45,913 nt of DNA, from positions 1 to 45,913 of the forward strand of contig NZ_CADCJB010000032.1 in assembly GCF_902801725.1 (NCBI RefSeq), given 5' to 3'. The position numbers and the translations under genes are program-made. Below are positions 1 through 45,913 of the stretch, piece after piece. The notes beneath the pieces are model-generated. The model worked only from the letters and a program-made list of their open reading frames with translations. It had not been told where the DNA came from and did no database searches. The stretch comes from an uncultured Methanobrevibacter sp. Its GTDB lineage: Archaea > Methanobacteriota > Methanobacteria > Methanobacteriales > Methanobacteriaceae. How positions within the stretch are numbered: the stretch's first letter is position 1; each line of letters starts with the position of its first letter.

Positions 1-222
1 TTCAAGGAACTCATCAGAAAAACAGGATTTGAATTTCTCAAATGCAGTGGAGGATATGTCATAGACTATACATTCGCCTCAGACGATTTTAAAATGAAAG
101 ATGAACTGGAACTGAATGTATGGTTCAGAGTGGGTTCCAATGATAGAGTCTACAAACTGGATTTGGATAAAATGGAGCTTAGCGAAAATTATTTTGAGTA
201 TGATTCAGATGATTACATATAA
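1..222 (+). CDS. C-terminal part of an unrecognised protein, cut by the window edge
   Basis: An open frame runs from the first base to a TAA at 220-222 and gives 73 residues rich in Asp, Glu and Lys, ending in an acidic tail (EYDSDDYI). The start lies outside the window. No domain is recognised. A 60-residue frame that overlaps it at 116-298 is a shadow. The reading is supported by continuous, soluble-protein-like composition only. Confidence 0.6.
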   Translation, partial: FKELIRKTGFEFLKCSGGYVIDYTFASDDFKMKDELELNVWFRVGSNDRVYKLDLDKMELSENYFEYDSDDYI

Positions 223-234
223 TCTCCAGAATAG

Positions 235-432
235 CATTCCAAATATTAAGATAGAATGTGCAGGAAATCCGGAGTCCACCAGCTTTGAAGTAAAATGACA
301 GTTGGCATCACCACTATTTGCAACATAAACTACTTTAACGCCATTTAAATAAACCGCAATGACATCAAATCAATATGCATTGTTCAGCTCTTTTACAAGA
401 GAAAAAATCATTTCCTTTACAAATTTCAGACA
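235..432 (-). pseudogene. Decayed HIRAN-like domain fragment
   Basis: The minus strand reads roughly FVKEMIFSLVKELNNAY, then an in-frame TGA (plus-strand 370-372), then FDVIAVYLNGVKVVYVANS and a further Cys-containing stretch. The segment IAVYLNGVKV-YVANS resembles the core of HIRAN domains, where a residue pattern close to 'AIAVYxNGxKIGYVAN' is usual. There is no start codon or ribosome site, and the glycine expected before YVAN is Val. I infer a fossil of a HIRAN protein. The tail runs into the end of the convergent gene at 1-222. Family assignment is from memory and not certain. Confidence 0.5.
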
Positions 433-498
433 GCATAATTGAATTTGGACTATCTGAATGATTTTGCACACTTCAGGCTGCAAGGCATCCGGCTATAG

Positions 499-771
499 TT
501 AAATACAATCAATATTATCCAGCAATTCCTCGCCCTTATCAGTCAGTCTGTACAGTCTGCCCTTTCGAACTTCAGGATTAATGCATTCAACAAGTTCATG
601 CTCTTTTAATTCAGAAAGAACTCTTGAAATATGATTCGGGCTTATTTCTGAACTCTTTGCAATCTGAGTCGGTATCAATATTTCCCCATCCAAAGAATTC
701 ATCACCCTATACCTGTATTGTGATGTCTTTACATAACTTATTTCTATTAACATTTCATCTGACAATTCCAT
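499..771 (-). CDS. Small winged-helix transcriptional regulator
   Basis: Probable DNA-binding regulator of about 90 residues. The pattern PTQIAKSSEISPNHISRVL is a helix-turn-helix, followed by a wing with RKGRLYRLTDKGEEL, as in MarR/ArsR-like archaeal regulators. It is clearly paralogous to the protein at 19916-20164 (shared VECIN-EV-GRLYRLT--GEE). The open frame extends upstream to 861, but the extra 30 residues are hydrophobic and have no match in the paralog. I therefore chose the Met at 771. An AT-rich TATA-like stretch about 25-30 bases ahead would make it nearly leaderless. An inverted repeat AATACTTAA/TTAAGTATT at 864-909 may be part of its control region. Confidence 0.75.
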   Translation of the reverse strand: MELSDEMLIEISYVKTSQYRYRVMNSLDGEILIPTQIAKSSEISPNHISRVLSELKEHELVECINPEVRKGRLYRLTDKGEELLDNIDCI

Positions 772-1067
772 ATTATTACTTATGAACTTCATATAAAATA
801 TAATTGTTCCTTTACACAACATATGATAGTGAATTTGAAAGACAAAAATCAGCATTCGCATACAATACTTAACTAAATTATTTTGACATTCATGGAATGC
901 TTAAGTATTAAAATAATTGATTCAAAAAAAGTAATATTAAAAGAGGATTTACCCTTATTAAATCTTTAAAGCCTATTGAAAAGACCCATTCATTTAAAAC
1001 TGTTTGAAATTTTAGAAAATATCATAAACCAATAGCCTCTAAAAGAATTTATCCCCATTATAATAAT

Positions 1068-1919
1068 TTATCTTTTTAACCCCATCAGTGACTGGCTTTC
1101 ACGATAATTGTTTTCCAGATAGGTTCCATAAAATGTATTTGATTTGAGCTGATAATTTGTTGTTAAAAACATATTATATGCACGATTTTGTGCAGGATAA
1201 CGACAAATTCCATAGTTCAATACAATACATACTTTGGCATTTACTGTTTTAAATTTTTTAAATATAGGTTTATACCAGGCAAGATAATAGTTTCCTTTCT
1301 TTTTATAGATATTAACATACCCAACCTTACCCCTTATTTTTTTTACTTTTTTGATGTAATAATCGACCCATTTTTCAGCTTTTTTGTATGATTTAATTGT
1401 TTTCGGCATCTTTATGGTTAAATCCTTATGACATTTTAATCCAACACCGACCTTCTGTTTGATGGTTTTACCAGTGTATTTTATAAGAGTTCCACCGATT
1501 CCACTTTCACCATAGGATATAAGGCCACCAACAAATTCAGTACCCTCAGGATAATAGCCATATTTTGCATATGAGTCAATATTTTTTGCATCAACCCAAT
1601 TTTCCATTTGGTCTTGAGTCAATACTACTTTATATTTGCCTATTTTAAATGTTCTATCACCAACACTCCATGAATTTCCAACACTGCCCGCTGAAGATAT
1701 TTCAAATTGTTGGTTATCTTCTAAAGTTAGGGCATTTTCACTTTGTGAAGTATTTTCGACATAAGAAATACCTATTTCACCATTATTGCTTGCGTCCAAT
1801 GATTCATTATTATCATTTAAAGCATTCAATGTTGCAGTTTCATTGTCCTGTGCAGATACACAGCCGATTATCAAAAACAATACTATTGAAGCAAGCAATA
1901 TTTTAATTATTTTTTTCAT
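1068..1919 (-). CDS. Secreted protein of unknown function, paralog of 4714-5529
   Basis: 283 residues. An N-terminal signal peptide (MKKIIKILLASIVLFLIIG, then CVSA) is followed by about 60 Asn/Ser/Glu-rich residues that look like a linker. A basic, Tyr-rich C-terminal domain then starts with RTFKIGKYKVVL. The same start of domain (RTFNIGGYKVVL) occurs in the protein encoded at 4714-5529, and both have the same signal-linker-domain layout. A GAGG ribosome site lies ahead of the ATG at 1919. The protein probably acts outside the membrane, perhaps on or in the pseudomurein wall, but no catalytic motif is visible. Function is unknown. Confidence 0.75.
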   Translation of the reverse strand: MKKIIKILLASIVLFLIIGCVSAQDNETATLNALNDNNESLDASNNGEIGISYVENTSQSENALTLEDNQQFEISSAGSVGNSWSVGDRTFKIGKYKVVLTQDQMENWVDAKNIDSYAKYGYYPEGTEFVGGLISYGESGIGGTLIKYTGKTIKQKVGVGLKCHKDLTIKMPKTIKSYKKAEKWVDYYIKKVKKIRGKVGYVNIYKKKGNYYLAWYKPIFKKFKTVNAKVCIVLNYGICRYPAQNRAYNMFLTTNYQLKSNTFYGTYLENNYRESQSLMGLKR

Positions 1920-2376
1920 AAAATTTCCTCGGCAATAAAATTTTCCATATTAATGGTATAATTATGTGTGTATGTTGGAATTAATACATTTTACTATTTT
2001 GAATCAAAAAAAATAGATAAAACCTATGTTCAAACATTACTGTTTAAGCGGCATCCCGAATCCTACCCTTTAGCTCGGATGCAGAAAAACCTTTCAGATT
2101 TGGCATAGTAACTGTTAACAACATTGCTCATTATTTTATCATCACCCAGTCCACAGGATTGCTCATATTCGATTCATTCACAGCAACATTATTAAACATA
2201 AAAAAAAGAATTCATAAAAGGACAGACGTGAACAATGAGGATTTAAACAAAATCCGAAATTCCTATGATTTCCAAACAATTAATCCTCTGTTCGTCTTTC
2301 AATCAGTTTTTTCCGATTGGTCTGTCTATTTAATTCCCATATTTTCGGGAATTTCAACATTGATTTTTCTATTCGA
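1920..2376. other. Intergenic region without a supported gene
   Basis: This stretch is AT-rich. The minus strand at about 2040-2125 reads MPNLKGFSASELKGRIRDAA before a stop, which looks protein-like but has no start context or family. A 73-residue plus-strand frame at 2159-2380 has no ribosome site and is not convincing. The first 60 bases beside 1919 probably hold the promoter of the secreted protein gene. Confidence 0.4.
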
Positions 2377-2963
2377 TTAAATTTCAAATATTAACGGAAC
2401 GTGATCGCTCAGTTCCATCCAGGATTCTGGATCAGGAATCTCCAAGTCCGTAACCCTGCCCTTGGATGCGAATACATTGTCTATGTGAAATGAATCTCCA
2501 TCCATGAAAAATGTTGATTTGGTTTCTTCGCCGTAATCTTCACCGGTTGTGTCGTGATAGACGTCTACAAGACCTAGTTTTGATAATGTTTCAATCATTT
2601 CATAAATATTCTCTACATGGGCCTCATTTACAAGTCCCACATCACATCCAAAGTCTCCGCACATTATCATTTCGTCATTGAAAAATCCTGAATCCTTATG
2701 CTCATCATAATAGCGGATTATTTCCTTAGGATAATTAATCGGCTTGTCATAGACATCCGGATTGTTCAGGCAAAAATTCCAAGACCATATTCCTGATTGT
2801 GACCTGTCCAAAAGTGATTGGATGCAAATTCACGATATGCATCTGAATCAGATTCTGATGGGTTTTCACATCTCTGGATTACATAAATGTCGGCATCTTC
2901 TTCAAGAACAGCCGGAAACTTTGTACTGAATTTACCATTACAATTCCATGATATAATTTTCAT
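2377..2963 (-). pseudogene. Endonuclease/exonuclease/phosphatase family gene, frameshifted and internally deleted
   Basis: The N-terminal part starts at 2963 after a GGTGA site with MKIISWNCNGKF, the classic first strand of the EEP (DNase I/ExoIII-like) fold, and stops at 2766 after GLGIFA. The rest continues in another frame from about 2795 to 2377 with GDF, FHIDNVFAS and a C-terminal SDHVPLIFEI, the end of the fold. The two frames join near 2770-2795. The segment normally between GLGIF and the central strands seems missing, so I infer a deletion rather than a single-base slip. The usual GDFN motif reads GDFG, which removes a conserved Asn. The product is very probably inactive. Confidence 0.75.
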
Positions 2964-3207
2964 TGTAATCACTCACCTAATATTATGTCATCGGTTGTTA
3001 ATGTTATTTTGCATCCATCAGCCATTAACATTTTTCGACAAAAAACAAATGACTTAATAATAAAATTAAACCATGATTATTTTAACAATAACCCTCAAAA
3101 ATATCCAAATAATCAACCAATAATTAAAGCAAAAGAAATATGCCTATAAATAACCGCACAAGCATACAGGCACATCCATACATAAAAAAGAAAAAAAATA
3201 GAAAAAA

Positions 3208-4098
3208 TCATTCCGGAGAACTTTCAGCCTTCATCCCGATCCAGTTGAATTTTTTCTCAATCAGAAATATTGCGGCAATTGCCACAACAGTCATGATGAT
3301 TCCTTCAAGAGCGCCTTCAAAGCCGACATTGTTTGAAATTTGAGTTGTAGTGATTCCGGCAATGAAGAATACTGTTATGTTATTTACGGAATGAAGTGCA
3401 GAGGACACCTCCAGACCGTCACAGTACCATGCAAGCAGACCGTAGCACAGACCGGAGAACAGCACTGAGACAAGACCTGCCATATTGTATGAGTGGATTG
3501 CTGTGAAAATCACTGCCTGAAGGATTATCGCAACGACAGGTATCCTGAACCATGACCCGAAAGTTTGCATCAAAAATCCACGGCACATCAGCTCTTCGGC
3601 AAAGCACTGAAGAAGAGTGACAACAATCATTGCCAGAAATGTCACTGCTGTGAATTTGATGTCTATTTTAGCGCCAAAAATCAGGATTTCAACCAATGAT
3701 ATTATCCCGTATACCACAAGTATAATCAAAAATGATTTTGCAAAGATTTTCCAGTTCCATCCGCCTCTTGAAGAGAGATATGATGAAAAGGGCCTATCGC
3801 GAACTATCTTGGAAGCGATGAAAAATGAAGGAAAAATAAGGGCAATGTCTATTGAAGTATACAGACCTCCCAGTGTTTCCAGACCTGGACTTGAATTTGA
3901 ACCCGGCACATATAAGCTGGCCAAAGCCTGCGGGAACAGAGTGCTAACTATAAAGCCCAGAAGCATTGAAAATACGAAATACAGAACGGCTGCCAAAGCG
4001 CCAACAAGAATGGGCTTGTACCACCCATACTTTTCAAATGACATTGGAAATGTGCAGAAGTCTTTACCTACATCCTCAATTTTTTGAAACAAATTCAT
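3208..4098 (-). CDS. CPBP-family intramembrane metalloprotease
   Basis: 296 residues with about seven or eight membrane segments. The conserved CPBP (Abi/CAAX protease) motifs are present: EE at 168-169 followed by R at 173 (EELMCRG), His202 in FTAIHSYN, and His236 with Asn240 in HSVNN. Family members cleave membrane substrates or mature peptides, and several bacterial ones give bacteriocin immunity. The substrate here is unknown. The start at 4098 follows GGTGA with good spacing. It stands alone between the EEP pseudogene and a small unknown gene. Confidence 0.9.
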   Translation of the reverse strand: MNLFQKIEDVGKDFCTFPMSFEKYGWYKPILVGALAAVLYFVFSMLLGFIVSTLFPQALASLYVPGSNSSPGLETLGGLYTSIDIALIFPSFFIASKIVRDRPFSSYLSSRGGWNWKIFAKSFLIILVVYGIISLVEILIFGAKIDIKFTAVTFLAMIVVTLLQCFAEELMCRGFLMQTFGSWFRIPVVAIILQAVIFTAIHSYNMAGLVSVLFSGLCYGLLAWYCDGLEVSSALHSVNNITVFFIAGITTTQISNNVGFEGALEGIIMTVVAIAAIFLIEKKFNWIGMKAESSPE

Positions 4099-4198
4099 AA
4101 ATAATTCACCTACATTTTAAAAAAATCAATAGTTAATGTAAATTTAATTAAATATGTCTATAAATAATTTTTCTAAAAATTGAACTGAGATTGACGTT

Positions 4199-4627
4199 TC
4201 AATCTATCAGAGCGTCAATCATTTCAAAAAGCTCATGACATCCTTCAAAAAGGCTTTTGAACTCATCATCGCTTCTTGACATCAAAATGACCTTAAGCCT
4301 GTCTTCCTTTTTAAAGACCTTAATCTGGTCGGATTCGCTGTCAATGACATCCAAAACAAGGGATTCGATTTCGTCATATGTTTCCTTGCTCAGGTTATGC
4401 ATTCTCTGATGGTTGAGGACATCCATGGCATGGACAATCCCATTTTCAGGCATGTCAATGCAGGAAGACATTTTGATTCCGGTCATCATATAGTAGGGAG
4501 CCTCGATCTTGTCCCTTCGAAGCACGATTGAAATCTTTGAAACCACATGCTCGTCGCTGCAGTTCTCGTTAACGAACCTGAGCAGCTGAAACTGCTTTAT
4601 GTTTGCACCAGTATTCATGAAATTCAT
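4199..4627 (-). CDS. Hypothetical protein
   Basis: About 142 residues, soluble, mixed charge, rich in Asp, Glu, Met and Ser. No signal peptide, membrane segment or recognised motif. The open frame extends to 4675, but those extra residues (Phe/Tyr-rich) look like translated leader, so I prefer the Met at 4627; the Met three codons later is also possible. It is transcribed alone. Confidence 0.6.
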   Translation of the reverse strand: MNFMNTGANIKQFQLLRFVNENCSDEHVVSKISIVLRRDKIEAPYYMMTGIKMSSCIDMPENGIVHAMDVLNHQRMHNLSKETYDEIESLVLDVIDSESDQIKVFKKEDRLKVILMSRSDDEFKSLFEGCHELFEMIDALID

Positions 4628-4713
4628 GGTAATATATTGGTTTTTAAAATATAAAAAATGAGGATAAAACCTCAATTTAAAATAGCTTTTAATAAAAATA
4701 TGCCATTACTTTA

Positions 4714-5529
4714 TCATAGAGAATATTTTTTATAAATAAATGATGAAGGATAAAGTTTAGACCTGTTTAAGTGGGTGAAAGTAGAGCTGCATTTACATTT
4801 GCCGAAATATTTGGCATTTGCACCCAGAACTTTAACCTGATTAAAATAACGGTTATAATATCCATAGTAATGTATTAAAAAAGCCATGTGTTTATAAGCT
4901 ACACCACTTTGTCCCTGACCATATGAAAACATCATATAAACACGGGAGTTCCTATAATAGACATTTTTATAAGATGTAAGCTTTACCCTAACATATTTAT
5001 TTGTCATAACAGTTACATATGTCCTTAATCCTGATCCAGTTATATCATAACCCCTATACTTTTCTCCGACATAATAATAGTTATAGTCTTCATCAAAGAA
5101 ATAATCCTCAATAGGTGAAATCATATAAAGTCTTTTATATTGAGCATTATTGAGAACTACCTTATATCCTCCAATATTGAAAGTTCTCTGATTTTTAGTT
5201 GGCTGCTTGTATGTAGGTGAGGAAACACTAACGCTGCTAGCTAAAACATTGCCTGATGATGAAACGCCCAGCACTTCAGCATTTTCACTTATTGTCAATA
5301 CATCATCACCATTAGTTTCATTTGGGTTTGAAGAATTGCTTTCAACAGCCACTGCTACAGATTCATTTTCGTTTGAAACAGAAATAATATAATTATCCTG
5401 CTCGCTAATTGAAATAACATCACTGTTTTGCTCTTTAACAATATCAGTGCTATTATCAATAGCATTAACGCAAGATATACTTAAAATTGCCAATAAAATG
5501 CCTAAAATTAACATATATCTTTTTTTCAA
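4714..5529 (-). CDS. Secreted protein of unknown function, paralog of 1068-1919
   Basis: 271 residues. The likely start is a TTG at 5529, four bases after GGGTGGT, giving a clean signal peptide (LKKRYMLILGILLAILSIS, then CVNA). A Ser/Asn/Glu-rich linker to about residue 105 is followed by a Tyr-rich basic domain opening with RTFNIGGYKVVL, shared with the protein at 1068-1919. The C-terminal half has many Tyr, Lys and Arg and two Cys in GKCKCS. The composition suits a wall-associated protein. No enzyme motif is seen. Confidence 0.75.
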   Translation of the reverse strand: MKKRYMLILGILLAILSISCVNAIDNSTDIVKEQNSDVISISEQDNYIISVSNENESVAVAVESNSSNPNETNGDDVLTISENAEVLGVSSSGNVLASSVSVSSPTYKQPTKNQRTFNIGGYKVVLNNAQYKRLYMISPIEDYFFDEDYNYYYVGEKYRGYDITGSGLRTYVTVMTNKYVRVKLTSYKNVYYRNSRVYMMFSYGQGQSGVAYKHMAFLIHYYGYYNRYFNQVKVLGANAKYFGKCKCSSTFTHLNRSKLYPSSFIYKKYSL

Positions 5530-5653
5530 TTGTACCACCCATAAGTTGTATTAAAGTTATGTTTATTTTAGGATTATAATAAATATTGCCTATGGAAAAA
5601 TATTTTCACCGGAAGAAATTACCTTATAAAAAAATCATATATCATAAGTCATG

Positions 5654-6487
5654 CTACACTCCGTTCTTTTCATCATAAAACGGCTGGTCACCGCACAGCC
5701 AAAGGTTTTGAGTTTTATCCATTACATCCTGAAGCTTGAATTCAGTTCCAGGAGCAATTATTACATCCAAATCATCATCAGACACTATCGGCAGAATTCT
5801 TTTGGATTCGGGCATAAGCAGAATGTTTGTGTATTTGAACTGCCCTGCGTGTTTCGGGTTGCTGCTTGCATGAAGTGGAAGGTCATGGACGAATACGCCG
5901 TCAACCGCATTTTCAATCATGAAGTTTTCATCTGAACTGATGAATAATGTAGTGTTTTCTTCAAGCTCGACAGAATGCTTTTTTATAGCATCAAAAAGTT
6001 CAATCAAACGTTTTAAAGGATTGTCATCGTCCGGTTCTTCAAACAATCTCAAAAACGCTTCAATCGGCATGTTTATCTCTAACTCAGTAAAAGGATTTAC
6101 TACAATAACGGAGTATTTTTCACTCTGTTTCAGCATGTCTGCCAAATCGCTCATGAATATTGCAATAGCTGAGCTTTTAAGGCCTGTCTGCTCCATTATT
6201 TGGGAGCTGGTAAAGAGGGGCACAGCAATGGTTCCATCCTTTGAAGCCAAACAGTTTATGTCAAAGCTGATCTGTCCTTGCGGTTGGATTACATCTCCAG
6301 GTTCTGCATTTTCAATGCCTTCAAAAAGGTTGTCGCTATAGATGACAGGCATGAACAACTGTGAGTCCTTTAAAATCTCGAGAAAATCCCTTTGGGATTC
6401 GGGAGTTATTTCCCTTTTCATTATCTCTTCAAGTTCTGAATTGTCAACGCCGTTCTGCTCTTTTAAGTCTTCGAAATCACTGTCCAT
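5654..6487 (-). CDS. SseB-family protein
   Basis: 277 residues, cytosolic. The central part (LFMPVIYSD, then DGTIAVPLFTSSQIM and a segment ending VVNPFTELEINMP) matches the SseB N-terminal domain, a family of unclear biochemical role first linked to serine sensitivity in E. coli and often found beside secretion or toxin-immunity loci. The start at 6487 (MDSDFED) follows AGGTGAT; the upstream in-frame Met at 6508 lacks a site. Residues 1-35 are acidic. The C-terminal part from about residue 185 repeats an SseB-like layout (LPIVSDDDLDVIIAPGTEF). No partner gene is obvious nearby. Confidence 0.75.
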   Translation of the reverse strand: MDSDFEDLKEQNGVDNSELEEIMKREITPESQRDFLEILKDSQLFMPVIYSDNLFEGIENAEPGDVIQPQGQISFDINCLASKDGTIAVPLFTSSQIMEQTGLKSSAIAIFMSDLADMLKQSEKYSVIVVNPFTELEINMPIEAFLRLFEEPDDDNPLKRLIELFDAIKKHSVELEENTTLFISSDENFMIENAVDGVFVHDLPLHASSNPKHAGQFKYTNILLMPESKRILPIVSDDDLDVIIAPGTEFKLQDVMDKTQNLWLCGDQPFYDEKNGV

Positions 6488-6513
6488 GTTATCACCTGTT
6501 TCAATCATGTTAA

Positions 6514-6951
6514 TTTTTCTTTGACGAATGTAATATATATTGTGTTAAAGGTGTTAATAATATATTCCGGAACAATTCACCTAATGATTTTGAAACCACC
6601 GGATCTGATGATGAAGACGATGCCAATTCACCATCATATTCAGAATATTCAAGTTCCGGCACAGGATATAGGAGCATAGACCAAATAACAGTAGGAAATC
6701 GTCAAATTTCAATCATCGACAATATGCTAACACTGGATGTATTGAATCAGATATTCAACAAGGACTTCAGAAACGGACACATTCTGGTTTATATTGATGG
6801 AATACTTGTGTTGAATGCCACAACCACCGATGATTTGACACAGATTATCATTGACCTGTTAAGCCTGTTGCTTGGAGAACACGAAATCAAAGTAGTGTTC
6901 ACTGATGGAAACGGAAATACAAACACTTATACCGAGAATATAACAATTTAA
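6514..6951 (+). pseudogene. Orphan fragment of an adhesin-like surface protein
   Basis: The plus strand is open from after a TAA at 6511-6513 to the TAA at 6949-6951, but the part before the first ATG (6724) is also protein-like: an acidic/Ser-rich linker (GSDDEDDANSPSYSEYSS) followed by a folded-looking segment. The end, HEIKVVFTDGNGNTNTYTENITI, resembles the last strands of an Ig-like repeat in methanobacterial adhesin-like proteins. No start or signal peptide is present. I infer a fragment left after deletion of a larger gene. A short gene starting at 6724 cannot be excluded. Confidence 0.55.
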
Positions 6952-7007
6952 TTATATTCTCCTTTTTTTAAATTTTTTGAGTCTGTAAAAATTTTATAGG
7001 CATATTT

Positions 7008-7215
7008 AGATATTTTTCAGTTCAATTTTTCAATTGATAGTCTAAAAATGTTAGAATTCCATTTTTAGTCTTGTATAATTTCTTTATTATTTCGGGATTA
7101 GTTTGTCTGTAGTAATTTTCGACTTGTTTGATGTTTTCTCAATATTTTCATCATCCAAGTGTCGTACGTATCTGTAAAAGTGATTGACGATGTGTTTTCT
7201 TATGAAATCTTTACA
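7008..7215 (-). pseudogene. Remnant resembling the C-terminal part of a transposase
   Basis: Reading the minus strand with one frame change near 7110-7120 gives DFIRKHIVNHFYRYVRHLDD, then NIEKTSN, then VENYYRQTNPEIIKKLYK and TKNGILTFLDYQLKN before a stop. The basic, aromatic composition and the helical end are typical of IS transposase C-termini. The frame shift and stop show it is dead. The exact IS family cannot be named from this piece, and no terminal inverted repeat was found. Confidence 0.4.
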
Positions 7216-7217
7216 GA

Positions 7218-7258
7218 CTAAAAAAAAAGAAAAAATTGGGAGTTTCATGCACTCCCAT
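7218..7258 (-). terminator. Stem-loop terminator after the peptidase/adhesin gene
   Basis: On the minus strand, just after the stop of the gene at 7273, GGGAGT and ACTCCC (7238-7256) form a 6-bp stem with a 7-base loop, followed by a run that is nearly all T (7220-7236). This is a good intrinsic-type terminator for the gene at 7273-10341. Confidence 0.7.
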
Positions 7259-7272
7259 ATAGATGAACCCAA

Positions 7273-10200
7273 TCATCTATTTACTTTAACTGTTGTTTTA
7301 ATGGTATTCTTAATGTAGGTTACCCCAACGGCATAGGTTCTGCCCTTCCTAAGCTTTTTAATAACATTCTTGTTAAATGTTTTTAGCGCAATACCTTTTG
7401 AATTGGTTTTGGCATGATATGTTTTTCCAAGGAATTTAAACTTGATGATTGCTCCTTTGATAAATTTGCCGTTGATTTTAAGTTGAGCCTGCAGGATAAG
7501 TCTTTTGGATGTCTTTTTGACTATTACCTTTTTAGCGGATAAAACCTGTTTTACAGTAACTGTGTTTTTAACACTTTTTCCCTTGTATGTGGTTGTTATC
7601 GTATATTTTTTAGGAAGCTGTGTGATTTTGATTTTGGCAATTCCGTTATTGTTTGTTTTTACAGCAGTTGTCTTTTTATTGATTGTGAACTTGACAACCT
7701 CACCTGCTCCAACAGCGCGTCCGTCAGCAGTTACAACCTTCACGCCGAAGTATGATCCGCCATTATAATCAACTGCAATGTTTTTGTTGTTGATTATCTT
7801 GGTATCATCCTTAACTGTGTAGACCTTAAGACAGACTGTCTTGTTTTCAAGTGTTATATCCTTCCATGACTTGCCGTCAGTACCTACAAAACTCATTCCT
7901 GAAAGGTAGTGCTGTCTTGAGTAAGCCTGATACGGAAGATTATTGTTGTGGAATACCACTTTAAACTTGTCGCCTGTTTTAACCGGAATGTATTTATTTA
8001 AAACTATGGTTCTGAATCCTCCAAATTCACTTACACCGCTTTGAGAGTGGACCTTAACGCCATTGACAAAAATGTCAAATGAATAATTGATTCCGGATTG
8101 GTTGAAGTAGGTACCTACCGCTCCGATAAGCTCATCATATTTGGATGTGAATTCATTGGAATAATAGGTATAATTGCTGTCAAAACCAGTCAATCCAGTC
8201 AGGTCTGTCTGATAATTCACATGGTAGTCTATATCATTCTCAAAGATATATGCTATGGCAGGGTTTTGAGGAACAAGAGCAAAATAATCCATGTCCATAA
8301 AGCCGTCAAGATCATTATAATCGCGATAGTTGATGGACTGTGATAATGAATCCTTGACCAGCCATCCTCCTCTAGTCTCTTCTGCGCTATACTCACTGGC
8401 GTAATTGTCATTCCATCCTATGATATTAAAGAAATGAATTGCATGTTCCATGACTGAAATATCATCTCCGCCATAAATAATATCATCCTTATTTTGGCCC
8501 AAAATTAACTGAACTGCAACAGCACCATATTTCATTATGGTCTTCTTAATCAAATCAGTATTATTTTTTCCATTCAGAATAATGATTGCATCTTGAACAT
8601 GGATTCTGGAATCGTTTAAATCAGTATCACCCATTGTTCCTCTGTCATCATATGGAGAATCCATTGGAAGAGCTCCAATCCAGTTTAGAGCATATCCCAA
8701 ACCGCTGTAACCAAAACCAGTTAAACTAATCCTTAAATCACCCCAAGGCACATATTTCAAGTTTAGTTTCTGAGCATAATTTTGGGAGAGGTTAAAGAAT
8801 TGCCCTGTTGATTTGAGAAGAGATGATTCCAAAGCTCCGACTGTTGCAAATGCCCAGCAATCATCATTGTCTCCCTGACGCTTGATTGGGCTTACCCATC
8901 CCCAGTCACGTAAATCGAACCGGGATGGAATCTTATCAACAACAATGGAGTTATTTGTTAAATTGAGCTTTATTCCATTGCTTTCAATTGAAAGAACATA
9001 ATTCTTATTGTCAGTCAAAAAGATATCTTCATTTTTTGTGACGTTTTCAATTTTGGAATTGCTTGCAAAGTCCGCATAAACACCAACACCACCATTATCA
9101 AATATGGAATTGGACAACTGCAGATTTACGTCATGAGCATAAATTGCATTGGCAACATTTTCTGACTCTTTAATGGCCTTATTCTGGATGAAATTGGACC
9201 TTTGAATGGTTAATTTACCTTTATCAAAATATATTGCTCCCGCATTCTTTTCTGCAGTATTGTTGAAAAATGTGGAATCGACTATTGCCACATTGCTCCA
9301 TGATGAGAAAATCACACTGCCTTCAAAACTTGCACGATTATTTTTAAAGTTGGAATTATTAATGTTCAAATAGCCGCCCTGAATTGCAATGACTCCACCA
9401 AAACGTGAAGTGCAGTCAGTGAAATTTGAATTGATGATGTTCAAGCTTTGAGCAATACGATGGGACGCTGAATCAAGGTCTATAAAGATTGCCCCTCCAT
9501 CATCAGTTGATGTGAGATTTGAAAAGACACAATTTTCAATAAGCATCCTTTCAGAAGGAAGATAACCTGAACCGTTGGAATTTGAGACAGGGAAAAATTT
9601 TGCGATAATTGCCCCTCCATTAAAAGCAGCACGGGAATTGAGAAATTTTGAATTTCTAATTGAAAATGTGGCTCCTTTGAAATTTAATATGCCGCCATTA
9701 TTATTGGATTCAGCAGACTTAACGCAGCTACCGTTTATGCCTGAAGGAAAACTGACATTGTTCAAAGTCATCTCAGAAGTGGTCGCAAATAAAATTTCAT
9801 CATTGGATTTGCAGTTTATGAACTTTACATTGTTTAAGACAACCTTGCTTGATGAAAAGAAAATTGCTTGTCCTTTAAAATTTTTAAAGGTCAGGTCATT
9901 GATTTCAATATTTGCCATGTTTTTTCCACAATCCAAATCCAATTCAAACATGAAATTATAATTTAAGTTGGCACTATCCACTGTGTGGCCATTACCGTTT
10001 ATTTTTAAATCGGACACTTCAAAAGTTGATACAGTTCCAGTCTCATTAGCATAATGCATATAATCATTATTAATATTCAATGTACCATTACAATTTTGTA
10101 TATCATGAGTTAAATCATTGAAAGATTTGGGATTACCTGCATCCTCAGGAGCATTCTGATTGACATCATCAGAATTAGCCGAATCAACAGTGTTCAAATC

Positions 10201-10341
10201 ATGATTCAAATCATTGTTCAATTTATAATTATCCTCTGCAGCAACAATATCTGAAGAGTTATCACTTGCTGAAACGCCAGCAACAGCAAATAACATGCAG
10301 AGCATAATCAGAATAACAAAAAGTTTCGATTTTAACTTCAT
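7273..10341 (-). CDS. Secreted beta-helix/C1A peptidase adhesin-like protein with altered active site
   Basis: 1022 residues: signal peptide (1-26), Asn/Asp-rich linker, right-handed beta-helix repeats (about 75-430, with repeated GGAI, NSNF and NNTA turns), papain-like C1A domain (about 475-690), a lectin-like region and two Ig-like domains at the C-terminus rich in Lys and Thr. The peptidase has the oxyanion Gln489 and Cys495 (KRQGDNDDCWAFA) and His633 (MEHAIHFF), but the usual NSW is KDSLSQS, so the catalytic Asn is Asp664 and the neighbouring Trp is Leu. Such proteins are common in Methanobrevibacter and probably bind or trim wall or host polymers. A GAGGT site precedes the ATG. Confidence 0.9.
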   Translation of the reverse strand: MKLKSKLFVILIMLCMLFAVAGVSASDNSSDIVAAEDNYKLNNDLNHDLNTVDSANSDDVNQNAPEDAGNPKSFNDLTHDIQNCNGTLNINNDYMHYANETGTVSTFEVSDLKINGNGHTVDSANLNYNFMFELDLDCGKNMANIEINDLTFKNFKGQAIFFSSSKVVLNNVKFINCKSNDEILFATTSEMTLNNVSFPSGINGSCVKSAESNNNGGILNFKGATFSIRNSKFLNSRAAFNGGAIIAKFFPVSNSNGSGYLPSERMLIENCVFSNLTSTDDGGAIFIDLDSASHRIAQSLNIINSNFTDCTSRFGGVIAIQGGYLNINNSNFKNNRASFEGSVIFSSWSNVAIVDSTFFNNTAEKNAGAIYFDKGKLTIQRSNFIQNKAIKESENVANAIYAHDVNLQLSNSIFDNGGVGVYADFASNSKIENVTKNEDIFLTDNKNYVLSIESNGIKLNLTNNSIVVDKIPSRFDLRDWGWVSPIKRQGDNDDCWAFATVGALESSLLKSTGQFFNLSQNYAQKLNLKYVPWGDLRISLTGFGYSGLGYALNWIGALPMDSPYDDRGTMGDTDLNDSRIHVQDAIIILNGKNNTDLIKKTIMKYGAVAVQLILGQNKDDIIYGGDDISVMEHAIHFFNIIGWNDNYASEYSAEETRGGWLVKDSLSQSINYRDYNDLDGFMDMDYFALVPQNPAIAYIFENDIDYHVNYQTDLTGLTGFDSNYTYYSNEFTSKYDELIGAVGTYFNQSGINYSFDIFVNGVKVHSQSGVSEFGGFRTIVLNKYIPVKTGDKFKVVFHNNNLPYQAYSRQHYLSGMSFVGTDGKSWKDITLENKTVCLKVYTVKDDTKIINNKNIAVDYNGGSYFGVKVVTADGRAVGAGEVVKFTINKKTTAVKTNNNGIAKIKITQLPKKYTITTTYKGKSVKNTVTVKQVLSAKKVIVKKTSKRLILQAQLKINGKFIKGAIIKFKFLGKTYHAKTNSKGIALKTFNKNVIKKLRKGRTYAVGVTYIKNTIKTTVKVNR

Positions 10342-10586
10342 TTTATACCTCTATTTATCCGGGAAATAAATCTCAGAGATTTAATTTTAACAATTGTTTT
10401 AATTTTGTCGTGCTTTATATTATGTATCTTTTACCTTTTTAAACTTTTTAATGAATTTGATGGTAAAGTGTGCAATTTGTAAAATTTAAATTATATGATT
10501 GAACTCATGACCCATTCATTGACTTTCTTTAAGGCATTACAGCCTGATTAATGAACATGTCAGACATGATTATAAAAAGAAATAGC

Positions 10587-11945
10587 TTAATCTCTAAGCC
10601 TATTTAATATCAATAAGACAAATGCGACTGCACCGAGCAATAATGACAGTGCCAATGTAATCTTTGAAGACATCATGAATGGCATTGCATTATTGGCAAA
10701 AGTGTCAGCAGACCCCATGAAAAAACCACACATAATTGTAAATATGGCCAGGGCAATACTTTTTCCTACATCCTTATTTGTGGACAGCATTGCAGAGGCA
10801 TTGCTCAAATCCTTTTCGCTGACCTGAGTGAGTACAAAGCGGTTGTTCGGTGAGGAAAACATCCCATGTCCTATTCCCTGAAGGATACATGCAACCAAAA
10901 GCAGATAGAGAGGCACCACATCCATGAAAAACAATAAAGTGACATCTATTAAAATGAACATTAATGCAATGGAAGACAAAATGCGCTCATCAACCTTATC
11001 AGATAATTTTCCTGCAAATGATGAGACGAATACTACTGCAAGAGGTGTTGCAAGTAAAAATAATCCTGCAAAACGAGCATCATATCCTAAAATATGCTGC
11101 AGATAGTCATTAAGAATATATGAAGCGATGAATGTCATGAAATACATTGCAAAAGCGGAATAATTACCAAGAACATATTTGAAATTTCTAAAAATATTCA
11201 AGTCATAACGGGGATTGGAGATGTGGGTTTCGAAATATAGGAAAACGACTAGAATTACCAGACTGGCCGCTATCACGACCACATTATCGTTATCCAATTT
11301 AGTAATACCATACAAAAACAGGCCCATGAAAAGAATATAGAGTATTGATCCTATATGGTCAGTAACATCCTCATGGTCAGTATACCATTCCTTGCCCAAT
11401 TTAACCAGTATCAATATAGAAGCTATATAAATCGGGACCAATGTAAGAAAAACAATTCTCCAGCTCAAATAATAAACGACAAATCCTGAAACTGTATTTG
11501 ACAGACACAGTCCTACATATCCACAGGATCCCATTATTCCCAGAACATAACCCAATCTGTCAGAGGGCAACTGCAATGTTACAATGACATACACGGAACT
11601 GTTGATAACTGCCGTTGCGACTCCCTGAATAATTCTTGAAAGCAGAAGCATGTTAATGTCTGTTGAAACGGCAGAAAGCACCAAACCGCAAGTCATTAAC
11701 ACAAGGCTGATTTTTAGAAATTTGGCAATACCATATCTTGAAACATATGTCCCCAGCGGTATCATCAATGCAACCGATGTGATTAAAAAAGCCAAATTGA
11801 TAGCGTTTTCCATCTCAACATCCAAATGCAAATCCGCAGATATTGCAGGAAGCGCTACAATTACCATGGTAGCTATGAACTGCACGCTAAACATCAGCAA
11901 ACATCCAAGTATTGTTACCCATTTATCTTCAATCAACTTATTCAT
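10587..11945 (-). CDS. MFS transporter, DHA2/EmrB-QacA type drug efflux family
   Basis: 452 residues with about 14 hydrophobic segments. The loop after segment 2 (GTYVSRYGIAKFLK) and RIIQGVATAVINSSVYVIV after segment 4 match the MFS antiporter motifs A and C region of drug:H+ efflux proteins. The start at 11945 (MNKLIEDKW) follows GGAGGT by five bases; the in-frame Met at 11960 is part of that site. It is a single gene. A perfect 14-base palindrome at 12050-12063 lies about 105 bases upstream and could bind a dimeric repressor. The substrate is not predictable. Confidence 0.9.
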   Translation of the reverse strand: MNKLIEDKWVTILGCLLMFSVQFIATMVIVALPAISADLHLDVEMENAINLAFLITSVALMIPLGTYVSRYGIAKFLKISLVLMTCGLVLSAVSTDINMLLLSRIIQGVATAVINSSVYVIVTLQLPSDRLGYVLGIMGSCGYVGLCLSNTVSGFVVYYLSWRIVFLTLVPIYIASILILVKLGKEWYTDHEDVTDHIGSILYILFMGLFLYGITKLDNDNVVVIAASLVILVVFLYFETHISNPRYDLNIFRNFKYVLGNYSAFAMYFMTFIASYILNDYLQHILGYDARFAGLFLLATPLAVVFVSSFAGKLSDKVDERILSSIALMFILIDVTLLFFMDVVPLYLLLVACILQGIGHGMFSSPNNRFVLTQVSEKDLSNASAMLSTNKDVGKSIALAIFTIMCGFFMGSADTFANNAMPFMMSSKITLALSLLLGAVAFVLLILNRLRD

Positions 11946-11960
11946 CTTGAACCTCCCCAT

Positions 11961-12337
11961 CTTTTAGAAGAAGGGAATTCTCAAACCAAAAAATTATGGT
12001 TTTTTGGAATATTAATACTGCACCGTCATCTCAACGGTTCAGGCAATTTTTTACAATTGTAAATGATTTATCTTTTTTAAAATATGACTATCGTTGAAAA
12101 AAAAGTTGTAATAAACTTTTGTCATTGCCATTAATTATATATTGGGCATTGCTGATATTTAAACTTCATCAGAAATCATTTGAAAACAAATTCTGCAATT
12201 CATCCCTAACTTATAGAAGCTAAGGTATTCTTGCATATTTAGATAAATTAGGGTTATGCATTTACGATTCATGAAACAGTTTCCTTTTTGCATTTGCACA
12301 ACCCATTGAAATTATCGATTTCAATTAAAGTTATCCA
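11961..12337. other. AT-rich intergenic region with a 14-base palindrome
   Basis: No coding frame is convincing here. The MFS promoter should lie in the first 120 bases. The palindrome TTTACAATTGTAAA is described separately. The rest is short homopolymer runs and I see no RNA gene. Confidence 0.4.
12050..12063. promoter_or_regulatory. Perfect palindrome upstream of the MFS gene
   Basis: TTTACAATTGTAAA is symmetric over all 14 bases and lies about 105 bases before the MFS start. Its size and position suit an operator for a MarR- or TetR-like dimer. No such regulator gene is adjacent, so the assignment is inference. Confidence 0.4.
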
Positions 12338-12595
12338 TTAACTGAAAAATTCTAAACCATCCAAATAACCAAGAATTCTTTCAAGATAATCATGGTAAGG
12401 TTTCGGCCAGTCAAATCCAAATTCATGTAAAATTTCCATAGTTTGATCGATGTTTGCACCGACTTCATAAGGATCTGTTGATGATTGTGAATCCATAGAC
12501 ATGTCTGATGTGATTAATCCCTGAATATTTTCATCAAAACATTCCCATACCTTAGACAAATATTCATTGAAAGAATTTATTGTATCGCCAACCAT
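12338..12595 (-). CDS. Hypothetical small protein
   Basis: About 85 residues, acidic, helical-looking, with DPYEVGANIDQTMEILHEFG and WPKPYHDYLERILGYLDGLEFF near the end. The only ATG in a sensible position is at 12595; an upstream TTG at 12625 adds ten residues. No domain is recognised and it has no operon partner. Acidic composition and lack of membrane segments suggest a cytosolic role. Confidence 0.6.
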   Translation of the reverse strand: MVGDTINSFNEYLSKVWECFDENIQGLITSDMSMDSQSSTDPYEVGANIDQTMEILHEFGFDWPKPYHDYLERILGYLDGLEFFS

Positions 12596-12769
12596 ATTAT
12601 CAAGCCCTACATTCAATATTATCAAATATATTTTACATATTTTTAAAACTTTTCATCAATATTGTAAAAATCATACAATATTTTATTTTAAAAATGAATT
12701 TCAAGATTTCCATTTTTTAACTTTCAAATATTATTTTGAAATTCCATATACTTATATATAACGGTTTAT

Positions 12770-13402
12770 TTTTATTATTACCATTCTTATGAAGGTTATA
12801 TTGAAATTGAAGATGTAAGTAAGCACTTACATTCTAAAAACTACTTACATGCCCATATAAATATAAATTATAATGTTTCAGATGAAAACACCCCCCCCAA
12901 TCATGACTCATTTCACCGGAATATCGTAGAAATTGGCGATGAAATATCAAAAAATACAAACAAAACAAATTGACATATGACATTAATGACCCGAAATCAA
13001 TCAGCAACCCTGTTAAAAGCCTTAACGGCAATGCAGATTTAAAAACAGACAGTGAGGACATCTACAGCAATTTCCTCAAAAAAATATTGATTCGAAAACA
13101 CAAGAACTGACAGAGGATGCAATATGCAAATTACTCTTAAGAATCCATAAGGACAATAATGGCGAAAAAAACAATCCTACTTTTGGAGAATTCGCCTTTG
13201 GCAAAAAAAACCTGTAAATCCTAAAAAAAGTAGATGTTGGAAAAATAGATTTAAAAGAAATTGCAGACAGCATAATCTAAACAGTTGCATGGATTTAGCT
13301 TCGAACTCAACTGCAAAAAAATGCCATAACAAATCAAGGCATAAATATAGCGGGATTCATTAACGCATTTACACCATCACAAATCGACAACGGATAATAT
13401 GA
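12770..13402 (+). pseudogene. Decayed gene of unknown family with several frameshifts
   Basis: The plus strand contains successive protein-like pieces in changing frames: YEGYIEIEDVSKHLHSKNY to a stop near 12974, TYDINDPKSISNPVKSLNG to about 13110, ELTEDAICKLLLRIHKD and NPTFGEFAFGKK to about 13217, IDLKEIADSII, and GINIAGFINAFTPSQIDNG before a stop at about 13400. The helical, charged composition is unlike noncoding DNA of this genome. A C8 tract at about 12891-12898 is unusual in this AT-rich sequence. I cannot name the parent family. No intact minus-strand gene explains the region. Confidence 0.5.
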
Positions 13403-13502
13403 ATCAAGCCGATTTTACTTCCCTTAATTCATGATTTTCCTTATCACTTTTTGGAAAAAAAAACATTATCACCATGTTTATATTTTTTAATATAATCCAT
13501 AA

Positions 13503-13943
13503 TCATTTTAAACTGAACTCCAATGTAACATTATCGGATCCCAGAACTTCCTTTAGTTTATTGGAGTCAATATTATCTATTTTACCCAGCTTTGTATAGC
13601 TCCATGAATGGGAACCATAAAACAAGGATATTTTATCTGCCTGATACAATACAATATCCCCAGGACTGGTATTAATGTTTTCATCACTTGTTGGGAGTGA
13701 AAAGCCTAACTCTCCCACTTTTTCAAAACCGCCATATTCAGATGCATTAACTGTGATGTTTCCTTTTTTCAGTTCTTTAATCAATTCCTGTGTGGCGGAA
13801 TTGTTTTCCAATTTAACATCAAATACCTCATCATTGATTTTGACTTTAACTAAATCATCCATACTATCATCCCCATTAACCGCTGTGCAAGCAATTAAAC
13901 TAAATATGATTATAAAACAAATTTTTTTAATGAAAGACACCAT
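13503..13943 (-). CDS. Secreted cyclophilin-like domain protein
   Basis: About 146 residues: signal peptide (VSFIKKICFIIIFSLIACTA) followed directly by one cyclophilin-like fold domain. The domain shows the family layout: a first strand (VKVKINDEVFDVKLENN), then ATQELIKELKKGNITVNASE, YGGFEKVGELGFSLP, GDIVLYQADKISLFYGSHSW and SYTKLGKI. In bacteria this domain is often secreted or linked to flavodoxins, but its role is unsettled and it lacks proline isomerase active-site residues. It is a shorter copy of the C-terminal domain of the next gene (13960-15114). Start could be the ATG at 13943 or the GTG right after it, since GGGTGAT abuts the ATG. Confidence 0.8.
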   Translation of the reverse strand: MVSFIKKICFIIIFSLIACTAVNGDDSMDDLVKVKINDEVFDVKLENNSATQELIKELKKGNITVNASEYGGFEKVGELGFSLPTSDENINTSPGDIVLYQADKISLFYGSHSWSYTKLGKIDNIDSNKLKEVLGSDNVTLEFSLK

Positions 13944-13959
13944 ATCACCCAAATACTTG

Positions 13960-15114
13960 TTATTTTAAACTTAAAACCAATTTTACATCACCAGTTCCCA
14001 AAATTTTCTTCAAATCTTTAATATTGTCTACCTTGCCCAGTTTTGTATAAGACCATGAATTTGAATTATAAAATATTGATATCTCATCACCCTCATAAAG
14101 CACAATATCGCCTGCTGATGTGGTTATGAATTTGTCGCTTCTCGGAAGTGAAAAACCCAAATTCCCCACTTTTTCAAAACCTCCATAATCTTCAGCATGA
14201 ACTGTAACATCACCCATTTTTAGCTTGTTCATCAGTGCCTTTGCTGCGGAATTATCTTCCAATTTCACATTTAAAACATGATTATTGACTTTAAGTTTTA
14301 TTACATTTGAACGAGCAATAGTTTTAATATATGTTTTTTTAACAGCCGATTGAACCTTAGAGGTTGATTTAATATTAATAACAACATTATGCTTGCCTTT
14401 AGGCAATGATTTCATATTGAAACTCACAATCCCTTTTTTATCCGTTTTCAAGAAGTACTTCTTATATTTTTTACCAGTGAAAACCTTTATTATTACTTTA
14501 ATATTTTTCATCGGTTTTTTGGATTCCCTGTTTTTAATAGCAATATTGTATCTTTTAGATTCCTTATAATATCCTGTGATTTTTGGAGCTGAAATTGTTA
14601 GTTTGGCTCTTGAAATTTTAATCGAACTGTATGATATCTTCGATGAAAACTTTTTAGAATCCTTAACATTTATTGTCACTTTATGACTGCCAATGCCTAA
14701 ATTAGATGCATAATATTTTGCAATTCCCCTGAAATCAGTCGTTACAGGGATTTTTTTATATTTTTTACCAGAATATACTTTTAAAATAAGTTTAACATTA
14801 GGTACAGGTTTTTTAGTTTTGCTGTCTATTGCTTTTACATTGAAATATTTGCCAGATTCATATGTAGTTGATAATTTTGAAGCAGACAGCGAAATCGATT
14901 TAGATTCGACTGAGTTGTTTTTGGTCAATTCCGTTTGAGCACTTTCATTTGAAACAACATTTGACTCATTGAATATCTGCGCACTGTCATCTATCGATTC
15001 ATTATTAACAACAACATCAGTTGAATTATCCGTGTTTTCATATGCATTGGCTGCAGAAATACTCAACATTGCTACAATGAAAATCAGCACCAAAACAATT
15101 TTTTTATCCAACAT
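13960..15114 (-). CDS. Secreted protein with two Ig-like repeats and a C-terminal cyclophilin-like domain
   Basis: About 384 residues. Signal peptide (MLDKKIVLVLIFIVAMLSIS), Asn/Ser/Glu linker to about 75, two tandem Lys-rich Ig-like (Big-type) repeats (about 80-165 and 170-265, sharing VKLILKVYSGKKYKKIP / IKVIIKVFTGKKYKKYF), then a cyclophilin-like domain (about 275-384) with DYGGFEKVGNLGFSLPRSD. The start at 15114 follows GGTGAT; the upstream Met at 15129 overlaps the end of the HxlR gene. The pair with 13503-13943 looks like a tandem duplication in which one copy lost or never gained the repeats. A surface location is likely. Confidence 0.85.
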   Translation of the reverse strand: MLDKKIVLVLIFIVAMLSISAANAYENTDNSTDVVVNNESIDDSAQIFNESNVVSNESAQTELTKNNSVESKSISLSASKLSTTYESGKYFNVKAIDSKTKKPVPNVKLILKVYSGKKYKKIPVTTDFRGIAKYYASNLGIGSHKVTINVKDSKKFSSKISYSSIKISRAKLTISAPKITGYYKESKRYNIAIKNRESKKPMKNIKVIIKVFTGKKYKKYFLKTDKKGIVSFNMKSLPKGKHNVVINIKSTSKVQSAVKKTYIKTIARSNVIKLKVNNHVLNVKLEDNSAAKALMNKLKMGDVTVHAEDYGGFEKVGNLGFSLPRSDKFITTSAGDIVLYEGDEISIFYNSNSWSYTKLGKVDNIKDLKKILGTGDVKLVLSLK

Positions 15115-15125
15115 ATTATCACCAA

Positions 15126-15515
15126 TCATAAGTCAAGAATATCAATATAAATCTCCTTAATGAACATAATCTCTTCATTTGTGTAAAAATCGCCCTCATG
15201 AGTATCCAAAGCAAAAATAATCAATTCATACAATACCCTATTTAGTTTCATGCCTTTTGAAGTTAAGAAATATTCAGTTTCATGATCTTGAATCCTTTTT
15301 TCAATCAAATTATTGTTTTCCATTGACTTAAGGCATCTTGCAAGAGATTTATTGTCCAGATTTGGACGATTTTCCTGAAATTGTGTAAAACGCTTTTTTC
15401 CCAAAAACAAATCCTTCAAAATATAAAATGTCCATTTATTGCTGATTGATTTAATTGCACTGCCCACAATGTTTCTTTCAAATTGATTTCCATACAATTT
15501 TTCTTCAAGGGCCAT
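15126..15515 (-). CDS. HxlR-family transcriptional regulator
   Basis: 129 residues. The HxlR/DUF24 winged-helix signature is clear: AIKSISNKWTFYILKDLFLGKKRFTQF, then LARCLKSMENNNLIEK and TEYFLTSKGMKLN. It lacks the N-terminal Cys of redox-sensing members near residue 10-14. An inverted repeat GTGGC-N6-GCCAC (15554-15569) sits 39 bases ahead, and a near copy lies 38 bases ahead of the aldo/keto reductase gene. This suggests autoregulation and control of the reductase. Its stop lies close to the ribosome site of the secreted protein gene downstream. Confidence 0.9.
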   Translation of the reverse strand: MALEEKLYGNQFERNIVGSAIKSISNKWTFYILKDLFLGKKRFTQFQENRPNLDNKSLARCLKSMENNNLIEKRIQDHETEYFLTSKGMKLNRVLYELIIFALDTHEGDFYTNEEIMFIKEIYIDILDL

Positions 15516-15553
15516 GAAAAATTATTTGTTCATCACTATTTTAATATGTTATA

Positions 15554-15569
15554 GTGGCAAAAATGCCAC
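15554..15569. promoter_or_regulatory. Operator-like inverted repeat before the HxlR gene
   Basis: GTGGC at 15554-15558 and GCCAC at 15565-15569 are separated by six bases. It lies between a TATA-like box (TTTATATA on the minus strand, about 15571-15579) and the HxlR start at 15515. The same 5-6-5 architecture, GTGTC-N6-GACAC, appears before the aldo/keto reductase gene. Confidence 0.6.
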
Positions 15570-15587
15570 AATATATAAAATCCAGAT

Positions 15588-15628
15588 AAAAAAAAGTAAG
15601 GAAAAGAATTTATTTCATTTCCTTTTCC
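15588..15628 (-). terminator. Terminator after the aldo/keto reductase gene
   Basis: On the minus strand GGAAAAG (15622-15628) pairs with CTTTTCC (15600-15606) and is followed by TTACTTTTTTT. It lies directly after the reductase stop at 15656 and would separate it from the HxlR gene. Confidence 0.55.
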
Positions 15629-15655
15629 CAAATTCTTATTGTATTAACATTGGCT

Positions 15656-16549
15656 TTATGCCAATTCTTCCATTGTTTTAATTTCATCATCACTTAATTC
15701 TATGTTTACTGCATCAGCTGCATCCTCAACGTGGTGAACCTTTGTTGCTCCGACAATTGGAAGTGTTCCTTTGGCTATTGCCCATGCAATCGGCAACTGT
15801 GCAACTTTTGCATCATGTTTTTCTGCAATATCTGCAATAGCTTTATTCAGCTCCTCAATTTCAGCTAAGCTTCCACCATAAGCATTTGCCCTGTCTGATC
15901 CTTCAGGGAAAGGATGTGCAGTATCATATTTGCCGGATAAAGCACCCTGCTCTAAAACCATGTATGAGAAAAAGATTATATCATTCTCTTTACAGTACTC
16001 AAGAATTCCTGAATCTTCAGATGAACGGTTTAGTAGACTGTAATGGTTTTGAACTGCTCCGAGCTTCAAGCCTGCCTCTTTTAAAATCTCATTTGCCTCT
16101 TTGATTTCTGCGAGATTATGGTTTGAAACACCAATCATTTTAATGTCATGCTCTTTTGCGGTTTCAACCAATTTTTTAGTCCATTCCGGTGCTCCGACGG
16201 GATTGTGAATCCAGAAAATGTCAATGTCTTCAACGTCCAATATTTTTGCGCTGTTTTCATACATTGATGTTACCTCATTTGCCTCAAACATTTCGGCAAG
16301 CTGAGGTGTGAATTTGGTTGAAATTACAAAATCCTCACGGTTGGAAGTCTTTAGGAATTCTCCTAAAACCTCTTCAGATTTCCCCATACCATAGACATAT
16401 GCTGTATCCCAGAGGTTTAATCCCAATTCCATTGACTTATCATAGATTGGCTTTAAATCTTCAAGTTTATGTTCGTTTCCGAAAGTTCCATCATTGCCCC
16501 ATGCCCAAGCGCCGAGGGCAATTTTTGGAAGATTATCTTTTAATGTCAT
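15656..16549 (-). CDS. Aldo/keto reductase
   Basis: 297 residues, a full-length AKR with a TIM-barrel. Conserved catalytic and NADPH-site features are present: the Asp/Tyr pair in NLWDTAYVYGMGKSEEVLG, Lys in VISTKF, His in IFWIHNP, the IGVSNHN loop and the C-terminal LPIVGATKVHHVEDA cofactor motif. Substrate is unknown; relatives reduce aldehydes or ketones with NADPH. It precedes the HxlR gene on the same strand but is probably a separate transcript because of the terminator at 15588-15628. The shared inverted repeat at 16587-16602 suggests control by HxlR. Confidence 0.92.
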   Translation of the reverse strand: MTLKDNLPKIALGAWAWGNDGTFGNEHKLEDLKPIYDKSMELGLNLWDTAYVYGMGKSEEVLGEFLKTSNREDFVISTKFTPQLAEMFEANEVTSMYENSAKILDVEDIDIFWIHNPVGAPEWTKKLVETAKEHDIKMIGVSNHNLAEIKEANEILKEAGLKLGAVQNHYSLLNRSSEDSGILEYCKENDIIFFSYMVLEQGALSGKYDTAHPFPEGSDRANAYGGSLAEIEELNKAIADIAEKHDAKVAQLPIAWAIAKGTLPIVGATKVHHVEDAADAVNIELSDDEIKTMEELA

Positions 16550-16586
16550 GTTTAATTATCTCAATAGATAACTATAAAAAGTTAAA

Positions 16587-16602
16587 GTGTCGGCTATGAC
16601 AC
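16587..16602. promoter_or_regulatory. Operator-like inverted repeat before the aldo/keto reductase gene
   Basis: GTGTC (16587-16591) and GACAC (16598-16602) flank six bases, 38 bases upstream of the start at 16549. The arms match GTGKC of the site before the HxlR gene, and the spacing to the start codon is nearly the same (38 and 39 bases). Confidence 0.55.
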
Positions 16603-16644
16603 CTAAACATTAAAATAAGACAAAATAGATAGCCTTACATCTTC

Positions 16645-17334
16645 CTATTTACTTTCATTAATCCTGTTTCCTGCATCATCAAATCCAGGTTCATCCATGT
16701 CTATGTATCCATTTTCTCCAACATGATAATTTACCAAACCATATTTGTTTTTCATATAATTATCCACTTCAGACTGACTATACATAGGAGTTCCATCGGC
16801 TTTATAGGCAAAAGCGGAGGGGGCAGCATCAACAGCAGCATTATCTCCACTTACATCAGCATCAACTTTGGCACCCCACCTGATGCTGTTGATGATATGG
16901 TTTACAACATCCTTATTTTTACTGATGACAATTATATTATCATGTGTTTCATTATTTCCAACAAATACCGCATTGCATTCACCTTTTAAACTACATCCCG
17001 CCACTGTAGGATCATTTAAAGTGACATTTCCTGAAAATTCATTTCCAAAAATCGGATTTTTAATTTCCGAAAAGGCCAATATTTGTGGAATGCCTTTATC
17101 AGCACTATTGAATAATATTATAATCGTATTCTCGCTTTCAAGAACTATTATGCCACTGTCACTATTATTGGACTTGACGACCATATCAGTAGGTATTTCC
17201 ATAGAAGTCCCATTTTCAACAACATTCACAGTAATATATTCCGTTTTTTCATCAAGCAAAGTGTATGCAATTCCTAAACACAAAACAACAACTATTATGC
17301 TCAATACCACAATTATAACATGTTTTTTATTCAT
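16645..17334 (-). CDS. Membrane-anchored extracellular protein of unknown function
   Basis: 229 residues. One N-terminal membrane anchor (IIVVLSIIVVVLCLGIAYTLL) is followed by a beta-rich, Asn-rich outside part (ITVNVVENGTSMEIPTDMVV...) with two Cys in GCSLKGEC that could form a disulfide. The C-terminal 70 residues are acidic (Asp/Ala) and end DEPGFDDAGNRINESK. A GGAG site precedes the ATG. No family is recognised; it may be one of the DUF-type surface proteins frequent in Methanobrevibacter. Confidence 0.7.
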   Translation of the reverse strand: MNKKHVIIVVLSIIVVVLCLGIAYTLLDEKTEYITVNVVENGTSMEIPTDMVVKSNNSDSGIIVLESENTIIILFNSADKGIPQILAFSEIKNPIFGNEFSGNVTLNDPTVAGCSLKGECNAVFVGNNETHDNIIVISKNKDVVNHIINSIRWGAKVDADVSGDNAAVDAAPSAFAYKADGTPMYSQSEVDNYMKNKYGLVNYHVGENGYIDMDEPGFDDAGNRINESK

Positions 17335-17520
17335 TAAAATGCATCTCCAATATTAAATATTTTAAAAAGTTATAATACCAACATTATAACATATAATATA
17401 CATTCTATTCGAACCCATATATTAAACATGACTTTTAATGCAAATTATCACAAACTATCAATCATATAATCACAATATTTAAGGTTTGTAAAATGCAAAT
17501 TACCAACAGGGAGGAATATC

Positions 17521-18375
17521 ATGGTACAATATTGTAGAAAATGTGGAAAAGAACTAAAGGATGATGCCGAATTCTGCGATGGCTGTGGATTTGCACTCAA
17601 TGATAATCCAGTTAAGGAAAAACAGGAAAACAATAAAAACGAATTTGTAACAAAATTACCTATGATTCTCGCAATTGTAGGTATTGTCGTTTCGATTGCT
17701 GAAGGATTAGGCACACCAATGATTATGGGATGGAACGACATCCTGATGGCCATGGGAGTTGGAATCGTCGGAGGTCTGATTGGAATATTTCTAATGGAAA
17801 AGATGGACGAACCTCTGATTGCTACTGTCGAATTCATCGCAACTGGTGCACTGATTTTCATGTTCATCGCAAGATTCGGTGAAATATCTGCAGTGATTTT
17901 CATAATAGCAGGAATATTGGCGCTTTACTTTAAAGGATATCACTGCAAAAACAAAAAATTATGGGCCATTCCAATTTTGACAGTCGTGCTGATTTTTGGA
18001 CTGCTGATTGGAGGTGGAGCATTCTATCAGATGAATGCAGAAAATTCAGTTCAAGTTGGAAACATCACACAAAACATTAATGATGGTGGATACGGTTACT
18101 ATAATGGTTCAGTTTCAGGAGATATCTTTGTAGGAACCAATTTCGATTACCTGGAAGTTACTGTCAATTACTATGACAGCCAAAACAAGATTATAGACTC
18201 AACAATTGCATGGAATGATTTAAATCCGGACAGCGGCAAAACATACAAATTTGAAGGACATTACTTCAATCAAAACAAGCCTGCCAAAGCGGAAGTGAAA
18301 GTAGTTGACTCTGCAAAATCCACAACACCGATATACACAGAAAACATGACCATCGTTACTGCAAGTGGAGTTTAA
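17521..18375 (+). CDS. Zinc-ribbon membrane protein with extracellular beta domain
   Basis: 284 residues. Residues 1-25 form a zinc ribbon (YCRKCGKEL and FCDGCGFAL, two CxxC pairs). Then several hydrophobic segments (about 42-165), and an outside domain (about 175-284) with VGTNFDYLEVTVNYYDSQN and NSGKTYKF-like turns that resembles FxLYD-type domains. Zinc ribbons joined to membrane segments are frequent in methanogen and clostridial proteins of unknown role. The start follows GGGAGGAATATC. It is transcribed opposite to its neighbours, and a terminator follows the stop. Confidence 0.8.
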   Translation: MVQYCRKCGKELKDDAEFCDGCGFALNDNPVKEKQENNKNEFVTKLPMILAIVGIVVSIAEGLGTPMIMGWNDILMAMGVGIVGGLIGIFLMEKMDEPLIATVEFIATGALIFMFIARFGEISAVIFIIAGILALYFKGYHCKNKKLWAIPILTVVLIFGLLIGGGAFYQMNAENSVQVGNITQNINDGGYGYYNGSVSGDIFVGTNFDYLEVTVNYYDSQNKIIDSTIAWNDLNPDSGKTYKFEGHYFNQNKPAKAEVKVVDSAKSTTPIYTENMTIVTASGV

Positions 18376-18398
18376 ACACTCCTACTTTTTTTATTTTT
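18366..18398 (+). terminator. Stem-loop terminator overlapping the stop of the zinc-ribbon gene
   Basis: GGAGT (18367-18371) and ACTCC (18378-18382) pair around a six-base loop that contains the TAA stop, followed by TACTTTTTTTATTTTT. This is a compact T-tailed terminator. Confidence 0.65.
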
Positions 18399-18494
18399 AA
18401 TGTAAAATTAAAGAATGATTAAAACACCATTTCAGACAGACATTTTAATCAAACCATCTAAAGCATATCTCATAAAAAATTCTATTCACATAGC

Positions 18495-18851
18495 TCAGTA
18501 GCCGTTTAAGCGTTCCCCATCTGGAAGAACTCCTCTGACTTCACATCTGGTTTCATTGCCATTTTTGACTGCAAATGCAATGCCCTGAAATGATTGACCA
18601 TCTTTCATCACTGTAACATTCAAACTATCGGAATAACCTGGATAGCTACTTCCAACTTCCTTCATATGATCATATTGATTGACTGCCTGTTTTTGCATGT
18701 TGTTCCATGTGCTGTTTTTGATTTCCCATTCATAACCTGAAGATGTCTTGAATGTTTTTGCATTCACAGGCTCTGCAAAGGCAACACCCAATGTAACGCC
18801 AACAACAAAAACTGCAAGCACTGCCATTAAAATCTTTGTTTTTCTATTCAA
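18495..18851 (-). CDS. Small secreted protein of unknown function
   Basis: About 118 residues from the TTG at 18851 (MNRKTKILMAVLAVFVVGVTLGV as initiator Met), nine bases after GGGAG. The frame continues to a TTG at 18890 without a ribosome site. A signal peptide with cleavage near AFAEPVNA precedes a small basic domain containing Trp, Tyr and one Cys (NETRCEVRGVLPDGERL). The Trp-rich beginning (YEWEIKNSTWNNMQ) and repeated charged turns suggest a compact secreted domain. No homology is recognised. Confidence 0.65.
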   Translation of the reverse strand: MNRKTKILMAVLAVFVVGVTLGVAFAEPVNAKTFKTSSGYEWEIKNSTWNNMQKQAVNQYDHMKEVGSSYPGYSDSLNVTVMKDGQSFQGIAFAVKNGNETRCEVRGVLPDGERLNGY

Positions 18852-18947
18852 AGTTTTCAACTCCCTTTTAGCAAAATTCTCTAATTTCAAGTTTTAAAAA
18901 TCCCATAAAGAACTGGCAAATTCAAAATTCCTTTTCAATCAGAATCC

Positions 18948-19346
18948 TCACCAGAACAGCAGTTCTCCGAACTTTTTCAAATCAAGCCCGAATGACCTGT
19001 TTGCAAGCTCCTCATCAGTCACCTTCCATTCAAGGCCATGGCTTATAATCTTCTTTTTCAAAACTTCAATGCTTGATGAAGTCAAGTCGCTTCCCCTGTA
19101 ACACCAAACATAACCTGTCGGTGTCGGCTTGATGTAGACATTCAGGAATCCTGTCTGATTCAACTTGTCTCTTTCGATTGATTTGTTTGCCAAATCCTTA
19201 TCGATTTTTGACCATTTCAATCCATAAAGACTAACAAGAACCTCCAATTCCTTCAGAGTATTGGCCTTAAGTGACTTTTCACCGAACTGATATTCCCAAC
19301 TCATGTCATCCAGCTGGTATACATTCATGAAACCTGAGAATTTCAT
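18948..19346 (-). CDS. Protein of two tandem ~50-residue repeat modules
   Basis: 132 residues made of two copies of a module: an aromatic strand pair (GFMNVYQLDDMSWEYQFG; GFLNVYIKPTPTGYVWCYRG) followed by a helix with LKANTLKELEVLVSLYGLKW or SSSIEVLKKKIISHGLEW, and an end DEELANRSF-like. The same module appears once at the C-terminus of the protein at 26390-26740. The fold looks like a small three-stranded sheet plus helix. No ribosome site precedes the ATG, so the message may be leaderless. Function is unknown; cytosolic. Confidence 0.7.
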   Translation of the reverse strand: MKFSGFMNVYQLDDMSWEYQFGEKSLKANTLKELEVLVSLYGLKWSKIDKDLANKSIERDKLNQTGFLNVYIKPTPTGYVWCYRGSDLTSSSIEVLKKKIISHGLEWKVTDEELANRSFGLDLKKFGELLFW

Positions 19347-19389
19347 GATAATAAGTATGTTTTTAATGTACTAAAATCTATCTATATTC

Positions 19390-19887
19390 ATGGAAGATGA
19401 GAAACTGAAAAACCTTGCAGCGGATTTGGACATGCTGATTGACACATATGGTTTTGGTGCCGAATTTTCAAGAGAAGATCTCAGTACCCATTTTAGAAAT
19501 AAAGATGAACTGGACTTTAAAATGGCGCTGCTTTTGGAAAATGAACTCATAATTAAAAATCAGATTACTGGCAACTATTATTTTTCAAATATCGTGTCAT
19601 GCAACATGTTTTTAAGCCAATACCTTGAAAACGAAAGCAACGATGAGTGTAATGACAGAAAAATAGCTTGCAAAGATTCAAAACTTGAAATTGAGGGTTT
19701 AATAAAAAAAGATGAACTGAACAAACTTATCGTCATCTTTGAAAAGGATTTTGAAAAGCTTGAAATTACATCAAAGGGCGAAAACTATGAAGTCAATCTT
19801 GAAATCAATGCTGAAAAAGAGGAATTTTACAGAAAAATAGAGAATTGCGGTTTAAATTTCAGAAAACAAATAATTAATACACGTTAA
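19390..19887 (+). CDS. Hypothetical protein with possible winged-helix N-terminus
   Basis: 165 residues. Residues 1-65 contain a pattern (EFSREDLSTHFRNKDELDF, ALLLENELIIKNQITGNYYF) that resembles a winged helix ending in a wing hairpin, but no family is recognised. Residues 95-165 are Lys/Glu-rich with one Cys (IENCGLNFR). It is divergent from the module protein at 18948-19346, with only 43 bases between the starts, so the two promoters are packed together. Confidence 0.65.
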   Translation: MEDEKLKNLAADLDMLIDTYGFGAEFSREDLSTHFRNKDELDFKMALLLENELIIKNQITGNYYFSNIVSCNMFLSQYLENESNDECNDRKIACKDSKLEIEGLIKKDELNKLIVIFEKDFEKLEITSKGENYEVNLEINAEKEEFYRKIENCGLNFRKQIINTR

Positions 19888-19915
19888 AGCAACTTGATTG
19901 AAATTATCTGCTTTT

Positions 19916-20164
19916 CTAATCTTTCAGGTTTTCGGCTATTTCCTCTCCAAGAGGAGTGAGCCTGTAAAGCCTTCCACGTTTTACCTCTTCATTAATACAT
20001 TCCACAATGCCTGTCTCTTTTAAATCTCTTAAAACATTTGACATGTGATTTCTTCGAATCCCAGTTGCTTTTGATATTTCTGTTGGAGTCTTTACATCAT
20101 TTTGAAGGGATTTTACTGTCTTGTTCCTGTATGAAGAGATATTTACACGTGCAAATATCTTCAA
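19916..20164 (-). CDS. Small winged-helix transcriptional regulator, paralog of 499-771
   Basis: 82 residues. HTH: PTEISKATGIRRNHMSNVL, then LKETGIVECINEEVKRGRLYRLTPLGEEIAENL, which aligns throughout with the regulator at 499-771. No ATG is in frame; the start is probably the TTG at 20164, though an upstream non-ATG start cannot be excluded. Two direct repeats (20222-20262) lie 58 bases upstream and may be its binding sites. It is downstream of the TPR/helicase operon on the same strand, so it may control it or simply be its neighbour. Confidence 0.75.
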   Translation of the reverse strand: MKIFARVNISSYRNKTVKSLQNDVKTPTEISKATGIRRNHMSNVLRDLKETGIVECINEEVKRGRLYRLTPLGEEIAENLKD

Positions 20165-20221
20165 TGTTTCATCATCTATAATAACACCTTCTATTTATTA
20201 ACTTGTTTCATTTAATTATTA

Positions 20222-20262
20222 GTTATTAATATGTTAATAAATATTTTGTTACTAATATGTTA
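20222..20262. repeat. Two 15-base direct repeats before a winged-helix regulator gene
   Basis: GTTATTAATATGTTA (20222-20236) and GTTACTAATATGTTA (20248-20262) differ at one base and start 26 bases apart. They sit between the end of the TPR gene and the regulator start and overlap an AT-rich box, as expected for a pair of operator half-sites bound by adjacent dimers. Confidence 0.5.
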
Positions 20263-20264
20263 CC

Positions 20265-21221
20265 TCACAGTACAATCTGCGAGAGGATTTGTCTTTCGAA
20301 AGCGGAATCCATATTTAAATTTTCCAATGCAACGGCTTTTCCTTCAATAGCTGATTTAAAACTTGAATCCATGCGAAAATGATTGTTCAAAAACTCATTG
20401 AATGCATTCAACCCATCCTTATAATCTTCAATCTTATTGAAAATCATAGCCTTGCAGAACAGTTGCCTTTTATCTATTTCAATCGCCATTCTTAAATCAT
20501 CACGACAGTCCCAACCCAATTCATATTTGCAGTATCCTCTGGCAAAAATCGCAACGTCGTTTTTATGACTCTCAATCGATTCATCAAATGTCGCCAAAGC
20601 TTCCTTAAAACGTTCAAGTTTAATTAAAACAAAACCCCTTTTATTAAGAAGCTTGAAGAGAATTTTGTTTTTGAATTTAGACGGATTTTTCAATGCATTT
20701 TCATAAAATTCCAGAGCTCTTTCAAACTCGCCCTTGGCTACAGCTTCATCTCCCGCATAGATGTTTCTCTTGATTTTTGGAAAACTGTCTCTTTCTTCGG
20801 AGGATTTCCTTAAAAGCAGTCGGTGGTATTCAATATCCTGTGGAAATCCTGATTTTATAGCCTTTTTATAAAAACGCAATGACTTGACGAAGTGTCCTTC
20901 GCCGAAAAGAGCATGTGATTTATTAATCAGGGCTTCAGGATATGAATCATCATAATATAAGACCTCATCAAGGTATGCGATTGATTTTGAAAATTTTTCT
21001 GCATTCAACAGTTCAACGGCCTTATCCAAAGTATTTTTGATTTCAATTTCTCGTGTCAAATGATTAATCCTATAAAATGGATTGATATTGTCATCGGATA
21101 TTCTTTCCACGAATGTATCGTCAGGACTTATCCATCCAGTTTCGACATCGCCGACAGCAAACCTTATCCTGTCATTCCTTTTGCATATTTCCAATTCACA
21201 GGGCAGTTTTTTCAAGCTCAT
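20265..21221 (-). CDS. TPR-repeat protein
   Basis: 318 residues. After about 50 N-terminal residues with a beta-like start (IRFAVGDVETGWISPDD), there are repeated TPR helices: AVELLNAEKFSKSIAYLDEV, YPEALINKSHALFGEGHFVK, AKGEFERALEFYENALKN, LNKRGFVLIKLERFKEALAT. TPR proteins act as scaffolds for protein complexes. The start at 21221 lies 35 bases after the helicase stop, so it is probably the last gene of the 281-residue protein/helicase operon. A partner is not identifiable from the sequence. Function is unknown. Confidence 0.8.
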   Translation of the reverse strand: MSLKKLPCELEICKRNDRIRFAVGDVETGWISPDDTFVERISDDNINPFYRINHLTREIEIKNTLDKAVELLNAEKFSKSIAYLDEVLYYDDSYPEALINKSHALFGEGHFVKSLRFYKKAIKSGFPQDIEYHRLLLRKSSEERDSFPKIKRNIYAGDEAVAKGEFERALEFYENALKNPSKFKNKILFKLLNKRGFVLIKLERFKEALATFDESIESHKNDVAIFARGYCKYELGWDCRDDLRMAIEIDKRQLFCKAMIFNKIEDYKDGLNAFNEFLNNHFRMDSSFKSAIEGKAVALENLNMDSAFERQILSQIVL

Positions 21222-21256
21222 CAGTAATTAATTTAGATAGCATAAGATAAATATCT

Positions 21257-24200
21257 TTAGTAGAAATTGCTTTCAAACGTGCAGGTAACGCCACTATATT
21301 CACAGTTCTTGCAGTTTATTTCATGCTTAGGATAATCCTCATTTTCAATATGGCTTATGACGCTTGAGAGATAATCGAAAATGAATTTTCCTGATTCGTC
21401 AAATGCCATTTCGTACTGCTTGTTTTCGTCAAGGACATGGAGAATCAGTGAATTTATCTCAAGGTCTTCATTTTCAAGCAGCGCATATGCATAATATGCC
21501 AAAGTTTCCATATAGAAATAGTGATAGTTTCTGATTTCATCCCGAGACCTTATGAAATGGATGAGATTTACCGAAGTTTCATTTTCCCTGACTATCAAAT
21601 CAACCATTCCGTTGACATCATAGCCATCCACTTCCAGGGTTACCGGACGGCTGTAGTCGACAATTTCATAGTCCTCACCATAATCCAGCCAATAGTCGGC
21701 AATATGGTCAAAAAGATTCTTCAATTCATTTTTCATTGAACTGGATGCAAAGCCGTATGACTTTACAACTTCGCTTACCAGATTATGAATATCTTCCCTG
21801 CTCCAGTCTTTGGCAAGCTTTGGATTGTGGATTGTGTTGAGCAGAACACGAAGTTTGGAGTTAATGAACTTGTTGATGTTTTTCGGGTTTTGATATTTCA
21901 GGTTATTTTCCAGATTATACTTCAATGGACAGTAAAGGTAATCATCAAGGATATCCTCAAATTCAAGCTGCCGGAACATGTTCGATTCGCGATGCATGTG
22001 GGAAGTTACCTTCTTAAGCTTTTCAGTATCATCAGGCTCTATTCTTCTTATTTCACCAAAATCATCCTCAAAATCTCTCAACACTTTTGGAACAGGTGCA
22101 TTCAATCTTGATTGTACGCATGAAAGAATAAGCAGCTCTTCAGCTCTGGTGTTTGCAACATAAACAATACGTTCCTCCTCATGATTCAGAGCTTTGATTT
22201 CATCCTCCTCGCTCATCTTATACTTGAGAAACTTGTTTGGAGTCGGATAGCTTGGACGGTCAAGGTCGTCACCCCTGCTGTCCCTGAATACTATAGGGAA
22301 CTTGTTTTCCTTTAGAGATGCAGTGATTACTACGGGATATTCAAGTCCTTTTGCCTTATGAACCGTCATGATGTGAACCTTTTCTGTGTTGTCTTCATAT
22401 TCATTGATCGGACAGCTGTAATGCTTCAGTGATCTGTGAAGATAGTTGAAAAGGCCGATAATGTCATGCTTTCCCATGATGTTTTCATAGTCAGATATTA
22501 TTCCGGATATCAGTGCAAGGTTCAGCGAAGCCTTTCTCGCTTCGAAATCATTTCTTGAAGACAGCTCCTCCAAAAAGCCTGTGCTGTTCAAAAGCCTGTA
22601 GAACACATCAAGAGAAGTTGGCTTTTTAGAGTAATCGGTGTCCATGTCAAAGATTTCGGCCTTCAGTTCATTGAGACCTGAAAAGAAGTCCAGATCATGC
22701 TCATCAGTGATGCCTATGGCCTTAAGCTGATTTCTTGAGAAAGTTGAAATATCCATCTTATTTGTCTTTTTGAATATGTCATCCAATACCTCATCGGAAT
22801 AGTCCCTTGCAACGTCCATAAATGAGTTTGACTTGGCGTTTTCAACCAGGGACTCATAGTTGCGGGCATAATTCACGACATTCTGGTGATACTTGAATTC
22901 TATCTCTTCAAGAATCTGCATTGTCTTATAGGACAGCTTGAAAATCTTTGAGGAATTGTAATATCTGTCTGTGAATGAAAGCAGATTAATCCAGTGCCCA
23001 CGGTCACCATATCGTGCAATAAGTGTAGGATTGAATGGCAGCACATACCAGAAAAGAGCCAGAATCGCCTTTGTCTCATCCTGATAAATTAAATCATCTA
23101 TTCCCTTGAGATAGTATGGAATACCTTCCCTATCGAATACATCAAGGATTTCCTTCTTGTCCCTGTGGGAGCGGAAGAGTACTGCAACATCACTGAACTT
23201 CTTGATTTTTTTGTTGATCATCAGATTTTTAATGATGTATGCAATAGATCGGTATTCTTCTGTATCATCCCTGCTTTCAAGAAGATAAACCGGCATCTTG
23301 TAGGAATTTTTGGCCTTGAGATTCTTTTGGGTTTGCCTTTTTGACTCTATATACCTTTCATTGAACTCCACGATGTCAGAGCTTGAACGGTAGTTATTGA
23401 CCAGAATCTTGCTTTCGAATTCATCGCCGTTTGCATAATCCGTGAAGAATTTAGGGTTTGCGCCTCGAAATGAGTATATGCTCTGGTCTGCATCCCCTAC
23501 AACAGCAAATGTATGAGCTATGCTTTGAAGCCTTTCAAATATCTGCATCTGAATCGCATCAGTGTCCTGAAACTCGTCAATCAGGATGTTTTTATATTCT
23601 ACACTGGCCAGATTGTCTTCATCTCTTAAAAGCTCCAGCGCCTTTATCAGCAGATAGTTCTGGTCACATACATGTTCTCTTTCCATCAGCTCAATCCAGC
23701 GAGGATACGATTCCACAATTTGCTGAAAGCGTGCATTGTACAAATCCTCATCAAATCCCCTGTATCTTATCTCCTTTTTGGAAGGGGCCTGACTGTTTTC
23801 AGCAAAATAGCTGTCAATCCATTGCATATATTCATCGCTTACCTTGAAATTGGTCCTGACATGGTCAAGAAGGGATTCCGTATCAACTTCAAAAAGGGCA
23901 TATTCCTCATATTTTTTCAATGCATGCAGAGACTCGTAGCTTCTCAAAAATGCCTCTCCTGTGAATCCCAACTCTTCCCTGTGCTTGTTGAAAAACAAGT
24001 TTCTTTCCGAGTCCCTTTTAAGCAGATTGTAAGGGATTTGTGAAAAATCCGATAAGACTGACCGGCAATAGCTGTGGATAGTACTTATCCTCATCTGATT
24101 TATGACGTTCAAATCCAGCTTGGTATCCTTTTTGAAACGCTCCTTAAGCTCATCGGCAGCCTTGTTCGTGAATGTGATGACCAGAATGGATGACGGCTTT

Positions 24201-24958
24201 TCGCTTTCAAGAAGATGGAGGACCCTCTCAATTATCACGCTTGTCTTTCCGGCACCAGGACCTGCATTAATGACCAATGGCCTGTCGCCGTCATATTCTA
24301 CAGCATCCTTTTGATAGTTGTCCAACTTGATTTCAGCAGGTATCTCTTTTATTCTACAGTAGTTTTGTCTTATTTGAGCTTCAAAGTTCAGTTTGCGGGT
24401 CAAGTCATTTCCTTCGCTGTCAACCAGTGCCAATGACAGAATCTGGTCCCGGATAAACTTATTCATATTGCTCTTTATTAGCTCCAATGCTATTGTTTTT
24501 TCCTCTGAAGGCAAATCATCGACAAATACAAAGCCTCCCTCATCACTGCCCAAAAGTTTTGAAGAAATAGAATCGACCTTCAGATTGTTCAAAAACAGAA
24601 ACAACTCATCATCGGTTATTTTTACATCATCACCCATGAAAGCCAAATCAAAGTCATAATATACCCTCAGAAATTCTTCTCGGGAGTTGAAGTAGTTTTC
24701 ATAGATTATGTCAAAAATCTGCCTGTGGACATTGCGTGCATCGGAAATGGTGAAATGCAAATCCGAATCGTTGAAAACATCTATTGTAAAATAAAGTTTT
24801 TGAGCGGTTTTTTTAGAAAACAAATCAAGGATGACTTTTGCAACTGCTATGGCAAGAGCATAATCCTTAAGGACAATGAACTTTTCCATGACTATGCACA
24901 AATCATGCAAATCCTCAAATTTGGTTTCAAGAAAAGAAAAAACGCTGTTTATTCTCAT
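21257..24958 (-). CDS. UvrD/AddA-type helicase with C-terminal degenerate nuclease and Fe-S-type cysteines
   Basis: 1233 residues. The first 215 residues have no recognised domain. The SF1A helicase then shows Walker A with Lys238 (GPGAGKTSVIIERV), an FTNKAADELKERF segment, DEFQDTD with Asp461-Glu462, GDADQSIYSFRGANP, VHIMTVHKAKGLEYPVVI around 867 and VANTRAEELLIL. The C-terminus resembles RecB/Cas4-like PD-(D/E)xK: it has YCPLKY (about 1015) and the end CKNCEYSGVTC, a four-Cys pattern that fits a [4Fe-4S] site, and GMVDLIV with Asp1120. But the expected D-x-K reads H1134-F-I1136, so nuclease activity is doubtful. It starts two bases after the stop of the 281-residue gene. Confidence 0.85.
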   Translation of the reverse strand: MRINSVFSFLETKFEDLHDLCIVMEKFIVLKDYALAIAVAKVILDLFSKKTAQKLYFTIDVFNDSDLHFTISDARNVHRQIFDIIYENYFNSREEFLRVYYDFDLAFMGDDVKITDDELFLFLNNLKVDSISSKLLGSDEGGFVFVDDLPSEEKTIALELIKSNMNKFIRDQILSLALVDSEGNDLTRKLNFEAQIRQNYCRIKEIPAEIKLDNYQKDAVEYDGDRPLVINAGPGAGKTSVIIERVLHLLESEKPSSILVITFTNKAADELKERFKKDTKLDLNVINQMRISTIHSYCRSVLSDFSQIPYNLLKRDSERNLFFNKHREELGFTGEAFLRSYESLHALKKYEEYALFEVDTESLLDHVRTNFKVSDEYMQWIDSYFAENSQAPSKKEIRYRGFDEDLYNARFQQIVESYPRWIELMEREHVCDQNYLLIKALELLRDEDNLASVEYKNILIDEFQDTDAIQMQIFERLQSIAHTFAVVGDADQSIYSFRGANPKFFTDYANGDEFESKILVNNYRSSSDIVEFNERYIESKRQTQKNLKAKNSYKMPVYLLESRDDTEEYRSIAYIIKNLMINKKIKKFSDVAVLFRSHRDKKEILDVFDREGIPYYLKGIDDLIYQDETKAILALFWYVLPFNPTLIARYGDRGHWINLLSFTDRYYNSSKIFKLSYKTMQILEEIEFKYHQNVVNYARNYESLVENAKSNSFMDVARDYSDEVLDDIFKKTNKMDISTFSRNQLKAIGITDEHDLDFFSGLNELKAEIFDMDTDYSKKPTSLDVFYRLLNSTGFLEELSSRNDFEARKASLNLALISGIISDYENIMGKHDIIGLFNYLHRSLKHYSCPINEYEDNTEKVHIMTVHKAKGLEYPVVITASLKENKFPIVFRDSRGDDLDRPSYPTPNKFLKYKMSEEDEIKALNHEEERIVYVANTRAEELLILSCVQSRLNAPVPKVLRDFEDDFGEIRRIEPDDTEKLKKVTSHMHRESNMFRQLEFEDILDDYLYCPLKYNLENNLKYQNPKNINKFINSKLRVLLNTIHNPKLAKDWSREDIHNLVSEVVKSYGFASSSMKNELKNLFDHIADYWLDYGEDYEIVDYSRPVTLEVDGYDVNGMVDLIVRENETSVNLIHFIRSRDEIRNYHYFYMETLAYYAYALLENEDLEINSLILHVLDENKQYEMAFDESGKFIFDYLSSVISHIENEDYPKHEINCKNCEYSGVTCTFESNFY

Positions 24959-24960
24959 AC

Positions 24961-25806
24961 CTACTCACTGTTGTAATTGATGCATAGCTTAGTTAAAAAT
25001 GAACCGTTAATCCTATCTGCACAAATCAATCCGTTCAGTATCATTGCCCTGACATTCCTGTTTATCGCTTCTCCGTCACTGATTGTCAGATGCTTGTTTT
25101 CAAGCAGCTTATTGAATGAATCTCCATTGCCCAAAACCAAGCTTTCCCATTTGGAAATTGCTTCTGCTTTTTTGGCTTCTGATTTGCGCATGACTTTATC
25201 GAAAAATGCATTTTTGATGCTTTTGAAGTTTTTGCCGTCCAGAATCTCCGCATACAATTCATTGGCAATTTGAATAATGTCCCTGTCATATATATTCGGA
25301 TTTTCCTTTTTGACCTTTTCAACCATCAGCGCATCGTAATTTCTGCCAACGATCATCTCCAGGCTTCTGATATAGGAATCCTGCTTAATGGCATTGGAAA
25401 AATAATATTCAAGACAGCGTTTTATTTCAAAATCACTGATGTTGTCCTCATTAATCAGGGTTTCCACCTTTGAATATATGATATCCAGGTCCTTGGGCGA
25501 AACATCATATCTTGCCAGATATTTCCTGTAAAATTCACTTTCCGCATCAATTAGATAATTGAGATACTCCACCTTGTATCTTTTCTCCTTTTCAAGGCAC
25601 ATTCCCCTGAAATACTCTTCCAACAGCTCCACCAGATTATCATCACCTGATATGACATCCTGTGAAATGTCATTTCTTATTTTTGAGACTATTATCTCAC
25701 AATCATGGAGACTCAAATCGTAAGAGTAGAGAAGATATTTGAAGTAGGGGGTATCGTACTCCCCAACAAGTTCATCTAATCGTGAAAGGATAACTTCATT
25801 CATCAT
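24961..25806 (-). CDS. Unknown protein co-transcribed with the helicase
   Basis: 281 residues, helical, rich in Tyr, Glu, Asp and Lys, no membrane segment or known motif. It contains repeated patterns such as YKVEYLNYLIDAESEFYRKYL and YDVSPKDLDIIYSKVETL that suggest two similar halves of helices (compare FKYLLYSYDLSLHDCEIIVSKI near the N-terminus). The stop is two bases before the helicase start, a strong operon link. I cannot assign a function. A nested stem-loop at 25913-25960 separates it from the genes further upstream. Confidence 0.75.
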   Translation of the reverse strand: MMNEVILSRLDELVGEYDTPYFKYLLYSYDLSLHDCEIIVSKIRNDISQDVISGDDNLVELLEEYFRGMCLEKEKRYKVEYLNYLIDAESEFYRKYLARYDVSPKDLDIIYSKVETLINEDNISDFEIKRCLEYYFSNAIKQDSYIRSLEMIVGRNYDALMVEKVKKENPNIYDRDIIQIANELYAEILDGKNFKSIKNAFFDKVMRKSEAKKAEAISKWESLVLGNGDSFNKLLENKHLTISDGEAINRNVRAMILNGLICADRINGSFLTKLCINYNSE

Positions 25807-25912
25807 TTACATAATATATGTTTAAAATTAAATAAAAAGGTTATGTTATCAGACAAAATTTCCCTATTTTAAATTCCAAATTGGGAAATGATGCCGTCCA
25901 ACAAAACACAGA

Positions 25913-25960
25913 GGCTGCCGGCGACAAAAAATAGGAGATGAAAAAAAATCTCCGACAGCC
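25913..25960 (-). terminator. Nested stem-loop, likely terminator of the 26003 gene
   Basis: Read on the minus strand, GGAGAT and ATCTCC (25934-25953) form a 6-bp inner stem followed by TATTTTTT, and an outer GGCTG/CAGCC pair (25913-25917 with 25956-25960) encloses it. It comes shortly after the stop at 26003. The GC-richer outer stem is unusual here; a small structured RNA is an alternative reading. Confidence 0.5.
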
Positions 25961-26002
25961 CACAGTTTCATTCGATTTCATGCATGTCTTCTGCATTTAT
26001 CG

Positions 26003-26308
26003 CTAGTCAACATAATTAATCCCCGATTCATAGCAGAATTTTCTGATTTCTGCCAAAATTTCATCCAGATCCTTTCTGGAGTGCCTGTCTGTGAAATAGT
26101 ATGAAATTGGAATTGCGCCATTTTCCGATACTATATCTATAATGTTGTTTCGGGAAATTACATTGCAAACGTCAAACTCGACAATATTGCTTTTGATATT
26201 CCCTACTACAACATCGTTTTCAACTTCATCTATTACTTTAAATGCAGTCAAAAGATTTGAATTTCTTTTGACCAACTTGTCTATAGCCCCCAAATCAATA
26301 ATATTCAT
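26003..26308 (-). CDS. Hypothetical protein
   Basis: 101 residues starting at MNIIDLGAIDKL; the start at 26308 follows AGGAGGT, and the frame upstream to 26350 is not needed. Mixed alpha/beta pattern (VVVGNIKSNIVEFDVCNVI) with a C-terminal KDLDEILAEIRKFCYESG helix. It has no signal peptide and no recognised family. The gene belongs to a row of three small minus-strand genes (27299, 26740, 26308), possibly one operon. Confidence 0.65.
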   Translation of the reverse strand: MNIIDLGAIDKLVKRNSNLLTAFKVIDEVENDVVVGNIKSNIVEFDVCNVISRNNIIDIVSENGAIPISYYFTDRHSRKDLDEILAEIRKFCYESGINYVD

Positions 26309-26389
26309 AGTATACCTCCTTAAATCAATATGCTTCCAAAAGCAAGGCAAATTGCCAAATAACCAATCAGGAACAGCAAATCCTTCAAT

Positions 26390-26740
26390 TCATAACCTCC
26401 ATCCTTTAGCTAAATCCTCATCAAAGACATACCAAATGCGATTTTCAAGGATGACACTTTTTTTGAGTTCATCCAATGAGTTCGCTTTGATAATGCGCTT
26501 TTCCTGTTTATAATACCAGAAGCATCCCCTTTTGGATACCCTAAATATTCCAGTATCATTTTCCAAATAGTTAACTTCCAATTCCACTGTCAGAAGCTCC
26601 TCCAAAAATCGGAAAACCTCCCTGAGTTCTCTATCATCAACCTTATGCAGGTCCAAAATTCCATAGTCAATTGCTTTCAATGTCTCATGTGTCAGAAAAT
26701 CTGCGATTTCATTACTAAATTTAGCCAAACTAACCTTCAT
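26390..26740 (-). CDS. Hypothetical protein with one copy of the 18948 repeat module
   Basis: 116 residues. The N-terminal half is helical (VSLAKFSNEIADFLTHETLK). The C-terminal half (from about residue 58: GIFRVSKRGCFWYYKQEK, then IIKANSLDELKKSVI, then WYVFDEDLAKG) is the same module as the two repeats at 18948-19346. The start follows GAGGTTTGA. It is the middle gene of the row at 26003-27299. Function is unknown. Confidence 0.7.
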   Translation of the reverse strand: MKVSLAKFSNEIADFLTHETLKAIDYGILDLHKVDDRELREVFRFLEELLTVELEVNYLENDTGIFRVSKRGCFWYYKQEKRIIKANSLDELKKSVILENRIWYVFDEDLAKGWRL

Positions 26741-26771
26741 TCAAACCTCACAAATCAATTTGGATGAACCG

Positions 26772-27299
26772 TCATTCATCCAAAACAATCAAATCCAACA
26801 ACAAATCCACAACGAATTTGTTTAAAGGATTATCTGCCGACAGAAACTCCTCATTTCCCTTATCCGAACCGAATTCGGCGAAGTAAGGAGTATGGTCACA
26901 TCCTCCCCCAACAGTTGTGCCCAATGTCACCTCGCCGTTTCGAAGCCGGATTCCGAAATCCGCAAATTCGAACACCAAAACATTGGAACTGTCGGTTGCA
27001 AAAGTTTTTGTAGTATCCCCACATTCAAGTGTAAACACCGCACCGTCCGGCGTGTTCTCACCTGTTGCTAGAATCAATCTAATATAGATTCCGTTTTCCT
27101 TAATCTTTCGATTCAGGTAATCAAAGAAAGCGTCATCCATACTTTCAAAAGTATATTTTTCATCTGCCTTACCCTCATAAGTAGGCATGCAGTCATCGGC
27201 TGTCAGTTCATCAACATAGAAATGAAAATCATCATTTCCGCCTACAGCCCTTTCAACAGTCTTAGCTACATTTACATTAATTTTTCTGGATACGTTCAT
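26772..27299 (-). CDS. Hypothetical protein
   Basis: 175 residues, acidic, beta-rich (FTLECGDTTKTFATDSSN, LVFEFADFGIRLRNGEV), with a Gly-rich turn VGGGCDHTPYF. No signal peptide or membrane segment. The start follows TTGAGGAAAAAAT. It is the first gene of the row reaching to 26003. No family is recognised; the Gly-rich CDHTPYF segment might be a binding loop, but that is speculation. Confidence 0.65.
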   Translation of the reverse strand: MNVSRKINVNVAKTVERAVGGNDDFHFYVDELTADDCMPTYEGKADEKYTFESMDDAFFDYLNRKIKENGIYIRLILATGENTPDGAVFTLECGDTTKTFATDSSNVLVFEFADFGIRLRNGEVTLGTTVGGGCDHTPYFAEFGSDKGNEEFLSADNPLNKFVVDLLLDLIVLDE

Positions 27300-27941
27300 A
27301 TTTTTTCCTCAATGGTAATGGTTTTAAAGTTCATACGGTAGAAATTCCTAAAATATCCGGAAAATCCCCTGATTCCAATCGCCATGCCAGACAGCATAGC
27401 CATGACTACATCTTAAAGCATCTTAAAAATGATTCGAATACTGACAAAAAGCATACGAATTCATCTTAAAGACACAATCATTTAATAATTTTGAAAAAAT
27501 GCAGTAGCCGCTTAACAAAAAGTCAAATAGGAGTTAAACAATGATATAATGTGAAATACAAGAATATGTTTAAACGACTACTGTCAATTAATAATAGTTG
27601 CTTAATCATCAAAGGTGAAATAAATGAACAAACAAATGAACTACAGATTAAACAACGGTAAATATGATTAGAACACCACTCTTCTCGCAGCGGTTGTTTT
27701 GTATTGGGTCATGATTATCAACTCCTGAAAATTGATAAATTCGTATAGAGTCACGTTTCCTTTACTAGATATAATGGTGTGGTTAAGTTATACCCATTTT
27801 TATTGTGCAGTTTAATTTATATATTGAATTAATATAAATATTTTTCGTTTTTTGGAGTGAATTTTAAAAAATAAGACAACAATTATAAATATTACACAAC
27901 AAAAAGAAAATAAGATTTTAAAAAAAAACAATTAAAGAGAG
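27300..27941. other. Long intergenic region with a possible 15-residue ORF
   Basis: No gene-length frame is convincing. At 27624-27671 the plus strand has ATG preceded by AAAGGTGAAATAA, a near-ideal ribosome site, encoding MNKQMNYRLNNGKYD and a TAG. This could be a small peptide or the surviving start of a decayed gene. The last 100 bases are AT-rich. The promoter of the minus-strand gene ending at 26772 probably lies near 27300-27360. Confidence 0.35.
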
Positions 27942-29510
27942 CTATAGCTCTCCTCTTTCACGTCTTTCATCCAACAGTTTAAGACCCAGATCACCCAGTT
28001 TGTATTTTTGGATTTTTCCACTGGTGGTAAGCGGGAATTCATCCTTGATTATGAATGCTCCTACGATTTCACCGTATTTCTCATCGGGAATTCCTGCCAC
28101 CTGAACATCCTGAACACATTCGTGGGTAAACAGGAACTCTTCAATTTCTCTTGGGTAGATGTTTTCTCCACCCCTAATAATCATGTCCTTAATACGGCCA
28201 ACAATGGAATAGTATCCGTCTTCATCAACTGTTGCAAGGTCTCCTGAGTGCAGCCATCCATCCGGTTCAATGGTTTCGGCAGTCTTTTCAGGCATGTTGT
28301 AGTAACCTTTCATTACGTTGAAACCTCTGCACATGATTTCTCCAGGTTCACCTACGCCAACTTCTTCACCGGTTTCAGGATCAACAATCTTTACTTCGAT
28401 GTTAGGGAATTTTCTTCCTACTGTATTGATTTTTTTCTCGAATGAATCGGCAGCATTTGTCTGTGTGAAACCAGGAGCCGCTTCAGTAAGTCCGTATACA
28501 CTGGTAATTTCCTTCATGTTCATTTTTTCAATTGCATCCTTCATGGTTTCGACAGGACAGGTTGAACCTGCCATGATTCCGGTACGAAGTGAGCTCATAT
28601 CGAACATGTCAAACATTGGATGATTCATCATACCGATAAACATTGTTGGAACACCATAGATTGATGTGCACTTTTCCTTTTGAATTGATGATATTGCAAG
28701 CAATGGGTCATATTCCTCCAAAACAACCATTGTTGATCCGTGGGTTATGACCGCCATTACACCTAAAACGGTTCCGAAACAGTGGAACAGAGGCACCTGC
28801 AGGAGCAATCTGTCATCTGCAGTATAGTTCATATTCTCTCCAATGTAGAATCCGTCATTTACTATGTTTCTTGAAGTGAGCATCACACCTTTAGGAAAAC
28901 CTTCAGTTCCTGATGTGTACTGCATATTGATTACGTCATGCTGTGTAACGGAATCCTTTATCTTCTGGTATTCGTCATCATCATAGTTCATACCGAGCAG
29001 AAGCAATTCATTTGTGTTGTACATTCCCCTGTGTTTTTCCTGACCTACATGGAAAATGAACTTCAAATGAGGGAACTTTTCGCTGACAAGATTTCCTCTT
29101 GCACAATTCTTAAGCTCAGGTACAAGCTCATTTATGATGTCGAAATAACTTGTATCCCTGAATGCATCGGTCATTGCCAATGCCTTCATGTCAGACTGCT
29201 TCAGGACATATTCAAGTTCATGGGACTGGTAAGCTGTATTGACAGTGACTATGGTTGCGCCTATTTTTGCTGTTGCAAACATGTAAGTAAGCCATTCAGG
29301 CACATTCTTTGCCCATATTCCAACATGGTCACCTTTTTCAATCCCAATGGCAAGCATTCCTTTTGCCAGGTTGTCTACTCTTTCATCAAATTCTTTATAT
29401 GTAAATCTTAAGTTTCTATCCGGATAAACGATAAATTCATGATCTGGTTGTTTTTCAACCATTGATTCGAAAAATTTTCCTAATGGTAATTCTGTAAATA
29501 ATTCAGACAT
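27942..29510 (-). CDS. AMP-dependent acyl-CoA synthetase lacking part of its C-terminal lobe
   Basis: 522 residues; family members of this type are usually about 545-560. Adenylate-forming motifs are present: [13 protein letters not shown] (A3), YGLTEAAPG (A5), GWLHSGDLA (A7), [16 protein letters not shown] (A8) and [11 protein letters not shown] (A10, catalytic Lys). Between GAFII and [10 protein letters not shown], about 30 residues that normally carry the ARYKIPKYV-like strand and helix are absent without a frameshift. It should ligate a fatty or aromatic acid to CoA with ATP, but the deletion may impair it. The XRE-cupin gene upstream on the same strand is its probable regulator. Confidence 0.85.
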
Positions 29511-29667
29511 GCTTTCACTCCTAATTAATTAAATCATAAAATAACTAAACCAAAATGCAAATCATAAATGCAATCCCAATTGCAATGTGTTTAAGTGAAA
29601 ATTCAAAGAATCTGTGTAAAATCTATCTGTTTTTGGTTTTAAAGTTATTTTATTCATTTTATCTACC

Positions 29668-30249
29668 TCAGTAAGGTGTGTAAAGTACTGCTAATATTTT
29701 AGCTGCCTTTTCTCCACTTGCATGTAAGTGATGAGGTACTGCGGAGTCGTAAAAGATTGTATCTCCTTCACCGATTGTGAAAGTGTCTTTTCCATAGATT
29801 ACCTCAATTTCGCCTTCTAAAACATAAATGAATTCTTCTCCTTCGTGAGAGGACAATTCCTTTTCTCCAGGTTCAAATTCAATGTCGATTAGGAAAGGGT
29901 CTATGTTTCTGTCTATTTTACCTGCACCTAATGAATGGAATTGAAGGTTGGTTGCGTTGGTTACGTCTTCCCTTCCGGAGAAATAAAGTGAGTTTTCGGT
30001 TTTTCCGCCTCGAGTTATAACAGGCCCAAGTTCAGGAGTATCGTCCAGAAATGTACCTAACCTTACTCCGAGAGCCCTCGCCATTTTTGTCAATGGAGTA
30101 AGTGATGGAATTACTTCACCAGCTTCCATGGCTTCAAGAACTTCCTGCTTTACGCCACTTCTTTCAGATAACTCTTCAATAGACATATTCTGTCTAGTTC
30201 TAATGTCCTTTATCTTTTTTGCAAAATCTTCGTTTGTCATATTTTTCAC
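29668..30249 (-). CDS. XRE-type regulator with C-terminal cupin domain
   Basis: 193 residues. HTH_3: FAKKIKDIRTRQNMSIEEL, SGVKQEVLEAMEAGEVIPS (residues 8-62). Cupin: FEPGEKELSSHEGEEFIYVL, then IGEGDTIFYDSAVPHHLHA (about 115-180). This architecture is widespread as a regulator of nearby metabolic genes, with the cupin sensing a small ligand. The next gene on the strand is the acyl-CoA synthetase, whose substrate could be the signal. A perfect inverted repeat ACTTAAA-N4-TTTAAGT (30267-30284), 18 bases ahead of the start, suggests autoregulation; a TTTAAGT half-site lies about 80 bases before the synthetase. Confidence 0.9.
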   Translation of the reverse strand: MKNMTNEDFAKKIKDIRTRQNMSIEELSERSGVKQEVLEAMEAGEVIPSLTPLTKMARALGVRLGTFLDDTPELGPVITRGGKTENSLYFSGREDVTNATNLQFHSLGAGKIDRNIDPFLIDIEFEPGEKELSSHEGEEFIYVLEGEIEVIYGKDTFTIGEGDTIFYDSAVPHHLHASGEKAAKILAVLYTPY

Positions 30250-30266
30250 ATTTTTCTTGAATTTAC

Positions 30267-30284
30267 ACTTAAAACAATTTAAGT
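30267..30284. promoter_or_regulatory. Inverted repeat before the XRE-cupin gene
   Basis: ACTTAAA (30267-30273) and TTTAAGT (30278-30284) with a four-base spacer lie 18 bases before the start at 30249. A single TTTAAGT arm at about 29590-29596 precedes the acyl-CoA synthetase start. The arms are AT-rich, so chance cannot be excluded. Confidence 0.45.
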
Positions 30285-30743
30285 ATGTATAATTATCTTT
30301 AACAAGATATTTAAAGCTATCTTAAAATATACAATTTTTTATACTTATATTCTTTATTTTTTAATTTAAATGAGATATTTTGAAAAAATATAGGTAAATA
30401 TTCAACATTTACAATATGATTTTGATGATAGTAAATTTGCTTTAATTTCGAAAAATTTAGTTTAAAACAACATAATATTATCAATTAATTGATTTAATCA
30501 CGAAAATAACTAAAAAAAGTAAAAATTGACCTTAAAAATAAGAAAAAAGATATATGCAATGAAAACAAATACAAGAATGTAAAGATTCATCCTCAGATCT
30601 TTACAAAAAAATGTCATGTAGAAACTCAAAACAACTATATTCGTTTGTGAATTAACTCCCTTGATGAATAGGACTAGCCCAGCTAGTCTTATTCAAAAAC
30701 TATTTTTAGATGGATTAACTAATATCAAACAAAGGTGAATAAT
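30285..30743. other. Divergent promoter region
   Basis: This gap separates the XRE-cupin gene (minus) from the zinc-peptidase-like gene (plus). It is AT-rich, with no frame I trust. Near 30671-30690, ACTAGCCCAGCTAGT has 7-base symmetric arms (ACTAGC/GCTAGT style), which may be a small hairpin in the plus-strand leader. Confidence 0.35.
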
Positions 30744-31433
30744 TTGCAAAAAAACACTAAAATAATAATTTTCATAGCTCTTCTTTTAGTCATTGGAGGA
30801 TTCGCAATATATGGATTTACATTTAACCACAACACCATCACATATACCACACTTGGAAATACCAGCATCGGAACCGTTGAGAAAGGAATTTCAGGAAATG
30901 AAAGTGCGAACACAACAATTGCCCTAATTACCGGAATCCACCCAAGGGAAAAGCTATCCATAGAACCAGAAATCGAAGCTGCAAGAGAATTTGGAAACAA
31001 TGATGTAAAGATTATCCACTACAAGGTAACAGTAACCGACAGCCCCGACGATTACGAGGTTGGAAGGGCAAACGGAGAGAGTTTGGTGCATGATTATGTC
31101 AATCCAGACGTGACCACCTCTGATGCCGATGCAGTAATCATCAGCCACTCCCATAATGCCGATTATGGTGAAGGATTTTATGTTGCAACTCCCGAGATGG
31201 ACAATGCATCTGTTGAAATGGCGGAAAAAATAGAAAAAAACAGCGATTTCAACTACTATCCTGTAACCGGAAATGAAAGCTACAAGTCAACTTCAGCAGT
31301 GCTCGTTTCAAAACCGATTGCACAGGCAGGATATCCCACATTAGTATATGAAATTCCCGAAAACATCGTTGAGAATGATGCAACAGCAAAAACCAAGGAG
31401 CTTTTTGGAATGATATCCAATATCGTTTCATGA
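30744..31433 (+). CDS. Membrane-anchored M14/AstE-like zinc hydrolase homolog
   Basis: 229 residues. The start is the TTG at 30744, five bases after AGGTGA; a GTG at 30735 overlaps that site. A membrane anchor (IIIFIALLLVIGGFAIYGF) is followed by an alpha/beta domain. ALITGIHPREKLSIEP carries HxxE, the zinc-binding motif of M14 carboxypeptidases and succinylglutamate desuccinylase-like enzymes; ISHSHN could supply the third ligand and VYEIPEN a catalytic Glu. It may act on peptides or acylated amino acids outside the cell. Short length compared with full carboxypeptidases makes the function uncertain. Confidence 0.65.
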   Translation: MQKNTKIIIFIALLLVIGGFAIYGFTFNHNTITYTTLGNTSIGTVEKGISGNESANTTIALITGIHPREKLSIEPEIEAAREFGNNDVKIIHYKVTVTDSPDDYEVGRANGESLVHDYVNPDVTTSDADAVIISHSHNADYGEGFYVATPEMDNASVEMAEKIEKNSDFNYYPVTGNESYKSTSAVLVSKPIAQAGYPTLVYEIPENIVENDATAKTKELFGMISNIVS

Positions 31434-31528
31434 AAATCAAATGAAAAAATGGTTGGCATTTGCCATGCAAATAATCATAATAATGCATAACTAAAATTAA
31501 TAATTAATGAATAACTTCAATAATTTTA

Positions 31529-31710
31529 ATGACAATTATTAAAATAATGGATGTTACTGTAAACTCCAATATTATTGAATTAGGTAACCTATATGAAAAA
31601 GAAAAAAGTGAAGATTTACGGTTCATATGAACTGCAATCTTCTTTAGCAATTTCCTCTGTGACTTAAAGAAGATGAAGTGGATTTCGACTATACGTTTGT
31701 CAAAAATTAA
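31529..31710 (+). pseudogene. Small decayed ORF
   Basis: MTIIKIMDVTVNSNIIELGN and YEKEKSEDLRFI are read to a TGA near 31630; a further protein-like end (KEDEVDFDYTFVKN) follows in a shifted frame to the TAA at 31710. No family is recognised. It is listed as a likely remnant because the two pieces together look like one short protein with a break. Confidence 0.35.
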
Positions 31711-31780
31711 TTTTAAAACAAAAATAAATATTATATACCTTACAAAACAAAAATATTATAAATTAAAGGAGCTGTTTTGA

Positions 31781-32479
31781 ATGCTAACAATTAATGAATG
31801 TTATCTGGAATTTGTTGACAAAATTCTAAAAGAAGGAAAAGAAACTTACAAAGACTCAAATCACCATTTACTTGAAAGTTTGGGAAATTTTTACATAATA
31901 GATGATCCGTTCAATTTAAAATTCAGGGCAAAATACCAACACTACACCCCTGAAATGTTGCTTTCCGACATAAAAAACGGAAAATTCGACATGGAAGCCA
32001 ATCCAATAAAAAGCGATGCACTATACGAATATGTAAAATCTGCAGAAAATCCTGACGATCAGGGATTCGTATACACATACCCAAATCGTATCTACGCCCA
32101 TTTTGATATCGACCAATTCAACACAATGAAACAAAGGATTTTGACAGCAACAGGTTCTAACAGAGCAGTGGCAGTTACAATCGATCCAGAAATTGATGCC
32201 GACAGGGAAGACATACCATGCCTGCAATTCCTGCAATGCATCGTTCGTGATAATGAACTAACAATCCACTGCATATTCAGAAGCAACGATATCTTCGGAG
32301 CATTCTACTCAAACATGTTCTTCATTGCATACCTCGGATTGAAAATGAAAGAAGAGGTAAACAAGGAACTTCTAGGTACAAAGATAAACTTTGGCGGCGT
32401 ACACTACCACTCAACATCAGGCCATATCTACAATACCGATTTAAAAGCAGCTCGAAATTTAATAAAATCAAATAAATAA
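31781..32479 (+). CDS. thyA: Thymidylate synthase, methanogen type
   Basis: 232 residues. The C-terminal half contains the thymidylate synthase core: catalytic Cys147 in PCLQFLQ (E. coli Cys146), the FRSNDIFGAFYSN segment with the phosphate-binding Arg-Ser and Asp, and a conserved Asn, and SGHIYNTDL matching the His-x-Tyr nucleotide-binding motif. In E. coli numbering these fit R166, S167, D169, N177, H207 and Y209. The Asn (not Asp) argues for dUMP rather than dCMP. It makes dTMP from dUMP using a folate-type or methanopterin-type donor. A GGAG site precedes the ATG. It converges on the adhesin gene and shares its terminator. Confidence 0.85.
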   Translation: MLTINECYLEFVDKILKEGKETYKDSNHHLLESLGNFYIIDDPFNLKFRAKYQHYTPEMLLSDIKNGKFDMEANPIKSDALYEYVKSAENPDDQGFVYTYPNRIYAHFDIDQFNTMKQRILTATGSNRAVAVTIDPEIDADREDIPCLQFLQCIVRDNELTIHCIFRSNDIFGAFYSNMFFIAYLGLKMKEEVNKELLGTKINFGGVHYHSTSGHIYNTDLKAARNLIKSNK

Positions 32480-32500
32480 GGTTTTTTTAACCTTATTTTT
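32475..32500. terminator. Bidirectional terminator between thyA and the adhesin gene
   Basis: AATAAGGTT (32475-32483) and AACCTTATT (32489-32497) form a 9-bp stem with a five-T loop that overlaps both stop codons. T runs on each side fit termination in both directions. Confidence 0.7.
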
Positions 32501-35500
32501 TAACAGTTATTTTATTTGAATTCTTCAGACTACCATAACTTGTAAGTACAGTAAACTTACCTATTTTTGCACCAGATTTTAATTTTACGGCAGCTATTCC
32601 CTTGTAGTTGGTCCTTGCCTTATAAGTCTTGGATTTGAATTTGATGGTTATTACCTTATTCTTCATTATCTTGCCGCTAGTGCTAAGCAGTTTGGCAGTG
32701 AATGTAAAAGTCTTTGACCTTTTTACCGCAACATTTTTGGTAATGAGCCTAGGCTTGACAACTATCTTGTTCTTAATAGTGCATCCATTATATGATGCAT
32801 AAGCTATGTAAGTTTTAGCTCTTGCAGATATCTTTAAAGATGCATATCCATTGGAGTCAGTATTTCTGTAATATGTTCTGCCATTGAATTTGATGGTTAC
32901 CCGAACTCCTTTTGCAACATTTCCTCCATCATCATAAGCCCTGACCTTATAATATTTTCCGGATCCATAATACATTGTTATTCCTTTGCCAACCAAACGG
33001 GAAACAACATTTATTGACTGTGTCTTTGCTTCAGTGGTAACTGGATTGGTAAGTGAAACAACATAATTTCCCTTATTCATTTTTATATTATAGGAAATCA
33101 CTCCATTATCATCGCTTAAGACATTATAGGTCTTTCCATCAATGTTGAGTGTCACTTCCTTATTTTTCAAAGGATTGCCTTTTGCATCCAAAAGTGTAGC
33201 TTTGTAAATTGAATTATATGCATATTTGAATTGTTCAGGCAATGTTACTGTGGATTTTACAGTAAACTTATCGGTCAAATTGGATTTGAAATATCTTTCG
33301 TTTCCACCGAATGAAATCTCAATAGTATAGTCTCCAACAGCAAGATTCAACTCCACCCACGCAACACCTGAAGCATCAGTAGTGACAGTGTATGTCTTCT
33401 GGTTGATTTTTACTGTTAGCTTTGCGCCATTAACCGCATTGCCGGATTCATCCTTCAGAGTTATAGGACATGAAATCTTTTCATTGAAATAGAAAAAGTT
33501 GGCACAGGTGATTACAGTTTGCTTGAACTCAACGAACAAATCACGTTCAACAACATCAGAACTGTAAATATAGCTGCTCATTTCTGCCTTTATCTTATGA
33601 TTTCCACATGCCAGACTGCCAACATCCAAAATTGCCTTTCCCATGGTGGATTTGACCATATATGGCTTGCCATCCACATAAATACGCACATAGTCAGATA
33701 TCGGCTTTGATATTTCCACAATGATTTTATATGAACCGCCATTTTCCTCAAATTTCAAGGACAATTCCACATTTGTTTTTGAAACATTCAGAGAAACAAC
33801 CTTGGAAGATGTATCGTAATAATATCCATCATTATAGCTGATTGTAACAACATTTATTCCAGTATTTTTAAATGTATAATTCAATTCTGCCTTACCGTCA
33901 ACCACATTTACCACTTTATTTTCATCTTTCAATTTAAAAGTGACAGTGCCCATATTGACAATTTTACCATATGAATCCTTGACTGTACAAATAAGGTCAA
34001 CAGGATTTTTGACATCGGTTGATGGAATATTCAATTCCAAAGCTGTTTTAATCAATGAAACCTCAAAATAACCCATGAAGTGGGATGAATTATACAGGTA
34101 TGAATCGTCAAAGTATGTGGCTTCGATTTTCATGAATCCGAAGCGGTTGAAAATATGGGTTAGGCTTGCTTTTCCATTGGCAACATTGACCTTATGGTCA
34201 ATACCTTCAACATTGAATATAACAGCTCCTTTATTAACCTTGTTTCCATTACTATCAGTAATTGAAGCTGTTATTACCGCAGGATTGTGAGGATAATCCA
34301 TATTTAAAGAAATTGAAGTTCCGATAATATCCATTGAAACTGATTGGACAGTTTGTGATGAATTGTAACAGTATAAATCATCGTATCTTGCTGAAATAGT
34401 CTTCAATCCAAAAGTTTTAAAGACATGACTCATGCTGGCAGCACCATTGACAACGTTTACCTTATAATCGACGCCATCTATATTGAAAGTGACAACACCG
34501 CTTACTACTGACTTGCCGTATTGGTCCTTGACATAAGCATCTATAACAAGAGGATTATACCTTGAAGAGGAGAATTTTAAGGATATTATTGAGTTGATTA
34601 GTTTATTGCTTACAGCAATTTCACTTCCGGATGACTTGTATCCAGTCTGTTTTGGAGTGAATTTTGCGCTAAACTTGTTTATTCCATCTCCAATCACAAC
34701 TTTTCCATAGTTGGCAACGCCATTTGTGATGTCTACTGTTTTGTCAACACCACCTATAGTGAAAACAACATTTCCCTGACCCTTGAATATATTGCCATAT
34801 TCATCGAAAACTGTTGCAACAAGGTTGGAGTTTTTATCATCAATTCTTGAAAGGGTCATGACCACCTGAGTATTGATTTCATTCAATACTGTAAACGCCT
34901 TAATGCATGCCACCTGGGAATTGTATGTATGATCAGGATATGTCCATTCAAGGTCATAAAGGTCGGCCCATTTTTTGCCGTCATAGCTGATGAATGAAAT
35001 GCCTTTAGAGTAAAATTCAGTATTGAGAGATACTGCTTCTGAAATAGGCACTGACGCTTCCTTATCGACATTTATCTTAAATACAATGTCAAAGAGATCA
35101 CCCTTTTTGAGCGGAATTAACTGACCCAAATCAATAGTCTTATATCCTGGAGATGCAGTTCCTTTCTTAGTGAGCTTCAAAACATTGTTGACATAAACGG
35201 ACAGTTCCCATGTGGTGTCCTTTGAGAAAAATGTTGAAGCCGCAGAAAGATATTCCGCACCTGTTGCAGTGAACCTGTTCTTATACCATACCACAGATGT
35301 GGAGTTAATAAAGTAATCTGTGCAGCCAGGAATATCATATTGATAGTTCTTATCATATTTGATAGTGTCATTTAAAATGAATGTAAATATTGATGCAGAC
35401 TTATTGATAGGGGCGCATTTACTATCATAGTATGAAACATAATAATATCCCTTGTCTCCAGAGGAAGTTCCCCAACTGTTTCTTATAATCCATGCCCCAT

Positions 35501-37352
35501 CACCTTCAGGCTTGTTTTTGAAATTATCCTTGGAATATGTCTCGTCCCAACCGACTATGATAACTGCATGGTTTGGACTATTGCTTCCATCATAATAATA
35601 GCTCTTTCCTTTGGCATAATTGCTGGACCAATAAATGCTGGTTTGAACAGCACCATAATCCATTAAAGCCCTTTTGATTTTGTCATTGTCAGTGCAATCT
35701 GACCTTGTTAGATATGCAATATTCTGGATATGGAAATAACTTTTCAATACAGGAGACAGCAATGATTTTGCATCATACGGGTCATCGCTTTCATTTACAG
35801 GACCAAGCCATGATGTAAGATATCCTATTCCCATCTTATCATATCCTCCCGTATTTGTTTCCAATGGCCATCCATAATCAGAATAAAAGGCCATCAGATT
35901 CTTCATGTTTTCTTCAGATAAATCATAAGAAATGCCGGTTGCCTTTAAAATACATGATTCAAGAGCTCCCAAAGTTGAAAATGCCCAGCAGTTTCCTCCA
36001 TTTCCCTGATTCTTTACTGGAGTTACATAGCCCAAATCCTTAAGGTTGAAATATGAAGGCAGATTTCCGCTGCCGGAAGAATTGTACTTGACTAATGTAT
36101 AATTTCCATTTCCAATAAACACATCAGGCACTTTGGATTCAAAAACATCTTTGTTGACCAAAGCCTCGTTGTTGATGAATGTATTGTTCAAACCCTTATT
36201 CATAATTGAATCATAGTAGCAGTCGCTTCCAACTGAATAAACTGCACCGGCAGAATTCAAAGCAACATTATTAACAAATGTGTTGGATTTTATGACGAAA
36301 TCTTCCACATTATTAACGTGTAAGGCTCCTCCATCATTTGCCAGGTTATTGGTCAAATATGAATTGACAATTGAAAAAGACCTGTACATTACATAAATGG
36401 AACCACCGTCATATTCCGCCTTATTGTTTTTTCCAGTAAAACTGTTCAATTTTAATTTTGAGCTTAAAGAAACAATTGCACCACCAAATGTTGAAGTACA
36501 ATTAACAATTTCCATATAATCAGAATCCATATTGGAATCCAATAGATAAATAGCTCCTCCACCATCACCAACTGCATATCCGTTCAAAAATTGAGACCTG
36601 CTTATAGTAACTTTTGCATTGCCCTTTGCATAAACAGATCCTCCGCAGATTGTCGCATAATTCGAATTGAATATAGTGTTTTCGATTGCTAAATTTCCAC
36701 CGTTAATATTGATTGCTCCTCCCCTAATTGCATGATTATTGATAAATTGACTGTTTTTTATTGTCAGATTACCATCAGACACAGAAATTACACCATCTGT
36801 AGGAGCATAATTACCTGAAAAAGTACAGTTATTCAAATCAACAGCAGACACTTTGGTTGAAGAATGAATTGAGTCACCATATTCAATATTTTTGAATATT
36901 GTATTTTCAATATTCAGACTTCCCTTATTGGATATTGAACACCCAAGAAGAGTTACATTCTTAAGAGTTAAACTGCCGGATGAATCAAATCCCTTACCTG
37001 AATAGGAAATTACTGTCTTTTTGGGATTGTTTCCTACAACATTCAAATTTTCAAGTGAAACATATTTGTCCAATGAATATTCACCATCGGCAAGATGGAT
37101 TGTTGAGCCTTCCTTAATGCGAACGCTTTTTAAATACTTATATGGATTGTATTGTGAACCGTCGCCTGAATCACTTTCAATATTTGAATCAAAATATATG
37201 TCTGAAGTCAGCACATCGCCCTGACTGACGGAAACTGTCTGATTTGAATAATCAGCTGCAAGCAGAGTCTCGTTATCCTCTGCAAATGACATAGGAATTA
37301 TCATCAATAAAAACAATATTGAAAACAATACTAATAATTTAACTTTCCTCAA
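32493..37352 (-). CDS. Large secreted beta-helix/C1A peptidase adhesin with Ig-like repeats
   Basis: 1619 residues from the TTG at 37352, which follows GGAGG; the 43 residues upstream in frame have no site. Order: signal peptide (VKLLVLFSILFLLMIIPMSFA), linker, right-handed beta-helix (about 60-415), papain-like C1A domain with Cys455 (VKNQGNGGNCWAFS), His595 (NHAVIIVGWDE) and Asn625 (IIRNSWGTSSG), a lectin-like region, and a long tail of Ig-like (Big-type) repeats to the Lys-rich end, several with a VTFNIDGVDYKVN-type strand. The triad is complete, unlike the protein at 7273-10341. A role in binding or trimming surface or host polymers is likely. Confidence 0.92.
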   Translation of the reverse strand: MRKVKLLVLFSILFLLMIIPMSFAEDNETLLAADYSNQTVSVSQGDVLTSDIYFDSNIESDSGDGSQYNPYKYLKSVRIKEGSTIHLADGEYSLDKYVSLENLNVVGNNPKKTVISYSGKGFDSSGSLTLKNVTLLGCSISNKGSLNIENTIFKNIEYGDSIHSSTKVSAVDLNNCTFSGNYAPTDGVISVSDGNLTIKNSQFINNHAIRGGAININGGNLAIENTIFNSNYATICGGSVYAKGNAKVTISRSQFLNGYAVGDGGGAIYLLDSNMDSDYMEIVNCTSTFGGAIVSLSSKLKLNSFTGKNNKAEYDGGSIYVMYRSFSIVNSYLTNNLANDGGALHVNNVEDFVIKSNTFVNNVALNSAGAVYSVGSDCYYDSIMNKGLNNTFINNEALVNKDVFESKVPDVFIGNGNYTLVKYNSSGSGNLPSYFNLKDLGYVTPVKNQGNGGNCWAFSTLGALESCILKATGISYDLSEENMKNLMAFYSDYGWPLETNTGGYDKMGIGYLTSWLGPVNESDDPYDAKSLLSPVLKSYFHIQNIAYLTRSDCTDNDKIKRALMDYGAVQTSIYWSSNYAKGKSYYYDGSNSPNHAVIIVGWDETYSKDNFKNKPEGDGAWIIRNSWGTSSGDKGYYYVSYYDSKCAPINKSASIFTFILNDTIKYDKNYQYDIPGCTDYFINSTSVVWYKNRFTATGAEYLSAASTFFSKDTTWELSVYVNNVLKLTKKGTASPGYKTIDLGQLIPLKKGDLFDIVFKINVDKEASVPISEAVSLNTEFYSKGISFISYDGKKWADLYDLEWTYPDHTYNSQVACIKAFTVLNEINTQVVMTLSRIDDKNSNLVATVFDEYGNIFKGQGNVVFTIGGVDKTVDITNGVANYGKVVIGDGINKFSAKFTPKQTGYKSSGSEIAVSNKLINSIISLKFSSSRYNPLVIDAYVKDQYGKSVVSGVVTFNIDGVDYKVNVVNGAASMSHVFKTFGLKTISARYDDLYCYNSSQTVQSVSMDIIGTSISLNMDYPHNPAVITASITDSNGNKVNKGAVIFNVEGIDHKVNVANGKASLTHIFNRFGFMKIEATYFDDSYLYNSSHFMGYFEVSLIKTALELNIPSTDVKNPVDLICTVKDSYGKIVNMGTVTFKLKDENKVVNVVDGKAELNYTFKNTGINVVTISYNDGYYYDTSSKVVSLNVSKTNVELSLKFEENGGSYKIIVEISKPISDYVRIYVDGKPYMVKSTMGKAILDVGSLACGNHKIKAEMSSYIYSSDVVERDLFVEFKQTVITCANFFYFNEKISCPITLKDESGNAVNGAKLTVKINQKTYTVTTDASGVAWVELNLAVGDYTIEISFGGNERYFKSNLTDKFTVKSTVTLPEQFKYAYNSIYKATLLDAKGNPLKNKEVTLNIDGKTYNVLSDDNGVISYNIKMNKGNYVVSLTNPVTTEAKTQSINVVSRLVGKGITMYYGSGKYYKVRAYDDGGNVAKGVRVTIKFNGRTYYRNTDSNGYASLKISARAKTYIAYASYNGCTIKNKIVVKPRLITKNVAVKRSKTFTFTAKLLSTSGKIMKNKVITIKFKSKTYKARTNYKGIAAVKLKSGAKIGKFTVLTSYGSLKNSNKITVKK

Positions 37353-37589
37353 GTTATTTCCTCCATTTATACAATTTAACAACATAAAAAATGTTAAAAT
37401 GTATAGATTACTGTAATTTATAGCACTTATAATATAAAAAGATAGAGTATTAAAAAGGCTATTTTCATGAAAAAAAAGCAAAAAAACAGTTTCAAAGAAA
37501 AAAATTATGTAGGAGTGAAAATCCCCTATCTTTATATTTTGATTCTATTGCCACCTGATGTGACAAGACTTATCACATATTGTTCATTG

Positions 37590-38570
37590 CTAGTTGATAT
37601 GGTTGATACTTTCAGTATCAATCAGCTTATAGTCAATCAGTTCGTTAGAGTCCAAATCTTCATTTTTTAAACTGACTGCATTTATTTGAGAATTGCCATA
37701 TGTCCTGTAATACAGGATTCCATCATTTGTATTGTAGCAGGAGGAATATATTGTATATTCATAGAAATCAGGCTCCCTGATGAATGTGGCACCGTTTTGC
37801 TGTTCCACGGATTGTAGAATATGGAAAAACTGACCTACGCTAGCTTCCTCACAGGCATCAGAATATGAATTTTCACGGGTGAACGCTACCTTTACGAAAC
37901 GGGACATTGACGATAAATCACCGGGCAGACCCATTGCGCCCATTCCCCTGCTGTACTCATCAAGGTCAACATTTTCAAGAAAAGTGTTTTCATGTGCCCT
38001 GTTTGACAGATGCCTGTAGTTATTCAGATTAAACATCTGCCTGTCGAATGGTGGATTATTTGTCAAAACACCCACAGGATTATCATATATTCTCAATTCA
38101 TTTTCAAATGGTTCAACGACGATTGAATCACCGGAACTGTCGGAAAGCATCCAGTGAAGCGGAGATAATGGAAGCTGCTTTGAAAAGTCAATATTTACAA
38201 GGTTGATTTCCTGAAGCAACTTTTTTGCAGAAACTACACTATCTGCACAGCTGAGTATATATGGGATTAACTCAAATGGAGTAATGTTTATCATTTCACC
38301 GTTAAAGTCATTATATACCGCATTATCAGGGAAGTTCAAACCGGCAATGGCCAATCCCATTTCATTGCATGCATCATAATAAAGAGGATATTCATCAACG
38401 CCGGCGGCAATACCAATAATTGCATAATGAGACTTGATGGAGTCTATCTTTTTAAATTTGAACTCGTAGTTTCTTGGAACAATAGTAACCTTTTCATTGT
38501 ATGATATCTCATAATCGAAGTTACGTCCAAAATAACAATTGTCTGTGATATAATTACTTGCAGTACACAT
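37590..38570 (-). CDS. bsh: Conjugated bile salt hydrolase (choloylglycine hydrolase family)
   Basis: 326 residues, the usual length. It is an N-terminal nucleophile hydrolase: Cys2 becomes the catalytic residue after Met removal (MCTASNYITD). Arg16 and Asp19 (FGRNFDYE), Asn79 (AGLNFPD), Asn171-172 (VLTNNPPFD) and Arg224 (DLSSMSRFVKVAF) match the catalytic set of Clostridium perfringens BSH (C2, R18, D21, N82, N175, R228). It cleaves the amide bond of glycine or taurine bile salts in the cytosol. The enzyme points to life in an animal gut. No RBS is obvious and it stands alone between the adhesin and the rubrerythrins. Confidence 0.92.
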   Translation of the reverse strand: MCTASNYITDNCYFGRNFDYEISYNEKVTIVPRNYEFKFKKIDSIKSHYAIIGIAAGVDEYPLYYDACNEMGLAIAGLNFPDNAVYNDFNGEMINITPFELIPYILSCADSVVSAKKLLQEINLVNIDFSKQLPLSPLHWMLSDSSGDSIVVEPFENELRIYDNPVGVLTNNPPFDRQMFNLNNYRHLSNRAHENTFLENVDLDEYSRGMGAMGLPGDLSSMSRFVKVAFTRENSYSDACEEASVGQFFHILQSVEQQNGATFIREPDFYEYTIYSSCYNTNDGILYYRTYGNSQINAVSLKNEDLDSNELIDYKLIDTESINHIN

Positions 38571-38645
38571 GATTTTAGATTAAAATCTTTTTGTATATAC
38601 AAGTTTTGGTGAATATTGAAAAAAAAAGAAAAAAGAAAAGAGGAT

Positions 38646-39191
38646 TTAGATATAGCTGGTATCCTGTTTTCTGAAGTGTGCTTGCGGGTGATCACATAAT
38701 GGGCAAACTTCAGGAGCGTCCTTTCCATAATGGATGTATCCGCAGTTATTGCATTTCCATGCAATTTCCTCATCTTTTGAAAATACTTTGCCTGCTTTGA
38801 TCTTATCAGACAATGCATTGTATCTGTCTTCATGTGCCTTTTCAGTAGCACCTGCGGCATCGAATAAATCTGCAATATCATCAAAACCTTCTTCACGAGC
38901 GGTTTCAGCAAATTCTTTGTACATTGAAGTCCATTCTTCATGTTCGCCTGCAGCTGCATCAGCAAGATTGGTTTCAGTATCAGGTACGCCTCCACCGTTC
39001 AACAGTTTGAACCAAATTTTGGCATGTTCCTTTTCATTGTCGGATGATTCCTGGAAAATTTCCTTGATTTCCACATATCCGTCCTTTTTAGCTTGGGATG
39101 CATAAAATTCATATTTAACACGTGCCTGGGATTCACCAGCCAGTGCTGCTCTTAAGTTTTCTTCAGTTTTTGTTCCTTTTAAATCTGCCAT
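38646..39191 (-). CDS. rbr: Rubrerythrin
   Basis: 181 residues. A four-helix di-iron domain ([50 protein letters not shown] with ExxH motifs) is followed by a rubredoxin domain (CNNCGYIHYG and CPLCDHPQ, two CxxC pairs). It is an NAD(P)H-linked peroxidase acting via rubredoxin electron transfer, protecting anaerobes from H2O2. It is a paralog of the next upstream gene. TTAAGT-A-ACTTAA lies at 39249-39261, upstream of the TATA-like box (about 39222-39229). Confidence 0.95.
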   Translation of the reverse strand: MADLKGTKTEENLRAALAGESQARVKYEFYASQAKKDGYVEIKEIFQESSDNEKEHAKIWFKLLNGGGVPDTETNLADAAAGEHEEWTSMYKEFAETAREEGFDDIADLFDAAGATEKAHEDRYNALSDKIKAGKVFSKDEEIAWKCNNCGYIHYGKDAPEVCPLCDHPQAHFRKQDTSYI

Positions 39192-39287
39192 GTTATCTAC
39201 CTCAAAATTAAATTTGTTTCAAAAGAGTATATAAATATTTGGTGATAATTAAGTAACTTAAAAATAAAAAAAGTGAAAAGAGTAAAA

Positions 39288-39833
39288 TTATTTATAATTT
39301 TGAGCTCTTTCTTCAAAGTGTGCTTTTGGATATCCGCAAACTGGGCACATTTCAGGTGCTTGAGGACCTTTGAAAATGAATCCACAGTTTTCACATTTCC
39401 ATTCAATTTCTTCTTCTTTTTTGAATACAGTTTCTGCTTCGACGTTAGCAAGTAAAGTTCTGTATCTTCCTTCGTGTTCTTTTTCGATTTCTCCCACTTT
39501 TTCGAATAAGAATGCGATTTTAGCAAATCCTTCTTCACGAGCGGTTTCAGCAAATTCTTTGTACATTGCAGTCCATTCTTCGTTTTCACCATCAGCCGCT
39601 GCATTTAAGTTTTCAATTGTGTCAGGAATTTCTTCATCATGTAACAATTTATACCAGATTTTTGCATGTTCTCTTTCGTTTTTGGAAGTTTCCATGAAAA
39701 TATCGTGGATTTGAACATAGCCTTCTTCTTTTGCTTTTGCAGCAAAGTATTGGTATTTAGTATGTGCTTGGGACTCACCAGCAAAAGCTGCTTGTAAGTT
39801 TGCTTCAGTTTTTGAACCTTTTAAATCTGCCAT
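39288..39833 (-). CDS. rbr: Rubrerythrin
   Basis: 181 residues from the Met at 39833, since GGAGAT lies ahead; the frame begins at 39848. Same layout as the neighbour: [20 protein letters not shown] and [12 protein letters not shown] in the di-iron part, then [20 protein letters not shown] for rubredoxin. The two are a tandem duplication, closely related through most of their length. A perfect 14-base palindrome (39870-39883) 37 bases upstream of the start may be an operator for oxidative-stress control. Confidence 0.95.
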
Positions 39834-39869
39834 TTTATACATCTCCATTATAAAATAATTGAATTATTT

Positions 39870-39883
39870 ATTCTATATAGAAT
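39870..39883. promoter_or_regulatory. Perfect palindrome before the first rubrerythrin gene
   Basis: ATTCTATATAGAAT is fully symmetric over 14 bases, 37 bases before the start at 39833, just downstream of an ATATATATT TATA-like box. This position suits a repressor operator near the transcription start. Confidence 0.5.
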
Positions 39884-40015
39884 GATAAAATATATATCAA
39901 TTATCATTTAAAAATTTATTGAAAAAATTTTTAAAATTGAGTCGATTCATACTAATGAAAATAATAAAATAACTAAACTATTGAAAAAAATAAAAAAAGA
40001 GAATAGAAATGTTAT

Positions 40016-40729
40016 CTATTCTGCATATAATAAACCTACACCATAATTGACGAATAACATAATGAATCCGCCAAGAAGGATATCGACTATTATGATACCA
40101 ATGTATGGAATTACTGTTACAACGGATAAAATTAAACTTAAAACGATTAAAAGAATTAATACAATAATTAAATATAATACAATTTTCAATATTCCAATTC
40201 TTTTTACATCCCCAAATACTTCACCAATGCTTAATGCATCACCGATACTGCCGGATGCAGCAAATCTTGCTTGAGCAACTATTCCAAATATTCCAAATAT
40301 GATAAATATAACTACTGCGAAAACCGCCCAAATTCCTAAAGATCCTGCCATTTTATCCAGTCCTGCTCCAATTGCACCAAACATGAATAAGAGAACAAGA
40401 GTTATAATAATAGGAATAAGGAAGTAAACAAGTTCTACAATTATTAATTTTATACCATTTACAAAATTGTTTGTAAAATCTAAATCTGGAATATAATTTG
40501 AGTTGTTAATACCTTCTTTAATTACTTCAATTGAATAACCATACAGAATAATTGAAAATACTATAGCAATTATTATTCCAATGATTTCCATGGATGACCC
40601 GGACCCATATAATCCGCCCAAAATTCCATCCATATCAGAAATAAGATAAAGAAGACCTATTATGAAAAATTTTGATAAATCAGAAAACGGATAAGAAATT
40701 GAATTTGATAAAACATCACCTAAACCCAT
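40016..40729 (-). CDS. DUF4013-like integral membrane protein
   Basis: 237 residues with about five or six long membrane segments (IIGIIIAIVFSIILYGYSI, IVELVYFLIPIIITLVLLF, ILKIVLYLIIVLILLIVLS and others). The start (MGLGDVLSNSISYPFSDLSKFFIIGLL) fits the DUF4013 family of archaeal membrane proteins, whose function is unknown. GGTGAAAAT precedes the ATG. A 7-5-7 inverted repeat at 40761-40779 lies 32 bases ahead. It stands between the rubrerythrins and mch. Confidence 0.8.
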   Translation of the reverse strand: MGLGDVLSNSISYPFSDLSKFFIIGLLYLISDMDGILGGLYGSGSSMEIIGIIIAIVFSIILYGYSIEVIKEGINNSNYIPDLDFTNNFVNGIKLIIVELVYFLIPIIITLVLLFMFGAIGAGLDKMAGSLGIWAVFAVVIFIIFGIFGIVAQARFAASGSIGDALSIGEVFGDVKRIGILKIVLYLIIVLILLIVLSLILSVVTVIPYIGIIIVDILLGGFIMLFVNYGVGLLYAE

Positions 40730-40760
40730 ATTTTCACCTTATAGCAATTTATTTTAAACA

Positions 40761-40779
40761 AACACTATATTTTAGTGTT
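40761..40779. promoter_or_regulatory. Inverted repeat before the DUF4013-like gene
   Basis: AACACTA (40761-40767) and TAGTGTT (40773-40779) with a five-base spacer. It lies 32 bases from the start codon at 40729, so it could overlap the transcription start. Confidence 0.45.
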
Positions 40780-40860
40780 AATATTTATTTTGTTTTAGAG
40801 GATATTTAAATATTATGTGAAAATTTTTTAAAAAAAAGAAAGAATAGAATAGAATTAAAT

Positions 40861-41832
40861 CTATTCATCAACACCAAAGGATTTTTTAAGCAAGTCTGCA
40901 TTAACAAATCCTTCTTTGTAAATTTTACCAGTAGTTAAATCGTTGATTACTACTTCTGCAGGAGCAAACATTCCTTTATCAATTTGGTAGAAATCAAATC
41001 CTGCTTCTTTAAATACATCAAAGAACGGCTTACCATATCCATCAGCAGCAGAAGATGGTAATTGAGCTGCTACATTAGCAATATCATCGCCTTCTTCAGA
41101 TTCTACATAGTAATAGGTTCTTCCACCGAATAATACTGCATCGTTGGTTTTACCCATAGCTTTAAGTCCATCTGGGTCAACAGGTGCAATTGGTGCAATA
41201 CCTGCAGCGTGTTTTACTTTGGTTACATCGAATTTAATGAATTCCAACATTTTGTAAGTTCCGTTTTCAACAACCCTACCGGAAATTTGAATAGATCCGA
41301 CTAAAGAAGAAGTAGGAGCTACAAGCAAGTAGACATTTTTAACATCAACATCACATTCATCAGCAATGTATTGAGCTACATCATCACCAGGCAATACATC
41401 TGCTTCTAAAGTTAAGATTGCTAAATCAGCACCTTTATCATCATATCCGATTTCTTCATAGGTTTCTGCTGGTTTTAAAGCTATTGCTCTAGCAGGACCA
41501 GAACCTAATGCAAAGAAATCTCCTACAGAAACAGACCAACCAGCTTTTTGTGAACCTAAGGTTGAAATAGAAGGTGAGTCGGTTTTAATTTTAACTGAAG
41601 GAAGAGCGAATTTTTCAGACAAATCTCCAGGAATTGAAATTCCAACATCTGCAAGTCCGCCAAGACAAACTTTAGTATAAAGTTCTCCTGCCTTGAAACT
41701 TCCATCAACATTTACACCACAGTCAATGACAGTAGCGCCATTGGCTAAAGTTTCTACAGCGATGTTTAATTCATCTGCTTTTTCAATCATTACATCTACG
41801 GTTTTTTTAGCTTCTACGTTTACACTTACCAT
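40861..41832 (-). CDS. mch: Methenyltetrahydromethanopterin cyclohydrolase
   Basis: 323 residues, the usual size. The start MVSVNVEAKK and segments such as NGATVIDCGVNVDGSFKAGE, GSGPARAI, LLVAPTSSLVGSIQISGRVVE and HAAGIAPIAPVDPDGLKAMG are characteristic of Mch. It converts formyl-H4MPT to methenyl-H4MPT (and water) in the reductive branch of methanogenesis from CO2, in the cytosol. It is single here, with no other C1 gene nearby, as is usual. GAGGT precedes the ATG. A 20-base inverted repeat (41855-41874) lies just upstream. Confidence 0.97.
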   Translation of the reverse strand: MVSVNVEAKKTVDVMIEKADELNIAVETLANGATVIDCGVNVDGSFKAGELYTKVCLGGLADVGISIPGDLSEKFALPSVKIKTDSPSISTLGSQKAGWSVSVGDFFALGSGPARAIALKPAETYEEIGYDDKGADLAILTLEADVLPGDDVAQYIADECDVDVKNVYLLVAPTSSLVGSIQISGRVVENGTYKMLEFIKFDVTKVKHAAGIAPIAPVDPDGLKAMGKTNDAVLFGGRTYYYVESEEGDDIANVAAQLPSSAADGYGKPFFDVFKEAGFDFYQIDKGMFAPAEVVINDLTTGKIYKEGFVNADLLKKSFGVDE

Positions 41833-41854
41833 AGTTTAACCTCATATAAAATAT

Positions 41855-41874
41855 TAACTTAAATAATTAAGTTA
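41855..41874. promoter_or_regulatory. Inverted repeat upstream of mch
   Basis: TAACTTAA (41855-41862) and TTAAGTTA (41867-41874) with a four-base spacer, 23 bases before the start at 41832. All A/T apart from one C and G per arm, so chance symmetry is possible, but the arms are perfect. Confidence 0.4.
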
Positions 41875-41956
41875 TTAATTAAAGGTTTATTGCTATTATT
41901 ATTTAAAACTGTCTAAATGAATTCGAAAAAGAAAAAATAAAAAAAGATGGAAGTAT

Positions 41957-42628
41957 TTAATACACTTCGCTTGAAGAGCCATAACCAGAATAATCTGAAT
42001 AAGACCCTGAACCGCTATCATAGCTATAATAATCATTATCACTACTATAACTGCTGTAACCATTAGAATAGTCACTATAATCATTAGAATAACTGCTGTA
42101 ACCATTAGAATAGCTACTGTAACCATTAGAGTAACTATTATAATCATCTGAAGAACTGCTGTAATCCTGACTATAGTCTGAATAGCTTGAGGAGCTATTG
42201 TTTACCTGAGCAGACGAACTGTTAGTTGCATTATTGGAACTTCCTTGAATAATTTCAATTATCTTAAGTGTTGAATTAGAGTTATGCTTGTCATCTCCTC
42301 CAAATGAGGCATTTACTGAAATCCTTCCAGTATCATTAGTTTTGATGATTGTTTCTGCAATACCCACAGAATCAGTAACAGCAGACAAGGATTGCCTATT
42401 ACCCTGACCATCCAACATGTTTATTTTTACCGTTTGATTAACCAATGGATTTCCACCTGCATCACTAAGATTAACTTTTAAATGATCTCCGTTTTTTAAT
42501 GTATCGGCAGATACAATGTTAATATGAGAATCCTTCAAACCTTGAGCAGGACCCATCATAAATACTGCAAATAGGACAACAAAGGCAACTACAACCATTC
42601 CAACAATTATCACATCACCTTTTTTCAA
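41957..42628 (-). CDS. Cell-surface protein with Ig-like domain and Ser/Tyr/Asn-rich tail
   Basis: 223 residues from the TTG at 42628, which follows GGGTGAT; the frame reaches a TTG at 42664 without a site. Membrane segment (VIIVGMVVVAFVVLFAVFM), one Ig-like domain (about 35-120, with DAGGNPLVNQTVKINML), then about 85 residues almost only Ser, Tyr, Asp, Asn and Gly in heptads like YSNGYSS and YSNDYSD. Such tails are extended and sticky and may act as spacers or adhesive stalks. The tail is encoded by 21-base repeats (42045-42135). Confidence 0.8.
   Translation of the reverse strand: MKKGDVIIVGMVVVAFVVLFAVFMMGPAQGLKDSHINIVSADTLKNGDHLKVNLSDAGGNPLVNQTVKINMLDGQGNRQSLSAVTDSVGIAETIIKTNDTGRISVNASFGGDDKHNSNSTLKIIEIIQGSSNNATNSSSAQVNNSSSSYSDYSQDYSSSSDDYNSYSNGYSSYSNGYSSYSNDYSDYSNGYSSYSSDNDYYSYDSGSGSYSDYSGYGSSSEVY
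42045..42135 (-). repeat. 21-base repeats coding for the Ser/Tyr heptads
   Basis: The plus-strand unit containing CTGTAACCATTAGAATA recurs around 42049-42071, 42091-42113 and 42114-42134 with few changes. Each unit codes for one heptad on the minus strand. The high DNA identity suggests recent slippage expansion. Confidence 0.65.
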
Positions 42629-42828
42629 AAAATCACCCTTGCATATATCATTTTTATCTATCAAACTGAATGCAATCCCACATTATGGAGACCTTAATCC
42701 ATAAACTCCATGAATCTGAAATTTTAGCCTAACCGTAAAGCAGGCATCAGGATTCATTCATTATATACTAATAATTATAATACCATATACTTAAATGTTT
42801 ACATTTTTATTCGCAACGGAACAAATGA

Positions 42829-43722
42829 TTATTTTCTGCATCTCTTTTTCTTGGCGCTTTTTGTTATCTCCTCATGGTAGAAGTAATTTACAACTATTGG
42901 AGGCTCATCAAAAGGTCTTTTAATGGAATCATCATCCCTAACATATAATAATCCAATATCCTCACAAAAGTGCTTCAAATCCTCATTTAAGTATTCCCAA
43001 TAGCTTCTATCTTTTTTAATGTAAATTTCATGGTACAACGGAGCCAAATCAGGAAAAGTTTCTTTAATGTAATTAAGAATAACTGCCTTGTAATTTCCCC
43101 TCAAATTTAAATTTTCAAGCCAAATTAAATTACAATAGTCCTTTGTTTGATTGATAATGGATGGGACATCAGTAATTTCCGGAAAAATTGGAGAAATGAA
43201 GCATGTTGTTCTAATACCATTATCATATAATGTTTTCATAGCTTTCAAACGTCTTTTAATGCTTACCGCATCATCCATATCCTTTTTGAATTCCTCATCC
43301 AAAGTATTTATCGAGAATGAAACTCTGACATCGGGGAAAGTCTTCAATAAGTCCAAATCCCTTAAAATTAAATCTGATTTTGTTAATATACTCAGCTTAA
43401 CATCAGCACCACTTAATTGCTTAAGCAATGTTTTTGTTCTTTCAAATTCCTCCTCCATCGGCTGGTAGGGGTCTGTAACCGAACTTATAACCAGACTCTT
43501 ACCGTCATACTTTTGAGGATTCCTGATTTCCGGCCAGCATTTGACATCCAGGAACTCTCCCCAAGGCTCATCGTGTTTTGAAAACCTTTTCATGAAGGAG
43601 GCATAGCAATATTTGCATGCATGAAGACATCCCAAATATGGATTTACTGAAAAATCACCTACCGGAAGATTGGATTTGGTCATTATGCTTTTTACTTCCT
43701 TTTTAGATATCATGGGATCCAT
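42829..43722 (-). CDS. SplB-like radical SAM protein
   Basis: About 297 residues from the Met at 43722 (GAGG six bases ahead; the Met at 43734 also possible). The radical SAM motif CLHACKYCY (Cys32, Cys36, Cys39) follows NPYLG. VISSVTDPYQPMEEE, LLKQLSGADVKLSILTKSDL and FSINTLDEEFKK continue the TIM barrel, as in the SplB-like/DUF-type archaeal and actinobacterial family. These cleave SAM to a 5'-deoxyadenosyl radical; the substrate is not known and need not be spore photoproduct. It is a single gene between a surface protein and the nitroreductase/ClC pair. Confidence 0.88.
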   Translation of the reverse strand: MDPMISKKEVKSIMTKSNLPVGDFSVNPYLGCLHACKYCYASFMKRFSKHDEPWGEFLDVKCWPEIRNPQKYDGKSLVISSVTDPYQPMEEEFERTKTLLKQLSGADVKLSILTKSDLILRDLDLLKTFPDVRVSFSINTLDEEFKKDMDDAVSIKRRLKAMKTLYDNGIRTTCFISPIFPEITDVPSIINQTKDYCNLIWLENLNLRGNYKAVILNYIKETFPDLAPLYHEIYIKKDRSYWEYLNEDLKHFCEDIGLLYVRDDDSIKRPFDEPPIVVNYFYHEEITKSAKKKRCRK

Positions 43723-43804
43723 GTTTTTCCTCATCTAAATCAAACAGTGAAAACTGCTTTAAAAATATTCTGTTTTAAAATTGCATCAAAAATAAGTCTT
43801 ATTA

Positions 43805-44305
43805 TCAAAATCTGTCGAAATGAACCTTGCTTTCATCATAGCGAAGCTTGACTTCACTTTCACTATCAGGATATCCGACACAGATTACTGAAAACGGAAT
43901 GCAATAATCAGGAATGTTCAGGTATTCCTTTAGCTTTAAAACCCTATCTTCAATCGGATGGAATCCTAGCCATACCGCACCCAATCCTTCATAAGTCGCC
44001 TGAAGCAGGATATTTTCATTGCATGCTCCCAAATCCTGTTCAATCATTCCATGCACTTTGGATTCGTTGAGATTTCCAAGAGTAATTATCAGATGTGATG
44101 CCTTGGCCGCAGGGGTTGCGAATTTATGCATCTTTGAAATTGCCCGCTTGTCCTCATCGCTGCTTACGACAATGAACTCCCATGGCTGAGCATTGCATGC
44201 CGATGGAGCCTGCATGCCCGCCTTAAGCAAGTTTTCAATTACATCATCAGGAATTTTCTTGTCTTTGTATTTGCGTATGCTTTTTCTTTTAAAAATTAAA
44301 CTCAT
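43805..44305 (-). CDS. Nitroreductase-family protein
   Basis: 166 residues. SIRKYKDKKIPDDVIENLLK, then GMQAPSACNAQPWEFIVV and YEGLGAVWLGFHP, match FMN-binding nitroreductases. It binds FMN as a dimer and reduces nitro or quinone compounds with NAD(P)H. Its ATG is next to the stop of the ClC gene, so the two are co-transcribed; a GGTGATTAG site overlaps that stop. No sulfur or metal cofactor is visible. The substrate is unknown. Confidence 0.9.
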   Translation of the reverse strand: MSLIFKRKSIRKYKDKKIPDDVIENLLKAGMQAPSACNAQPWEFIVVSSDEDKRAISKMHKFATPAAKASHLIITLGNLNESKVHGMIEQDLGACNENILLQATYEGLGAVWLGFHPIEDRVLKLKEYLNIPDYCIPFSVICVGYPDSESEVKLRYDESKVHFDRF

Positions 44306-45865
44306 CTAATCACCGAACAACTCTTCAATTTCCTCTCGAATAAATGGATAATCATTACTGTCAGCCAAAATCTGTATCTGGTCTGAATAATTGATTTGGA
44401 AATCCTCAGTTGGAATTATGTACTTGCCATTTCTTATTACTGACACCACTATAGCATTTTTTGGGAAAGGAACATCCTTGATTTTAAAATTAATATAATT
44501 ACAGTCCAAAGGCACCACATACTCTGAAAGAACATGCTTTGAAGGTTTCTTAACATATTCCCTGTTCTTTTTAAACAACAGTCTATCATATAATGATTCA
44601 TAAATTGGCTCGTTTCCAAGCAGGGTCGGAACCACATAAGCTATCAGTGAAACAATAATCATTGCGACAAGAGATTCCGTGGATCCTGACATCTCTGCAA
44701 GAAGAACAATGCCTGTAATCGGAGACCTTACAGTAGATGCGAAAAATCCTGCCATGGAGATTATGATAAATTTATATATCAAATCATGCTGCCATCCGAA
44801 TGCCGGAACAACCACGGACCCGAATATAGCTCCAATATATGCACCCAATACCAAAATAGGCAAAAATATGCCCCCTGGTGCACCGGATGAAAATGAGAAC
44901 ATTGAAAAGAGATACTTTAAAACAAGCAACATCACCAATACTCCCAGTGAAGGAATGGTTAAATCCAACATGTCCATCATGAAATGGCCCCCATCACTGA
45001 TTTCAGGAATCATTAATGCTACAATTCCAGAAACCATGAAAACCAATACGAATTTAAGCCATGAAGGAATTTTAAGATTACTTACTAAATCGCTTGATTT
45101 TATCATCCCAATATTATATACATAACCCAAAAGACCAATCAGAAAGCCCAAAGCGATTAAAATCCAATATGATTCCAAAGGAATGTTTAAAACAGGGAAA
45201 TTTAAAATTGTTGATTGGCCAAAAATTACTTTTGAGATAAAATCAGACACTATTGCAGATACAAGTGCAATGAATACTAATGTCTTGTCAAATCCATGAT
45301 TTATTTCCTCAAAAACAAAGATTACTCCTGCCAGAGGAGCATTGAATGCTGCTGTAATACCAACTGCAGAACCGACAAGAATCAGCCTTAATTCATCTGT
45401 CTTTGACCCTTTGAATATTTTGGCAATACCCTTACCTGCCATACCACCAATCTGAACTGAAGGACCTTCAGGACCCAGAGACAGTCCTCCCAAAGCAGTT
45501 AGGACACCTGCTACAATTTTTGAAAACAGTACCTTCGCCCAATTGGCCTCCATATGTCCTTTTACCTCCGCATATATCTGAGGTATTCCGCTTCCAGACG
45601 AATCAACTTCCCATTTTGTTAAACGGTCAATTAAAAGACCCATTATCGCAAGGGCTATGAAAAATAAGATAATGTATAAGACATTTCCATGTATTATTTT
45701 TAGATAACTTCTTAAAACATTTTCAGAACCTGCAAGTAAAAAACGATAGAGACAAACCATCAAACCGGCAAATATACCAACCAATACACCCTGAATCGTT
45801 AATCGGAATATATATTTCGGATTTTCACTTACAGACTTCAATGTTTTTTCAAGAGTTTTCATCAT
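44306..45865 (-). CDS. ClC-type chloride channel/transporter with C-terminal TrkA_C-like domain
   Basis: 519 residues, about ten or more membrane helices. The ClC selectivity-filter motifs are present: GSGIPQ (about 94), GPEGPSVQIGG (the gating Glu retained; the usual Arg is Pro) and GAPGGIFLPILVLGAYIG. Residues from about 440 form a soluble TrkA_C-like region (SDQIQILADSNDYPFIREE). It exchanges or conducts chloride across the cell membrane. It begins near the right end of the window and precedes the nitroreductase gene with almost no gap. Confidence 0.93.
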   Translation of the reverse strand: MMKTLEKTLKSVSENPKYIFRLTIQGVLVGIFAGLMVCLYRFLLAGSENVLRSYLKIIHGNVLYIILFFIALAIMGLLIDRLTKWEVDSSGSGIPQIYAEVKGHMEANWAKVLFSKIVAGVLTALGGLSLGPEGPSVQIGGMAGKGIAKIFKGSKTDELRLILVGSAVGITAAFNAPLAGVIFVFEEINHGFDKTLVFIALVSAIVSDFISKVIFGQSTILNFPVLNIPLESYWILIALGFLIGLLGYVYNIGMIKSSDLVSNLKIPSWLKFVLVFMVSGIVALMIPEISDGGHFMMDMLDLTIPSLGVLVMLLVLKYLFSMFSFSSGAPGGIFLPILVLGAYIGAIFGSVVVPAFGWQHDLIYKFIIISMAGFFASTVRSPITGIVLLAEMSGSTESLVAMIIVSLIAYVVPTLLGNEPIYESLYDRLLFKKNREYVKKPSKHVLSEYVVPLDCNYINFKIKDVPFPKNAIVVSVIRNGKYIIPTEDFQINYSDQIQILADSNDYPFIREEIEELFGD

Positions 45866-45913
45866 CTAATAATTTATTCCAAATCATATAAATTATTTTC
45901 AATCAATTACAAA

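Follow-up and report, generated by a model that had tools for sequence, protein, structure and literature searches.

A Methanobrevibacter operon encoding a UvrD-type helicase with a degenerate Cas4-like nuclease domain, and its possible relationship to tailed RNA polymerase A' genes

Fusions of a UvrD helicase to a Cas4 nuclease (pfam12705) are described for mesophilic archaea in PMC5704561, with Res/Mod or Dcm genes as neighbors. The fusion of DUF4145 to a UvrD helicase occupies one table row in PMC3710099. A helicase of related architecture is encoded within the window, the stretch of 45,913 nucleotides from an uncultured Methanobrevibacter sp. that was analyzed here.

Layout and Distribution of the Operon

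The helicase (H) is flanked by the genes for a protein denoted X and a TPR protein denoted T. The features are as follows.

25806-24961, minus strand: X, 281 amino acids; first gene of the operon, all-helical, family unknown (from the open reading frame)
24958-21257, minus strand: H, 1233 amino acids; UvrD-type SF1A helicase with a Cas4-like C-terminal domain (from the open reading frame, Pfam matches, and motifs)
21221-20265, minus strand: T, 318-residue TPR protein; third gene of the operon, dispensable (from the match to TPR_2, E 2.6e-11)
24323..24958, minus strand: H residues 1-212, HEPN/DUF4145-like module at the N-terminus, R..GN....H motif lacking
22112..24322, minus strand: H residues 213-949, helicase motor; UvrD-helicase at 213-507 and UvrD_C at 519-949 (Pfam)
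21281..21961, minus strand: H residues 1000-1226, Cas4-like PD-(D/E)XK domain with the Fe-S cysteines kept and nuclease motif III lost
21551..21559, minus strand: H-F-I in place of D-x-K, H residues 1134-1136

The lengths, coordinates, and spacings assigned to the three genes in the first-pass annotation were borne out by the open reading frames, all of which are on the minus strand. X and H are separated by 2 bases, and H and T by 35 bases. At all 18 loci compared, X and H overlap or are no more than 2 nt apart; the overlap is 14 nt at 12 of these loci, and the remaining six have either a shorter overlap (11 or 4 nt) or a gap of 1-2 nt.

The distribution of the genes was determined by searches that covered 150 genomes of the order Methanobacteriales. 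Strong matches to X were found in 21 of the 150 genomes, H orthologues of at least 60% identity in 21, and both together in 20, and the pairing is therefore not due to chance. The two exceptions involve genes truncated at contig ends, X in G088 and H in G050. The X-H operon is limited to one genus, Methanobrevibacter. The named relatives of H come from Methanobrevibacter metagenome bins, some carrying titles that name the gut of water buffalo, water deer, or goat. T was found at 15 of the 18 H-bearing loci; it was not found at L074 and L109, and two short pieces are present at L064, so that T is missing or decayed at three. At L083, TPR repeats are fused to the helicase itself.

The neighborhood is largely syntenic, and the operon in the window occupies the syntenic chromosomal place beside a CoA ligase. 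An HTH-cupin gene, the CoA ligase, a 175-residue gene, and a 116-residue gene are found on one flank, and a small winged-helix gene and a 132-residue gene lie past X-H-T on the other, each in part of the loci. For the window against four relatives, the dN/dS values are 0.05-0.07 for H (four values), 0.08 for X (the sole unsaturated value), and 0.19 for T (one value), with dS generally near or beyond saturation. X-H-T is an operon of Methanobrevibacter. The operon with an unknown partner gene proposed in the first-pass annotation stands: X is without a known family, the genes adjoin, and the neighbors are conserved, contrary to the refuting outcome of a helicase with no conserved neighbor.

Several other genes of these neighborhoods were recorded. 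The small proteins flanking the operon (window 26390-26740 and 18948-19346) have in common a short W-Y...A-S..EL...W...DE-LA unit, which is doubled in one of them. At three loci only (L058:1374-2140, L068:2319-3066, and L076:9210-9960), a pair of small genes is found between the CoA ligase and the 175-residue gene, and one gene of the pair appears HEPN-like by eye. The window also encodes two large papain-like protease/lectin-like proteins and a protein of the choloylglycine hydrolase family (7273-10341, 32493-37481, and 37590-38570), in keeping with a gut archaeon.

Domains of the Helicase

The motor of H was identified from the Pfam matches to UvrD-helicase (PF00580, E 7.2e-54) and UvrD_C (PF13361, E 2.6e-37), and an alignment of 17 helicases (15 H and two sister proteins) shows no variation in the motor motifs. 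The C-terminal domain matches PDDEXK_1 (PF12705) at residues 1004-1223 with an E of 5.3e-7 and 30.3 bits against a cut-off of 22. The cas4 model matches at residues 1099-1224 (E 7.1e-9), and the fit to Cas4 models is poorer than that to PDDEXK_1. The cysteines C1010, C1216, C1219, and C1226 are invariant in the 17 aligned helicases, as are His1044 of motif I and Asp1120 of motif II. A putative Fe-S cluster is assigned to this domain from the four cysteines.

A search with H residues 1-215 returned 27 H proteins, of which 26 are long enough to include motif III, and a search with the N-terminus of a sister helicase returned 28 proteins. Motif III reads HFI in all 26 of the H proteins that reach the nuclease region. 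D-x-K is absent from all 28 sister proteins, where the motif is HFI in 24, HFV in two, and QFI in two; at the sister locus L081 it is KFI. The paralogues sampled from the order retain an intact D-[FY]-K at motif III in 26 of 26. The 14 rows with the dead nuclease form one group, supported at 100/100, in a 40-row tree. The loss of D-x-K would most simply have occurred once, before the H clade and the sister clade split; the tree method also allows more complex histories. Four comparisons, in which dS was near saturation, gave dN/dS values of 0.09-0.15 for the dead domain, which is under purifying selection. The Cas4-like four-cysteine pattern and the degenerate nuclease, with H-F-I at residues 1134-1136 instead of D-x-K, had both been read from the window alone in the first-pass annotation; they agree with the PDDEXK_1 match and the invariant cysteines, and the triad is retained in the orthologues, none of which has an intact D-x-K.

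Two other helicases of this kind were recorded. The UvrD paralogue of the window's own genome (L091:8149-11419, G000:C37) is split into two overlapping open reading frames in different frames, from either a broken gene or an assembly error. At L089:147-9738, a UvrD-Cas4 type helicase with an intact D-x-K is located between a TPR-cold-shock gene and the Cas10-Csm2 genes of a type III-A CRISPR locus.

The first 215 residues of H had been described as matching nothing. This was overturned by comparison with the N-termini of the sister helicases, to which the N-terminus of H is related with an hhalign probability of 95%. PF13643 is carried by nine of the 28 sister N-termini, and that of L081 scores 22.9 bits, just below the cut-off of 23.1. 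G[ND]..H is present in all 28 sister proteins, and by inspection the R..GN....H motif was not seen in the alignment of H. H residues 1-212 thus resemble the HEPN/DUF4145-like N-terminus of the sister helicases with the catalytic motif missing, as judged from sequence. Elsewhere, a protein encoded two genes downstream of a UvrD-Cas4 helicase (L103:13036-15000) joins a DUF4145-like start to a type IV DinG helicase part.

The assignment of H as a housekeeping AddA with its partner elsewhere, which had been named as an outcome against the proposal, was not supported. The NCBIfam AddA model scores 152.1 bits, far below its cut-off of 707.65, and no AddB-type nuclease or helicase domain was found in X.

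Protein X and the Tailed A' Genes

Sixteen X orthologues were aligned, with identities of 45-78%. The AlphaFold model of X is confident (pLDDT 89.5) and all-helical, and gave no match among the solved structures of the PDB. No match above cut-off was obtained in Pfam, NCBIfam, or PADLOC, and no helicase or nuclease domain was found by these three or in the model. Internal repeats are present: repeats 1, 2, and 4 are mutually related (P 1.5e-5 for 1-2 and 1.4e-6 for 1-4), and repeat 3 is unrelated.

At both of the readable sister loci, L080 in G077 and L081 in G034, the gene directly upstream of the helicase encodes RNA polymerase A' with a tail, at a distance of 8 or 37 nt. Both of these loci are contig ends of metagenome bins, and the L081 bin could mix strains. 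The A' parts contain NADFDGD, and the tails are 459 or 908 residues long. The two tails are 33% identical across about 245 residues, which disfavors a chance fusion during assembly. The A' part of L080 is 75.9% identical to A' of the window's genome, and no second A' was found in its bin (83% complete). The bin of L081 has a second A' copy, with which the A' part of L081 shares 94.7% identity. The nucleotide identity of this pair ranges from 79 to 99% along the gene, and the copies are therefore distinct; two strains in one bin are possible.

When the stub common to ordinary A' subunits is set aside, matches to the tail among 149 genomes came from G077, G034, and, weakly, G055. At least two further tailed A' genes are present, in G055 (L217) and G042 (L219), which brings tailed A' genes to at least four of the 149 genomes. 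Six other extra A' copies or suspects were also inspected. The tailed extra A' genes, from four Methanobacteriales bins, are as follows.

L080:2-4249: tailed extra A' gene
L081:4954-10173: tailed extra A' gene
L217:468-3242: tailed extra A' gene
L219:7215-10994: tailed extra A' gene

The tailed A' of L219 lies in a defense island of restriction-modification genes (type I methylase and specificity), an Mrr-like gene, and a gene for a BrxHI-like helicase; no UvrD helicase adjoins it.

X was compared with the A' tails using profiles ranked against 1444 proteins and 1444 reversals with the composition correction off; rows of 280-289, 174, and 147 residues were dropped, as intended members of the X family. 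The A'-tail proteins rank 1 and 2 with the X profile (50.9 and 30.5 bits; next 27.0) and with the X repeat profile (49.0 and 35.1 bits; next 21.4). The last 262 residues of the tails give best-domain scores of 26.3 and 25.9 bits against the X profile, which for each tail were reached by 0, 1, and 1 of 1000 permutations in blocks of 8, 15, and 30 residues, respectively. Natural windows selected for a high content of the same residues (cut-off 60%; tails 70-71%) did not reach these scores in any of 375 cases, the best being 15.7 bits. This weak best score belongs to the region between the HEPN-like module and the motor in L080-clade helicases (e.g., P0157 residues 148-250). By composition-corrected E-values, the similarity of X to the tails is not significant. 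The hhalign probability of X with the L080 tail is 7.6% with 233 columns, at the top of the non-X natural proteins, and that with the L081 tail is 0.3%, within the shuffles. At the level of the whole sequence, as many as 16 of 1000 permutations attained the score of the L081 tail, and a coiled-coil protein of 1515 residues in L219 sums to 29.6 bits. Taken together, these comparisons make it fairly probable that X and the A' tails are homologous.

Proposed Function and Comparison with Known Systems

In the reading that we prefer, at a likelihood somewhat short of even, X and H constitute a DNA motor complex that descends from the UvrD-Cas4 helicase-nuclease family, does not cut, and is docked by X. 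The likeliest target would be RNA polymerase or a transcription complex, because X resembles the tail of the extra A' genes directly upstream of the sister helicases. H would translocate 3'-5' on single-stranded DNA, and the dead Fe-S domain would guide or grip the strand in the manner of the inactivated nuclease-like domain of RecC. Binding of DNA ends by the dead domain of H, as suggested in the first-pass annotation, is conjectural. X would be the helical scaffold that docks the motor on its target, and T an optional adaptor. From the A'-tail fusion of the sister loci, H may push, strip, or remodel RNA polymerase or the transcription complex. Between viral conflict and genome maintenance as the purpose, conflict is slightly favored. 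A further proposal is tentative and on balance improbable: X would be the free-standing form of the helical tail that sister operons fuse to an extra A', the A'-tail operons would represent an undescribed class of conflict system, and the operon in the window would be the version without its own A' copy. Such a system would consist, in order, of the A'-tail, the dead-nuclease motor, and either a TPR-cold-shock protein or an OLD-like ATPase. The extra A' may act as a decoy for RNA polymerase-binding proteins of viruses, or it may serve as an alternative subunit through which the motor is recruited to transcription complexes.

The operon may instead be an anti-virus defense system in its own right, resembling Gabija or the UvrD-Cas4 fusions proposed as defense components in PMC5704561; foreign DNA would then be unwound or sensed by H, with X as the sensor or effector and T as an adaptor. 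The relatives point in this direction and make a defense role of the window operon plausible: that of L089 has Cas10, Csm2, and a TPR-cold-shock protein as neighbors, the same kind of protein (PADLOC PDLC01170) is encoded near L080 and L088, and L081 adjoins an OLD/AriA/GajA-like ATPase. H also matches the GajB and DRT-associated helicase models, a match that reflects the common UvrD fold. The operon itself, however, occupies a syntenic place in a single genus with no defense island seen, the scan of its neighbors showed no GajA-like or restriction gene, and X has no effector motif; as a reading of this operon, defense in its own right is considered rather unlikely. The same vertical, syntenic inheritance, together with strong purifying selection and the UvrD fold, would suit genome maintenance, with H as a repair or replication-conflict helicase for which another enzyme does the cutting, or in an accessory role like that of UvrD or Rep. 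The presence of H in only 21 of the 150 genomes argues against a core function, and the AddA, RecB, PcrA, UvrD, and Rep models all score far under their cut-offs on H, which leaves maintenance distinctly unlikely. That the nuclease still works through other residues is very improbable: His1044 and Asp1120 are indeed invariant in the 17 aligned helicases, but none of the 26 H or 28 sister proteins read has the motif III acid or lysine.

No published account of the dead-nuclease clade or the A'-tail operons was found in the open-access literature, in so far as its texts were available. On that literature, the X-H-T helicase is a variant of the UvrD-Cas4 kind, and the dead clade and the A'-tail operons are apparently undescribed. 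With a dead Fe-S nuclease domain maintained under selection throughout its clade, the helicase offers a clean test of the roles of such domains apart from cutting. The link to tailed A' genes, found once in a defense island, would point to a copy of the archaeal transcription machinery in a conflict or remodeling system.

The locus can be compared with five described systems. With the HEPN/DUF4145 domains of PMC3710099 it shares kinship in sequence and the fusion to UvrD, and GN....H is kept in the sister clade; it differs in that the motif is missing from H. In RecC (PMC1185551), likewise, a nuclease-like domain of the RecB-family fold is no longer catalytic but is retained to handle single-stranded DNA. 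There the domain belongs to a partner subunit, whereas the dead domain of H sits on the motor and keeps the Fe-S cysteines, and for H the role of guiding DNA is conjectural. PcrA/UvrD (PMC5397179) and HelD are SF1 motors that act on RNA polymerase, as H may do; the proposed contact of H, unlike theirs, would be made through X. Gabija (GajA-GajB) also places a UvrD-type helicase beside a partner gene. X is not an OLD ATPase-nuclease, neither X nor T matches the GajA models, and H is twice the length of the GajB models listed. With the UvrD-Cas4 fusions of PMC5704561, H has in common the UvrD-type SF1 motor, the Cas4-like PD-(D/E)XK domain with four cysteines, and the occurrence in mesophilic archaea. 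No Res/Mod, restriction-modification, or Dcm genes were recognized among the neighbor genes scanned. The H clade differs from these fusions by the loss of motif III, the HEPN-like N-terminus, and the partner X, and since D-x-K is missing from H, the UvrD-Cas4 family is given as its origin rather than as an active membership.
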